Source of the DNA: a virus
Strand: one strand, 5' to 3'
DNA: 46,117 nucleotides
IMG/VR virus record: IMGVR_UViG_3300047318_000145
Coordinates: 1 to 46,117 of that record
The notes under the pieces were generated by a model. It had not been told where the DNA came from. It worked only from the letters and a program-made list of their open reading frames with translations, and did no database searches. The position numbers and the translations under genes are program-made. Positions 1 through 46,117 of this stretch are shown piece by piece (within the stretch, counting starts at the first letter, position 1; every line of letters starts with the position of its first letter).

Positions 1-148
1 GGACAGCCCTTACCACTATCAGGGCGACGTCCTCACCATTCTCGACCGAGACTGGGACCTAGGTATCTTTCATCCGCCATGCACCTATCTCTCTAACAGT
101 TCGAGCAAGCACCTCTACATCGACGGCAAGAAAGAGAACGGCGTCGAC
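1..148. repeat. Terminal overlap, left copy (matches 45970-46117)
   Basis: These 148 bases recur at the right end of the window with two differences, at positions 19 (T here, C there) and 22 (G here, A there). Both fall at third codon positions of the methyltransferase-like gene (TAT/TAC for Tyr, CAG/CAA for Gln) and change no residue. The reading frame runs continuously across the join. This fits a circular assembly overlap containing strain variation better than a true terminal repeat, whose copies should be identical. Confidence 0.9.
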
Positions 149-535
149 AACGAGCGTTGGCGTCAGCTACGCCTCGGCGCACAGTTCTTCGAGAAGCTCT
201 GGACCACGAAGCATATCGGCAAGGTGGCCTGCGAGAACCCCATCATGCTTGGCGTCGCCAAAGACGCCGCAGGCCTCGGCAAGCAGACACAGACCCTGCA
301 GCCTTGGATGTTCGGTGACCCCGAGCAGAAGGCCACGTGCCTCTGGCTCCGCGAGCTACCGGCCCTCGTGCCGACCTATGCGACATGGGACGCCTGCAGG
401 ACCGCGTTGCGTCTGGAGGCCGACGCCAAGCCGAAGCAGTCCGTCCATCTGGCTCCTCCAGGTGAGGACCGATGGAAGATGCGCAGTCTCACGTATCAGG
501 GCATCGCGAACGCCATGGCTGACCAGTGGGGATGA
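1..535 (+). CDS. Cytosine-C5 DNA methyltransferase-like protein, 3' part
   Basis: The frame (codons from base 2) is open at the left edge and continues the gene at the right end of the window; joined, it gives about 209 residues. Visible motifs are HPPCTYLSN, which resembles the Pro-Cys catalytic motif IV of C5 cytosine methyltransferases, and ACENP, which resembles the ENV motif VI. The start copy at 45875 supplies the SAM-site-like GCEFSG. The protein is shorter than typical restriction-modification C5 enzymes and has no obvious target-recognition domain, as in a family of small phage proteins often annotated as methyltransferases. Its role may be DNA modification against host restriction. 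Activity and target are not shown by the sequence. The stop overlaps the next start (ATGA). Confidence 0.7.
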   Translation, partial: DSPYHYQGDVLTILDRDWDLGIFHPPCTYLSNSSSKHLYIDGKKENGVDNERWRQLRLGAQFFEKLWTTKHIGKVACENPIMLGVAKDAAGLGKQTQTLQPWMFGDPEQKATCLWLRELPALVPTYATWDACRTALRLEADAKPKQSVHLAPPGEDRWKMRSLTYQGIANAMADQWG

Positions 536-867
536 CGCCTGACCTCGCGGCCCGCAAGATCATCGTAGCCGCCTACATGTACTACGTGCTCGACGACAGC
601 CCGATGGACGATGGCGAATACGACAAGCTCTCGCAGTATGTCGCGGATCATTGGGACCAACTGGACCCTGTGCGCCAGTGGCAGCTAGGCTCGCCGGGCG
701 ACATCCGAGCGAGCGGCATGAGCATCAAGTTCACGGTGATCGCTGTCTGCGCCGCTCGCGAACTCTTCTGGAAGCGCAACAAGCGCTGCTCCGATTACCC
801 TTACCCACACAAGTGGAAGACCGACCGAACAATGAAGCTTCGATACGTGACGGCTGTTGCCTCATGA
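532..867 (+). CDS. Small protein resembling the N-terminal domain of NAD-dependent DNA ligase
   Basis: 111 residues from ATG 532, which overlaps the upstream TGA; an in-frame GTG at 526 is the alternative start. The stretch AAYMYYVLDDSPMDDGEYDK resembles the NAD-binding Ia domain of bacterial LigA, where a YYVLD..I.D.EYD pattern is usual. No adenylation domain or KxDG motif follows, so this cannot be a ligase. It may be a stand-alone version of the fold or chance likeness. It sits between the methyltransferase-like gene and the last small gene before the convergent terminator. Confidence 0.55.
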   Translation: MTPDLAARKIIVAAYMYYVLDDSPMDDGEYDKLSQYVADHWDQLDPVRQWQLGSPGDIRASGMSIKFTVIAVCAARELFWKRNKRCSDYPYPHKWKTDRTMKLRYVTAVAS

Positions 868-1031
868 GTGAACTGAGAACCTTCCGCGTCATTCGCTGGC
901 GTAGAGTTGTAGAGGACGCCCGTGTTGAAGCGGTGTCCTGTGACGAAGCGCGCGATAAAGCCGACAGCAACGATAGCTGGGCCATCCTCGACGAGCAGAC
1001 CGTAGACACGGAATGCGAGGAACTCTACTGA
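864..1031 (+). CDS. Small acidic hypothetical protein
   Basis: 55 residues beginning MSELRTFRVIRWRRV. The start ATG overlaps the upstream stop (ATGA), so translation is probably coupled. A basic N-terminal strand is followed by an acidic C-terminus. Not recognised. It is the last plus-strand gene before the terminator at 1034. Confidence 0.6.
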   Translation: MSELRTFRVIRWRRVVEDARVEAVSCDEARDKADSNDSWAILDEQTVDTECEELY

Positions 1032-1033
1032 CG

Positions 1034-1080
1034 CAAAAAACCCCCAAGGAACCCATAACGGGAACCTTGGGGGTATTTTT
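1034..1080. terminator. Bidirectional intrinsic terminator between converging units
   Basis: The arms ACCCCCAAGG (1040-1049) and CCTTGGGGGT (1065-1074) are perfectly complementary. An A-run lies on the left (1035-1040) and a T-run on the right (1076-1080). Each strand therefore reads as a GC hairpin followed by a U-run. It sits exactly where the plus-strand replication unit (last gene ends 1031) meets the minus-strand virion unit (last gene ends 1085). Confidence 0.9.
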
Positions 1081-1084
1081 CGAT

Positions 1085-1393
1085 TTAGGCCTTCGGCGCG
1101 CGGGGATCACCCGGGAGGAAGGTGGCCACGGGGACCGCAGGGCCGAGGGGCAGCGCAGGAGCCACAGCGGACTCGCTGGGGACGTCTACCGGAGCCGGGG
1201 CTACGAAGAGAGCGTCAGCGACCGCAGCGATACCAGCGGCCTCCGCAGGCGTGCCTACGGCGGCGATCAGGGAAGCCGTCAGGGCGTCGATTTCCGACTG
1301 AGCCTGAGCGATAGCCGTGCGGGCCGCAAGGGCCTCAGCGGCCACGGAGGCCACCTTAGAGACCGCGTCAGAGAGCTTAGAGAGGTCGAGCAT
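1085..1393 (-). CDS. Ala-rich helical hypothetical protein
   Basis: 102 residues, the last gene of the late operon. The N-terminal 60 residues (LSKLSDAVSKVASVAAEALA and onward) have heptad-like hydrophobic spacing and look like a coiled coil. The C-terminus is a Pro/Ala/Val-rich linker. Similar small helical proteins are common at the ends of podophage virion operons, but I do not recognise this one. It may be a minor virion or lysis-associated protein. Confidence 0.7.
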   Translation of the reverse strand: MLDLSKLSDAVSKVASVAAEALAARTAIAQAQSEIDALTASLIAAVGTPAEAAGIAAVADALFVAPAPVDVPSESAVAPALPLGPAVPVATFLPGDPRAPKA

Positions 1394-1402
1394 TGATTAT
1401 CC

Positions 1403-2764
1403 TTATGCGCCGAGGCGCGGGTTGTAGGCCACAGCGGTGGCACCGAGGTTCAGCGCGATAGCAGTGGCAGTGATGTTGACGACCCGGTCGGGCGTCTGGG
1501 TGCCACGACTGATGAACTGGCAGTCGTTGGCTCCGTTGGCGTACGTGGCGGTCACGAGCGGGCGCGAGTAGGCCGAGCCGAGCGCGAAGTTCGTCGCAGC
1601 GGCCATGGGGAGCATGCGCAGCCCGAGGTTGGCCGTCACCGCAGGGTCGAAGGACTTCGCAGTGATTGCCAAGTTGGCGACCTGTGCGTTCGCTGCGACG
1701 TCGCCTAGGCGCGTGACGATGCAGAAGTCAGCGCTGGTGTCACTGTCACCACGGTCGAGCAGGATACGCATCGGCGTGGTGCCGTTGGGCCCAAGCATCT
1801 CACTAGCGCGATAGACGCGAGCGTGACGCCACTGGGTGACCGCAGGGACCGTGTACGTCTGGAGTTCGTTGACGTTGTACGGAGCCGAGGTGTTCGGCGC
1901 TGAGCCCGTGCTGTGATAGTAGCCGTCAGTCACCGTCTTCAAGACGGAGCCCTGCACGAGGATGCCCTCAATCGCCTGCGCACTGTCGAGCAGGTATCGG
2001 TTGACGATGATGTCCTTGTCTTTGTCGTAGACGAAGATCACACCCGGAGAGCCATTGGCTCCCGAGGAGGCCCAGAGGCAGCCACCAGTGCCCCGCGTGG
2101 GATCGACACAGAAGTGGTCGGCGGGTGATGCGTAGCCGGGGATATTGAAGTCCACGCAGCGCTTGATGAGACCGTTGAGGCCCACCAGGTATCCCATGGC
2201 CGAGTTCGCATCACCGACCCACAGACCCTTCAGTTGGTCGTCCCACGCGAGCGCGTTGGCCGTGAACGGAAGGATGATGTCAGGGCGCGGCACGGTGCCG
2301 TCGCGATTGACGAAGCGAATGTGGTTGTCCGCACCACCAACGTAGGCGAGATACTTCCGGTCGTTGACAAATGCGACGCCCTGCAGGCCGCCAATGGTCT
2401 GCGTCGGCAGGATAACCTGCGAGACCATACCGGAGCCGTCAGGCTTGATCTGGACGATGCTGAGGGGCGTCTGGACGCTGCCTGCGCCACCGCGTGAGTT
2501 GCCGAAGTTGCCAACCCAGTAGTTGCCGGTGTCGGGATCAACGCACATGCCCGTACAGGTGAAGCCTTTGCCCGCTTCGCCGCCCGGGATGTCAGGCACT
2601 TGCACCTTGGTGCCCACGGTCAACGTGGTGCCTGCGGAGTAGACGTGAGGGATGGCCGCGCCTGTGCCGCCCGTGAGCCAGTTGAAACGAGTGTAGTCCT
2701 CCGAGTACGACATGTAGTTCGCCGGGAGGACAGGCGGCGTGTAGAGACGGATCAGACGCGCCAT
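1403..2764 (-). CDS. Putative virion beta-propeller or lectin-like protein
   Basis: 453 residues. The middle part (about 70-260) has recurring blade-like strands of the NHL/YncE style, such as CVDPDTGNYWVGNFG, GVAFVNDRKYLAYVGG, ALAWDDQLKGLWVGDANS and FCVDPTRGTGGCLWASSG. The last ~150 residues look like a beta-sandwich or lectin domain. It lies downstream of the lysis genes with two small genes after fibre-type genes, so a receptor-binding or surface-decoration role is plausible. There is no signal peptide. No enzyme motif is visible, and the fold call rests on pattern only. Confidence 0.6.
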   Translation of the reverse strand: MARLIRLYTPPVLPANYMSYSEDYTRFNWLTGGTGAAIPHVYSAGTTLTVGTKVQVPDIPGGEAGKGFTCTGMCVDPDTGNYWVGNFGNSRGGAGSVQTPLSIVQIKPDGSGMVSQVILPTQTIGGLQGVAFVNDRKYLAYVGGADNHIRFVNRDGTVPRPDIILPFTANALAWDDQLKGLWVGDANSAMGYLVGLNGLIKRCVDFNIPGYASPADHFCVDPTRGTGGCLWASSGANGSPGVIFVYDKDKDIIVNRYLLDSAQAIEGILVQGSVLKTVTDGYYHSTGSAPNTSAPYNVNELQTYTVPAVTQWRHARVYRASEMLGPNGTTPMRILLDRGDSDTSADFCIVTRLGDVAANAQVANLAITAKSFDPAVTANLGLRMLPMAAATNFALGSAYSRPLVTATYANGANDCQFISRGTQTPDRVVNITATAIALNLGATAVAYNPRLGA

Positions 2765-2767
2765 GTG

Positions 2768-3034
2768 TTAGCTCTCGGACAGCACAGCGACCGCCGTGTT
2801 CGAAGCTGCAATGGCGTAGATGTCTGACGTGGTCTCCATGACCTGTGCGAAGCCGACAGCAACAGGCCAGCCGGTGAGCGCGGTGACGTTGGGGCCACCG
2901 AGGTAGACAGTGACGACACCAACGGGCTGGATGGAGACGGTGTCTCGACCCGACGCGCCAGCGACGATCAGCGTGGGGGTCGTGAGGACGGCCACCTGTG
3001 AGGCACTGAAGCTCTCAGAAAGTTTCTTAGACAC
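2768..3034 (-). CDS. Small beta-rich virion decoration-like protein
   Basis: 88 residues from a GTG start that abuts the upstream TAA (TAAGTG). The strand-rich sequence, with GVVTVYLGGPNVTALTGWPV and a terminal YAIAASNTAVAVL, resembles a widespread class of small phage virion proteins thought to be head decoration or fibre-knob domains. Position between the holin-like genes and the propeller gene supports a structural role. Function is inferred. Confidence 0.6.
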   Translation of the reverse strand: MSKKLSESFSASQVAVLTTPTLIVAGASGRDTVSIQPVGVVTVYLGGPNVTALTGWPVAVGFAQVMETTSDIYAIAASNTAVAVLSES

Positions 3035-3193
3035 TTAGATGCGTCCCTTGTGTTTGATCTTGTAATAAATTTGGACAGCGAACCAGATGCCGCCGAGCAC
3101 ACACACGGTGAACTGCGCATACGGATTGATCTGCTGCATCCAGAACGGAGTGGTCAAAGCAGCGCCTGCGCCTGCACTGGTAATCGTTTCCAT
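3035..3193 (-). CDS. Single-span membrane protein, holin-like
   Basis: 52 residues: METITSAGAG at the N-terminus, one hydrophobic helix at about 27-44 (FTVCVLGGIWFAV), then a short basic tail ending KIKHKGRI. The start ATG overlaps the upstream stop (TAATG) and the stop abuts the next GTG. Size, topology and location beside an endolysin gene fit a small holin or antiholin. No family was recognised. Confidence 0.7.
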   Translation of the reverse strand: METITSAGAGAALTTPFWMQQINPYAQFTVCVLGGIWFAVQIYYKIKHKGRI

Positions 3194-3624
3194 TAGATTC
3201 TCTTGGTCCATGCTGCGGTGAGCCCGGCTACTAGAGTTGACGCCCCTGTGAGAGTGAAGACTGAGCCCACGACCATCTGGCCGTAGCTAAGCTCCTCCGT
3301 AGGGACCCGAAGGACAGCAAGTCGCGCGTCGATACCGGTGGCCCACTGCCACAGGTACGGGAACGTGCTGACGAAGAAGATGAGTGAGTGATAGGTGAGC
3401 ACCGGGAAGACCCCGAGGCCCCACGCGACCCAGAAGATGGGATGCGAGAACATTGCCATCGTCACGTCCTTCACTGCAGCGAAGTGCGCAGTGTCTGCCG
3501 TTAGTGCGGCGACGGTGACGTCTTTGGCGTTGTTGCTTTGGACCTGAGCAGTGTCTTGGGCCTTGTTGAAGAGACCCAAGAGCAACTGCGGGAGCTTGAG
3601 GAGCAAGCCCCAGAGGAAGCTCAT
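3193..3624 (-). CDS. Membrane protein of the lysis cassette, possible three-helix holin
   Basis: 143 residues. It has an amphipathic N-terminus (LWGLLLKLPQLLLGLF), a soluble helix, a long hydrophobic stretch at about 61-90 containing FWVAWGLGVFPVLTYHSLIF, and a further helix at about 115-138. The layout resembles the three-TM holin family described for gene transfer agents. It overlaps the upstream 83-residue gene by four bases and the downstream 52-residue gene by one. A holin function is inferred from context. Confidence 0.65.
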   Translation of the reverse strand: MSFLWGLLLKLPQLLLGLFNKAQDTAQVQSNNAKDVTVAALTADTAHFAAVKDVTMAMFSHPIFWVAWGLGVFPVLTYHSLIFFVSTFPYLWQWATGIDARLAVLRVPTEELSYGQMVVGSVFTLTGASTLVAGLTAAWTKRI

Positions 3625-3872
3625 TCGTCTTCCTCAAGGGCAGGCGGGGCAGGAGATATGGCCAGCATCGGCCGCACGAAGGCGAGCACGAAGGGCAGGC
3701 AACCGACGATCAGGTCGGCAGTGGCCTCTGACACAACGTGCATAAGGATGGGCTTGAGGTCGATGACGCCGAGCCAGTCGAGGATGCCGGGGGCGGCAGC
3801 GATGAAGAGGAGGACGACTGCGTGCCAGTGGAATTCAATTCGGGCCCAGAGGTCGGCGAGATAGGCTCGCAT
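3621..3872 (-). CDS. Two-span membrane protein, holin candidate
   Basis: 83 residues from ATG 3872 (MRAYLADLWARIEFHW). It has hydrophobic helices at about 18-37 and 53-70 and a short acidic tail ending EEDE, a layout typical of class II holins. An in-frame upstream extension to 3971 is basic and compositionally unlike a protein, so I start at 3872. The first 163 bases overlap the endolysin gene in another frame. Confidence 0.75.
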   Translation of the reverse strand: MRAYLADLWARIEFHWHAVVLLFIAAAPGILDWLGVIDLKPILMHVVSEATADLIVGCLPFVLAFVRPMLAISPAPPALEEDE

Positions 3873-4597
3873 GGTATCTGATCCTTGTAGGCGGCAGCGA
3901 GGTGCGAAGCGTGCACGGCGTGCCAGATGAAATAGAGAAGGCCGAAGCCCACAACGAGCCCGAGGACACACAGGCCGACCTTGGTCGACGTGTCGATGGA
4001 GCCGAGGTGCGCGAGGATGGGCGAGGAGCCTGCGGTCGCCGTAGCAGCCGTGGTGTGCTTGGTGGCCTTGGAGGCGGCCTCGGATGACCGACGCTCCATT
4101 GAAGGGCCCACAGGTTTCCCTGCGGCCTCTACGGCCATACGGACACCGGTCGCCTGCACGTCAGCTACGCGCTTGCCCCAGCCCTTCCCGAAGAACTGCC
4201 ACGTGCGGAGGTTCTGCAGGAAGGACATGCGGGCTTGCGTCTGCGCCTTCACGTAAGCGATGGGGCGTAAGGAATTTGTGTCTAATTTCTTACGCAGGGC
4301 GAGAGCGCGAGCAACGCCGCTGTTGACGCCGAAGTCGAAGTCGACGAAGTCAGGACCGGACGGCCGATCATCGCAGCCCATCCTCGCCCAATACTTCTGG
4401 CGATAGATGTTGATGGCGACGGCCTTCGGCATGGCCTTGACGTCTGCAGGGGAAGCGCCGTGCTTCCAGTACAGGCGAGCGTCAGCAATCGTGATGCCCC
4501 AGTTGGTTGCTCCACCTGGATCATTCGGATTGTCGGTGAAGCGACCTTCGTAGGTCAGCGTCTTACTGATACTCGCCTCACGGTTCGATGAGGCCAT
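3710..4597 (-). CDS. Endolysin, glycoside hydrolase family 108, with C-terminal membrane anchor
   Basis: 295 residues. Residues 12-40 carry the GH108 signature: a catalytic Glu in TYEGRF (E17) followed by TDNPNDPGGATNWGIT. The second half, about 85-150, ending FFGKGWGKRVADV, matches the peptidoglycan-binding type 3 region that follows GH108. A Ser/Thr/Ala linker leads to a transmembrane helix at 206-226 (VGLCVLGLVVGFGLLYFIW). The last ~54 residues are Ser/Pro-rich and overlap the 83-residue holin candidate in another frame, so they may be a dispensable read-out. It would cleave peptidoglycan at lysis. There is no N-terminal signal. Confidence 0.85.
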   Translation of the reverse strand: MASSNREASISKTLTYEGRFTDNPNDPGGATNWGITIADARLYWKHGASPADVKAMPKAVAINIYRQKYWARMGCDDRPSGPDFVDFDFGVNSGVARALALRKKLDTNSLRPIAYVKAQTQARMSFLQNLRTWQFFGKGWGKRVADVQATGVRMAVEAAGKPVGPSMERRSSEAASKATKHTTAATATAGSSPILAHLGSIDTSTKVGLCVLGLVVGFGLLYFIWHAVHASHLAAAYKDQIPCEPISPTSGPELNSTGTQSSSSSSLPPPASSTGSASSTSSPSLCTLCQRPLPT

Positions 4598-4600
4598 TGG

Positions 4601-4900
4601 TTACCCGTTGATGAGTTTCATGTCGCGAGGCGCTGCAAGGCGCTCGTTCGCGTTCACGACCTCGTTGCGGAAGCTCTCGACAGCGGCACCGGTCTGGCGC
4701 TGCATCTGAGAGTTCTCGATGGTTAGGATAGGCATGAAGGCGTCAGCACAGCCGAAGTGATTGAGAGGCTCGCCCGTGTTCGGGTTGGTGCCCATCACTT
4801 GCATCCAAAGCTGACAGTTGTGCTCGATGACACACTCACGGCAACTCTTGGCGAAGCCTGTGCGATGACAGCCGATGTCCTTCGGAGGAAGGTTGTTCAT
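4601..4900 (-). CDS. Conserved phage hypothetical protein with cysteine cluster
   Basis: 99 residues. Five cysteines lie in the first half (C11, C20, C23, C29 and C51), including SCRECV and HNCQLW, which could bind a metal. The pattern MGTNPNTGEPLNHFGCADAF is recurrent in small proteins near the lysis genes of many tailed phages. Function unknown. It overlaps the upstream fibre gene by one base and ends three bases before the endolysin gene. Confidence 0.75.
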   Translation of the reverse strand: MNNLPPKDIGCHRTGFAKSCRECVIEHNCQLWMQVMGTNPNTGEPLNHFGCADAFMPILTIENSQMQRQTGAAVESFRNEVVNANERLAAPRDMKLING

Positions 4901-6132
4901 TAGTCTTTCTGCGCGATGATCATATCCAGATACTGGACGTTCATCGTGATTGGATGGTTATGGCCACCGCCAGCGCCGTTTGTCGTGGCGCCAGACATGC
5001 TGTTGCCGCCTGAGAACGAGTTGGTGTAGGTGGTGCCGCTGCCTGCATAGGCGACCGCGAAGCTGCCGAAGTTGTTGGAGAGGACAGTGCTCCAGCCACC
5101 GGGCGAGATGGGCGCGTAGTAGCCCGAGGTGCCCGCAGGGTAGACCGTGACGGTGCCTGAGACCGAGACGTTGAGGTTCGGGACTTCGCCCGAGCCCAGC
5201 ACGTGGGTGCCAACGGTAGTCATTGCGTTGAACGTCGAGAAAGGAACGCCGCCGCCAGTAGTCACGGTGCCGGACACCACACGCAAGAGCTTGTCGTTGT
5301 GGTCGGTGCGCTTCGTCCAGCCGGTCGGAGCCGTGGTCTGGTGAAAGAGCATCACAGTGCCAGATGGGAAGAACTTGGCGTTGATCGCCGCGTCCTGCGC
5401 ATCCACGTAGGTCTTGTCAGCCTTGAGGCCGATCTGGGTGGCCGTCGTCGTCGCGAAGTTGGGGTCATCACCCAGCGCAGTCGCAAGCTCATTGAGCGTG
5501 TCGAGCGTGGAGGGTGCAGAGTTGACTATGCCTGCGACCTTGGTGTCCACATAGGCTACGAGAGCGGCGTCCTGCGGATGCACGTGGTCCTCGTGGGCCC
5601 ATTTGTCGCTGGTGCCTACAGCAGCCGTGCCATCCATGAGAGGCGTCGCCGTGCCAGCCTTGGCCTGCACAGCATTGGCAGCATTGGCGGCCGAGGTCGC
5701 TGCGGCGGCCGATGAGGCGCTCGCGTTGGCTGCGTCAGCGTCAGCCGTGAGCTTGTCCGCTCTTACCTGGTCCGCGAGGTCATTCAACTCCGCGAGGACG
5801 GCACTCTCTTCCGACAGGAAGTCGTAGAGGTTGCCCTCAGGATAGAACGAGGTCGGGGCCGGGCGCGGGCGGTTGTCAGGGACGTTGTCGTTGTTCGTTA
5901 CATCTTCGGCACCCACCAGTCCGCCGTCAGTGAAGAACGAGCCGGGAGTGGTGGAGCTTAGGCCGGGCGCAGTCTCATTGGGGACCACGGTGCCTTCGCC
6001 CACAGTGCCGCCATCAGCGTAGAAGGAGCTAGGGACGGTCGAGGTCGCGGGCGCGTGGTCATTGGAGACCACAACGCCTTCGTCAACCTGCTCCCCGTCC
6101 ACGTAGAAAGAGGACGAGGTCGGGCTTACCAT
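4900..6132 (-). CDS. Tail fibre protein with collar-type domain
   Basis: 410 residues. The N-terminus has four SFY-type repeats (SSSFYVDGEQV, SSFYADGGTVG, GSFFTDGGLVG, TSFYPEGNLYDF) within residues 6-105. Next comes an Ala-rich helical shaft (about 105-165), a repeated VDTKV/YVDAQD segment, and from about 254 a phage tail-collar domain with SGTVMLFHQTTAPTGW. The last part is Gly/Ser/Thr-rich fibre sequence with GGGHNHPI. It is likely a receptor-binding or distal fibre protein. It overlaps the adaptor gene by seven bases. Confidence 0.85.
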   Translation of the reverse strand: MVSPTSSSFYVDGEQVDEGVVVSNDHAPATSTVPSSFYADGGTVGEGTVVPNETAPGLSSTTPGSFFTDGGLVGAEDVTNNDNVPDNRPRPAPTSFYPEGNLYDFLSEESAVLAELNDLADQVRADKLTADADAANASASSAAAATSAANAANAVQAKAGTATPLMDGTAAVGTSDKWAHEDHVHPQDAALVAYVDTKVAGIVNSAPSTLDTLNELATALGDDPNFATTTATQIGLKADKTYVDAQDAAINAKFFPSGTVMLFHQTTAPTGWTKRTDHNDKLLRVVSGTVTTGGGVPFSTFNAMTTVGTHVLGSGEVPNLNVSVSGTVTVYPAGTSGYYAPISPGGWSTVLSNNFGSFAVAYAGSGTTYTNSFSGGNSMSGATTNGAGGGHNHPITMNVQYLDMIIAQKD

Positions 6133-6767
6133 TCATCACCTCGGTCGAAGTAGAGCGCGGGGCGAACTGCGGCGTCTGCGGTCAACTCGTCGCTGTCCGC
6201 TTGGTCCTGCAGGGTCACCATGATGCGTTGGAAGTCTTGCTCGAAACTGGCCTTGCGGTCGTCATTGAGATACGAGGAGGCGGCCACCAGAGCAGCGTAG
6301 ACCACAGCGTCCCATGCGACCTTGGACATCGTGTTGCTGTCGGTATCGGCAACGAGCGCGGGGAATTCGCAGTAATAGGTGATGAGGACTTTGTCGCCCA
6401 CACAGGGCCGAGGTCCCAGATGCCAAGCGGCACCTTGGCGCGCGTAGATCGACGGAGGGCCCACATCTTGCGATGCTCCCATCACGCGGTTCATGTCGAC
6501 GCGCTGCAGTTCGTATTCGAGAACACCATCCCCGTCTCGGTCAACTTGGATCGAGATAAGCTGCAGGAGGTCGCTGGGGATGCCCAGCTTCGTGTAGCTG
6601 TCGGGGATGGTGTACAGGATTTGCTTCTCCATGAACGGGACACGGAGTTCACGCTGGATGCGCTGGATGCCTTGGTTCACGAAGGTCGAGACCAATGCAG
6701 GGTTGTTCGTTACGATGGTGTTGTTGAGCAACGCCTTGAATTGGGCCTTCAGTTCACCGAGGGTCAC
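6126..6767 (-). CDS. Head-tail adaptor protein
   Basis: 213 residues beginning MTLGELKAQFKALLNN. The helical N-terminus (VSTFVNQGIQRIQRELRVPF), the DRDGDGVLEYELQ turn and YYCEFPALVADTDSN match the adaptor family seen in SU10-like and other podophages, where a dodecameric ring joins portal to tail. Location two genes after the SU10-like major capsid gene supports this. Confidence 0.8.
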   Translation of the reverse strand: MTLGELKAQFKALLNNTIVTNNPALVSTFVNQGIQRIQRELRVPFMEKQILYTIPDSYTKLGIPSDLLQLISIQVDRDGDGVLEYELQRVDMNRVMGASQDVGPPSIYARQGAAWHLGPRPCVGDKVLITYYCEFPALVADTDSNTMSKVAWDAVVYAALVAASSYLNDDRKASFEQDFQRIMVTLQDQADSDELTADAAVRPALYFDRGDEW

Positions 6768-6776
6768 AGGGTTTCC

Positions 6777-7103
6777 TTAGATGCGTTTGTTGGTCGTGAT
6801 GAATTTGTCGAGCGCGTAACGGCGCAGCATCGAGAGGGTCTCTCGTGCGGGAGCGGTCATCACGTCGAAGCCGTATTTGCGGAGGAGGTCATCAACGACC
6901 TCGACAGGGATAGAAGCCACCCTGTGCATCTCGCCCGAAGGGGTGGCGATGCTATCAAGGCGCTCATGCTGCAGACTGGTCAGGAATTCGTCGGGGATTT
7001 CCTGCGTCCGCTTAATGATCAGTTCATTGGTGGAGCGGTCTTCGTCGAAGGCGACAAGCGTGTCGAGGAGGACGGGTTCTTCGTAGAAAGTTTCTTTGGA
7101 CAT
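6777..7103 (-). CDS. Hypothetical protein between capsid and adaptor genes
   Basis: 108 residues beginning MSKETFYEEPVLLD. It is helical and charged with no recognised motif. It is the first gene after the terminator that follows the capsid gene, so its expression depends on read-through or a separate start of transcription. Small proteins at this position are common in SU10-like podophage operons; function unknown. Confidence 0.75.
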   Translation of the reverse strand: MSKETFYEEPVLLDTLVAFDEDRSTNELIIKRTQEIPDEFLTSLQHERLDSIATPSGEMHRVASIPVEVVDDLLRKYGFDVMTAPARETLSMLRRYALDKFITTNKRI

Positions 7104-7108
7104 ATTCT

Positions 7109-7147
7109 CAAAAGCAAAAATAGGGACACGGAATTACCCGTGCCCCC
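7109..7147 (-). terminator. Intrinsic terminator after the major capsid gene
   Basis: On the minus strand the arms GGGGCACGG (7146-7138) and CCGTGTCCC (7131-7123) form a 9-bp stem with one C/A mismatch, followed by TATTTTTG. It lies directly behind the capsid gene, as the T7 late terminator lies behind gene 10. Partial termination here would give excess capsid over distal genes. Confidence 0.85.
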
Positions 7148-7159
7148 ATTTGTTGGACC

Positions 7160-8065
7160 TTAGAAGCCAGCAGTCTTCTGGACGATCAGCGCAGAGCCGA
7201 GGCTGTTCTTGTGCTTGAGCGAGAACTCGCCCAGCAGCATGGCCTTGGTGCTGTCACCGGTCTTCGCGAGGTTCTTGCGCTCCCACGGACGAAGGGTCGG
7301 CTTCGACCACATGTCGGGTTCGTAAACCAACGTGTTCTCGGTGCGGAGCCAACGGTTGATCTCGACCTTCTGCTCACCGAACGGCGAGACATACAGGTTG
7401 ACCACGTTGACCAGCTTCTTCGCGTCGGAGCCCGAGAGGGTCCGGTAGCGACCAGCAGCCGCAGCGAAGCCCGCCAGCGTCACCGAGTTCGTCGGGGTGA
7501 CCATGATGCGGGACGGCTCAGCGCCACTCTCGTACGCCTTCTGCAGCGCGGTGACGAGGAACTGCTCCGTCAGTGGATCATCGTTCGCAGCGGTGCGGAC
7601 AATGTTGGCGCTGGCGATCTGGACCTGAGCGGAGTCAAGGGTCGAGGGGACGGTCGTGCCGTTGCCCGCAGCCTTGGTACCGGCGAGGCCGATGTAGGCG
7701 ATTTCCACGTCACGCTTAAGCGCAGCGGCCGTCTTGGCCATCTGGTAAGCGAACTCTTTCTTCCGGCCGTAGGTCGACACGACGTCGGCACGGTCAGAGA
7801 CCACAACGGCCTCGGTGAAGATTTGAGTGTAGTTCGACTTCATCGTGGTCGGAGTGACGGTGATGAAGGTCGGGTCCGCGCCTTCGACCGCAGCGTTCTG
7901 GGCCGGTGCGCGCAGGCTGTCTTCCTGCCACTGGAACAGCGGCTGGGTGATCTTCTCCGAGCCAATGCTCGACATGAAGGGGGTCTTGCGCGGGGAGAGG
8001 TTGGTGATGACGTCGGCAACGTCTTCCTTGATGCCGACCATCTGATAAGTCTGAAACTGAGCCAT
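7160..8065 (-). CDS. Major capsid protein, SU10-like
   Basis: 301 residues beginning MAQFQTYQMVGIKEDVADVI. The N-terminal pattern NLSPRKTPFMSSIG..K.....FQWQEDSL and the later SDRADVVSTYGRKKEFAYQ are characteristic of the SU10-type HK97-fold major head protein family. Length is right for that family. It is preceded by the scaffold gene and followed by a terminator, as usual for a highly expressed capsid gene. Confidence 0.9.
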   Translation of the reverse strand: MAQFQTYQMVGIKEDVADVITNLSPRKTPFMSSIGSEKITQPLFQWQEDSLRAPAQNAAVEGADPTFITVTPTTMKSNYTQIFTEAVVVSDRADVVSTYGRKKEFAYQMAKTAAALKRDVEIAYIGLAGTKAAGNGTTVPSTLDSAQVQIASANIVRTAANDDPLTEQFLVTALQKAYESGAEPSRIMVTPTNSVTLAGFAAAAGRYRTLSGSDAKKLVNVVNLYVSPFGEQKVEINRWLRTENTLVYEPDMWSKPTLRPWERKNLAKTGDSTKAMLLGEFSLKHKNSLGSALIVQKTAGF

Positions 8066-8100
8066 TAGAAATTTAGTCTCTTCTGCAATGTAGTGGTGTG

Positions 8101-9183
8101 TTACTCGCCATCAAACATGGCGAGGAATGCGTCGGCGGCGTCGGCCTGAGAGCCTGACTGCTTCGCCTTCTGCACAGCCGACTTGGCCGTGACTTTCTTT
8201 GCGCTGTCGCGCACTGCGGGGGTTGATGCGGAGTTCTTCACGATGCGTGTCGGGGTCTTGTTCACCTTCTTGGTCAAGACCTTGTTGGCACCCTTGGAGA
8301 ACTGCATCGCCATGTGCAGCACTTTGAAAGCAGCCGGATCATTGAGGGACGTTACGACTTTGGCGTCGAAGCCCTGATCCACTGCGAAGTTTCGAATGTC
8401 CGCGTAGACCGCGTCATTCCAGCCCTTGATGAACGTCTTGCTCTCGGGGTTCTTGAGCGCCTTCAGACATTCAGCGGACTGCTTCTTCGCTGCTTCCTTC
8501 TGCTCAGCAGTGATCTTTTCGACGTAGGAGGTGAGTTCGTTCTTGAGGAACGTCTCTTCCTGAATAGCCTCGTTCGCCTCTGCAGTGAGTTCCTGCAGAT
8601 GCTCAGCGGGGATATTCGGGTCCTTCATGTACTGGGTCCACGGCAGAGCGCGGTATTTGTCCGCTCGCGCAGTCGCACGCTGCAGGAGGGCGTTGTACGC
8701 AGTGACATTCTCTGTCCGCTTTGCGTTTACGACCTCTCGCTCAGTGGCGACTTCTTGCGACTTGCGGGTGAGAGCAGCCTCTTGACCAAAGAGACGCTTC
8801 AGGTCGGAGACCTTAACCTCATGCTCAGTGTCGCCTTCCTTGACCTTGACGTACGTCTCGTCACTGTCATCGGCAAACTTGCGCTTCGGTTTGTCGTCTT
8901 CGTCCTTGTCGTTCTCTTCGTCTTCGTCGCCTTCGTTCTCTTCCTCGTCTTCGGATGGCTCGTCTTCAGCGTCCTCGTCCGGGGTCTCGTTCTCGGCGTC
9001 GTTGGCGTTCTCTTCGTCTTCGTCGGCTTCGGTTTCTTTCTTCGATGGCTTCTTTGCAGAAGCGTCGTCACCCTCTTCGGGATCACCATCGCCAAGGAGA
9101 GCAGCAACGAAATCGTCGTCGTTGATCTCTTCCGGGTATTCTACGTTCAATGCGGCGTCGTTAGAGTTGATAGCCGTCGTCAT
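8101..9183 (-). CDS. Scaffolding protein
   Basis: 360 residues. Residues 15-110 are extremely acidic (runs of Asp/Glu such as EDEEENEGDEDEEN). Next is a helical middle, with VKVSDLKRLFGQEAALTRKS and KNELTSYVEKITAEQKEAAK. The C-terminus is basic, rich in Lys/Thr, and ends ADAFLAMFDGE. An acidic start, coiled-coil centre, basic tail and position between portal and capsid genes are the usual marks of a podophage capsid assembly scaffold. The nucleotide sequence of the acidic part is a low-complexity GAnGAn tract. Confidence 0.85.
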   Translation of the reverse strand: MTTAINSNDAALNVEYPEEINDDDFVAALLGDGDPEEGDDASAKKPSKKETEADEDEENANDAENETPDEDAEDEPSEDEEENEGDEDEENDKDEDDKPKRKFADDSDETYVKVKEGDTEHEVKVSDLKRLFGQEAALTRKSQEVATEREVVNAKRTENVTAYNALLQRATARADKYRALPWTQYMKDPNIPAEHLQELTAEANEAIQEETFLKNELTSYVEKITAEQKEAAKKQSAECLKALKNPESKTFIKGWNDAVYADIRNFAVDQGFDAKVVTSLNDPAAFKVLHMAMQFSKGANKVLTKKVNKTPTRIVKNSASTPAVRDSAKKVTAKSAVQKAKQSGSQADAADAFLAMFDGE

Positions 9184-9494
9184 CAGTCGTCATTCCTATA
9201 GATGTCGTGGACGCCCTCATGGTCGAACTCGTCGACTTCGGGGGTGGTCTCGGACGTCTTCTGTTCAGTTAGTTTGGTGTGCGCGGCAGAGAACTTCTGC
9301 GCGAGTGCGAGGAAGCCTGAGAAACCTTGGTAGGCGGCATAAATGCCTTCGCGTTCTCGGGCGTTCTTGGGGTCTGTGTGGAGGATGTCCGTGGCGCACT
9401 GCTGGGAATACATTGCAGTGAGCGCCGCGAACGCCTCCGAACTGAGAAGCTCCGTACAGAAGCCTCCCAGTTCGAGGATCGTTGCGTCGTCCAT
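9183..9494 (-). CDS. Hypothetical protein between portal and scaffold genes
   Basis: 103 residues beginning MDDATILELGGFCTELLSSE. A helical N-terminal 70 residues is followed by an acidic, probably unstructured tail. Its stop overlaps the start of the scaffold gene by one base. Small helical proteins are commonly found at this place in T7-supergroup virion operons. No motif recognised. Confidence 0.75.
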   Translation of the reverse strand: MDDATILELGGFCTELLSSEAFAALTAMYSQQCATDILHTDPKNAREREGIYAAYQGFSGFLALAQKFSAAHTKLTEQKTSETTPEVDEFDHEGVHDIYRNDD

Positions 9495-9501
9495 TTAGTC
9501 C

Positions 9502-11550
9502 TTAAGCTGCCTTGGAAGCCGCAGGTTTAGATGCGGCTTTCATCTTTGCTTCGTGGTCCTTGTTGATCTTCTCTTCCTGCAGAGCCAATTCCTGACCATC
9601 GTGGAGAATGCGAGCACGTGTCTCTGCATCCTGTCGATCGTTCGTACGGGCTTGGTTGTCTGCGGCGAGCGCAAGCTGCTGGTCCTGCTGCTGCGACTTG
9701 GTTTGATCCAAGGCGAACAGTCGGCTGGCATCGGCCTGCTTGATGGTGAGAGCCTTGTCGGCCGTCGCAGCGGTCTGCTGCTTGACCTGGAGTTCACCCA
9801 TCTTGATCGGGTCGGGACCCGGAGGCGGTGCGTTGGGATCGAGATACGAGTTGAAGTTCGTGAAGCCTTTGAGCTTCGCGATGTCGTTGAGCATTGCGTA
9901 GCGGCCCTTCTGGCCGAACATGTTGCCCAAGCCGGGGTCCTTAGCCATGCCTTCATAGCCCTGCATGAGGTCCATGGCGGCCTGATCCTTCTCACCATAA
10001 CCGAGGTGAGCGGACACGGTGCACGACGTACGCTCAGTCCACTGCTTGGGCGTGAACCCAATAGGCTGACCGGCGAGTTCGATGATCTTCTCGTCCTGAT
10101 GGTTCAGGATGAGCAGACGCACGACTTCAAGCATGAGCGGGACGAGGAAGTTGTAAGCGAAGTTGCGCGCCATGATCTTCTGGCGGATGCTGCTTACCTT
10201 CATCATCGTGTCCACAAGACCCTTGGAGTTCTGGGTCGAGATGGCGCTCTTGTCGAGACCCTGCGACAGCGCAGAGATGCCCGTGGACTTCTCGTTGTTG
10301 TCGTTCAGCATACCCAGCACGTTGAAGACGTACGGGTTCAGGTTGGCCTGTTGGAACGGCTGCACACTGTCCGGTCGCCTGACGTTAACGACGCCGCCGA
10401 GCCGGTTGTCTAAGAGTTCACGTGGGTTCATTAGACCGCCATTGACCACAGCCCAACGCGGGTTAGTCGTGATGGCGGTGTGATCGAGCACACCACGGAA
10501 GAGAACGGTTCGAGCGTTCTGGGTGTGGATCACACGCTGTGCAAAGTTGTTGCCGTAGAAGACATGCGAGACCGGCAGCGGCACGTACGCGATGAAGGGA
10601 GCCTTGTCGACTTCCTCAGGCGGATAGAGCAGCTTGTCGCCAGCGATGCAGATTTTGTAGAGACGGACGCCCTTGCTGGGGTCGATCTGCATACGCACGA
10701 AGTTCTCAAAGTAGACGATGTATTCGAGTTCGTCCTGTATCGGGTCGTCGGAGACGTCGTTCTGCCGAGTAGGCGAAGTGCGCGCGAGAACCTCAGGAGA
10801 GAACATCAGGGCCCGAGCGTCATCGGCCGGAAGGGACGCAACGAGCTTCGGGTCTACACCCATCTCGATAAGCTCAGCCTTCGTCTTCGGCGTGCGGTGG
10901 CTGCAATAGACCGCCTTGTCGATGGACGTCGCGATGCTCTCGATCAGAAACTCTTCGGGAGCAATGTTGACTATGGTGACCTTGGAGACGTCCTGCTTGC
11001 GCGTGAGGGTGCCCTTGAAGGTGCCATCCGGCTGCTCCTCGGCGTCGAAGGTGTCGACCTCGTCGTGCGAGGCGAGAGCCGTCGCGTCTTCTTGGCTGAT
11101 ACCCTCGAACTCTTCGTCCGAGTATTTGAACTTCTCTTCCCAGAACACCTTGACCACGCCTGCGCGAGCGACGAGCCCGTCATAGATGGCGCTGCCAAAG
11201 ATGTTGAAGCCGTCGTTCTCGCGATAGATGACGTAGCGAGCCGCCTCGGTCGCAACGCGACAGTTGGCAGCATTCATGAACTGGTCGGGGTCGAACTGCG
11301 CAATCTGCTCGCCACCGGAGAACACCTCCTGCAACTGAGCGCGCATCATCTCGACGCTGTCGTAAACGTCGCTGGCCACGTACGAGGACGAGCCTTCGTT
11401 GGTGCGCCGAGGAAGCTCCCCGTTCAGATACTTCGTGACCCGCGTGCGCTCAAGCGCCAGTCGCGAGTCGTAGAAGCCTGAAGCGGTCATCTGCTTCTGG
11501 GAGACCCGGGCGACAATATCCTCGGGACTTAGGGGGCGAGTTGTCGCCAT
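9502..11550 (-). CDS. Portal protein
   Basis: 682 residues beginning MATTRPLSPEDIVARVSQKQ. The pattern YLNGELPRRTNEGSSSYVASDVYD.VEM, the PSKGVRLYK clip-like region and LYPPEEVDKAPFIAYVPLPVSH match P22-like portals of podophages. The C-terminal ~120 residues form a Gln/Ala/Lys-rich coiled coil, as in barrel-bearing portals. It lies directly downstream of the large terminase gene. It would form the dodecameric DNA entry pore. Confidence 0.9.
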   Translation of the reverse strand: MATTRPLSPEDIVARVSQKQMTASGFYDSRLALERTRVTKYLNGELPRRTNEGSSSYVASDVYDSVEMMRAQLQEVFSGGEQIAQFDPDQFMNAANCRVATEAARYVIYRENDGFNIFGSAIYDGLVARAGVVKVFWEEKFKYSDEEFEGISQEDATALASHDEVDTFDAEEQPDGTFKGTLTRKQDVSKVTIVNIAPEEFLIESIATSIDKAVYCSHRTPKTKAELIEMGVDPKLVASLPADDARALMFSPEVLARTSPTRQNDVSDDPIQDELEYIVYFENFVRMQIDPSKGVRLYKICIAGDKLLYPPEEVDKAPFIAYVPLPVSHVFYGNNFAQRVIHTQNARTVLFRGVLDHTAITTNPRWAVVNGGLMNPRELLDNRLGGVVNVRRPDSVQPFQQANLNPYVFNVLGMLNDNNEKSTGISALSQGLDKSAISTQNSKGLVDTMMKVSSIRQKIMARNFAYNFLVPLMLEVVRLLILNHQDEKIIELAGQPIGFTPKQWTERTSCTVSAHLGYGEKDQAAMDLMQGYEGMAKDPGLGNMFGQKGRYAMLNDIAKLKGFTNFNSYLDPNAPPPGPDPIKMGELQVKQQTAATADKALTIKQADASRLFALDQTKSQQQDQQLALAADNQARTNDRQDAETRARILHDGQELALQEEKINKDHEAKMKAASKPAASKAA

Positions 11551-11562
11551 AGGTTTCCTTTG

Positions 11563-13221
11563 TTAGATGGCTTGAACGTAGTAGTCGTCGGTGACTTCGA
11601 CCGGCGTCCACACGTCCTCGGAGACGTACGCTGCGATTGCGAGCGCCATGACCGTGTCGTCGTGAGTGCCACCCTCGGCCTCCATCTTCCCGGCCTCGGT
11701 GACGACGAACGTCATCATCTCCTGCAGGGTCGTGGGGTCGTTGATCTCGATGCCGCCGTCGCGGTCTAGTTCGCGCAGCTTGTCGATGATCAGGGGTTTG
11801 GTCCGCTCGCTAGTGAAGAAGCCGAGGTTGATGCTGTCCCTCTCGTCCAAAGTGCCCTCAGGCTGCTCTGTGTAGAGGTAGGGATAGTTCGCATCACGCA
11901 GGGCGACGCATGTCACCAGACCGTGGTTGTTGCGCTCAGGAGCGATGGTGGCGCTGTTGTAGTGATAGCCGAGAGCGATGAGGACCTTCGCGAACTCGTC
12001 GGGGTGGATGATTCCACGCCAGACGGCCACTTGCCTTCGCTTGCTGTCTAGGACTTGTGCGACACTGCTGTCGCCTTCCTTCTTGCCCTTCACGCCGCCA
12101 CGGATGCCCATGCCGACGTCAGCACCAATGGTGTACGTCTCTTTGTCTGAGCGCTCGTGATAGATCAGAAGCTCACCACGACGGTCTTCTTCAAGCACGC
12201 GCAGAGGCAGGGCTTGGCCTGTCTTCTGATCATACTTGACGGCGACGGTCATCTGCTTGAGCGGAGGCTTGGCCTTGGCTTTCTGCAGCCGCTCGTTGAG
12301 CTTCTCGGTGTTGAATATTGGTCGGCCAGTGCTAAGGAAGGCTTCCTCGGCGGTCGACGGGTATTCCTGCTTGAACAGATCGAGACCGCTGGTCGCGACT
12401 TTCTTACGCCGCCAGTAGAGTTGGTCGTTGGAGTTCAGAAGCGGAGCGAATAGCTCCATCATCTTTTCTTCTTCGGGTGTTCGCACAAAGTCTGCGGGCG
12501 CGGTCTCACGGTATTCATCCGTTTCGAACCAAGCGCTGAAAAACACCTCGTACCCGTTCCATAGATGGTCGCGGCGAACTGCGCCTTGATACATCTCGTA
12601 GAACTTGCCGGTCACACCTTGTGCCGTGCTCTCCAGGAAGAGGAACGTGTCGTTCTCTTCGGGGATGGCCTGCACTAGACCGTTGAAGTTTGTGTTAGCG
12701 AATGCGACGGGCCAGAACGCCACCTCAGAGAGATGCGCGAACGTAAGCGTTTCGCCGCGTGCGATGCCTCGGCCACCTGCCGTAGCAACGCGCATGCCGC
12801 TGTCGAGCTTGTCGAAGTTCAACTCGTTACGCGAGAGATACTTCGTCGACGGACGGACGATGTCAGGGACGTTGTCGTGGATGCGTCGATACATATCGAG
12901 CAGAGCCGTGGTGCTGTCGCCTTCGTGCGCCATCACGAGACCCTTCTGGGCCTTGCGCTGAGACAACCACCAATACTGGAATGCTGAGATGACGGTGGAG
13001 AGACCCTGCTGACGTGCCTTGAGCACGACGAACCGGACCTTTCCTGTTTCTTCCCACTGCTGCAGCAACTCTTCAAGGAAGCGCTTCTGCACTCGGTTCA
13101 GAACGAGTGGGGCAATCTTACCCTTCTTCGTTCTGATCTTCACACACTTGGCAGCGTAGAATTCGAAGTCGTCGAGGAGGCGCTTGCGCGCCGCCCTCTG
13201 CTTGTCGGATAACTCAGTCAC
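11563..13221 (-). CDS. Terminase large subunit
   Basis: 552 residues. ATPase: a Walker A variant LKARQQGLST (67-76) and a Walker B-like strand TLTFAHLSEV with the catalytic Glu near 166. Nuclease: Asp in YTIGADVGMG (D368), Glu in APERNNHG (E429) and the HDDTVMALA pair (D521/D522), giving the RNase H-like metal site. The ARQQGLST form of Walker A is usual in this terminase clade. It packages DNA through the portal. The start overlaps the small terminase gene by eight bases. Confidence 0.93.
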   Translation of the reverse strand: MTELSDKQRAARKRLLDDFEFYAAKCVKIRTKKGKIAPLVLNRVQKRFLEELLQQWEETGKVRFVVLKARQQGLSTVISAFQYWWLSQRKAQKGLVMAHEGDSTTALLDMYRRIHDNVPDIVRPSTKYLSRNELNFDKLDSGMRVATAGGRGIARGETLTFAHLSEVAFWPVAFANTNFNGLVQAIPEENDTFLFLESTAQGVTGKFYEMYQGAVRRDHLWNGYEVFFSAWFETDEYRETAPADFVRTPEEEKMMELFAPLLNSNDQLYWRRKKVATSGLDLFKQEYPSTAEEAFLSTGRPIFNTEKLNERLQKAKAKPPLKQMTVAVKYDQKTGQALPLRVLEEDRRGELLIYHERSDKETYTIGADVGMGIRGGVKGKKEGDSSVAQVLDSKRRQVAVWRGIIHPDEFAKVLIALGYHYNSATIAPERNNHGLVTCVALRDANYPYLYTEQPEGTLDERDSINLGFFTSERTKPLIIDKLRELDRDGGIEINDPTTLQEMMTFVVTEAGKMEAEGGTHDDTVMALAIAAYVSEDVWTPVEVTDDYYVQAI

Positions 13222-13714
13222 CAGAAATCTCGTCGAGGAAGTCTTCGGCCTTGCTGAGCGTCAACTTGGACTTGCTCTCAGGTTTCGACTTCGTATAGGC
13301 GAGCACAGTGTTGGCGGCTGATACCTTGGTCTTCTGTTCGGTCGGGCCAACCGCGAGAATGAACATCTCTCGCAAAGCTGCTTTGGCCATCGCAGCTTCG
13401 TCGTTGGGAATAGTGATCCACTCGCCATTCGCGTCGAGGACGCGGTCCTCTTCGGGGGCAAGCTGGCCAGTGTCGGTCATGATCTGGATAAACCTGTCTG
13501 CAAGCGCACGAGCTTTCGCCCACTTCTTCTCGGCTTTCGCGCGAGTAGAACCGTTGGGGACGCCAGTGCGTTTGAATTTCTGTGGGTCGATTTTGCGGTC
13601 GAGTTTTAGCTGCATGTCCCGCAGCTTCATCTTGATGCGGAAATCTTCGTCTTGCCACGCAGCCTTCGCCGCAAGCGAGAAGACCGAAGCCTTCTCACTC
13701 ACGTCGTCGGTCAT
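13214..13714 (-). CDS. Putative terminase small subunit
   Basis: 166 residues beginning MTDDVSEKASVFSLAAKAAW. The basic helical N-terminal half (KMKLRDMQLKLDRKIDPQKF) could bind DNA. The C-terminal part has helices with ALREMFILAVGPTEQKTKVSA. The call rests on its place directly before, and overlapping, the large terminase gene, and on size. No family signature was recognised. Confidence 0.65.
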   Translation of the reverse strand: MTDDVSEKASVFSLAAKAAWQDEDFRIKMKLRDMQLKLDRKIDPQKFKRTGVPNGSTRAKAEKKWAKARALADRFIQIMTDTGQLAPEEDRVLDANGEWITIPNDEAAMAKAALREMFILAVGPTEQKTKVSAANTVLAYTKSKPESKSKLTLSKAEDFLDEISGD

Positions 13715-13723
13715 TTGTCTTCC

Positions 13724-16192
13724 TTACTTGAAGGCGCTCTGGACTGCTGCAGCCGCCTCGGGCGATAGAAAGTCCGAGTAGTGGTCTACAGCCTTGTCGC
13801 GTTCCTTCGTGTTCGAGCCAATCTTGTGAAGCTGGCGAACCAGTCCCTTGATGGCGTGCGAGAACTCGGGATACTGCGAGACCAGTGTCTGCTCAGCGTT
13901 GATACGCTTCTGTGCAGAGTGCTCAGCCTTAGCGAGATACTTCGGGCTCTTTGCACCGTAAGCCGACGCCTCATGCACGGCATAAGCCTTCGCAGAGATG
14001 TCCGCAGGATACAGTTGAGCATCGTCGAGCGGTTCGTACGCGCTGGCCTTCGGTGCCTCTTCAGCCTTGGGGGCCTCAGTCTTCACCTTGCCATTGCTTT
14101 TGCTGATTTTCATCGCAGGAGCAGGCGCCGCATTCTCCGCACCCGGTTCGGGCGGGAGACCAGCCTTCAGCTTCTGCTTGAGCATCGAGAGCGCCATCGG
14201 GTTGAACTCGGGCGCTGCGGGAGTCGCAGGCGGAGCTTCAGCCGGAGGAGCCTCAGGAGCCGGTAGGCCTGCCTTGAGCTTCTTCTGCAGCATCGCGAGC
14301 GCCATCGGACTGATGTCCGGTTTGGCAGGCGGTGCCGGGGGCGGCGGCGCTTCAGGCTGTGGTTCAGGCGGCAAGCCTGCCTTCAGCTTCTGCTTCAGCA
14401 TCTGCAGTGCCATCGGGTTGAACTCGGGCACTTGAGGGGCCGCAGGGGCCGGGGGCGCGGGTGCACCAGGTAAAGGTGTCGCCAGTTGCTTCTTCAGCAT
14501 CTGCAGCGCCATCGGATTGAACTGAGGCGCGGCAGGAGGAGGAGCACCCGGAGGAGCAACCTGCGGGCCCGTAGGTCCAGTCGCAGGAGGCCGAGGGCCC
14601 CAAGGTGCGTTGGTCGGCTGCGGCAGCGGAGGAGGCTGCTGCGGGACCGGAGGAGGCGTCGCGCCCATGCGTAGCTGTGCGTTGTGATCTGCGAACGTCT
14701 TGGCGAAGTTTGCCGCCGGTCGTGATCCACCAGTGATGCTGTCGAGGAGACGTGCACCACCGAGGCCGATACCGAGGCCGCCCATGAGGCCGCCGCCGAC
14801 TGCACCAGACACGTGAGGCATCCCGAACGCGAGCGCGCCGAGGCCTGCCATCGTGCCGCCAATGTGCCAAGGGTTGAAGACGCCGCGCACGACGTTCTTC
14901 ATTCCGCCAGTAGCGGAGCCTTGCCAGCCGGTCTTGGGATCGAACGAGCCTTCCTCTTGAGCCTGCTGCCCGGTCTTCAGCGCGCGAGCGAGGAAGTGAG
15001 CGTTGGCTCCATCGGGAGCATTGGCCGTTGCGGTCGTCAGGTGCTCCATGTCCTTCGGGGTGATCTGGTCACCACGTCGGACGGAGGCGATTGCGTTCGC
15101 CTCTTCGGGAGACAGCGTCTTCTGCTGCGCGACCTTGTCCAAGGCGGCCTTAAGCTCGCCGTGGGTGTCAGCCATGACCTTCTGATGCGCCTGTGCCGCC
15201 TCGTGAATGTTCGCGAGGTCTAGGCCAGTGTTCTGCAAGCGCGTGGCATAGTTGGCCGCAGCTTCCGGGTCGGCGTTGTACTTGCCCATGCGGATAGCAC
15301 GAGCGCCTGCAGCGACGGCTGGGAGCACATGAGGCGAGACGCTTGCTGCGCCTCCGACTGCAGCCTCAGGAAGCTGCGCAGGGTCGAAGGGTTCGTCGGT
15401 GCCGATCTTGGTGCCAGCCTGCGTGATAGCGTTCTGCGCTACGCCGCCGCCAGCGCCTACGGCACCGCGAGTGAGCAAGTTGGTCGCCACACGACCGAGG
15501 CCATTCAAGCCAGCGCCGACCGCATTCCCGATACCGGGAGCATGCATGATCGAGCCGGGGACGGCTGCAGCGAGCGTGGTGCCGATGCCAATGGCTTTGT
15601 CTTCGTCGTTCGGGACTGCGTTCTGGTCACCCGTACGGGCAACTGCGCGGTGCTTGACGTTGTCGCCAGCCGAGGAGAGCGCAAGGGGCGCGAGGCCGCC
15701 TACGACCGCACCAACCGGGCTGAGGAGGTCACCTACTGCCGCACCAACCGCTGACGTAGCAGCGAGGGGCGCTTGCTCAGCGACGAGCTTCGGTATCTGG
15801 CGCGGGCTCCACTTGAGCGGATTCCACGAGCCGTTGGTGACGTTTGCAGGTTTGTAGTCAGGGTCGACAGGCGCGTCGTTGACGTCGCTGCCGAGAATAT
15901 TCTTACGTGAGGACTGTACGCCTCGAACCATTTCGTTGTAGCCGTGCCGTGCACCAGACGCTATGTCCGAAATAATGCTAGGTTCTTCGGACACTTCAGG
16001 AGCCGCCGTAGTTGGCTTGGTAGCCGTCTTGGCAGAGCCGAAGTGTGAGAGGATTTCACCGGCAGAGTACCCCGCGTCCTTTGCAGCCTTGAATTTCTCA
16101 GGTGCCTTGGACGCGAGGTGGCTCACGATTTCGTCGTCAGAATAGCCAGCCGCGCGGGCCTGCGAGATTTGGTCCGCTGTTACGTCGGCCAT
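13724..16192 (-). CDS. Internal virion (ejection) protein with Pro-rich 36-residue repeats
   Basis: 822 residues. The N-terminus has two copies of an AGYS..EI.SH motif (AAGYSDDEIVSHLA and DAGYSAGEILSHFG). The next 250 residues are Ala/Gly/Val-rich and membrane-active looking (APLAATSAVGAAVGDLL). Residues about 554-675 hold four repeats, period about 36 residues, of the form F.PMAL.MLK.KLKAGLP separated by Pro/Ala linkers. The last 100 residues are helical and charged. Between tail-lysozyme and terminase genes, it is probably a core or ejection protein delivered into the host envelope. Confidence 0.75.
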   Translation of the reverse strand: MADVTADQISQARAAGYSDDEIVSHLASKAPEKFKAAKDAGYSAGEILSHFGSAKTATKPTTAAPEVSEEPSIISDIASGARHGYNEMVRGVQSSRKNILGSDVNDAPVDPDYKPANVTNGSWNPLKWSPRQIPKLVAEQAPLAATSAVGAAVGDLLSPVGAVVGGLAPLALSSAGDNVKHRAVARTGDQNAVPNDEDKAIGIGTTLAAAVPGSIMHAPGIGNAVGAGLNGLGRVATNLLTRGAVGAGGGVAQNAITQAGTKIGTDEPFDPAQLPEAAVGGAASVSPHVLPAVAAGARAIRMGKYNADPEAAANYATRLQNTGLDLANIHEAAQAHQKVMADTHGELKAALDKVAQQKTLSPEEANAIASVRRGDQITPKDMEHLTTATANAPDGANAHFLARALKTGQQAQEEGSFDPKTGWQGSATGGMKNVVRGVFNPWHIGGTMAGLGALAFGMPHVSGAVGGGLMGGLGIGLGGARLLDSITGGSRPAANFAKTFADHNAQLRMGATPPPVPQQPPPLPQPTNAPWGPRPPATGPTGPQVAPPGAPPPAAPQFNPMALQMLKKQLATPLPGAPAPPAPAAPQVPEFNPMALQMLKQKLKAGLPPEPQPEAPPPPAPPAKPDISPMALAMLQKKLKAGLPAPEAPPAEAPPATPAAPEFNPMALSMLKQKLKAGLPPEPGAENAAPAPAMKISKSNGKVKTEAPKAEEAPKASAYEPLDDAQLYPADISAKAYAVHEASAYGAKSPKYLAKAEHSAQKRINAEQTLVSQYPEFSHAIKGLVRQLHKIGSNTKERDKAVDHYSDFLSPEAAAAVQSAFK

Positions 16193-16202
16193 TCAGTTTT
16201 CC

Positions 16203-17825
16203 TTAGTTGAAGATGCTGTCCAGCGAGGGACGTTTGTCGGTAGGAGCCGCAGCCTTAGGTTCAGCCGAGAACTCTTCCAGCTTCTGGAGACCCTTCGCGC
16301 CTTCCGCACTGAGAAGAGGCGGAAGTCGAGCAGCAGCGCGTGCGCCAATCTGCGTCTTACGTTTGTCTTCCAGCGCCCCCATTGCACCGTGCATCAGCGT
16401 GTTGAACTGCTTGATCTGTTCACGCTGCTGAGCGGGTGACATGCTGGGAGGAAGGTTCTCTTCCCACTTACGGATTTCCGTGTCGGAGAGATTGTTCTGC
16501 TTGAAGACCTTGCCAAGTTCGTCGACCACCGCGTGCGCGGCAGTTCGGAAGCCGGGGACAGCACCGCTACCAGAGACTTCTTCGCTCCACGCATTCTTAA
16601 CGCGGTTCCAGATAGGCGTGTCGCCATTGCCCAGACCCTTCATTGCACCAATCAACGCTTCACTTTGGTGAGCGATGGTCTGGTTCAACGCACGGGCGCT
16701 TTCGGCACCCTTGGTCGCCATGTCCTTCTGTCCCGCAACACGTGCGTCATAGACGGTAGGATCGAGGCCGGGGTCGATCAGCTTAGCAGCGGCAAAGGCG
16801 GCCGGATAAGGACTGTTCTTACCAGTCATAGCGTTCTTCGGCAGGACCAACGTGTTGTCGAGAAGGCCCTTCACCATTGCCGCCTGCGACGGCTGCATAG
16901 TCGCGTAGTACGCATTCTCTTGCTCAGGCGTGATCTTCGTCGGATCAGCGCCGAGCTTGGAGGTGTCACCCCACGTGGGGACCATCTGCGGAGCCTGCGT
17001 TGTGTCCGAATCCTTACCGTAGTTGCCATCGAGCATGCGCGTCTGGCCGTTGGTGTTCGTCTGCAGCACCTGTCCGTTCTGCAACGGATGGCTGGACCAC
17101 GAACCCTGCTGCTCCTTGGCGATACGCTGAGCGTAGACCTTGGCCATGAGCGACTGTTGCGATTTGGTGTTCGCGTCCGTGTGGTCAGCCGTGATCGCTG
17201 AATTGATCGCAGCGGCCTGCGCCGGATTGACGATGCCTGCGATGGATGCGCCGATCTGCGAGATACCTTCTGCGCGTCGGTCCCAAGGGTCCTGAGGCTG
17301 AGCAGAGAGAGCGCCGGGGCCCATGGTATTGTCGGGGCTTAGTGCGGGCACGCCCGGTCCTTTCTGTGTGTAGCTGATACCTGGAGCGCCAGTGTCCGCG
17401 AGGTCTTGACCGCCGTATATCTGGCGCGCTGAGGCAGCACGTCGACCCGAGGTGTCCGCAGAGATTTCGTACTTGGCGTTGAAGGCACGGGCAGCTTCCT
17501 CGGGAGAGGCGGCCGCCTGTATCGCTTTGTAAGCAGCGTTGTGCGTCGTATCGAGTTCGTGACGCATGAAAGCCATCTGGGCTTCCGGCGTCTGATACGT
17601 GTCGGGATACATGCGCTTGAGACTGTCGAGGCGGTCTTCGCGCCACTGCGCGGAGCCCCATGCCGTACGGTTGTCGCCTGTCGGGCCCCAAGCCGGGATA
17701 CCGCTGCCGCTCTCGTTCGCGAGGTTGCCAACGATGCCCGCAGCTTGATGCTTGGCGAGACCCAGACCACCCTCATCGTAAGGGCGCTGGGCGAAGTCCA
17801 TCCACGCTGAGGTGTTGTCTGCCAT
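16203..17825 (-). CDS. Virion-associated lysozyme, tail-lysozyme domain
   Basis: 540 residues. Residues ~8-140 match the phage tail lysozyme family, with KHQAAGIVGNLANESG carrying the probable catalytic Glu, then AWGSAQWREDRLDSLKR and the late YEISADTSGRRAASARQIYGG. The remaining 400 residues are helical and Gln/Ala-rich, as expected for an ejection protein. It likely opens local peptidoglycan during DNA entry. It follows the N/Q-rich virion gene with one base between them. Confidence 0.82.
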   Translation of the reverse strand: MADNTSAWMDFAQRPYDEGGLGLAKHQAAGIVGNLANESGSGIPAWGPTGDNRTAWGSAQWREDRLDSLKRMYPDTYQTPEAQMAFMRHELDTTHNAAYKAIQAAASPEEAARAFNAKYEISADTSGRRAASARQIYGGQDLADTGAPGISYTQKGPGVPALSPDNTMGPGALSAQPQDPWDRRAEGISQIGASIAGIVNPAQAAAINSAITADHTDANTKSQQSLMAKVYAQRIAKEQQGSWSSHPLQNGQVLQTNTNGQTRMLDGNYGKDSDTTQAPQMVPTWGDTSKLGADPTKITPEQENAYYATMQPSQAAMVKGLLDNTLVLPKNAMTGKNSPYPAAFAAAKLIDPGLDPTVYDARVAGQKDMATKGAESARALNQTIAHQSEALIGAMKGLGNGDTPIWNRVKNAWSEEVSGSGAVPGFRTAAHAVVDELGKVFKQNNLSDTEIRKWEENLPPSMSPAQQREQIKQFNTLMHGAMGALEDKRKTQIGARAAARLPPLLSAEGAKGLQKLEEFSAEPKAAAPTDKRPSLDSIFN

Positions 17826-17826
17826 G

Positions 17827-18810
17827 TTAGAAGAGTTTCTTCACGCCAGTTGCGGTGCCGAGCAGACCACCAAGGACGCCAAGAACGCCCGGGTCGCTTT
17901 CAGTATGCGACGTACCGGTCGAGTTGCTGCCCCAGTTCTGCGAGCCGATGATGCCCATAAGCTGCTGCAGGCTCGTGTAGGGCGCGGTCTGGCCCTGCTG
18001 ATACTGTTGAAGCTGGTTGGTCAGGTTGGCCTGCGTTGCGTTCTGCTGGCCCGTGCCGCCACCGTTGCCGATGTTAAGCACGCCACTCTCGTTGGTGACG
18101 CCGTTGTTGACGCCAGTGTTTCCGCTGTTGAGCGAATTCACACCGAGGTTGCCCTGCTGGCTGAGCGCCGTCAGGTTGTTGACGTTGTTGTTCTGTGCCT
18201 GCTGCTGCGCGAGCGTGAGGCCGTTCTGGAACGCCTGCGACTGCAAGGTGCCCGAGAGGTTGGCCGACTGCTCTGCGAGGCCGCGCTGGACGAGACCGTC
18301 CGCGATACCTGCACGTGAGGAGTTGCTGTTGCCACTGCGGGCTGCAGCCATCTCGATCCCGGGCATGGTGACGTCGCGCGCCTGTTCGGTCGCGCCCTGC
18401 ATCGCCTGCTTAACCTGCGACTGGATGTCCTGACCGGACGCATAGTTCTTGGCGGCGTCGATCAGCGACTGCGGGTTGTTCGAGTTGACAGAGTTGAAGC
18501 TCTGCAGGCCCCCGAGCGCACCGGTGATGCCGCTGTTGCCGTTGTTGATCGCGGTCTGGCCTGCGCCGATCTGACCCTGCGCAGTGCCTGCGTTGCCGTT
18601 CGAGAAGTCGATGGCCTGCTGGTAGGTGTTCTGCTGGTTCGCGTTAGCGCCTGCAGTGAAGTCGGTCGGAAGCTTGGGAGCGCTGCCGCTCTGCGTCTGA
18701 GTGTACGCATTCTGCGCCTGCTGGAAGGCTTGCGTCAGCGCGTCGGCCTGCGGGCCCCAAGGGGACGTCTGCGACGTTTCCGATTTGTCGGTGGAAGGTC
18801 CTAGGGACAT
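17827..18810 (-). CDS. Asn/Gln-rich internal virion protein
   Basis: 327 residues beginning MSLGPSTDKSETSQTSPWGP. Very rich in Gln, Asn, Ser and Gly, with helical AFQQAQNAYTQTQ and a hydrophobic Gly-rich C-terminus (GVLGVLGGLLGTATG). The SPWGPQADAL..AF..AQ..Y start is recurrent in podophage virion proteins upstream of the lysozyme-type ejection proteins. Probably an ejection protein; biochemical role unknown. Confidence 0.7.
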   Translation of the reverse strand: MSLGPSTDKSETSQTSPWGPQADALTQAFQQAQNAYTQTQSGSAPKLPTDFTAGANANQQNTYQQAIDFSNGNAGTAQGQIGAGQTAINNGNSGITGALGGLQSFNSVNSNNPQSLIDAAKNYASGQDIQSQVKQAMQGATEQARDVTMPGIEMAAARSGNSNSSRAGIADGLVQRGLAEQSANLSGTLQSQAFQNGLTLAQQQAQNNNVNNLTALSQQGNLGVNSLNSGNTGVNNGVTNESGVLNIGNGGGTGQQNATQANLTNQLQQYQQGQTAPYTSLQQLMGIIGSQNWGSNSTGTSHTESDPGVLGVLGGLLGTATGVKKLF

Positions 18811-19133
18811 GGGGTCCTATGAATGTAGAGGGGCCTCACGGCTCCGTTGTTGCATTTGATGTGAAGAAGATACTTCCATCCTGTCCGAGTGACGAACCTG
18901 TGCCACTTCTCGTCGTCATGCTCAGGGCAAGCGAAGAGGGGTGCAGTGGTGTGCCTTCTAAAGGTTCGCCATTCGCACAGGAGCTTCTTGAACACCGAGG
19001 GTGTGAAGCGGGAGAACGTCAGGTGCGCGAGAAGAAACTGCGCACCATCAGGTCGTCTGTACTCGTCAAGGACGAAAGAGTAGTCGGGGGTCTCATGTGC
19101 TGTAGACCGCCCGACAAACTCAAAGTCGTTCAT
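18801..19133 (-). CDS. Hypothetical protein, weakly acetyltransferase-like
   Basis: 110 residues beginning MNDFEFVGRSTAHETPDYSF. Strand-helix pattern with LCEWRTFRRHTTAPLFACPE and RFVTRTGWKYLLHI. The spacing recalls the C-terminal half of GNAT-like internal virion proteins of podophages (T7 gp13 position), but no CoA-binding signature is seen. The start overlaps the 53-residue gene (ATGA) and the end overlaps the next gene by ten bases. Confidence 0.65.
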   Translation of the reverse strand: MNDFEFVGRSTAHETPDYSFVLDEYRRPDGAQFLLAHLTFSRFTPSVFKKLLCEWRTFRRHTTAPLFACPEHDDEKWHRFVTRTGWKYLLHIKCNNGAVRPLYIHRTPCP

Positions 19134-19291
19134 GTGATTCCATGCGCCGTCAGGAGAGCTTTAAGCGTCTCGATTTCCCTGACGATGGTTTTGATGCTCT
19201 GAGAGATGGCCGCCAATTCCTGTTGCAGGAAGAGAGCGTCACCGCCCAACGTGGGCATCGGTCGCGGAACGTAAGTGACGGTGTTTGCCAT
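19130..19291 (-). CDS. Small coiled-coil virion operon protein
   Basis: 53 residues: MANTVTYVPRPMPTLGGDAL then a helical heptad segment ending KALLTAHGIT. Both ends are coupled: its ATG overlaps the stop of the tail-stabilisation gene (TGATG) and its stop overlaps the next ATG (ATGA). The size and the Pro-rich N-terminus plus coiled coil resemble small tail or internal virion accessory proteins. Not recognised. Confidence 0.7.
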   Translation of the reverse strand: MANTVTYVPRPMPTLGGDALFLQQELAAISQSIKTIVREIETLKALLTAHGIT

Positions 19292-20940
19292 CAGCGGTGT
19301 CCTGTCGTCATCAGATCAAGGTCGAAGCCTGTGATCGAGAAGTCGCGGTAGTCATTCCACTGGATTTTGATTGCCAGCCATCGACCAGCAGCATTCACGT
19401 CTATCTTGTAGAACTGCTGGCCGTCGTAGGGTTGCCAGTCTCCGTAGGTCGCATCGGTGCTGTTCGTGTCGTCAGAAGTGCCAACGGCGATCTGCAGCAT
19501 GTTGCCACCTCCTGTGTTCACACGCGCCTGCGGATAGACGGTGCGGAGGAGCTTGTAGGCTTTCAGGTCGACACCGAGTTCGTCGAGGTCGATGCCTGTG
19601 CGCTCAAGATACGCGGGAGCCGTGGCGTTAGCGTCGACTGGATACGGAGCGACAGAGCCTGCACCATAAACGTCGAACGCATACAGCGTCGGCTGGAGGC
19701 CATACGCAGCGTCGCCTTCGCCTACAGCAACGGTGATCCGCTTACCGCCGTCCTCTTGATCCTGATACGAGCCGCCCATGTCTTCATAGGAGGATGTAAC
19801 AGTGTCGTAGGTCAGCAGGTTGGAGACAGGACCATCGTCGAACGAGAAGATGGACGGCATGTCGTCGAAGGTCCAGGTCTTGTCGGTCATGTTGTAGGTC
19901 GCGGAGCGATTGCAGCCGTTGACGCCCTTGAATTTCACAAGAGGGTCGCCGGACACATAGCCGAACATGATTTCGTTAAGACGTGGATTGAACTGAACCC
20001 AGCACTTCTCGGCCTGCGAGATGTTGAGCGAGCCGTAGATGAAGTCGCGAACCTGTTGGTCGCACAGGCTCTGCTCAGAGATGCCGTCGTGGACCCAGAT
20101 GTCGTCGATGCCGAAGCAATAGTTCTTGCCGTCAAGCTCGATGGAGCAGTTGGTGTTCAGCACACCCTTTGCGTACGAGAGCTTCGTGTACGAATAGACG
20201 AACGTCGAGCCATCTGCGTGCATGCGCCAAGCTTCACGCTGACCATAGATGATCAGGTCGCTGCCTAGCTGACAGGCGTCAGTGATGCCACCGTCCATTG
20301 CCTGCAGGATGTTCTCTGTGGCGAGCGTGTTCGGGAGCGTGACGTCCCATGACGCCGGGTAGTTGCCGTCAGTCACGATGGACGAGGTCTTCACCATTGT
20401 CGGGAAGGTCGACGCACCTTTTTGAACGTTGAGGGCGACAACAGCGCCTGCGCACTGCGCGATGATGCGTGCGGACCACGTCGGGTCCCAAGCGTCCGTA
20501 GAAGCCGCGTAGGTCGCCGTGCTGAGGTCTTTGAACTGGCTGTCGGTCGGCAGCAGATACCACGGCGGCCGATCTGCGCGATTGACGTAGACCAAGTTGC
20601 CGATGGTGTATGAGGTCCAATTAGCCTCTACCGCACTGGGAGTGTATCCAACCGGTGAGTAGTCTTCCTCGACGCCGTTCGAGTAGTAGTAGACGCGGCC
20701 TGACTTGTAGCCCAAGAACAAATCGTTGTTGCTCTGGGACCGGCCTGCAGTGAATGCGTAGCGAGGATTGGCTTCAGCGAGAGGCTGCTTCACGGCACGG
20801 AAGACCGGAGCAGAGGAAATCTTGTTGTTCCTGAACCTGACGTTCACGCCAGTAGAGAAGCTGCCTACAGGAAGGCTATAGGGGTCTACGTCGGTGACGA
20901 TGCCTGTCTTGGCAACGTCCCGAAGTCGCACGATAGGCAT
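19291..20940 (-). CDS. Tail stabilisation or hub-like structural protein
   Basis: 549 residues beginning MPIVRLRDVAKTGIVTDVDP. Beta-rich, with repeated blade-like strands (LFLGYKSGRVYYYSNGV, IGNLVYVNRADRPPWYLL, YCFGIDDIWVHDGISEQ). The early PVGSFSTGVNVRFRNNKIS motif is typical of podophage proteins annotated as P22 gp10-like tail stabilisation or tail-tube proteins. It is likely part of the tail machine below the adaptor. Confidence 0.78.
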   Translation of the reverse strand: MPIVRLRDVAKTGIVTDVDPYSLPVGSFSTGVNVRFRNNKISSAPVFRAVKQPLAEANPRYAFTAGRSQSNNDLFLGYKSGRVYYYSNGVEEDYSPVGYTPSAVEANWTSYTIGNLVYVNRADRPPWYLLPTDSQFKDLSTATYAASTDAWDPTWSARIIAQCAGAVVALNVQKGASTFPTMVKTSSIVTDGNYPASWDVTLPNTLATENILQAMDGGITDACQLGSDLIIYGQREAWRMHADGSTFVYSYTKLSYAKGVLNTNCSIELDGKNYCFGIDDIWVHDGISEQSLCDQQVRDFIYGSLNISQAEKCWVQFNPRLNEIMFGYVSGDPLVKFKGVNGCNRSATYNMTDKTWTFDDMPSIFSFDDGPVSNLLTYDTVTSSYEDMGGSYQDQEDGGKRITVAVGEGDAAYGLQPTLYAFDVYGAGSVAPYPVDANATAPAYLERTGIDLDELGVDLKAYKLLRTVYPQARVNTGGGNMLQIAVGTSDDTNSTDATYGDWQPYDGQQFYKIDVNAAGRWLAIKIQWNDYRDFSITGFDLDLMTTGHR

Positions 20941-21025
20941 AGGGGTCCTTGGGAAGACCCGCGCATGACTAGCCGCCCCACCTTCACGAGGCAGGGATAT
21001 GCGGATCAGAGGCGCGGGCCGGGGA
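20941..21025. other. Short gap between first two late genes
   Basis: 85 bases without an ORF. GC-rich, with short partial inverted repeats, but no convincing terminator T-run or promoter. I see nothing definite here. Confidence 0.4.
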
Positions 21026-21910
21026 TTAGGTTTTGATGCAGAACACGAAGGACAGCGCCTCAGGGCGCGTCTCGGTCGTGCCGGTGTTCGCGGGGGTGCT
21101 CACGGTCACGGTGTGATTGTGCGTAGCGGATCGGCTACCCGTGTTTCCGCTGAAGCTGTGCTGATGTCGCGTTGAAGCGCCACCAGTCTGCGTAGAGTTG
21201 GCGCCGTATTGGAACGCAAACGAACCACCACCCGTCGATGACGGAATGTTGGCAATGTAGGTGGTGTGCGTGTGATCCGGGAAGTCGGTGCCGGTATTTC
21301 CTGAGAACGCGTGCGTGTGATCCTGCGTCTCCGCAGCGGTCGTCGGCGTCACGTCGGGATGCGTATGAGGGCCTACGGTGTTAGCTTGTGCCGTGCCTGC
21401 AGCGACCGTAGCGGTGCGCGAGCGCGGGAAGCGTCCGGTGGTCTTGGCGTCAGGCAGCGTGAACGTCGTGCCCGCTTGGCCGAGGTGAGCAGCCAGTGCC
21501 GGGAAGGAAGCGTTCGGCCACGTCGAGCCATCAAGCTCCAAGTATTCATGACCAGTGCCTACAGCGCCCTTGCCGAGGCCAGTAGGCTCCACAAGAAACA
21601 TATGCAATCCACCGAGCGGAGCAGCGCCTTTGAGCGTGCCACCGACAAAGCGTATAACACCAGCCGCCTCTCGGAAGAACCCAAGGGTGGGCTCCTGAGC
21701 GAAGGTAAACGCAGGTGCAGCCGATGTGCCGCTTGTGCGGCTTTGGTGACCACCGGCCGCCGTGGTGATGGGACCATCGGCACCGGGAAGTGTGTTCTTC
21801 ACCGCCGCCTTGATCAACCGCATATGGTCGTCAGCATTGTTCATGCCGTCCGAGGACGAGGGGTTGGTTGACACCAAGTCGTCAGTGTACGTTGCAGTCT
21901 CTAAGGGCAA
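21026..21910 (-). CDS. Tail fibre protein with collar-like domain, first late gene
   Basis: 294 residues from a TTG start at 21910, chosen because AGGAG lies six bases upstream and no ATG precedes it. It has a collar-type segment EYLELDGSTWPNASFPALAA followed by TFTLPDAKTTGRFPRS. The C-terminal region has repeated His pairs (PHTHPD, QDHTHAFSGNTG, FPDHTHTT, ATHNHTV) typical of metal-coordinating fibre tips. It is the promoter-proximal gene of the late operon, unlike T7, where fibre genes are distal. Confidence 0.85.
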   Translation of the reverse strand: MPLETATYTDDLVSTNPSSSDGMNNADDHMRLIKAAVKNTLPGADGPITTAAGGHQSRTSGTSAAPAFTFAQEPTLGFFREAAGVIRFVGGTLKGAAPLGGLHMFLVEPTGLGKGAVGTGHEYLELDGSTWPNASFPALAAHLGQAGTTFTLPDAKTTGRFPRSRTATVAAGTAQANTVGPHTHPDVTPTTAAETQDHTHAFSGNTGTDFPDHTHTTYIANIPSSTGGGSFAFQYGANSTQTGGASTRHQHSFSGNTGSRSATHNHTVTVSTPANTGTTETRPEALSFVFCIKT

Positions 21911-21924
21911 GAGAGGCTCCTAAT

Positions 21925-21994
21925 GTACCCTTAGGTACTATCTTGTGGTTATAATAAATAGTTCCCTATAGGGTTCTATAGTTCCCCTAAGGGG
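21925..21994 (-). other. Leader of late operon with small inverted repeats
   Basis: Between the proposed late promoter and the first late gene lie three small hairpins: GTACC/GGTAC (21925-21938), the palindrome CCCTATAGGG (21964-21973) and CCCC-TAA-GGGG (21984-21994). On the minus strand the last two are each followed by GAACTAT, so they look like a tandem repeat. The area is AT-rich between them. They would lie in the 5' leader of the late mRNA and could be processing or stability elements. Confidence 0.5.
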
Positions 21995-22020
21995 TATTGG
22001 GAGCATCTAGGCTCTCCATT

Positions 22021-22055
22021 CTATACCCCCTGATGCTCACCTGATAAGTCATTGA
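22021..22055 (-). promoter_or_regulatory. Proposed phage RNA polymerase promoter, late operon
   Basis: Read on the minus strand, this 35-mer shares a motif with 27143-27177 and 29792-29826 at identical spacing: TCAA, A at +7, TTA at +9, C at +13, then AGC.TCAGGGGGT.TAG at the 3' end. Of 35 columns, 24 are identical in all three. It points at the virion operon about 110 bases before its first start codon. It is inferred to be a T7-like single-subunit RNAP promoter, initiating probably at the G run. Confidence 0.7.
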
Positions 22056-22120
22056 TATCATTCAATAAGAGCTTGTAGAGAGCCTCCTAGAGGTACCTAG
22101 GTATAGCGAGGCTCGATCCT

Positions 22121-22216
22121 GATGGAACCGAGGTCAAGCGAGGCGCGATGGGGCCCAATGGAACCGAGGTCCCCCGATGGAACCGATGGTCCTTGACCTG
22201 GAGATGGAACCGATGG
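22121..22216. repeat. Four iteron-like direct repeats
   Basis: A 12-13 base unit, ATGGAACCGAGG or ATGGAACCGATGG, starts near 22122, 22158, 22177 and 22204. Copies are spaced 36, 19 and 27 bases apart on the plus strand, beside an AT-rich stretch (21940-22080). They could be binding sites for a regulator or replication protein. No ORF of credible composition covers them. Confidence 0.65.
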
Positions 22217-22827
22217 GACCCAAGGGAACTTGGGGGCCCCAAGGTCGAGCAGTGCAGCCGTAAGCTCGGCGGAGGCGGCGGCCCTTTAGTCCCAAGTTTT
22301 CAAATTCGCGCCACGATTTCGCCCAAAAAGGGGCCCGGTCGACCAAAGGGGACCCGTTGAAACCCAATGCCCCCATGCGATCAACCCATGCATGGGTGTA
22401 AGTGATTGATATTGCTATGTGCTCAACGGTCTATGCATCCGTTGACCCTAGGTCGCCTAGGTAGCGTGGGGACGCACGGGCAACCTAGGTTGTGGGGTAG
22501 GCCGGTCGGTTGCCCGATGTTGCCTTGTGTGTCCAAGGGTGCGGCCTACCATATCTAGGCCTATCAGACTTCGGGGCTTATCGGCCTGTTATAGGCCAAA
22601 CTCCACTCAATCGACCTATGGCCCCCAATGGCCCCCAATGGCCTCCCATGCGTTCCCGCACGCCTAGGTGACCCAATGTGCCCTCATGCCCGACCCTGCG
22701 TCCCCGGGCTTCCTAAGGCTTCCTAGGGGCACATCGGTCGACCAAGCGAGCTATGCAAACCTGGATATCAGCCATGCATTCTTGTGTGTTGCGGGAACAT
22801 GTGGCGAGGGCGGATAAAGCTTCCAAC
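22217..22827. other. Noncoding control region with palindromes and CCTAGG sites
   Basis: About 600 bases with no credible gene. It holds the 14-bp palindrome ACCCATGCATGGGT (22384-22397), a 7-bp inverted repeat TCAACGG/CCGTTGA (22423-22445), the 12-bp palindrome CAACCTAGGTTG near 22481-22492, the paired arms GGCCTAT and ATAGGCC around 22558-22598, and tandem TGGCCCCCAA. The palindrome CCTAGG occurs five times here and twice just outside. It likely contains host-RNAP early promoters, operators and perhaps the origin. I cannot place a convincing -35/-10 pair. Confidence 0.5.
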
Positions 22828-22844
22828 GGCGCAGATGTTGCGCC
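22828..22844 (+). ncRNA. RNA hairpin upstream of first early gene (diverged third copy)
   Basis: GGCGCA and TGCGCC form a perfect 6-bp stem with a five-base loop, 23 bases before the ATG at 22868. The context (CC....GGCGC / GCGCC..GG, then an AAAGG ribosome site) parallels the two 37-nt hairpins at 24091 and 24693, but the GNRA cap is absent. Confidence 0.5.
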
Positions 22845-22867
22845 TAGGCACCAAAGGGAAACCGACC

Positions 22868-23098
22868 ATGATCCGCATGCATGCATCTTCCAAGTCTATC
22901 GTTCGCAACGGCGCTATCGCCTACCTGCCCATGATCACCTTGCGCGCCGACAAAGGCCGCATGGTGGGCTGCAAGGTGCCTCAGGGTGCCGCGCAAGAAT
23001 TCCGCACGTTCACGACGTCGGAAGCTGCAAAGGAAGCCGCACGCGCCATTGCGCTTCGCTGTGCTGCCGACTTCCCCATGATCTTGATCGCCGCCTAA
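22868..23098 (+). CDS. First early gene, small hypothetical protein
   Basis: 76 residues beginning MIRMHASSKSIVRNGAIAYL. The ATG at 22868 is preceded by AAAGGG at good distance; a start at 22784 in the same frame lacks a ribosome site. The C-terminal half reads like a small alpha/beta domain, with FTTSEAAKEAARAIALRCAA. Not recognised. As the first plus-strand gene after the control region, it is likely an early host-takeover protein. Confidence 0.7.
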   Translation: MIRMHASSKSIVRNGAIAYLPMITLRADKGRMVGCKVPQGAAQEFRTFTTSEAAKEAARAIALRCAADFPMILIAA

Positions 23099-23127
23099 CG
23101 CCTTCGCTTTGTCCTAATAGCTTCCAA

Positions 23128-23143
23128 CTGTCAAAAGGCTTCC
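23128..23143 (+). promoter_or_regulatory. Shared 16-bp motif, copy 1
   Basis: CTGTCAAAAGGCTTCC lies five bases before the ATG at 23149. It is matched at 15 of 16 positions by 27104-27119 upstream of the RNA polymerase gene. A shorter CTGTCAACAG follows that gene at 29753. Possible operator or leader element; role unknown. Confidence 0.45.
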
Positions 23144-23148
23144 ACGCT

Positions 23149-23901
23149 ATGGCTATCAATCAAGTTAATGGTTTCATCTTCTATCGTGGCCCGTCGATGC
23201 TTGACGGTGCACCAATCATCGCAATCGCTACGGGGACGGCCAAGGGTTCGCGTAACTCTAAGACGGGCAGTGAAGTGCAAACTTGGATTTTGCGCGATGA
23301 CATGTCGCCCGTCGACGCTGTGAAGTCTGGCAATGATCGCAGCATTTGCGGAACGTGCATCCATCGTGGCCCGAACAATGATGGTTCGGAACGGTCGTGC
23401 TACGTCACCGTGTTTCAAGCTCCTCTTGTCGTGTGGAAGTCGGCGCAACGGGGCCTGTACCCTACGCTTAATGAGCACGCGGCGGGCCTCGCGTTGTCGG
23501 GCAAGATTGTGCGCCTTGGCTCCTATGGTGACCCTGCGGCCGTCCCCGCTCATGTGTGGCGTGCCCTTGTCGCGTTCACTGAGGGTCACACGGGCTACAC
23601 TCATCAATGGCGCACCAATGACGATTTGCGCGACCTTTGCATGGCGTCATGCGATACGGCTTTCGAGCAAGAGTTAGCTAAGGCGCAAGGGTGGCGTACG
23701 TTCCGTGTGATGCGCGCGGGTGATCGTATGCAGCCGCGTGAAATCGTTTGCCCGGCTTCTAAAGAGGCGGGCGCTAAGACAACGTGCGCCGCGTGCAAGG
23801 CATGTGGGGGCAATGGTGCAAAGGCTAAGGTCGACATTGCAATCGTTGCGCACGGCGCTGCAGGCAAGGTCAATGCATTCAACGCGAGGGCTGCAGCATG
23901 A
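23149..23901 (+). CDS. Cysteine-rich conserved phage/plasmid protein
   Basis: 250 residues from ATG 23149 (MAINQVNGFIFYRGPSMLDG). Cysteine motifs: CGTCIHR, SCYV and a C-terminal cluster VCPASKEAGAKTTCAACKAC. Between them are LGSYGDPAAVPAHVW, GYTHQW and MASCDTAFEQ. The arrangement recurs in proteins of unknown function from phages and plasmids of several bacterial phyla. The metal-binding cysteines and paired domains suggest a nucleic-acid-related role, perhaps in early replication or control. I see no catalytic motif I can name. The stop overlaps the next start. Confidence 0.75.
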   Translation: MAINQVNGFIFYRGPSMLDGAPIIAIATGTAKGSRNSKTGSEVQTWILRDDMSPVDAVKSGNDRSICGTCIHRGPNNDGSERSCYVTVFQAPLVVWKSAQRGLYPTLNEHAAGLALSGKIVRLGSYGDPAAVPAHVWRALVAFTEGHTGYTHQWRTNDDLRDLCMASCDTAFEQELAKAQGWRTFRVMRAGDRMQPREIVCPASKEAGAKTTCAACKACGGNGAKAKVDIAIVAHGAAGKVNAFNARAAA

Positions 23902-23993
23902 CCGGGGACACATGGCACGCGGCTATCCTGATCACCCTATGGCTCGCAGGGATGGCCTATGGCGCGGGTGTAATCGCGAGGTTGCTCGCATGA
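23898..23993 (+). CDS. Micro-membrane protein
   Basis: 31 residues, MTGDTWHAAI then a hydrophobic helix to the C-terminus (LITLWLAGMAYGAGVIARLL). Coupled at both ends by ATGA overlaps. One membrane span; function unknown. Confidence 0.6.
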   Translation: MTGDTWHAAILITLWLAGMAYGAGVIARLLA

Positions 23994-24073
23994 TCACAGA
24001 ACGCCTTTGCCACTTGGCGATGCTCCTAATCGTCGCGTTGTTGCTTCTACTGATTTCGCTATTCGTGCATTGA
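23990..24073 (+). CDS. Micro-membrane protein
   Basis: 27 residues: MITERLCHLAM followed by LLIVALLLLLISLFVH, a single very hydrophobic span. The ATG overlaps the upstream TGA. Such peptides in early phage operons may inhibit host membrane functions, but nothing specific is visible. Confidence 0.55.
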   Translation: MITERLCHLAMLLIVALLLLLISLFVH

Positions 24074-24090
24074 GCACGGCACATTCGAGA

Positions 24091-24127
24091 CCTTACGGCA
24101 CGCGGCGCAAGCCTACGTGCCTTGAGG
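24091..24127 (+). ncRNA. Conserved GNRA-capped RNA hairpin, copy 1
   Basis: The 37-nt element folds as CCTTA, C, GGCACG, C, GGC, loop GCAA, GCC, TA, CGTGCC, T, TGAGG. The outer 5-bp and middle 6-bp helices are separated by one C/T mismatch, then comes an asymmetric C/TA loop and a 3-bp stem capped by a GNRA tetraloop. Copy 2 at 24693 keeps every pair through compensatory or wobble changes. It lies 28 bases ahead of the next ATG. It may be an RNase III site, leader regulator or protein-binding element. Confidence 0.75.
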
Positions 24128-24155
24128 CATTACTAGGAACCGAAAGGGAATTCAC

Positions 24156-24479
24156 ATGGCCACATTCGAGCACAAGCTAGGTAAGACGCGCGCGGGCGAG
24201 GGGACGCGCATTTGGCTAGAGGGCAAGCGCCTAATCGATCATGGTTTCGTGCACGGGGCGCACGTCATGCGGACATGGTCCGAAGGTCGCTTGCATCTTG
24301 CCGTTACCAGTGAAGGCGAATGGCAAACGTTGCCCCGTAGCGAGCGCACAACGGTGGCAGGTAGCGTTGAGCGTCCCATCATTGACATAACCGGCATTGC
24401 CGTGCGCGAGGCGTTCCCGACCGGCAAGGTGACCGCTACTTGGTACACGGACGGCCGATGCATCATCAAGGGGGTTTAG
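24156..24479 (+). CDS. Hypothetical early protein, SymE/AbrB-like pattern
   Basis: 107 residues. The segment TRIWLEGKRLIDHGFVHGAH followed by RLHLAV resembles the strand-turn pattern of SymE-type toxins, which have an AbrB-like fold (IWL.G..L...GF..G). The rest has a second beta pattern ending VTATWYTDGRCIIKGV. A DNA- or RNA-binding role is therefore possible. It is preceded by hairpin copy 1 and GAAAGGG. Toxicity is not shown. Confidence 0.65.
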   Translation: MATFEHKLGKTRAGEGTRIWLEGKRLIDHGFVHGAHVMRTWSEGRLHLAVTSEGEWQTLPRSERTTVAGSVERPIIDITGIAVREAFPTGKVTATWYTDGRCIIKGV

Positions 24480-24482
24480 ATT

Positions 24483-24674
24483 ATGCCGAAATACGAATGC
24501 TTTGCCCCGGGGCACCCGTTCCCCGTCGAAACCGTGGAAGCCGAAACGGCATGGGACGCGCGCAAGGCCTACGCGGCCAAGCATGCCCTAGGCGGAACGC
24601 TAGGCGTCATTGCGCGCCGTGCGGACCTTGTCGACGAAACGTGGAAGCGTATCGCGGATAAGCATCGCGACTAA
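24483..24674 (+). CDS. Small hypothetical early protein
   Basis: 63 residues beginning MPKYECFAPGHPFPVETVEA. It reads as a strand followed by an amphipathic helix (AWDARKAYAAKHAL) and another helix, a compact alpha/beta domain. Three bases follow the upstream stop. Not recognised. Hairpin copy 2 lies directly downstream. Confidence 0.65.
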   Translation: MPKYECFAPGHPFPVETVEAETAWDARKAYAAKHALGGTLGVIARRADLVDETWKRIADKHRD

Positions 24675-24692
24675 TCACGCAATCAATCGAGA

Positions 24693-24729
24693 CCTTACGG
24701 CGCGCGGTGAAAGCCTACGCGCCTTAAGG
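24693..24729 (+). ncRNA. Conserved GNRA-capped RNA hairpin, copy 2
   Basis: Folds as CCTTA, C, GGCGCG, C, GGT, loop GAAA, GCC, TA, CGCGCC, T, TAAGG. Relative to copy 1, an A-U pair is replaced by G-C, a U-G by U-A and a C-G by U-G. The tetraloop changes GCAA to GAAA, both GNRA. Both copies follow TCGAGA, precede GGCATT, and sit 25-28 bases before a start codon. This is direct sequence evidence for selection on RNA structure. Confidence 0.75.
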
Positions 24730-24754
24730 CATTGGGGAACATGAAAGGACGTCT

Positions 24755-24946
24755 ATGACTACCGTTGCTGAATTCGCTTTAGAAGCTCAACGCGCGGGCT
24801 TTCGCATTGAGGAAGATGAGGAAGGCTTGCTCTGGATTATCACGCCAGCGAGGCCCCGTAGGCCCTCGCAGCGCCTAGGCTCTTATACTAACTCCGACCG
24901 GGCTTGGATGGCTGCAGCGTGCACGGCACGGCAATTCACGACATAG
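24755..24946 (+). CDS. Small hypothetical early protein
   Basis: 63 residues beginning MTTVAEFALEAQRAGFRIEE. An N-terminal helix is followed by a beta hairpin (DEEGLLWIITPARP) and a basic turn. ATG is preceded by GAAAGGA. Not recognised. Downstream, 24947-25109 has no gene that I can support. Confidence 0.6.
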   Translation: MTTVAEFALEAQRAGFRIEEDEEGLLWIITPARPRRPSQRLGSYTNSDRAWMAAACTARQFTT

Positions 24947-25109
24947 GGCATATGCCGCAGTAAAAATACGGAAATGTCTAATCGTCGGGGCGGGTGTGGC
25001 GAAAACGCACTTGTCCAAAGATTCGCCATAGTGCTTATCAGCAACACAATTCCGGCGCACACGCGGCACTCTGCCAGTCAAGGCCTCGGGGAAAGCATCA
25101 TTAAGAGCA

Positions 25110-25409
25110 ATGCGACCGATCATCACCATTGACGCAACCGGCCATCTCTTCTCGACCATTATTGAAAATGAAGAGACTCCGGTGATTGCAGTGGGCACTC
25201 GCTTTACGTTTGAGAAGCCTTACGAAACGCCTTGGGGCGAGGTGCCTGCGGGCATTGTCGCGACTGTCACAGAGAACAACGACGCAACGGGTGAGCTTGA
25301 CCTGGAGGTGGCCGAGAAGGTACCAGCGCTGTTCATGTGGCAGGGGATGTTAATCCTACTGCCCTTTATGTCCGAAGACTTAAGTGCTTGCCTAACCCTA
25401 CTCGCTTGA
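25110..25409 (+). CDS. Hypothetical protein before the regulator gene
   Basis: 99 residues beginning MRPIITIDATGHLFSTIIEN. Mostly beta, with GTRFTFEKPYETPWGEVPAG and ATVTENNDATGELDLEV, like a small barrel. It is followed by a hairpin terminator. Not recognised. Confidence 0.6.
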   Translation: MRPIITIDATGHLFSTIIENEETPVIAVGTRFTFEKPYETPWGEVPAGIVATVTENNDATGELDLEVAEKVPALFMWQGMLILLPFMSEDLSACLTLLA

Positions 25410-25419
25410 CAATCGACTT

Positions 25420-25447
25420 CCCCGGGAGCATTTAGTTCCCGGGGTTT
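25420..25447 (+). terminator. Intrinsic terminator ahead of the regulator gene
   Basis: CCCCGGGA (25420-25427) and TCCCGGGG (25437-25444) form an 8-bp perfect stem with a 9-base loop, followed by TTT. The short T-run makes termination possibly incomplete. It separates the early cassette from the regulator and integrase genes and could instead act as an attenuator for them. Confidence 0.7.
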
Positions 25448-25464
25448 CACCAGAGGAACATTAG

Positions 25465-25851
25465 ATGCCAGTCGCACACGCCTCTTTCAAGCCAACACTT
25501 TCAGAAGAAGAACGCTCAGCCGCCCGCGCGCTGCGGATGGCCCTTGAACCATTTTATGCCATGCGTCCCAACGTGCCCCTTAGCTACCTGCGCACGTTCC
25601 TGCTGATTGCCGAGGAAGAAGGTCTCGGCGTCAATGACTACGCTGGCATTGGGGACATTGCCCCCAGTGTCATGACGCGCAACATTCTCGACATCGGCAC
25701 GCTCAACCGACACAAGGAAGAAGGCTTGGCGCTGGTCGCCAATGACCGCGACCCGTACGACCTTCGCAAGCACAACGTTCGCGTGACGCCTAAGGGCCGT
25801 GCGCTCGTGCGTCAGTGGGTCACCGTGCTCCGCTCTTACTGTAAGGGATGA
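25465..25851 (+). CDS. MarR-like winged-helix regulator
   Basis: 128 residues. The C-terminal ~90 residues follow the MarR pattern: a helix FLLIAEEEGLGVNDYAGIGD, a recognition-helix-like APSVMTRNILDIGTL, a wing with GLALVANDRDPYDLRKHNVR and the final TPKGRALVRQWV. It lies six bases before the integrase gene, and no other repressor-like gene is present. It is thus the best candidate for a lysogeny regulator. Its target could be the repeats in the control region. Effector and site unknown. Confidence 0.75.
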   Translation: MPVAHASFKPTLSEEERSAARALRMALEPFYAMRPNVPLSYLRTFLLIAEEEGLGVNDYAGIGDIAPSVMTRNILDIGTLNRHKEEGLALVANDRDPYDLRKHNVRVTPKGRALVRQWVTVLRSYCKG

Positions 25852-25857
25852 TAGCCA

Positions 25858-26952
25858 ATGGCATTTGCAGAACGCGATAGCCGCACGAAGAAGCATACAG
25901 GCCGATGGGCTGTAGACTTTTGGTGGCGGCCCAAAGGTGAACCTGAGAAGCGTATGCGCCGTGCGTTCGACAGCAAGGCCGAGGCCGAGGCTGCAGAGAC
26001 TTACGCGCGCAGCACTGGCCAGTGGCCTAGCGCGACCGAGGAGGAGGCTGGAGGCCCGACCTTCCGTATGGCGGCCGAGGACATGCGCAAGCATCACGAC
26101 GTCTGGCAACGCGGCCGGGACACCTCGGGGCAAGCACGGCTCGACTGGATCATTGAGCAGATCGGTGACCTCCAGGTAAGGAAGGTTTCGACCGAGGACC
26201 TAGATGGCCTCGTGCGCGCCCTGCGTAAGCGCAAGGTGGTGTCACGTCGCAACGATACCGGCAAGCTCAAGGGCCGCACCATTAACGGCTATCTGACCAT
26301 GGCCAGCGCCGTGCTGACATGGGCGGCCGACCGGCCGAAGGTTTATGGTGCCTTCCGCGTCCCCAATCTGCCGTGGCAGGACACGATCAAGACCCGCATC
26401 CACTTCCTCACAATGGCTCAGCAGGAGGCTTTGGTCTCCTACTACCTTGAGAAGGGTTGGAAGGAAGAGGCCTTATTGGTGCGCGTCTTTGCGTCGTCGG
26501 GCATGCGTTGGAGTGAGGCGGCCGGGCTCGAACCCCACATGGTCACCGTGGGCAACCGGAACGGCTGGATCAAGCTCGATGCCACCAAGACAGATAATCC
26601 CCGGGACATCCCTATCTCCGTCGAAACCGCGCGCGACCTCAAGGCCTTGTTGGCCTCAGGTTATGCCCTGAATTACAGCCGCACGCGCACTAGGTTCGAC
26701 GTCGCAAGGGATTTGCTTGGGTTGCCGCCCGCTCTCACCATGTACGGCATGCGTCACGCGGCGGCGACCTATCTGACGAAGGGCGGCGTCCAACCGGCAA
26801 AAATCCAATCATTCATGGGACATAGCAGCTACGCGACCACGCAGCAGTATGTCCACGTCGAGCCGGATGACCTCGTCGAGGCCGTAAATATTCTCACCCC
26901 AACACATGGGGGCGAGGGCCAAAACGGCTTGACGGGTCCGAAAAATACGTAG
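25858..26952 (+). CDS. int: Tyrosine site-specific integrase
   Basis: 364 residues. Arm and core-binding regions occupy about 1-175. The catalytic domain carries R217 (SSGMRWSEAAGL), K244 (DATKTDNPRD), R299 in YGMRHAAATYL, H322 (FMGHSSYATT) and the nucleophile Y331 (QQYVHV). The usual His of the HxxR box is Tyr here (Y296), a change tolerated in some integrases. The gene is followed within 15 bases by a tRNA-Cys-like fragment, the likely attP. It makes this T7-supergroup phage potentially temperate. Confidence 0.92.
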   Translation: MAFAERDSRTKKHTGRWAVDFWWRPKGEPEKRMRRAFDSKAEAEAAETYARSTGQWPSATEEEAGGPTFRMAAEDMRKHHDVWQRGRDTSGQARLDWIIEQIGDLQVRKVSTEDLDGLVRALRKRKVVSRRNDTGKLKGRTINGYLTMASAVLTWAADRPKVYGAFRVPNLPWQDTIKTRIHFLTMAQQEALVSYYLEKGWKEEALLVRVFASSGMRWSEAAGLEPHMVTVGNRNGWIKLDATKTDNPRDIPISVETARDLKALLASGYALNYSRTRTRFDVARDLLGLPPALTMYGMRHAAATYLTKGGVQPAKIQSFMGHSSYATTQQYVHVEPDDLVEAVNILTPTHGGEGQNGLTGPKNT

Positions 26953-26964
26953 AGAAAACAACGG

Positions 26965-27010
26965 GGCCACGTGGCGGAGTGGTTACGCGCCGGTCTGCAA
27001 ATCCTCTGTA
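26965..27010 (+). other. attP: Candidate attP core, 5' half of a tRNA-Cys(GCA)
   Basis: From 26965 the sequence reads as the acceptor strand, D arm and anticodon loop of a tRNA-Cys: GGCCACG, TG, GCGGAGTGGTTACGC, then CTGCAAA with anticodon GCA at 26997-26999. After about 27010 tRNA likeness stops, and there is no TpsiC arm or CCA end. The anticodon stem is mispaired, so it is not a working tRNA. Location right after the integrase gene identifies it as the probable recombination core, with crossover likely at the anticodon arm of a host tRNA-Cys gene. Confidence 0.75.
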
Positions 27011-27058
27011 AAGAAGCTTCCCCTTGTAAACGTAATTTTCGTACCTATAACAGCAACC

Positions 27059-27083
27059 GAGGCTCGCTACGGCGGGCCTTTTT
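27059..27083 (+). terminator. Intrinsic terminator after integrase and attP
   Basis: GGCTCGC and GCGGGCC pair (one U-G) around a TACG loop, followed by TTTTT (27079-27083). It would stop transcripts from the regulator-integrase unit before the RNA polymerase gene, leaving that gene to its own promoter. Confidence 0.8.
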
Positions 27084-27103
27084 GCACCCCTAATTGGTGC
27101 GTG

Positions 27104-27119
27104 CTGTCAAAAGACTTCC
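27104..27119 (+). promoter_or_regulatory. Shared 16-bp motif, copy 2
   Basis: CTGTCAAAAGACTTCC differs from 23128-23143 at one position. It lies 84 bases before the RNA polymerase start and 23 bases before the proposed promoter at 27143. Possible regulator site for both transcription units. Confidence 0.45.
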
Positions 27120-27142
27120 CACAAGATACTTCTGCTGCCCTG

Positions 27143-27177
27143 TCAATGAGTTAGCCGCTAAGCCTCAGGGGGTTTAG
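27143..27177 (+). promoter_or_regulatory. Proposed phage RNA polymerase promoter upstream of its own gene
   Basis: Copy of the 35-bp motif (TCAATGAG...TTAGC...AGCCTCAGGGGGTTTAG), 25 bases before the polymerase ATG. A T7-type promoter here would give positive autoregulation once some enzyme has been made from a host promoter. See 22021-22055 for column conservation. Confidence 0.65.
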
Positions 27178-27202
27178 ACAAGACAAAAGGAACTGTTCCC
27201 CG

Positions 27203-29737
27203 ATGAACGCAATTCCGTCCACCATTGAATTCGATCTAGCCGTTAAAAAGATCAACAACCAAGACACTAGAGCTAGGACCAACGAAGGCTTCAGCAGCAC
27301 CCTAGGTGCACGTAAGCTCACCGCACGCAGCCTTAGCGCCGTGACCGAGGGCGTGGTGTCTGCTTTGAATAACAGCAACAAGCTCCGCACCGACAGCATG
27401 GAGTTCAAGCTGCAGCGTGTCCTTAGGGGACTGGATGTCGAGGTGATCGCCTTGGCGTGCCTGATGCCTGCGCTCAACAGCGTGGCCCTTGAGCACACCC
27501 ACCGGGACGCTGCACTGGCCATTGGGGGTTCCTTGTGGACCGAAGCCTACATGAGGAAACTGCTGGTCACCGACAAGAAGGCCGCAGGGTCCCTTACGAA
27601 GGCCGCTGGTGAGCGTTTCGCCAGCGTGAAGCTTCGGCAGGCCAAGGTGATTAAGGACGCTGAGAAGCGCCTAGGCTTCACCATGGAGGAATGGACGCGC
27701 CCTATGCGACTGCATGCTGGCCAGTGGGGCATCAACATTCTGCTGCAGGCTCTCCCGCACGTGTTCGAGCTTCGCGAGATTCCGAACGATGCCGAGAAGG
27801 CGTGGAGCGTCACCGACGAAGCGGCGACCATGATGGACGACGTCGTCAATGATGCCGTGCTCAAGTCTCCTGTCTATCAGCCGCGCACTGTGAAGCCGAA
27901 CGATTGGACAGGCTTCTATTCGAAGATTGCCGAAGACAGGCGCTTCGCGAGCGTTGCGGTCCCCTTGGTCCGTACGCTGCACAAAGAGACCGTCGCTGCG
28001 ATCAAGCACGCCATTAAGACGGGCCAGATGGATGGCGTCATGCGTGCAGTCAACAACCTGCAGAGCGTGCCTTACAAGATCAACGGTTGGCTGTTGGGCA
28101 TCCTGCAGGAATGCGACCACCTCGGCATCGAGGTTAAGGGCGTGCCCCCGCAGAAGCCTAAGAAGGTCACCCCGCGCTCGTCTGACGAAGTGTGGGCCGC
28201 AATGACCAAGGCAGAGCAGGGCCGCCGTGCGGCTCAGATCAAGATTGAGAAGAAGCGTAACCGCATCGACAAGGCGGCTCGCTTCAAGTTCAACATCGAC
28301 CTGAGCGTTGCGCGTCGCATGCAGATCGTTGACCAGTTCTTTACCCCGATGAACCTCGACTGGCGCGGTCGCGTTTATTACCTCACGCAATTCAACTTCC
28401 AACGTGAGGACTATGTGCGCGGCATGTTCCTGTTCGCCAACGGCAAGCCTGTGGGTGAGCGGGGCATCTATCACCTGAAGCTTCAAGTCGCCAATACCTG
28501 GAGCGGTGAGCAGAAGCTCGACAAGCAACCGATGCCCGTGCGCGTGAAGTGGTGCGACGACAACATCGACCTGTTGCGGGACTTCGTTGCGCGTCCGCTC
28601 CACAACACCGACTGGACGAAGGCCGACAAGCCCTTCGCCTTCCTCGCTGCCGCACGGGAGCTTGTGAACGCATGGGACAATCCGTCGTACGTCTGCCACC
28701 TCCCGGTAGCCTTCGACGGTAGCTGTAATGGCTTGCAGCACCTTTGCGCCATGACCCGCGCGTCCGAGGGCAAGTTCGTCAACCTGACGGACAACAAGAC
28801 GCCTGAGGATATCTATCAGTTGGTCGCTGACGCGGCGCTCAAGAGCATCGAGGCCGACAAACACAGCGACACCCTGTATTACGCTCAGGGTCCCGCTGAC
28901 GCTCCCCGCAAGGCTAACGCTACGCTGGGTGACCTCGCGCAACTCGCCATCGAGTATGGTGTGAACCGCAAGCTCGTGAAGCGTAACGTGATGACCTTCG
29001 CCTATTCGAGTAAGGAAAATGGGATGAAGGATCAACACGTCGAGGACACCATCGACGCTGAGAGCCTCAAGGGCAACTATCCGTTCGGCACCACCTTTGC
29101 CGAACAGCAGTTGGCCGCGTCGTATCTCGCCAAGCGTACGATGGCTGCAATCAAGAGCGTTGTCACCAAGCCTGCAGAAGCCATGGCGTTCATGCAGAAG
29201 CTGGCTCAAGTGCTCGCCCACGAAGGCAAGGCGCTTACTTGGAAGACCCCCATGGGTCTCCCTTGGATCAACCGCTACCATGCGTCCAACGTGCGGGTCA
29301 TCAGGCTCTCTTGCTACAGCAAAGGCGTTCGTATCCCCGTCGACACCATGCTCTCAGACGGCTTCGATACGGCTATCGCGAAGCGTGAGGTCTCCAATGG
29401 CGTGGCCCCAAACTTCGTTCACGCCCTCGACGGTTGTCATTTGCAGGCCTCTGTGAATGCTGCTGTCGACCGTGGCATCGTCGACTTCGCTACCGTCCAC
29501 GACAGCTACGGTTGCCTCCCGGCCGACGCTGACCTGTTCAATGAGGTGATCCGAGAGGAGTTCCTTCGCATCTACGTCGAGCGTGACGTGCTGCAGGAGC
29601 TTCTGGACGACGCCATCAGCCAACTCTCGGAAGCTGGCCGCGCCAAACTGGACAAAGAGCTTGAGAAGGCTCCCAAGCCAGTCCCGGGCGACCTGCCTTT
29701 GGAACAGATCATCAGCGCCGTCTACGCCTTCGCGTGA
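27203..29737 (+). CDS. Single-subunit DNA-dependent RNA polymerase, T7-like
   Basis: 844 residues. Motif A: FDGSCNGLQH with D505. Motif B: KLVKRNVMTFAYSSKE with K593 and Y601. Motif C: VHDSYG with D767. NLDWRGRVYYL (385-394) and APNFVHALDGCHL are also signature blocks of T7-type polymerases. Length is close to T7 RNAP (883). It would transcribe middle and late genes from its own promoters. It is flanked by two copies of the proposed promoter and followed by a hairpin. Confidence 0.96.
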   Translation: MNAIPSTIEFDLAVKKINNQDTRARTNEGFSSTLGARKLTARSLSAVTEGVVSALNNSNKLRTDSMEFKLQRVLRGLDVEVIALACLMPALNSVALEHTHRDAALAIGGSLWTEAYMRKLLVTDKKAAGSLTKAAGERFASVKLRQAKVIKDAEKRLGFTMEEWTRPMRLHAGQWGINILLQALPHVFELREIPNDAEKAWSVTDEAATMMDDVVNDAVLKSPVYQPRTVKPNDWTGFYSKIAEDRRFASVAVPLVRTLHKETVAAIKHAIKTGQMDGVMRAVNNLQSVPYKINGWLLGILQECDHLGIEVKGVPPQKPKKVTPRSSDEVWAAMTKAEQGRRAAQIKIEKKRNRIDKAARFKFNIDLSVARRMQIVDQFFTPMNLDWRGRVYYLTQFNFQREDYVRGMFLFANGKPVGERGIYHLKLQVANTWSGEQKLDKQPMPVRVKWCDDNIDLLRDFVARPLHNTDWTKADKPFAFLAAARELVNAWDNPSYVCHLPVAFDGSCNGLQHLCAMTRASEGKFVNLTDNKTPEDIYQLVADAALKSIEADKHSDTLYYAQGPADAPRKANATLGDLAQLAIEYGVNRKLVKRNVMTFAYSSKENGMKDQHVEDTIDAESLKGNYPFGTTFAEQQLAASYLAKRTMAAIKSVVTKPAEAMAFMQKLAQVLAHEGKALTWKTPMGLPWINRYHASNVRVIRLSCYSKGVRIPVDTMLSDGFDTAIAKREVSNGVAPNFVHALDGCHLQASVNAAVDRGIVDFATVHDSYGCLPADADLFNEVIREEFLRIYVERDVLQELLDDAISQLSEAGRAKLDKELEKAPKPVPGDLPLEQIISAVYAFA

Positions 29738-29744
29738 CCAGATA

Positions 29745-29775
29745 GCTTCCCCCTGTCAACAGACTGCGGGGAAGC
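29745..29775 (+). terminator. Hairpin after the RNA polymerase gene
   Basis: GCTTCCCC and GGGGAAGC form a perfect 8-bp stem around a 15-base loop that can itself pair (CTGT/ACAG). No T-run follows, so it may be a processing site or a weak terminator and not a classical intrinsic one. It starts seven bases after the stop codon. Confidence 0.5.
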
Positions 29776-29791
29776 ACTATATTCCACAAAA

Positions 29792-29826
29792 TCAACTACT
29801 TAGCCCCCGAGCCTCAGGGGGTTTAG
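29792..29826 (+). promoter_or_regulatory. Proposed phage RNA polymerase promoter for the replication genes
   Basis: Copy of the 35-bp motif (TCAACTAC...TTAGC...AGCCTCAGGGGGTTTAG). It shares 28 of 35 bases with the copy before the polymerase gene and 24 conserved columns with the late copy on the other strand. It heads the long unidirectional run of replication genes from 29872. Confidence 0.68.
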
Positions 29827-29871
29827 CCAAGACGCCATCCCGGCAAGGCCCAGTCACCCCGGAGATTTCCC

Positions 29872-30039
29872 ATGGAATACCAGACCAAGCATTCCTCTGC
29901 CTCCCGCAACTTCCGCAATGACGTGCTTCGCGGCGTCGAGCCCGCCATTCTCGACCGCGCAACACTGGAGGCACGTGGGATCGACACCGAGGCGCTGGAG
30001 CAGCGCATCCGCCAGAGCAAGGAGCTTCGCTACTCATGA
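29872..30039 (+). CDS. Small charged hypothetical protein
   Basis: 55 residues beginning MEYQTKHSSASRNFRNDVLR and ending in a basic helix (LEQRIRQSKELRYS). It is the first gene after the proposed middle promoter. Its stop overlaps the next ATG. Not recognised. Confidence 0.65.
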   Translation: MEYQTKHSSASRNFRNDVLRGVEPAILDRATLEARGIDTEALEQRIRQSKELRYS

Positions 30040-30239
30040 TCCGAAAGCGTCTCTACGACCGGCTGTGCAACGTCTCGCACACTCCGGCTTTCCATGCGTC
30101 TCACGGAGTGGCGCACTGCGCTTACTTCGTGGCCGTGATGGCTGAAGGGCATGGCCTGTATGCCGTCGTCGGCGGGGTCATGGTCGTCTACTCCCTGATC
30201 ACTGTGCTGACCACGGAGGAGCCTGATGGGCATTCGTGA
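30036..30239 (+). CDS. Small membrane protein
   Basis: 67 residues. Two hydrophobic segments, about 27-38 and 41-58 (LYAVVGGVMVVYSLITVL), with a His-rich stretch HTPAFHASHGVAH before them. ATGA overlap with the upstream gene. Function unknown. Confidence 0.6.
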   Translation: MIRKRLYDRLCNVSHTPAFHASHGVAHCAYFVAVMAEGHGLYAVVGGVMVVYSLITVLTTEEPDGHS

Positions 30240-30402
30240 CACCAACCTTGAGCCTTACATCGTCGTGCCATCCATTCGGTCCCCAAGTGGGGCCGATGTC
30301 ATTTGTAGGTCGCACATCGTTAGCGAGGACATCAAACCTCGCGAAGCCTTTGCGCTCGCCGCAGCACTCAACGAAGAATTCCAGAAGAGGATGGCCCTAT
30401 GA
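30226..30402 (+). CDS. Small hypothetical protein
   Basis: 58 residues, MGIRDTNLEPYIVVPSIRSP then a helix REAFALAAALNEEFQKRM. GGAGGA precedes the ATG at six bases. It overlaps the upstream gene by 14 bases and the next by four. Not recognised. Confidence 0.65.
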   Translation: MGIRDTNLEPYIVVPSIRSPSGADVICRSHIVSEDIKPREAFALAAALNEEFQKRMAL

Positions 30403-30539
30403 CCAGCACCTACATCAGCTACCTGACGATCAACAACACGGCTGACTGGCACGCGACCATGGCCATGAAGGCTTACCGCAAGAAGCAATGGGATGCCTAT
30501 CGGCGTCACATCGCGATTGCTGACGAGCTTCGCGCCTAA
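30399..30539 (+). CDS. Small hypothetical protein
   Basis: 46 residues, MTSTYISYLTINNTADWHAT followed by a basic aromatic helix (YRKKQWDAYRRHI). The start overlaps the upstream stop by ATGA. Not recognised. Confidence 0.6.
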   Translation: MTSTYISYLTINNTADWHATMAMKAYRKKQWDAYRRHIAIADELRA

Positions 30540-30550
30540 CAGTTTCTAAG

Positions 30551-30720
30551 CGTCCGCTCTAACGGACGTAAGGCCCACAGGGAAACCTGCGGGAGCGGAA
30601 TGAGTGCGCCTGCTGCAAAGGGTCAGGCGCGTCGCCAAGCGTGCGTTTTAGAGAACGAGACGTGGAAGGCGCACTAGAACGAGGCGTCCAGCAGCTACGC
30701 CTACATTCCGTATTTTTTCC
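30551..30720 (+). ncRNA. Structured intergenic RNA element of four hairpins
   Basis: The 208-base gap 30540-30747 breaks an otherwise overlapping gene run. It contains CGTCCG/CGGACG (30551-30568), CCCACAGG/CCTGCGGG with a GAAA tetraloop and one A/C mismatch (30574-30593), GCGCCTG/CAGGCGC (30606-30630) and AGGCGT/ACGCCT (30682-30702), with TTTTTT at 30713. CCGCTC (30554) can alternatively pair with GAGCGG (30593). This looks like a noncoding RNA or long leader for the gene at 30748. No known family recognised. Confidence 0.55.
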
Positions 30721-30747
30721 ATTCAGAACCAGTCACAGGAGCTACCA

Positions 30748-31203
30748 ATGCACACGTTGTATCACGGCACTTCATCCATCAACCTCGACTGCATCAAGTC
30801 TGTCGGCCTCGAACCCGGCCACGCCAAGGGTGGCGACCAGTGGGCCAATGAGCACCACATGACCGTCGGGAAGCAATCGGTGAAGCGTGGGCCTCAGGTG
30901 TTCGTCGCTATCAGCCAAGAGCAGGCCGAGGACTTCGCGAACATCGCAGTCGAGGAGATGGGCGGTGAGCCTGTCATCATCGTTCTGCACGTGCCTGAGC
31001 CTGTCTTCAGGACGTTCAAGGAAGACGAACTGTTCTCCCGGGGCCTCGGAGCCACACCGTCCGCATGGCGTGCTCCGCGCATCCCTGTCGACTGCATTGG
31101 TGAAGTGCTGCCCGCCAAGAAGCATGAGCCGTTCGGCGGCGCATACCTGAGCGACACGGGCAGCCTTCTGTCCCTGCTGCGCACTGCACTTCTCTCCCAC
31201 TAA
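30748..31203 (+). CDS. ADP-ribosyltransferase-like protein
   Basis: 151 residues. It begins MHTLYHGTSSINLDCIKSVG, and the LYHGTS..NL..I...GL block resembles the NAD-binding start of PARP/RNA 2'-phosphotransferase-like ADP-ribosyltransferases. Later blocks QVFVAISQEQAEDFAN and GEPVIIVLHVPEPVF fit the split sheet of that fold. No clear EXE pair is seen. Phages use such enzymes to modify host RNA polymerase or other proteins; its target is unknown. It follows the structured RNA element and has CAGGAG before the ATG. Confidence 0.6.
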   Translation: MHTLYHGTSSINLDCIKSVGLEPGHAKGGDQWANEHHMTVGKQSVKRGPQVFVAISQEQAEDFANIAVEEMGGEPVIIVLHVPEPVFRTFKEDELFSRGLGATPSAWRAPRIPVDCIGEVLPAKKHEPFGGAYLSDTGSLLSLLRTALLSH

Positions 31204-31237
31204 CCAGTCACCCCTCAATCCACACGGAGATACTTCC

Positions 31238-31606
31238 ATGACCACCAAGACCGACTTCACCCCGTCCGGTATCAAGCTTGAAGGCCCGTATGAGAACGAC
31301 CGCAACGGGGAGAACGCCGACCTCTACAAGGCGATCATCCGCGAAGCCTATGGCGTCACCGACGTCATCTGCGGTCACCACCTCGTCTATCAGGTGGAGG
31401 ACAAGAGGGCTGACGGGTTCACTTACACGTTCGTCGAGGAAGTGCCCAGCGCTGACACGCTGATCTTCGACACCGATGTCGCCCAGAAGCTCTGGGGCGA
31501 CAAGTGGAAGAGTGTGCTCACCATCCTCGCTGTCACTCCCATCGCTGAGCGTGACGCCTTGCTGCACGACTTCTACTACGGTCGCACGCACGAGGTCGAA
31601 GCGTGA
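31238..31606 (+). CDS. Hypothetical protein, tandem paralogue A
   Basis: 122 residues. It shares with the next gene the order DLYKAIIREAYG, GHHLVYQ, SADTLIFD.DVA..LWG and a final RD.LL..FY helix. The pair looks like a gene duplication with divergence. Family unknown. Confidence 0.7.
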   Translation: MTTKTDFTPSGIKLEGPYENDRNGENADLYKAIIREAYGVTDVICGHHLVYQVEDKRADGFTYTFVEEVPSADTLIFDTDVAQKLWGDKWKSVLTILAVTPIAERDALLHDFYYGRTHEVEA

Positions 31607-31902
31607 GCATCTGGCTCGACGAGAACGAGCGCAACACGCGCAACAAAGACCTGTTCACCGCGATCATCAAGGAAGTCTACGGTGCCGAGCAAGTCGGCAT
31701 CGGACACCACTTGATGTTCTCGATGGGCGATACGGCTGACGAGCAGCCCAGCGTCGACACGCTGATCTTCGACCACAACGTGGCCCGCACTATCTGGGGG
31801 CCATACTTCCGCGAGCAGCTAATGGCCCTCGCGTGCGAACCCGCTGAAACCCGCGACGAGTTACTCGCTCGCCTATACAACAATCGGAGCAAGACATGCT
31901 GA
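31603..31902 (+). CDS. Hypothetical protein, tandem paralogue B
   Basis: 99 residues from a GTG start overlapping the upstream TGA. It matches paralogue A through DLFTAIIKEVYG, GHHLMFS, SVDTLIFDHNVARTIWG and RDELLARLY. It lacks the A-specific N-terminal ~20 residues and an internal insertion. Confidence 0.7.
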   Translation: MSIWLDENERNTRNKDLFTAIIKEVYGAEQVGIGHHLMFSMGDTADEQPSVDTLIFDHNVARTIWGPYFREQLMALACEPAETRDELLARLYNNRSKTC

Positions 31903-32351
31903 AGAAAGCTTTTGATGCGCTGAAGATTGGCGACCGCGTTGCTGTGACAGGCACGCAGGACGAAGCGAAGTTCGAGTTCGAGGTAGGCACCATCGTGCCC
32001 TCCGCGCATGCCGATCCCACTTGCCGTCGCATCCGCTTCGACGCTTGGTCTGAGGGTCACGGCAAGGATTCGCGGGAGTGGTGCTTCTACGACACCGAGC
32101 GCAAGAAGCTCGCCATCACCGTGGTTACCCCTGCGGAGGCAGTGAAACCCGAGCCGAAGCCTAAGAAGCGTCCCCATGGCGCTCAGGAATACAAGGGCAA
32201 CGGCAAGCACAAGTGGGAGACGGTGACCGGCGAGACCATGCGCCTCCGCGTACCTGGAGGTTGGCTCTACGGCGAGTACAGCCGCCGCATCGACCGCGTC
32301 GTCAACTCCACATTCGTCCCGGTCCCTCAGGCCGTGGGCTACGCGGTCTGA
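31896..32351 (+). CDS. Hypothetical protein with small-barrel N-terminus
   Basis: 151 residues. KIGDRVAVTGTQDEAKFEFE at 10-29 reads like a small beta barrel. A Pro/Lys linker (PEPKPKKRP) then leads to a basic C-terminal domain rich in Arg and Trp. A nucleic-acid-binding role is possible. Overlaps both neighbours. Confidence 0.65.
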   Translation: MLKKAFDALKIGDRVAVTGTQDEAKFEFEVGTIVPSAHADPTCRRIRFDAWSEGHGKDSREWCFYDTERKKLAITVVTPAEAVKPEPKPKKRPHGAQEYKGNGKHKWETVTGETMRLRVPGGWLYGEYSRRIDRVVNSTFVPVPQAVGYAV

Positions 32352-32527
32352 TGAAGCCTGAGTGGATGCTGATCAACTGGTCTCGTGGCTCCGTAGCGGG
32401 CTGCGGGACCGAAGAAGAATGCCGTGAGCAGTTGGCGAAGGTTCTTCGCAACAACGACAACACACAGAGCGCTTTCATTCTCGCTGAGGTGAAGGTGCTC
32501 TCGGAAATGAAGAGGATCGAGAGTTGA
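32351..32527 (+). CDS. Small hypothetical protein
   Basis: 58 residues beginning MKPEWMLINWSRGSVAGCGT. It has the strand-helix-strand form of small DUF-type phage proteins, with ECREQLAKVLRNND as the helix. TGATG overlap with the upstream gene. Confidence 0.65.
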   Translation: MKPEWMLINWSRGSVAGCGTEEECREQLAKVLRNNDNTQSAFILAEVKVLSEMKRIES

Positions 32528-32682
32528 AGAACAACGTCACCATCCGCATGGGCGCGTCCCTCTGGACCGTCACCGTCAAGGGCGCAAATGGCAAGCCGGT
32601 CTCGTTCGACCTGTACGCCATGGACAAAGACCAGCGCCGCAACTTCCACCGCGAGTTCATGAAGGCGTATCGCAATGCGTAG
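32524..32682 (+). CDS. Small basic hypothetical protein
   Basis: 52 residues from a TTG start overlapping the upstream TGA (MKNNVTIRMGASLWTVTVKG). Beta hairpin followed by a basic helix (QRRNFHREFMKAYR). Not recognised. Confidence 0.6.
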   Translation: MKNNVTIRMGASLWTVTVKGANGKPVSFDLYAMDKDQRRNFHREFMKAYRNA

Positions 32683-32854
32683 CGATTACGAGAGCGTTAC
32701 CTACGTGCCCCCGGAGCCTCCCCCGGAGGAACGTATCGCCAAGATGCTCAAGGACGACCTTGGCGTCACCGTCAACGCGCAGGCTCTCCGCATGTTCATT
32801 CGGACCCGTTGGGCCCGGCTGAGCAAGGCTGCGCACGAGGTCCACGATGCCTGA
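32675..32854 (+). CDS. Small hypothetical protein
   Basis: 59 residues, MRSDYESVTYVPPEPPPEER then a helical segment KMLKDDLGVTVNAQALRMFI with basic residues. It overlaps neighbours on both sides by eight bases. Not recognised. Confidence 0.6.
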   Translation: MRSDYESVTYVPPEPPPEERIAKMLKDDLGVTVNAQALRMFIRTRWARLSKAAHEVHDA

Positions 32855-33062
32855 TCCGCTGAAGTTCTTCGGCGCGATTGGTCTAGGCATCGCAGCCTTC
32901 ATCGCCCTCGTGATTTGGTTCGGCAACAGCTTGGATGAAAGCCGGTGCCGCAACACTGCAGAGGCCATGGGCGTGGAGTATCGCTACTCCATCAACACGC
33001 CATGCATGGTGAAGGCCAACGGACAGTTCGTGCCACTAAGCGCCTTCAAGGTTCTGCAGTGA
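32847..33062 (+). CDS. Small membrane protein
   Basis: 71 residues. One transmembrane span at about 7-26 (FFGAIGLGIAAFIALVIWF), then a 45-residue soluble domain with two cysteines (C34, C53) that could form a disulfide if periplasmic. Function unknown. Confidence 0.65.
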   Translation: MPDPLKFFGAIGLGIAAFIALVIWFGNSLDESRCRNTAEAMGVEYRYSINTPCMVKANGQFVPLSAFKVLQ

Positions 33063-33172
33063 TCGTTGCCGTTCTCGCTGACCACATCCTCGACGCTGTC
33101 GGGGTTGTCTACATCATCAATCTGACCATCAAGATTGCTCGCGGATATCCCGTGAGCCGATGGTTCTTCTGA
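33059..33172 (+). CDS. Micro-membrane protein
   Basis: 37 residues from GTG overlapping the upstream TGA. Hydrophobic MIVAVLADHILDAVGVVYII, then a short basic tail. Directly precedes the TerB gene. Confidence 0.55.
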   Translation: MIVAVLADHILDAVGVVYIINLTIKIARGYPVSRWFF

Positions 33173-33186
33173 ACAGGGACTGACCC

Positions 33187-33621
33187 ATGAGCTTTTTCAA
33201 GAACATCGTTGCCTCGGCCACCAAGACCTTCAACAGCTACACTGGCGACACCGCCTTCCTGAAGGGCGTGGCCTCGGCCGCCGCGAACGTCACCGCTGCT
33301 GATGGCAGCATCGACGACAACGAAATCGACAGCGCCATTTCCGGCATGCAGGGCAACCCGCTCGTCTCCGCGTCCTACAATTCGTCGCAGATCGAGGAGG
33401 CGCTCACCGCCGCCCTGTCGCGTGCGAAGTCCCGTGCGGGCCGCATGGAGAACAAGCGCAACATCGAAGCGCTGATGACCCGCGACGTTGCGGTTCGTCA
33501 GGACGTCTTCCTGATCGCGGCCGACGTTGCCGATCAGGGCGGCATCGGCTCCGAGGAACAGGTCGTGCTGAACGACATCGCCAAGCTCCTCAACGTAGAC
33601 GGCGCGAAGCTCCTCGGTTGA
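33187..33621 (+). CDS. TerB-like tellurite resistance family protein
   Basis: 144 residues. The helical pattern LKGVASAAANVTAADGSIDD..I..AI and a second half ADVADQGGIGSEEQVVLNDI match the TerB all-helical fold, whose paired acidic segments bind metal. Bacterial ter operons are linked to tellurite, colicin and phage resistance. Next to a TerC-type membrane protein, a common role in metal or envelope stress during infection is plausible. The stop overlaps a TTG-started micro-gene. Confidence 0.82.
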   Translation: MSFFKNIVASATKTFNSYTGDTAFLKGVASAAANVTAADGSIDDNEIDSAISGMQGNPLVSASYNSSQIEEALTAALSRAKSRAGRMENKRNIEALMTRDVAVRQDVFLIAADVADQGGIGSEEQVVLNDIAKLLNVDGAKLLG

Positions 33622-33698
33622 GCGTCGCACAACTGGTGGCATCCTCGGCGTTCTTCGTCGGGGTGCCACTGCTGATCTACATCCTTCGCACCCTCTGA
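33618..33698 (+). CDS. Micro-membrane protein between TerB and TerC genes
   Basis: 26 residues from TTG overlapping the TerB stop, one hydrophobic span (LVASSAFFVGVPLLIYIL). Its place between terB- and terC-like genes suggests a linked function, but no homologue is recognised. Confidence 0.5.
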   Translation: MSVAQLVASSAFFVGVPLLIYILRTL

Positions 33699-33710
33699 AC
33701 TGGAGCTTCC

Positions 33711-34361
33711 TTGGAAACCTTCTTCGTCTCACTTCTCGGCATCGTCTGGATTGACCTCCTGCTGTCGGGCGACAACGCCGTGGTCATCGCGCTCGTCAGC
33801 AACCGCCTGCCTCCCGAGCAACAGAAGTGGGGCATCATTGGTGGCACCGCTGCAGCCGTCCTGCTGCGCGTCGTCATGTCATTCTTCGCCGTCTTCCTCC
33901 TCGGCGTCCCGGGACTGTCCATCCTAGGGGGCCTGTTCCTCCTCAAGGTGGCCTACGGGCTCCTTGTGGACGAGGCCAACGATGAGAACGGAGACGTCGT
34001 GGGGCGTATCACGCTCTCGGTGGCCGTCTGCACCATCGCTGTGGCTGACGCTTCCATGAGCCTCGACAACGTCCTTGCTGTGGCCGCTCTGGCCCATGGC
34101 TCCGTGGTCCTCATGGCGACCGGCGTCCTCCTCTCTATCCCGCTGGTCATCGCAGGCGCTGCGCTGATCTCCAAGACCGTCGAGCGCTTCCCGATCATGG
34201 TCTGGGCAGGCGCTGCGGTTCTCGGCTGGGTCGCTGGTGGCATCATCGCTGCTGATCCGTGGTCGGCTCCGTACCTTGAGCACACGGGCGCCTCGGCTAC
34301 CGGCGCTGCACTGGTTCTCCTCGTGGGCCTCTGGGCTCGCTTCAAAAACAAGGCTGCATAA
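33711..34361 (+). CDS. TerC family integral membrane protein
   Basis: 216 residues from TTG 33711 with TGGAG upstream. About seven hydrophobic helices. It has the two TerC signature blocks DLLLSGDNAVVIAL (near 15-28) and ADASMSLDNVLAVAA (near 116-130), each with an Asp in a helix. TerC proteins such as YjbE/YceF-type members handle divalent metals, notably manganese, at the inner membrane. The complete length suggests a working gene. Confidence 0.9.
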   Translation: METFFVSLLGIVWIDLLLSGDNAVVIALVSNRLPPEQQKWGIIGGTAAAVLLRVVMSFFAVFLLGVPGLSILGGLFLLKVAYGLLVDEANDENGDVVGRITLSVAVCTIAVADASMSLDNVLAVAALAHGSVVLMATGVLLSIPLVIAGAALISKTVERFPIMVWAGAAVLGWVAGGIIAADPWSAPYLEHTGASATGAALVLLVGLWARFKNKAA

Positions 34362-34362
34362 A

Positions 34363-34629
34363 ATGACGAATGACGGCACTTCGATTGGACTTCTTGGCGT
34401 GGCTGCGTGGTTGGTCGGTGTCGTCTTCGTTGGCGCAGGCCAGTTGGGCACCTTCGATCCGCCTCCCGTAAAGGCGAGAGTTGAGACCACCGGCCCGCGA
34501 TGCACCTCTGAATATCCCCGGGGATTGAACCCGAGGGCCCTCGTGAGGGTCACCAAGAAACTCAAAACCTGCACAGGCGGTGACCTTCAATCATCGTGGC
34601 GGGACTGCGTGTCTCGCTTCAACGTCTAG
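34363..34629 (+). CDS. Small membrane-anchored protein
   Basis: 88 residues. Helix at about 8-28 (IGLLGVAAWLVGVVFVGAGQ), then a basic soluble part with three cysteines (C47, C70, C82). Follows the TerC gene with one base between; may belong to the same module. Unknown. Confidence 0.6.
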   Translation: MTNDGTSIGLLGVAAWLVGVVFVGAGQLGTFDPPPVKARVETTGPRCTSEYPRGLNPRALVRVTKKLKTCTGGDLQSSWRDCVSRFNV

Positions 34630-34680
34630 GCGCTCGACGACTAACGTCAGTGCCGCACTGAGTATTGCAACAAATCTAAT

Positions 34681-35280
34681 ATGGCTAAGACTACCGTTAT
34701 CCTCCCCAAAGGCACCGCTGTCTTCCCGAAGCTGAATGAGATTGACGTCTATCAGCCTCTGACCCCGTCCGGTAAGAAGAATGGCCCTGAGAAGCGCCGC
34801 TACATCACCGGCGTGAAGTTCAGCGACGAAGACCATCGCAAGGTCGACGCTTACCTGAAGAAGCAGTTGAAGGCGAACAACCTTCCGGCAAACGCCAAGC
34901 TGCCGTGGAAGCAGGACAAGAAGGACGGCTCGTTCTCTCTCCAGATGACCTCTGGCGAAGACTATCCGCCTCCGTTCGTCGATGCTGCGGGCAACGAAGT
35001 CCCGCGCAACAAGGTGAAGATTGGCGGGGGCTCGATCATCAAGCCGGACGTCACCGTCAACGCCTACGATGGCTTTGGTGGAGGCATCAACCTCTACATC
35101 AATCAGGTCCAGATCATCGAACTCAAGACCCGCGTCTTGAACAAGTTCGAAGCCGAGGCGGGTGGTTACACCTACAACGGCGGCGATGCGGATGAAGACC
35201 GGTCGGAAGACCTCGACGACGCTGAGCCCGAGGCCCCCGAGGCCCCGGACAGCAACACGGACGACGACATTCCGTTCTGA
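34681..35280 (+). CDS. Single-stranded DNA-binding protein
   Basis: 199 residues. An OB-like core with KDGSFSLQMTSGEDYPPPFV and the SSB-type acidic C-terminal tail ending DDDIPF, the terminal Phe being the usual docking residue in T7 gp2.5. Position directly before endonuclease I and primase-helicase equals that of gene 2.5 in T7. It would coat ssDNA and recruit replication proteins. Confidence 0.88.
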   Translation: MAKTTVILPKGTAVFPKLNEIDVYQPLTPSGKKNGPEKRRYITGVKFSDEDHRKVDAYLKKQLKANNLPANAKLPWKQDKKDGSFSLQMTSGEDYPPPFVDAAGNEVPRNKVKIGGGSIIKPDVTVNAYDGFGGGINLYINQVQIIELKTRVLNKFEAEAGGYTYNGGDADEDRSEDLDDAEPEAPEAPDSNTDDDIPF

Positions 35281-35282
35281 TA

Positions 35283-35771
35283 ATGTCGAAGCCCGCACTC
35301 ACCATCGAGCCTGAGTTTCGCTCAGGTCTCGAACGGGATGTCGCGGCCAAGCTCACTGCGGCCGGTGTACCTTTTGGTTTCGAAAGCCAACACATCAAGT
35401 ACATCGTGCCGCAGCGTGAGGCCAAGTATCTCCCCGACTTCTCTTTCAACGGCGACGAGTATCCGAAGGATTGTCCGATCATCCTAGAGCCCAAGGGGCG
35501 CTTTGGTGGTGCGATCAATCCGAAGCTTCGCGTGTCTGTCAAAGACGCTGCAGTGAAAGAGCGACAGAAGTTCATCCTGCTCAAGGAACAGCATCCTGAG
35601 TTGGACATCCGCTTCATCTTCTCCCGAGCAAAGACGCCAATCTACAAGGGCTCTCCTACTTCCTACGGGAAATGGGCGACAGACCACGGCTTCAAGTGGT
35701 GCGAGAAGACCCCGCCGGATGAATGGATCGAAGAAATCAAAGCGTATCTGAAACCCAAAAAGAGAAAGTGA
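35283..35771 (+). CDS. Endonuclease I (Holliday junction resolvase), T7 gp3-like
   Basis: 162 residues. Catalytic set E17 (FRSGLE), D52 (YLPDFSF), and E69/K71 in ILEPKG matches the E-D-ExK active site of T7 endonuclease I, and length is similar (149 in T7). It resolves branched DNA and degrades host DNA. It starts two bases after the SSB gene. Confidence 0.93.
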   Translation: MSKPALTIEPEFRSGLERDVAAKLTAAGVPFGFESQHIKYIVPQREAKYLPDFSFNGDEYPKDCPIILEPKGRFGGAINPKLRVSVKDAAVKERQKFILLKEQHPELDIRFIFSRAKTPIYKGSPTSYGKWATDHGFKWCEKTPPDEWIEEIKAYLKPKKRK

Positions 35772-35775
35772 CCTC

Positions 35776-36045
35776 ATGTCTGAGACCCTGACCCTCGGCA
35801 CTCCTAACCTTGCAAACGACCTCTCGCTGGCACCGCAGTGCCGGAAGATTTTGGCGCACCTTGAGAGCAAGAACGACAAGGGCGATTACCGCACGATCAC
35901 CAACATGGAAAGCATGGGTGTCTATCACGTGCAGCGGCTCTCGGACGTGATCTTCAAGCTCCGCAACGCGGGTTATGCCATCAAGATGACGATGAAGACC
36001 GATGGCGTCGGTGGCCAGTACGCCTCCTATCAGTTGGTCCGCTGA
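35776..36045 (+). CDS. Helix-turn-helix-like small protein
   Basis: 89 residues. CRKILAHLESKND, then ITNMESMGVYHVQRLSDVIF, LRNAGYAIKM and a final wing, resembles the winged-helix domain common in phages (recognition of L..LR..G). Probable DNA binder. Regulatory role unknown. Confidence 0.65.
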   Translation: MSETLTLGTPNLANDLSLAPQCRKILAHLESKNDKGDYRTITNMESMGVYHVQRLSDVIFKLRNAGYAIKMTMKTDGVGGQYASYQLVR

Positions 36046-36191
36046 TGACCAGCACCCGCAAGATTGCCATCGTCGGCCTTTTGATCCTCCCTGTGGCCGC
36101 CTTGGTCTCAGGGGGATTAGAGGCTGCACTGTGGACCGCAGGCGTCTCGTGTCTAACCTACGGCTTCGGCAGCGGCCTCGTCGAAATCTGA
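36045..36191 (+). CDS. Small membrane protein
   Basis: 48 residues with two hydrophobic segments (KIAIVGLLILPVAALVSGGL and ALWTAGVSCLTYGFG). TGATG overlaps at both ends. The DNA contains TCAGGGGGATTAG at 36108, close to the 3' half of the proposed promoter. Confidence 0.6.
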   Translation: MTSTRKIAIVGLLILPVAALVSGGLEAALWTAGVSCLTYGFGSGLVEI

Positions 36192-36316
36192 TGGACGTCG
36201 CATTCGCAAACACAGCGGCCATGGGTCTCCCGTGGCTGCTAGTCGCTGGGTGGGTGATCGTTGCGACCATCACCTACGCTGCTACGAGAGAATTCCTAGA
36301 AAGGCTACGAGATTGA
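36191..36316 (+). CDS. Small membrane protein
   Basis: 41 residues, one span (GLPWLLVAGWVIVATITYAA) and a charged tail REFLERLRD. Overlaps the primase-helicase start. Unknown. Confidence 0.6.
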   Translation: MDVAFANTAAMGLPWLLVAGWVIVATITYAATREFLERLRD

Positions 36317-37965
36317 GTTGCACTAAGGGGCCGTGCCCCTGCGGACAGTCTTCGGATGCGTTCGCTACATATGACGACGGAAGCGGAAGCTGGTGCTTTA
36401 GCTGCAATGATCCGACCCAGTTCGTCGCCGGGAGCCGATGGGCTCCTCAGGAAGAGAAGGTCGCCAAAGGCTTCTCGCCTATCGACACAGAAATCAAAGC
36501 GATCACCGCACGGGGCATCACCACCGATACCATGGCCAAGTGCGACTATCGCCTCGGCAAGCTCCGTGACGGCACACCAGTCCACGTCCAGCTAATCAAG
36601 GACGAGAGTGGCAAGCTGATCGACCAGAAGACCCGCACGCGCGACAAGCAGTTCAAATGGCTTGGCCAGAGCGTCTACAAGAACAACGGCGGCATCATTG
36701 GTGATTGGTCGTGGCCCGCGAAGGGCAAGACGGTCGTGATCACCGAGGGTGAGATTGACCGGATGTCAGTTTCGCAAGCTTTCGACAACAAGTATCCGAC
36801 TGGCTCCCTGCCGAACGGCTCAGGCTCCGTGAAGAAGGCGCTGCTCGCGAGTTGGGAGAAGCTCCTGCGCTTCGACCATATCGTGCTGTGCTTCGACAAC
36901 GACGAGCCGGGACAGAAGGCTCTCAAGGAAGCCTGCGAGCTTCTGCCGGTCGGCCGCGTCAAGATCATGGCCGTTCCAGGTAAGGACGCCAACGCGACCC
37001 TGCTGGAAGACGGCCCTGCACCGATCATCCGAGCCTACTGGGACGCAAAGCCCTTCAGGCCTGATGGCATCGTCGAGGGCAGCGAGTTCTCCCGTGAGCG
37101 CCTGAAGAAGGCCATGGCCAAGCGCAAGGGCCTCGACCTCCCATATCCCAAGCTCAACGGCATGTGGATGGGTCTGCGGCCTGCGGAAATCACCACGCTG
37201 TGCGCAGGCTCAGGCATTGGCAAGTCAACGCTGGCCCGCGCCATCGCTTACCACATGCGTGTGGCGCACGGTTCGAAGATCGGCAACATCTATCTTGAGG
37301 AAGACAACGACACGTCGGTCGCAGCCTACTGCGCCTTGCATGCTGGTGTGCCCCTCAAGAGCCTCATAGCGAACCCTGCGAACATCAGTGACGACCAGTG
37401 GGACGCAGCGCTCGCTGCAGTCATCCACGACAAGATGATGTTCTACGACCACTTCGGCTCCCTGCAGAGCGACCGGCTGCTGACCATGATGCGTTACATG
37501 GCGGCGAGTGGCTGTCAGTTCATTGTGCTCGATCACATCTCCATCGTGGTCTCAGGCCTTGAGACGATGGACGAACGTAAAGACATCGACGTCCTGATGA
37601 CCAAGCTGGCATCCTTCGTGAAGGAAACTGGTGTTGGCGTCATCGCCATCGTGCATCTGAAGCGCTCGAACGGCAAAGACTTCAATGGCGGCGATCAGAT
37701 CAGCCTCAATGACCTACGGGGCTCCGCGTCATTGGAGCAGCTTTCGTTCAACGTGCTGGCCCTCGAACGCGACCAGCAGGACGAGGAAGAGAAGCTCTAC
37801 GCGCAGATACGCTCACTGAAGTGCCGCATCACCGGAGAGACTGGTGAGGCCGACCTGATCAAGTGGAACATCGCGAAGGGCTGCTACGAGGTTGCGACCC
37901 GCAGCAAGGAGATACCCGATTTCGACCCTCACGAGAAAGGTGACACGCCTGATATCAAGTTTTGA
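36313..37965 (+). CDS. DNA primase-helicase, T7 gp4-like
   Basis: 550 residues from TTG 36313, chosen because it keeps the zinc ribbon (C3, C8, C10, C28, C31 in SCTKGPCPCG and WCFSCN) and overlaps the upstream TGA. The TOPRIM primase has VVITEGEIDRM (near 143) and VLCFDNDEPGQKA. The hexameric helicase domain has Walker A GSGIGKST (about 299-306), a Walker B-like FIVLDHISIVV, and the LRGSASLEQ block. Full length as in T7 (566). Confidence 0.95.
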   Translation: MSCTKGPCPCGQSSDAFATYDDGSGSWCFSCNDPTQFVAGSRWAPQEEKVAKGFSPIDTEIKAITARGITTDTMAKCDYRLGKLRDGTPVHVQLIKDESGKLIDQKTRTRDKQFKWLGQSVYKNNGGIIGDWSWPAKGKTVVITEGEIDRMSVSQAFDNKYPTGSLPNGSGSVKKALLASWEKLLRFDHIVLCFDNDEPGQKALKEACELLPVGRVKIMAVPGKDANATLLEDGPAPIIRAYWDAKPFRPDGIVEGSEFSRERLKKAMAKRKGLDLPYPKLNGMWMGLRPAEITTLCAGSGIGKSTLARAIAYHMRVAHGSKIGNIYLEEDNDTSVAAYCALHAGVPLKSLIANPANISDDQWDAALAAVIHDKMMFYDHFGSLQSDRLLTMMRYMAASGCQFIVLDHISIVVSGLETMDERKDIDVLMTKLASFVKETGVGVIAIVHLKRSNGKDFNGGDQISLNDLRGSASLEQLSFNVLALERDQQDEEEKLYAQIRSLKCRITGETGEADLIKWNIAKGCYEVATRSKEIPDFDPHEKGDTPDIKF

Positions 37966-38182
37966 AGACGTCGTCGCGATGCTCATGAAGCACGGGGCGA
38001 CCCGAGAGCAGGCCTTGTCCATCATGGACGCGGTCCATGGCATGTCGCTGCCGACCCGCACGACCCTGAGCCCCAAAGAGCGCAGCAGGGAACGTTCGTA
38101 CCAGATGGCTAAGTGGGCCATCGCCAAAGCAAAGGAATACGGCACACAGAATGCTGCGACTACTATGGGACACCGAGAGTAA
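37940..38182 (+). CDS. Small helical hypothetical protein between helicase and polymerase
   Basis: 80 residues if started at GTG 37940 (start uncertain; ATG 37979 is the alternative). It contains EDVVAMLMKHGATREQALSI and a basic KERSRERSYQMAKWAIAKAK helix. Overlaps the primase-helicase end by 26 bases and the polymerase start by 32. Not recognised. Confidence 0.6.
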   Translation: MTRLISSFEDVVAMLMKHGATREQALSIMDAVHGMSLPTRTTLSPKERSRERSYQMAKWAIAKAKEYGTQNAATTMGHRE

Positions 38183-40397
38183 CGGTTTTCTGGCTAACGC
38201 CACCCGTTTCCACTGCATCGGTATCACCAACGTCGACACAGGCGAATACGTGGGCTACCGGCCCCACCAACTCGACGAAGCCTTGGATCGTATGACCGAG
38301 GCTGACGAGATCATCGGCCAGAACATCATCCGGCACGATATCCCGCTCGCCAAGAAACTGAGGAAGGGCTGGAGCCCCAAACCTGGAGCGAAGATCAGCG
38401 ACACGATGGTCATCAGCCGCACGATGTTTCCGAACATCAAGGCGACCGACATCGCGCTGGTTCAAGCAGGCAAGCTCCCGCCGAAATACAAAGGCAAGCA
38501 CAGCGTCGCTGCGTGGGGCCACAGGCTAGGTAACCCCAAGGGCGACTACGCGGAAATCATGGAAGCCAAAGCTCGTGAGCTTGGCCTTGAGAACCCGCGT
38601 GACATTGCGAACTTCGTGTGGGGCCAGTTCAACGAAGACATGTTCGAATACATGGGGCAGGACTGCGCCACCAACTTCGACATGTGGAAGCACTTCAATC
38701 CCGATGCCTACCCGCAGGCACCGTTAGCCCTTGAGCATCGTATTTCCCGCGTGTGCGATGCCATGAACACTGCGGGTGTGCCTTTCGACCTTCAGGCCGC
38801 TGGTGAGCTTCAGGCCGAACTGGTCGGTAAGAAGCATATCATCGAGACGAAGCTCAAAGAGAAGTACGGCTTCTGGTTTCAACCGGTGAGCCCTGATCCG
38901 ACCAAGTCCCTCTTCATTCCGAAGCAGCCTAACCGCAAGCCTGCGGTCGCTACGCTGGACGAGAATGGCGATTGGGAATGGTCGAACCCCGGCTACTGGG
39001 GTGACGAGACGATCACTGAGGAGCCTAAGCTCGACGTCGATGGCAACCCTGTCGTCAACGCGAAGGGTGTCGTGCAGACCCGCAAGGTGAAGACCTTCGT
39101 CGGATATCCGTGCACGAAGCTCAAGAAGATCGAGTTCAACCCGGGCTCCTCGGACCATCTTTCGAAGAAGCTGATCGAGCAGGGCTGGCGACCAACGAAG
39201 TTCACGGATGGCGGCAAGCCAGCCATGGACGAAGAAGTCATCGAGAGCATTGGCAACCTGTTCCCCGATATGGACGGACTGCCGACGCTCCTGATGGTCA
39301 ACAAGCGACTGTCGCAACTCGTTGGTGGCAAGTCTTCGAAGTATCCGCTGATCGACAGCGTGCAGGAGGATGGATGCATCCACGGCGTAATCAACCCTAT
39401 GGGAACGATCACAAGTCGAGCGGCCCATATGTTTCCGAATCTCGGACAGGTGCCGAGCGCGAAGAAACCGTACGGCCACGAATTCCGCAGGCTGTTCACC
39501 AAGCACGTGCCTACTTCCTATCACGGGACGGGCTTGTCGTCCTGCAAGCTGGGAAAGATGGTGCCTTGGAAGTTCTTAGGTGCTGACCAAGAGGGCCTAG
39601 AGCTTCGTGGGCTCGCCCACTACCTGCATCCGCTCGACGGTGGCAAGTATTGCACCACGGTCATCAGCGGTGATCCTCACTGGCTCCATGCGGTCGTCAT
39701 GGGCCTTGCCGAGGGTGACCGGGACAAGACCCCGAAAGACCAGAAGCCCACAGAGAAGCAGCAACTCCACACCGTCCTCCGTGAGGATGGCAGCAAGAGG
39801 TTCATCTATGCCTACATCTACGGATGCGGAGACGAGAAAGCTGGCTCTATCATTTACGAAGCTCTCCTCAATGCCCGACGCACGTGCGGCGCATTGGGAG
39901 CGGAAGTCTACAGCAAATTCTTCACCGAGAACCCCGGCGAAGATGAATTACGCAAAGTCGGCAAGAAGGTTCGCCGTAGCTTCCGCACGCGTATCGAAGG
40001 CTTCAAGGTTCTGCAGGACCGGCTCTCTGAGCAGGTTGGCAAACGCAATCGCGTCATCGGTCTCGATGGGCGCATCATTCCAATCAGGTCTGACCATAGC
40101 GCACTCAATTTCCTTATCCAGTCAGCCGGAGCCATCGTCTGTAAGGAATGGGTCGCCAGTGCCTTCGAAGAACTCGAACGGCGATACACCTACAATTGGG
40201 ATGACCCGTGGTCAGGAGACTTCGTGTTCGTGCTTTGGGTGCACGACGAAGTCCAGCTTTGCGTAAGAGAAGGCCTTGAAGAAGAAATCGGCAACATCAT
40301 CGTCGCCTGCGCCAAGAAAGCGGGCGAGCCGTACGGCCTCCGTGTCCCGCTCGACAGTAAAGCGGTCGTCGGAGATACGTGGGAAGACACCCACTGA
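38151..40397 (+). CDS. DNA polymerase, family A, with 3'-5' exonuclease
   Basis: 748 residues. Exonuclease: D7 and E9 in LLWDTESNG, and IGQNIIRHDIPLA near 63-75. Polymerase: motif A ADQEGLELRGLAHYLHP with D479, motif B-like SKRFIYAYIYGCGDEKAG, and motif C VHDEVQL with D699 and E700. Length is close to T7 gp5 (704). It replicates the phage genome together with the primase-helicase and SSB. Confidence 0.96.
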   Translation: MLRLLWDTESNGFLANATRFHCIGITNVDTGEYVGYRPHQLDEALDRMTEADEIIGQNIIRHDIPLAKKLRKGWSPKPGAKISDTMVISRTMFPNIKATDIALVQAGKLPPKYKGKHSVAAWGHRLGNPKGDYAEIMEAKARELGLENPRDIANFVWGQFNEDMFEYMGQDCATNFDMWKHFNPDAYPQAPLALEHRISRVCDAMNTAGVPFDLQAAGELQAELVGKKHIIETKLKEKYGFWFQPVSPDPTKSLFIPKQPNRKPAVATLDENGDWEWSNPGYWGDETITEEPKLDVDGNPVVNAKGVVQTRKVKTFVGYPCTKLKKIEFNPGSSDHLSKKLIEQGWRPTKFTDGGKPAMDEEVIESIGNLFPDMDGLPTLLMVNKRLSQLVGGKSSKYPLIDSVQEDGCIHGVINPMGTITSRAAHMFPNLGQVPSAKKPYGHEFRRLFTKHVPTSYHGTGLSSCKLGKMVPWKFLGADQEGLELRGLAHYLHPLDGGKYCTTVISGDPHWLHAVVMGLAEGDRDKTPKDQKPTEKQQLHTVLREDGSKRFIYAYIYGCGDEKAGSIIYEALLNARRTCGALGAEVYSKFFTENPGEDELRKVGKKVRRSFRTRIEGFKVLQDRLSEQVGKRNRVIGLDGRIIPIRSDHSALNFLIQSAGAIVCKEWVASAFEELERRYTYNWDDPWSGDFVFVLWVHDEVQLCVREGLEEEIGNIIVACAKKAGEPYGLRVPLDSKAVVGDTWEDTH

Positions 40398-40443
40398 AGA
40401 CACAGGGGACGCCTCAGGGCGTCTCCTACGTCTCCTGCGCCAA

Positions 40444-40617
40444 GTGCAGCGGGAGCACGTGCGGGTCAAGAGCGACCTCGCTCGCAAGGAAGCAGACGTC
40501 ATTGCGATGGCTGCGTCCCTGCAACTCATATCGACCAAGGTGGGCGCTCAGCGCTTCGCCAAGACGTGGTTGATTACCAGCAAGGGCCTCGTGTGGCTCA
40601 ACGAAAAGGACGACTAA
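40444..40617 (+). CDS. Small helical hypothetical protein
   Basis: 57 residues from GTG 40444 (start uncertain, no strong ribosome site; in-frame sequence extends upstream into the polymerase gene). It has a coiled-coil-like EHVRVKSDLARKEADVIAMA helix, then strands WLITSKGLVWLNE. TAATG junction with the next gene. Confidence 0.5.
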   Translation: MQREHVRVKSDLARKEADVIAMAASLQLISTKVGAQRFAKTWLITSKGLVWLNEKDD

Positions 40618-40931
40618 TGTCAATTGAAAGCCAGATCAACACACTGGTCGCAGAAGCTCAGAACGAAGCGTGGGACGCAGGCTATCTTGCAGGCGTAGAG
40701 GCGGCGCGGTCTCGACCGGCTGAGGCCGACGAAATCGTGCAGGATATCCTCGCGGACCTACAGGCCACTGCGTTCGCCTCAGAGGCTGAAGCTTCTGAGG
40801 AAGGAACGACTGCGAAGGTCAACGCCCAGCCCGAAGGTGCTGAGTGGCCTGAGGGCCTGCGTTACTCTGACCCGGACGAAGCTCAGTTGGAAGCGTGGAA
40901 GGCCTACGACAGGCAGGCATTGTTTCAGTGA
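40617..40931 (+). CDS. Acidic hypothetical protein
   Basis: 104 residues from ATG 40617 (MSIESQINTLVAEAQNEAWD). Very acidic and Ala/Glu-rich, mostly helical. Could be a DNA mimic or a replication accessory, but no family is recognised. Coupled to the exonuclease gene by GTGA. Confidence 0.65.
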   Translation: MSIESQINTLVAEAQNEAWDAGYLAGVEAARSRPAEADEIVQDILADLQATAFASEAEASEEGTTAKVNAQPEGAEWPEGLRYSDPDEAQLEAWKAYDRQALFQ

Positions 40932-41806
40932 AGAAACTCCTACTGATCGACGGCGACGAAATGCTGTTCAAGGCAACCGCTGCAGTCGAGCATGAGACCA
41001 AATGGAACGTGGTGCTGGGTGAGGTCGACTGGCGCGAGCCTCCGATCCACGTGCTCACCTCGTCTCCTCTCAAGGCCCAACAGGTGCTTGAGGAAATGCT
41101 GGAACGGTTCTTCGAACGCTTTGAGACCCGAGATCACTTCCTGTGCTTCTCGACCACGGCAGACTTCAACTTCGAACTCGACAAGCAGGCGAACTTCCGC
41201 TTCGACGTCGACCCGACCTACAAGAACAATCGGGCGAACTCACGCAAGCCTCTGTGCTACGCGATGATGCGGCGGTGGGTCGAGACCAAGTACAACTGCA
41301 AGAACTTCGTTGGGCTTGAAGCCGACGACGTGATGGGCGTTCTGGCAACCATGCCGATGAAGGACACTCAGCGCATCATCGTCTCGCAGGACAAGGACAT
41401 GCAGACCATCCCCACCCAGGTATGGCGCAAGGGCGACCTTGTGACCGTAACGGAGGAGGAGGCTGACAAGTTTCATCTGATGCAGACCCTCGCTGGCGAC
41501 ATCACTGACGGCTATCCGGGTTGCCCCGGGGTCGGCATGGTCACCGCAGAAGCCTTCGTCAACGCGCCCTACATCGCCACGCCGTACGAGCACACGATGG
41601 CTCGCGGCAAGCGTAAGGGCGAGGTGGAGACGCGGTGGAACGAGGTGCCCACGGATGACCTTTGGGCCGGTGTGGTCTCGCTGTACGCCAAGGCTGGCCT
41701 GACCGAGGCCGATGCTCTCCGACAGGCGCGTCTGGCTCGCATCCTGCGTTGGACGGACTGGGACAACAAGAAGAAAGAACCGATCCTTTGGACACCATCA
41801 CGGTAA
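40928..41806 (+). CDS. 5'-3' exonuclease, T7 gp6-like (FEN family)
   Basis: 292 residues from GTG 40928. N-terminal LLLIDGDEMLF gives the first metal Asp. GLEADDVMGV and SQDKDMQTIP carry the acidic cluster, and GDITDGYPGCPGVG is the helix-hairpin-helix or H3TH block. Order and length match T7 gene 6 exonuclease (300). It removes RNA primers and degrades host DNA. Confidence 0.93.
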   Translation: MKKLLLIDGDEMLFKATAAVEHETKWNVVLGEVDWREPPIHVLTSSPLKAQQVLEEMLERFFERFETRDHFLCFSTTADFNFELDKQANFRFDVDPTYKNNRANSRKPLCYAMMRRWVETKYNCKNFVGLEADDVMGVLATMPMKDTQRIIVSQDKDMQTIPTQVWRKGDLVTVTEEEADKFHLMQTLAGDITDGYPGCPGVGMVTAEAFVNAPYIATPYEHTMARGKRKGEVETRWNEVPTDDLWAGVVSLYAKAGLTEADALRQARLARILRWTDWDNKKKEPILWTPSR

Positions 41807-41865
41807 TCTCTCTCTGCGCCAACGCCTTCTTTGTTGGCCTACTTTTCATGGCAACAATTTCGTGA
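41788..41865 (+). CDS. Micro-membrane protein
   Basis: 25 residues from TTG 41788 (MDTITVISLCANAFFVGLLF), a single span. It overlaps the exonuclease end by 19 bases and the next start by GTGA. Coding status is inferred from tight coupling. Confidence 0.45.
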   Translation: MDTITVISLCANAFFVGLLFMATIS

Positions 41866-42353
41866 AGCTCTACGTCGATATGGATGGTGTGCTCGCTGAC
41901 TTCGACAAGTCGGCCGAGGCCATCCTCCAGACCAACAACATCTACAAGTACGAGTTCATCTGGGGCCCCGACAAGTTCTGGGAAGAACTCAACAAGCATC
42001 CCGACTTCTTCCTCGACCTCCCGCTGATGGGCGACGCAAGGCACCTGTGGGCGAAGATCAAACATCTGAACCCTGAGGTTCTCACTGCGCTCCCGAGGGA
42101 GAACGGTGAGCGTGTTTCCACGCAGAAGCGTTCATGGATCAGTTCGTTCGAACGCGCCACAGGCTCTGATCCCATCATGGTCCACACCTGTCAGACCAAG
42201 GACAAGCCGAAGCTCTGCAAGCCGGGTGACATCCTGATCGACGACCGTGCAGTCAACCGCGATGCGTGGATGAAGGCGGGCGGCATCTACATCGTGCACA
42301 CGAGCGCTGCGAACACACTGACGACGTTGCGCGCATTGGGAGTGATCAAGTGA
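41862..42353 (+). CDS. 5'(3')-deoxyribonucleotidase, HAD superfamily
   Basis: 163 residues from GTG 41862. The HAD motif I YVDMDGVLADFD has nucleophile D6 and general acid D8. Later GDILIDDRAVNRDAW gives the distal acidic motif. It is similar to NT5C-type dNMP phosphatases, which trim dNMP pools. It sits beside a dNTP-metabolism gene. In-frame upstream sequence is noncoding shadow of the exonuclease, so the coupled GTG is preferred. Confidence 0.88.
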   Translation: MKLYVDMDGVLADFDKSAEAILQTNNIYKYEFIWGPDKFWEELNKHPDFFLDLPLMGDARHLWAKIKHLNPEVLTALPRENGERVSTQKRSWISSFERATGSDPIMVHTCQTKDKPKLCKPGDILIDDRAVNRDAWMKAGGIYIVHTSAANTLTTLRALGVIK

Positions 42354-42823
42354 GTGACACCGAGTTCAAGCATCCCGACGAGTTCGGCTACACCGACCCA
42401 AGGCCCCGAGGCTCCGACCTCCTGCCTCAGACCGAGAAAGGCGTCCGCCAGTTCGGCACCGGAGCGACCCGAGACCTCGACGCCAACAAGCTCGACTTCG
42501 AAGGCTTCCTCTCGCCTCTGGTCCTCGAACGCTACGCCGAGCACATGCACAAGGCACGCAAGATGCCTGATGGCTCGATGCGCGAGAGCGACAACTGGCA
42601 ACTCGGCATCCCGGTCGTGGCCTACATGAAGTCTCTGTTCCGGCACTTCTTCAGCGTCTGGAAGCTCCACAGGGGCCTCCCGGTGTCCGAGGTTGTCCGT
42701 GGTGAGACCATCGTGAAGGACCTCGAAACCGAACTGTGCGCCGTCCTGTTCAACGCCAGTGGCATGCTGCACGAGGTCTTGAAGGCGAAGAAGCCTTCGT
42801 GGCCCGCGCCGGGTTCGCTGTGA
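42350..42823 (+). CDS. dATP/dGTP diphosphohydrolase N-terminal domain protein
   Basis: 157 residues from GTG 42350. The block RQFGTGATRDLDANKLDFEG, then SPLVLERYAEHMHKAR and WQLGIPVVAYMKSLFRH, is the signature of a phage family named for an N-terminal dATP/dGTP diphosphohydrolase domain. Ends ...LETELCAVLFNASGMLHEVL. It probably acts on deoxynucleotide pools; I see no PurZ-type gene here that would point to a Z-DNA pathway. Confidence 0.82.
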   Translation: MSDTEFKHPDEFGYTDPRPRGSDLLPQTEKGVRQFGTGATRDLDANKLDFEGFLSPLVLERYAEHMHKARKMPDGSMRESDNWQLGIPVVAYMKSLFRHFFSVWKLHRGLPVSEVVRGETIVKDLETELCAVLFNASGMLHEVLKAKKPSWPAPGSL

Positions 42824-43077
42824 AGCGTACGTCTGACGCTCACGGCACCAGCTACATCATCGACGCAGACGGACTGAAGGTTACGCCCGGGGGCCAAACG
42901 CGCCCCGGGTGTCCCCTCGTGGAAGTCTGGTGGTCGCGTGATGGCGCGAAGGCTGACGAGACAATCATCATCCGACAGGAATGGGCAGGCCGAGACACCG
43001 CTGAGGTGGTCGAGGTGACCCAAGGACAGGCCTACGACCTGATGAAGGCGCTGGCTGACGCTATGGAGCGCAAATGA
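42820..43077 (+). CDS. Small hypothetical protein
   Basis: 85 residues from GTG 42820 overlapping the upstream TGA. Beta-rich (VEVWWSRDGAKADETIIIRQ) with a C-terminal helix. Not recognised. Confidence 0.65.
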   Translation: MKRTSDAHGTSYIIDADGLKVTPGGQTRPGCPLVEVWWSRDGAKADETIIIRQEWAGRDTAEVVEVTQGQAYDLMKALADAMERK

Positions 43078-43331
43078 CTGACATTCAATCCACCAACGCC
43101 GTGATCGAGGGCGAATGCTCCCTCGTGACCTTCGGTGAGTTCTGGCACCTTGCCCCGGGAGACCATGCCTTCGCAGGGCCGTTCGCCACCAAGGAAGCTG
43201 CGCAGGCCGACGCCTACAAGTATCTGCAGGACGACGGCGGTCGCTACAACATCGACAGCGTCATCATCGTCAAGACGGTGGCGCGTGGCGAGAACACCAT
43301 CACCGTGGAGACCAACTTCCATGACGTCTGA
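43074..43331 (+). CDS. Small hypothetical protein
   Basis: 85 residues beginning MTDIQSTNAVIEGECSLVTF. FATKEAAQADAYKYLQDDGG is the main helix between strands. ATGA overlap upstream. Not recognised. Confidence 0.65.
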   Translation: MTDIQSTNAVIEGECSLVTFGEFWHLAPGDHAFAGPFATKEAAQADAYKYLQDDGGRYNIDSVIIVKTVARGENTITVETNFHDV

Positions 43332-43506
43332 GCGTAACGGGTCCCATCGCTACCGCGTGACGCCTGACGGCCTCGTGCTGGAAGTGGGCTACAGCTACTT
43401 CGCGTCCCAGCCTAATGGCGTGTGCGTCTGGAAGAACGACTACCGGCGCGCAACGGCTGACGACATCAATGACCCGAGCCTGCTAGTTGGCGTATCGGGT
43501 TCGTGA
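43321..43506 (+). CDS. Small hypothetical protein
   Basis: 61 residues from ATG 43321 (MTSERNGSHRYRVTPDGLVL), beta-rich. Overlaps the upstream gene by 11 and the GNAT gene by 20 bases. Confidence 0.55.
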   Translation: MTSERNGSHRYRVTPDGLVLEVGYSYFASQPNGVCVWKNDYRRATADDINDPSLLVGVSGS

Positions 43507-43933
43507 GGTTGACGGCCTCGACGAAGACATCCTCGACACCCTGCGAGAACTCCACGACGAATGCTTCGGTGACAGCGCACCAAACCTTTCTGCAGCGGAG
43601 GTTGCAAGAGGTCATTGGTGGCTGGCTTATTCAGTTGATGGCGGAAGAGAGCTTGCCGGTTTCTGCGGCCTCACGCCAACTTACGCTGACGAGAGCCTCG
43701 GCTATCTTAAAAGGGCTGCCGTTCGAAAACCTCACAGGGGAGCAGGCCTGCAGAGACGCTTTGTCCGCGTACGTGAAGCGAAGGCAAGGCGGCTGGGCTA
43801 CCGAGGCATCATCACTGACACCTCTGACAACCCTTCGTCAGCCAACAACCTAATCAAGTGCGGTTACCGCATGTTCACCCCGGAGAACCCTTGGGGCTTC
43901 CGGCACACCTGCTATTGGGAGAAGAACCTATGA
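43487..43933 (+). CDS. GNAT family N-acetyltransferase
   Basis: 148 residues from TTG 43487. ELAGFCGLTP..., then AAVRKPHRGAGLQRRFVRVR, is the acetyl-CoA pyrophosphate loop (R.x.x.G.G/A pattern) with its helix. SSANNLIKCGYRMF is the usual C-terminal helix-strand. Substrate unknown. It overlaps the upstream small gene and is coupled to the next by ATGA. Confidence 0.82.
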   Translation: MAYRVREVDGLDEDILDTLRELHDECFGDSAPNLSAAEVARGHWWLAYSVDGGRELAGFCGLTPTYADESLGYLKRAAVRKPHRGAGLQRRFVRVREAKARRLGYRGIITDTSDNPSSANNLIKCGYRMFTPENPWGFRHTCYWEKNL

Positions 43934-44124
43934 AATACTTCTTAATCATCGACCCCGCCCACAGCGACGCCTTCGTCCTGAAGGATGACAATGGTGCGCA
44001 GGAGTTCGCTACCGAAGCCGCCGCTGTCGCCGCTGCCAAAGACTATAGCTGTGACAGCTATGTGGTTCGGGCGACGGCCAGCGTCATGACGGTCGAGAAG
44101 CACAAGGTCACCAAACTCAAGTGA
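43930..44124 (+). CDS. Small hypothetical protein
   Basis: 64 residues from ATG 43930 (MKYFLIIDPAHSDAFVLKDD). Strand, helix (FATEAAAVAAAKDY), strand. Similar in style to other small ferredoxin-like phage proteins. Coupled on both sides. Confidence 0.6.
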   Translation: MKYFLIIDPAHSDAFVLKDDNGAQEFATEAAAVAAAKDYSCDSYVVRATASVMTVEKHKVTKLK

Positions 44125-44492
44125 GGAAGCTGTGGTTGATCCCAATTGTCTTCTTGCTGTCCGTAGCCGCCCTATGGGCCTACGGAAGCTTGCGGGCTCC
44201 CACGGTCTCCGAGGTGATCCTCAACCGCTTCCCCGCATCAGTCGAGACTTCTCAGTCCGCGCCTACCTTGGCATCACCAAAGATAATCGTCCCGGACTTC
44301 AATCCGTTCACGCCACAGCCTCAGCCCAAACGCTCAGGCGCATCGAGCAAGACGACAGTCAATGGTAAGCCGCATCGTCCTGCTGCTCCTCCGCCCGTAC
44401 CTTATGTGGCTGAGGAGCCTGCAGTCGCTGGACCTGAGTGCATCTGGCCCTTCAGGCTCATACCTGGTTGTCGACCACAAGAGGCGAACTGA
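44121..44492 (+). CDS. Membrane-anchored Pro-rich protein
   Basis: 123 residues from GTG 44121. N-terminal anchor KLWLIPIVFLLSVAALWAYG, then a soluble Pro/Ala/Ser-rich region and two late cysteines (ECIWPF, PGC). It looks like a secreted or periplasmic stalk. Spanin-like function is possible but it is far from the lysis genes. Confidence 0.6.
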   Translation: MRKLWLIPIVFLLSVAALWAYGSLRAPTVSEVILNRFPASVETSQSAPTLASPKIIVPDFNPFTPQPQPKRSGASSKTTVNGKPHRPAAPPPVPYVAEEPAVAGPECIWPFRLIPGCRPQEAN

Positions 44493-44599
44493 TGCTGATC
44501 ACCACCAAAGACCCTGAGTTGGTCAAAGGCCTTCTGGCCTCCGGCTGGTGGCGCAAAGGCGACACCTTCATCTGGATCAAAACCATAGGCCGCGCGTGA
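44492..44599 (+). CDS. Micro-protein
   Basis: 35 residues, MLITTKDPELVKGLLASGWW then RKGDTFIWIKTIGRA. TGATG junction upstream and GTGA downstream support expression. Unknown. Confidence 0.5.
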   Translation: MLITTKDPELVKGLLASGWWRKGDTFIWIKTIGRA

Positions 44600-44706
44600 A
44601 CGAGGCTGATCTCTTCACGTTCGAAATGTTCACCCTGCTGCCCTTCGTCTACTGGATGAAGATCATGCAAGCCCACACTGAATTCATGGAGGACCTTTGT
44701 CCCTAG
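44596..44706 (+). CDS. Micro-protein, aromatic/hydrophobic
   Basis: 36 residues from GTG (MNEADLFTFEMFTLLPFVYW). Amphipathic or membrane-associated. Coupled to both neighbours. Unknown. Confidence 0.45.
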   Translation: MNEADLFTFEMFTLLPFVYWMKIMQAHTEFMEDLCP

Positions 44707-44954
44707 CTGACCGCCAACGTAAACACGAAGCCACGCACGAGCGTACCGTCGACCAGCAGATTCTCGACGCGCTCTTGCGTATCGAAGAGAGCTTGATCAA
44801 GTATGGTCAGGCATTCTCCAAGGTCGACGAAGACGGCAACGTCGAGTTCATCCCGATGGAGAACGTCATGACCAACATCACGCCCACACCCACGCCGCTT
44901 GCCAAGGCTCTCGCCAAGAAGACCACGGGCGTCCGTAAGGTCGACCGCCTGTGA
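44697..44954 (+). CDS. Small helical hypothetical protein
   Basis: 85 residues from TTG 44697 with GGAGGA upstream. HERTVDQQILDALLRIEESL is a long helix; the C-terminus is basic. Not recognised. Confidence 0.6.
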   Translation: MSLADRQRKHEATHERTVDQQILDALLRIEESLIKYGQAFSKVDEDGNVEFIPMENVMTNITPTPTPLAKALAKKTTGVRKVDRL

Positions 44955-45103
44955 TCCGCTGCTTCACTTGGGTCCCCCGCATCGAGAACCGAAGCGCACG
45001 TAGGGCCGTGATGGTCCTTGTGAGCCCCTTGGTGCTCGTCGAATACATCGTCAACGCACCTATCACGTTTGCGCTGGACTTCATCAACGTTTGGAAAATC
45101 TAA
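44951..45103 (+). CDS. Small membrane protein
   Basis: 50 residues from GTG overlapping the upstream TGA. A basic N-terminus (RIENRSARR) precedes a span VMVLVSPLVLVEYIV. Unknown. Confidence 0.55.
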   Translation: MIRCFTWVPRIENRSARRAVMVLVSPLVLVEYIVNAPITFALDFINVWKI

Positions 45104-45276
45104 TGTTTGACATCAAGAAGGTCGAGGCCGAGGCTCAGAGTGAGCTTGCTGCCGAGAAGGCTACTGCCGCCAAGTCGAAGATCAAGGCCAAGCTGAAGCA
45201 GATTGCCGACGCCGAGCGCATCGTGTCCAACCTGCGCGACGAGTATGGCGTTCTCCTCCGCGACATCGGAGCCTAA
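45103..45276 (+). CDS. Small coiled-coil protein
   Basis: 57 residues, MFDIKKVEAEAQSELAAEKA and onward: one continuous charged helix with heptads. TAATG junction upstream; the next gene starts on the base after the stop. Confidence 0.65.
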   Translation: MFDIKKVEAEAQSELAAEKATAAKSKIKAKLKQIADAERIVSNLRDEYGVLLRDIGA

Positions 45277-45858
45277 GTGGCCCTAGGTGCCCTCCGTATG
45301 GAGGACATTCGTCTCCTGTCCCGTCCGCTCAAGGTCGAGTGGGCGGGGTGGGAGACCAACACATACCGCCTGCAGCAAGCAGGCTGGAAGCTGAGCGCCG
45401 AGCAGGACATCTACCAGAACCGCATGCGGCTGGCGATGCATCACGAACGCCTCAGCCTGTATGCTATGAGCCGGATGACCGAGTTCGAGTTCGACAGGTT
45501 CGCTCAGGACCCTAGGGCAGACTTCCCGATGATCGTCATGCAGGCCATGGGCCGCGAGGTGTTCATTCAGGAGCACGGCAGGATCGACTGGGGCTTCAAT
45601 GCGATTGATGCCAAGCCCTGTATGACCGAACGCAAGATCACCCGTATCGAAGACCTAGCGCACTTCGCTGCGCCTCTGGTCCGATGCAACGAGGTGCTCA
45701 TCCCCGAGGACAGCGTGCCCAAGCTGATGGAGCGTATTCTGGAGCTTCAGCAGCCCGCACGCACTGACCGCATCAAAGAGCAGATGCGCAGTCCTGAAGG
45801 CTACGACCGGCAACCTCAACAGAAGTTTCAAGCACAAATCATTTCCCTAGCAGCATAG
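45277..45858 (+). CDS. Conserved hypothetical protein
   Basis: 193 residues from GTG 45277 (MALGALRMEDIRLLSRPLKV). Contains VEWAGWETNTYRLQQAGWKL, AMHHERLSLYAMSRM and MVMQAMGREVFIQ. The style recalls small phage proteins of unknown function near the genome end. It directly precedes the methyltransferase-like gene. Confidence 0.7.
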   Translation: MALGALRMEDIRLLSRPLKVEWAGWETNTYRLQQAGWKLSAEQDIYQNRMRLAMHHERLSLYAMSRMTEFEFDRFAQDPRADFPMIVMQAMGREVFIQEHGRIDWGFNAIDAKPCMTERKITRIEDLAHFAAPLVRCNEVLIPEDSVPKLMERILELQQPARTDRIKEQMRSPEGYDRQPQQKFQAQIISLAA

Positions 45859-45874
45859 CATTTCATCCCGCAAA

Positions 45875-46117
45875 CTGCGGGTCCTCGTCGGCTGTGAATT
45901 CAGCGGGCGAGTGAGAGACGCATTCCGAGCCAAAGGTCACGACGCATGGTCGTGCGACCTAGAACCCTCGGACAGCCCTTACCACTACCAAGGCGACGTC
46001 CTCACCATTCTCGACCGAGACTGGGACCTAGGTATCTTTCATCCGCCATGCACCTATCTCTCTAACAGTTCGAGCAAGCACCTCTACATCGACGGCAAGA
46101 AAGAGAACGGCGTCGAC
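45875..46117 (+). CDS. Cytosine-C5 DNA methyltransferase-like protein, 5' part
   Basis: Open to the right edge, continuing at base 1 of the window (see 1-535). The family start LRVLVGCEFSGRVRDAF is present, with a SAM-site-like GCEFSG, then DAWSCDLEPS and HPPCTYLSN. The frame is closed by a stop at 45848-45850, and no ATG, GTG or TTG lies between that stop and the conserved start. The usable codons are CTG 45875 or ATT 45860, so I begin at CTG 45875. No ribosome site is evident. Confidence 0.65.
   Translation, partial: MRVLVGCEFSGRVRDAFRAKGHDAWSCDLEPSDSPYHYQGDVLTILDRDWDLGIFHPPCTYLSNSSSKHLYIDGKKENGVD
45970..46117. repeat. Terminal overlap, right copy (matches 1-148)
   Basis: Same 148 bases as the window start, with two synonymous substitutions. 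Removing one copy gives a circle of 45,969 bp in which the methyltransferase-like gene is intact. Confidence 0.9.

Follow-up and report, generated by a model that had tools for sequence, protein, structure and literature searches.

The window, by which we mean the whole stretch of DNA analysed, comprises positions 1-46,117 of IMGVR_UViG_3300047318_000145, a 46-kb virus record. Given genes for a single-subunit RNA polymerase (27203-29737, Pfam PF00940), an integrase (25858-26952) and a regulator (25465-25851, phrog_9665), we assigned it to a temperate T7-like phage, whose polymerase is only about 30% identical to those of the nearest named phages. The window also carries two copies of a 37-nt hairpin, hereafter H1; in many relatives a second hairpin, H2, lies between H1 and the Shine-Dalgarno (SD) sequence. 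The features around the two copies are as follows.

24071-24073 (+): TGA stop of a small upstream ORF, 17 nt before H1 copy 1 (sequence; gap analysis)
24083-24090 (+): conserved 5' flank of copy 1, ATTCGAGA, with the consensus ACATCGR in relatives (repeat extent; per-position base counts)
24091-24127 (+): H1 copy 1 (fold; model R1, 69.1 bits; model R2, 61.4 bits, E = 3.5e-12)
24142-24148 (+): SD-like GAAAGGG of the gene behind copy 1 (sequence)
24156-24479 (+): 107-aa ORF behind copy 1 (ORF list; family searches)
24483-24674 (+): 63-aa ORF, the second of two genes enclosed by the hairpins, its stop 18 nt before copy 2
24685-24692 (+): conserved 5' flank of copy 2, AATCGAGA (repeat extent)
24693-24729 (+): H1 copy 2 (fold; model R1, 68.0 bits; model R2, 64.8 bits, E = 5.9e-13)
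24743-24749 (+): SD-like GAAAGGA of the gene behind copy 2 (sequence)
24755-24946 (+): 63-aa ORF behind copy 2, with a relative in the Bradyrhizobium locus L098

A preliminary description, made from the sequence alone, had placed twin hairpins of identical structure at exactly these positions, and both sequence and fold bore it out. Each copy consists of 5 bp, a C/U mismatch, 6 bp, a C/UA internal loop, 3 bp and a GNRA cap. With flanks, the folding energies were -22.1 kcal/mol for copy 1 and -23.7 kcal/mol for copy 2 (z-scores of -3.9 and -3.7, respectively), and none of 200 shuffles folded equally well. The differences between the copies had been described as structure-preserving, and all five bases indeed keep the pairing or the loop class: an A-U to G-C exchange (two bases), C-G to U-G, U-G to U-A, and GCAA to GAAA in the cap. 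The repeat reaches 50 nt in total (24082-24131 against 24684-24733, 88% identity). The distance to the next start, said to be 25-28 nt, was measured as 28 nt to the ATG at 24156 and 25 nt to the ATG at 24755, and the genes behind the copies do look small and early; the 107-aa ORF has no match in Pfam, PHROGs or NCBIfam. No second stem was found behind copy 1. An unfiltered scan of the window yielded no third copy of H1 (third-best match, E = 1.3), and a degenerate hairpin pattern had 0 matches in the shuffled window.

Beyond the window, degenerate-pattern and covariance searches detected H1 in some 20 viral contigs and in Bradyrhizobium genomes, often with 2-5 copies per element. The first degenerate pattern matched eight stretches in the viral contigs, and looser patterns added further matches from unrelated phages as well as one in a Bradyrhizobium cenepequi genome. 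Because several of the patterns fixed parts of H1, the first 22 sequences owe some of their conservation at these sites to selection, while the pairs left free in the patterns (N against N) were not touched by this selection. In the alignment of these 22 sequences, 11 of 14 pairs changed on both sides. The covariance model R1, built from the same 22 sequences, found copies fixed by no pattern, up to five per viral contig record, and matched at least 18 of 266 Bradyrhizobium genomes. The preliminary description had proposed a conserved functional RNA, and the search with R1 upheld this proposal by returning dozens more homologues with further covariation. In the 52-sequence alignment, both partners vary in 13 of 14 base pairs with pairing retained; double-changed cells numbered 142, compared with 45.5 in shuffles, and none of 500 shuffles reached the observed values. 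The inner helix of nine pairs is paired in 99.1% of cells; fitting this alignment to the structure inflates the pairing somewhat, and slid and shuffled controls lie far below it. G-U pairs are tolerated in the family. Of the 52 sequences, 42 have a GNRA cap, 2 a UNCG cap and 8 another loop; 45 have the C/UA internal loop, and most have two pyrimidines at the mismatch. Given the covariation and G-U pairs, together with the orientation and codon-anchored spacing described below, it appears close to certain from sequence comparison that H1 is a selected cis-acting RNA.

Rfam 15 gave no match in the window at the gathering threshold. At E ≤ 5 in window positions 23000-25500 it gave none at H1, the sole match being at 25178, and at E ≤ 1 none at the elements in loci L032, L038, L070, L073, L082, L106 and L107. 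A DNA similarity search of the named phage collection found no homologue, and we found no published report of such an element in the open-licence literature. By these comparisons, the window hairpins belong to a so far undescribed family of putative cis-acting intercistronic RNAs in Bradyrhizobium phages and prophages.

In total, at least 20 of the 266 Bradyrhizobium genomes had a match. Among other genomes of the order, at least 1 of 396 had one, a weak match (L111) without the stop spacing that is probably due to chance; other genomes of the phylum had none (0 of 397) among the candidates scored. These genome counts are lower bounds, since the best 15-23 candidates per genome were scored. 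The family-level sample contributed one genome outside Bradyrhizobium (G483, locus L110) with a convincing copy. A Bradyrhizobium match in the plasmid collection was at fragment level (12.8 bits with R2) and was not counted. Some of the host loci are prophage-like, encoding a P22-type portal (L090), a terminase large subunit (L091), or a recombinase or integrase (L093 and L102). Furthermore, in the Bradyrhizobium locus L098 five early window genes have relatives whose order is conserved, with the hairpin before the first, and a Bradyrhizobium-like host is therefore likely for the window phage. The window ORF at 22868 has no H1 upstream, its homologues in L007, L008 and L098 having one; a different stem, GGCGCA-GATGT-TGCGCC, occupies 22828-22844 ahead of this ORF.

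The genes behind the element include an ArdC anti-restriction protein (L107, and L027 by resemblance) and a DUF932 protein (L106); the others mostly encode small proteins without family matches. As for a shared phage gene that might be a partner of the element, no gene family occurred in more than 5 of 29 carrier loci. Arrays of 3-5 copies before consecutive small genes were seen in single Bradyrhizobium genomes (L114 634-2435, L115 5-1544 and L096 9036-11062), and some of their products have signal-peptide-like N-termini. The 30-kb phage contig L107 also has twelve tRNA matches within 2.5 kb (4-2497, - strand).

The anatomy of the element was derived from 48 copies lined up with their neighbouring genes. 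It lies in sense orientation between co-directional genes, and the full unit reads: stop of gene N, a spacer of about 15 nt with ACAUCGR at its end, H1, a CRUYAG linker, often H2, the SD sequence and the AUG of gene N+1. The gap from the upstream stop to H1 was 13-19 nt in 33 of 44 copies, with a mode of 15; were the stops spread evenly over the 64 positions examined, about 11% would fall in that range. This spacer is C-rich and G-poor, and its last seven nucleotides tend to ACATCGR. The best copies of L113, L114, L115 and L110, which lie outside model R2, had gaps of 15, 15, 14, 14, 13 and 14 nt and are an independent confirmation of the stop-spacing rule. The spacing was off in some weaker copies of these four loci and in the chromosomal-looking loci L097, L101 and L109. 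The latter three have a hairpin subtype of their own, CCCCGG-C-GGC-GCAA-GCC-UA-CCGGGG, with looser stop spacing, and are surrounded by genes such as DUF805, Excalibur, AraC and TctC.

On the downstream side, the median distance between the first base of H1 and the start codon is about 79 nt. Many relatives have H2, with a stem of 5-9 bp and loops such as UUGCCG, AUGGC and CGUC; in about half of the copies this stem outperforms 95% of shuffles. H2 is absent from the window copies and their nearest relatives, and because the second stem is missing, the distance from the first base of H1 to the start codon shrinks to 65 and 62 nt in the window. A purine-rich SD sequence, variable among relatives, follows H2 and precedes the start codon, and SD and AUG are about half unpaired in the predicted leaders (mean 0.55). 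H2 loops often contain AUG or UUG after a purine-rich arm (L106 5621-7357, - strand; L107 8734-10439, + strand; L027 3042, - strand); in several relatives this triplet shares the reading frame of the gene that starts about 25-33 nt further on, and elsewhere it does not. Several genes of one operon can each have a copy of their own, as in L107 (4 copies in 1.7 kb) and L106 (5 copies).

A hairpin directly after a stop codon could be read as an intrinsic terminator or as a signal for stop-codon readthrough. We regard this as highly improbable: no U-run is present, CATTACTAGGAACC and CATTGGGGAACA follow the window hairpins, and an SD sequence and an ORF come directly downstream. The preliminary description had likewise spoken against a terminator, in line with these features and with the position between genes. 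A readthrough or selenocysteine signal was rejected since all three stops are used (TAA 12, TAG 13, TGA 11) and the frames are open at chance level (13, 13 and 14 of 36). An integron attC site was also rejected, the RYYYAAC end being absent by eye.

The toeprint of a ribosome lies 15-16 nt from the P-site, which puts the edge of the ribosome about 9-10 nt past the stop. The stop-H1 distance matches the position expected for the downstream edge of a ribosome at termination, because the conserved ACATCGR flank starts about where the ribosome ends. We tentatively favour, as a reading that falls somewhat short of probable, that the element serves as an intercistronic leader or punctuation mark insulating the next ribosome-binding site. 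H1 would lie just outside the footprint of the ribosome terminating on gene N and, being outside it, could stay folded during upstream translation of the polycistronic early mRNA. There it would separate the ribosome-binding site of gene N+1 from the upstream cistron and shield the message, with protection or processing of the mRNA as part of its role, and each exchangeable small gene would thereby obtain its own translation unit. Against insulation stand the window copies without H2, the half-open SD, which is no clear signature, and the few chromosomal-looking copies off the stop spacing. Sequestration of the SD by the pyrimidine-rich 5' arm of H1 was rejected, as such complementarity is trivial with purine-rich SDs and the predicted SD accessibility is intermediate.

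For insulation alone, the conserved C/UA loop, CRUYAG linker and ACAUCGR flank would not be needed; they suggest specific recognition. As the element is shared by otherwise unrelated phages within a single host genus, which have no phage gene in common near it, any protein reading it would probably be host-encoded. H1 might be a post-transcriptional operator, bound by an RNA-binding protein from the host or from elsewhere on the phage that switches a group of early genes on or off together. The retained C/UA loop and pyrimidine mismatch, the many copies before different genes of one genome and the single host genus all suit such an operator. We nevertheless hold it to be rather unlikely, for no gene near the element is common to the carrier loci, H1 ends at least 25-28 nt upstream of the AUG and leaves the SD uncovered, and its cap is exchangeable, unlike those of boxB or coat-protein hairpins.

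Multiple copies tied to non-structural gene starts in a single orientation are also a property of the SAS and ESAS elements of cluster K mycobacteriophages, the closest analogue of H1. These occur in many copies in the non-structural half of the phage genomes, just before starts and in one orientation, within larger-than-usual intergenic gaps, and their function is unknown (PMC3203893). SAS is a linear 13-bp sequence, GGGATAGGAGCCC, that contains the SD and lies 3-7 bp before the start codon, and ESAS adds 17-bp inverted repeats with a variable spacer (PMC3203893). H1 differs in its 37-nt bulged hairpin core, its strong covariation, its lack of a fixed SD sequence, its fixed distance to the upstream stop and its host. 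It is not a member of SAS/ESAS, as the 13-bp sequence is absent (GAAAGGG and GAAAGGA precede the window starts). We regard it as a gene-start-associated phage element whose core is a new structured RNA family.

In its full form the element has two stem-loops within about 70 nt, as has putRNA of phage HK022, a cis RNA of phage early regions that requires no phage protein (PMC9378689). The put type is defined by binding to the RNA polymerase beta' zinc-binding domain and suppression of termination. By analogy, nascent H1-H2 RNA might bind the host RNA polymerase and make it resist terminators and Rho in the early operon. Independence of phage proteins would fit the absence of a shared gene; the restriction to one host genus also speaks for this reading, as does the location of the window copies, both of which lie upstream of the gene for the phage's RNA polymerase and nowhere else. 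Yet put comes as two copies per genome near early promoters, whereas here there are up to five, each tied to a gene start; the two adjacent stem-loops are seen in many relatives but not in the window copies and several others; and the linker and helix layout is unlike that of put. On balance we consider such antitermination unlikely.

Similar doubt applies to a processing site, at which RNase III or RNase E would cut so that H1 becomes a 3' end hairpin and H2 the 5' end hairpin of the next mRNA. The position between genes of the early polycistronic region of a T7-like phage, the 14-bp stem with an internal loop and the conserved-sequence linker between H1 and H2 are compatible with it, and the RNase III sites of the T7 early region are likewise internal-loop hairpins between early genes. 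Those sites have longer stems and low sequence conservation, whereas H1 is conserved in sequence and spacing across unrelated phages. RNase III requires little conservation of sequence at its sites, a 14-bp stem interrupted twice is short, the linkers lack a cleavage consensus common to all of them and H2 is often absent, so that we regard processing by cleavage as an improbable main role.

The copies also leave a trace at the DNA level. At the L007 hairpin (position 5251), window positions 23907-24131 align with the left flank (92%) and positions 24684-25852 with the right side (81%); the sole overlap of these alignments is inside the 50-nt repeat (L007 5242-5291), and both genes between the window copies are gone. 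Because the flanks join inside the repeat, the copies can serve as crossover points, which suggests a way for early gene sets to be shuffled. H1 could be a DNA-level repeat that serves as a recombination cassette, a role proposed for the PeSLs of T4-type phages, or that acts as an operator for a DNA-binding protein, and L007, with the left flank of copy 1 and the right flank of copy 2, does attest recombination. We judge this very unlikely to be its role, since G-U pairs, GNRA and UNCG caps, a single orientation relative to the ORFs and the stop/start spacing indicate RNA, and copies within one genome diverge by compensatory changes instead of being kept identical. Recombination is more likely a consequence of the repeats. 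Like PeSLs, H1 is a repeated intergenic cassette among small early genes that is associated with gene exchange. PeSLs carry a promoter and a terminator-like stem-loop; for H1, by contrast, a U-run was not observed, and a promoter upstream of it would not fit into the 15-nt gap.

Returning to the intercistronic leader, a more specific version, conceivable but of limited likelihood, is a two-hairpin module at the leading edge of the terminating ribosome that would sense the state of the upstream cistron, be read by a host factor and license each early gene separately, providing a format for exchangeable early and anti-defence genes such as ArdC that unrelated phages of the host genus would have in common. 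Owing to the spacing rule at both ends, the function of the element is directly testable. With more than 50 strongly covarying members, the family is a previously undescribed addition to phage biology. Since every copy flags where a small early gene begins, searches with the model can locate early and anti-defence genes in the phages of Bradyrhizobium, which lives in soil and is a symbiont of crop legumes; most genes marked so far have no family match, and two are ArdC-like anti-restriction proteins.

Two further repeats were observed near the polymerase gene. The repeat CTGTCAAMAGRCT, with an upstream CCTAATAGCTTCC-like sequence, occurs at 23110-23140, 27086-27116 and 29735-29765 (+), that is, before the gene at 23152 and before and after the RNA polymerase gene. 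All three occurrences are exact, matches with up to two mismatches being not above chance, and the repeat is a candidate promoter of the phage polymerase. A terminator-like repeat with CCTCAGGGGGTTTAG is found at 27143-27184 and 29792-29833 (+), with an inverse at 22020-22067. It starts 57 nt after the start of two of the CTGTCAAMAGRCT copies, so that matching modules lie on either side of the polymerase gene.
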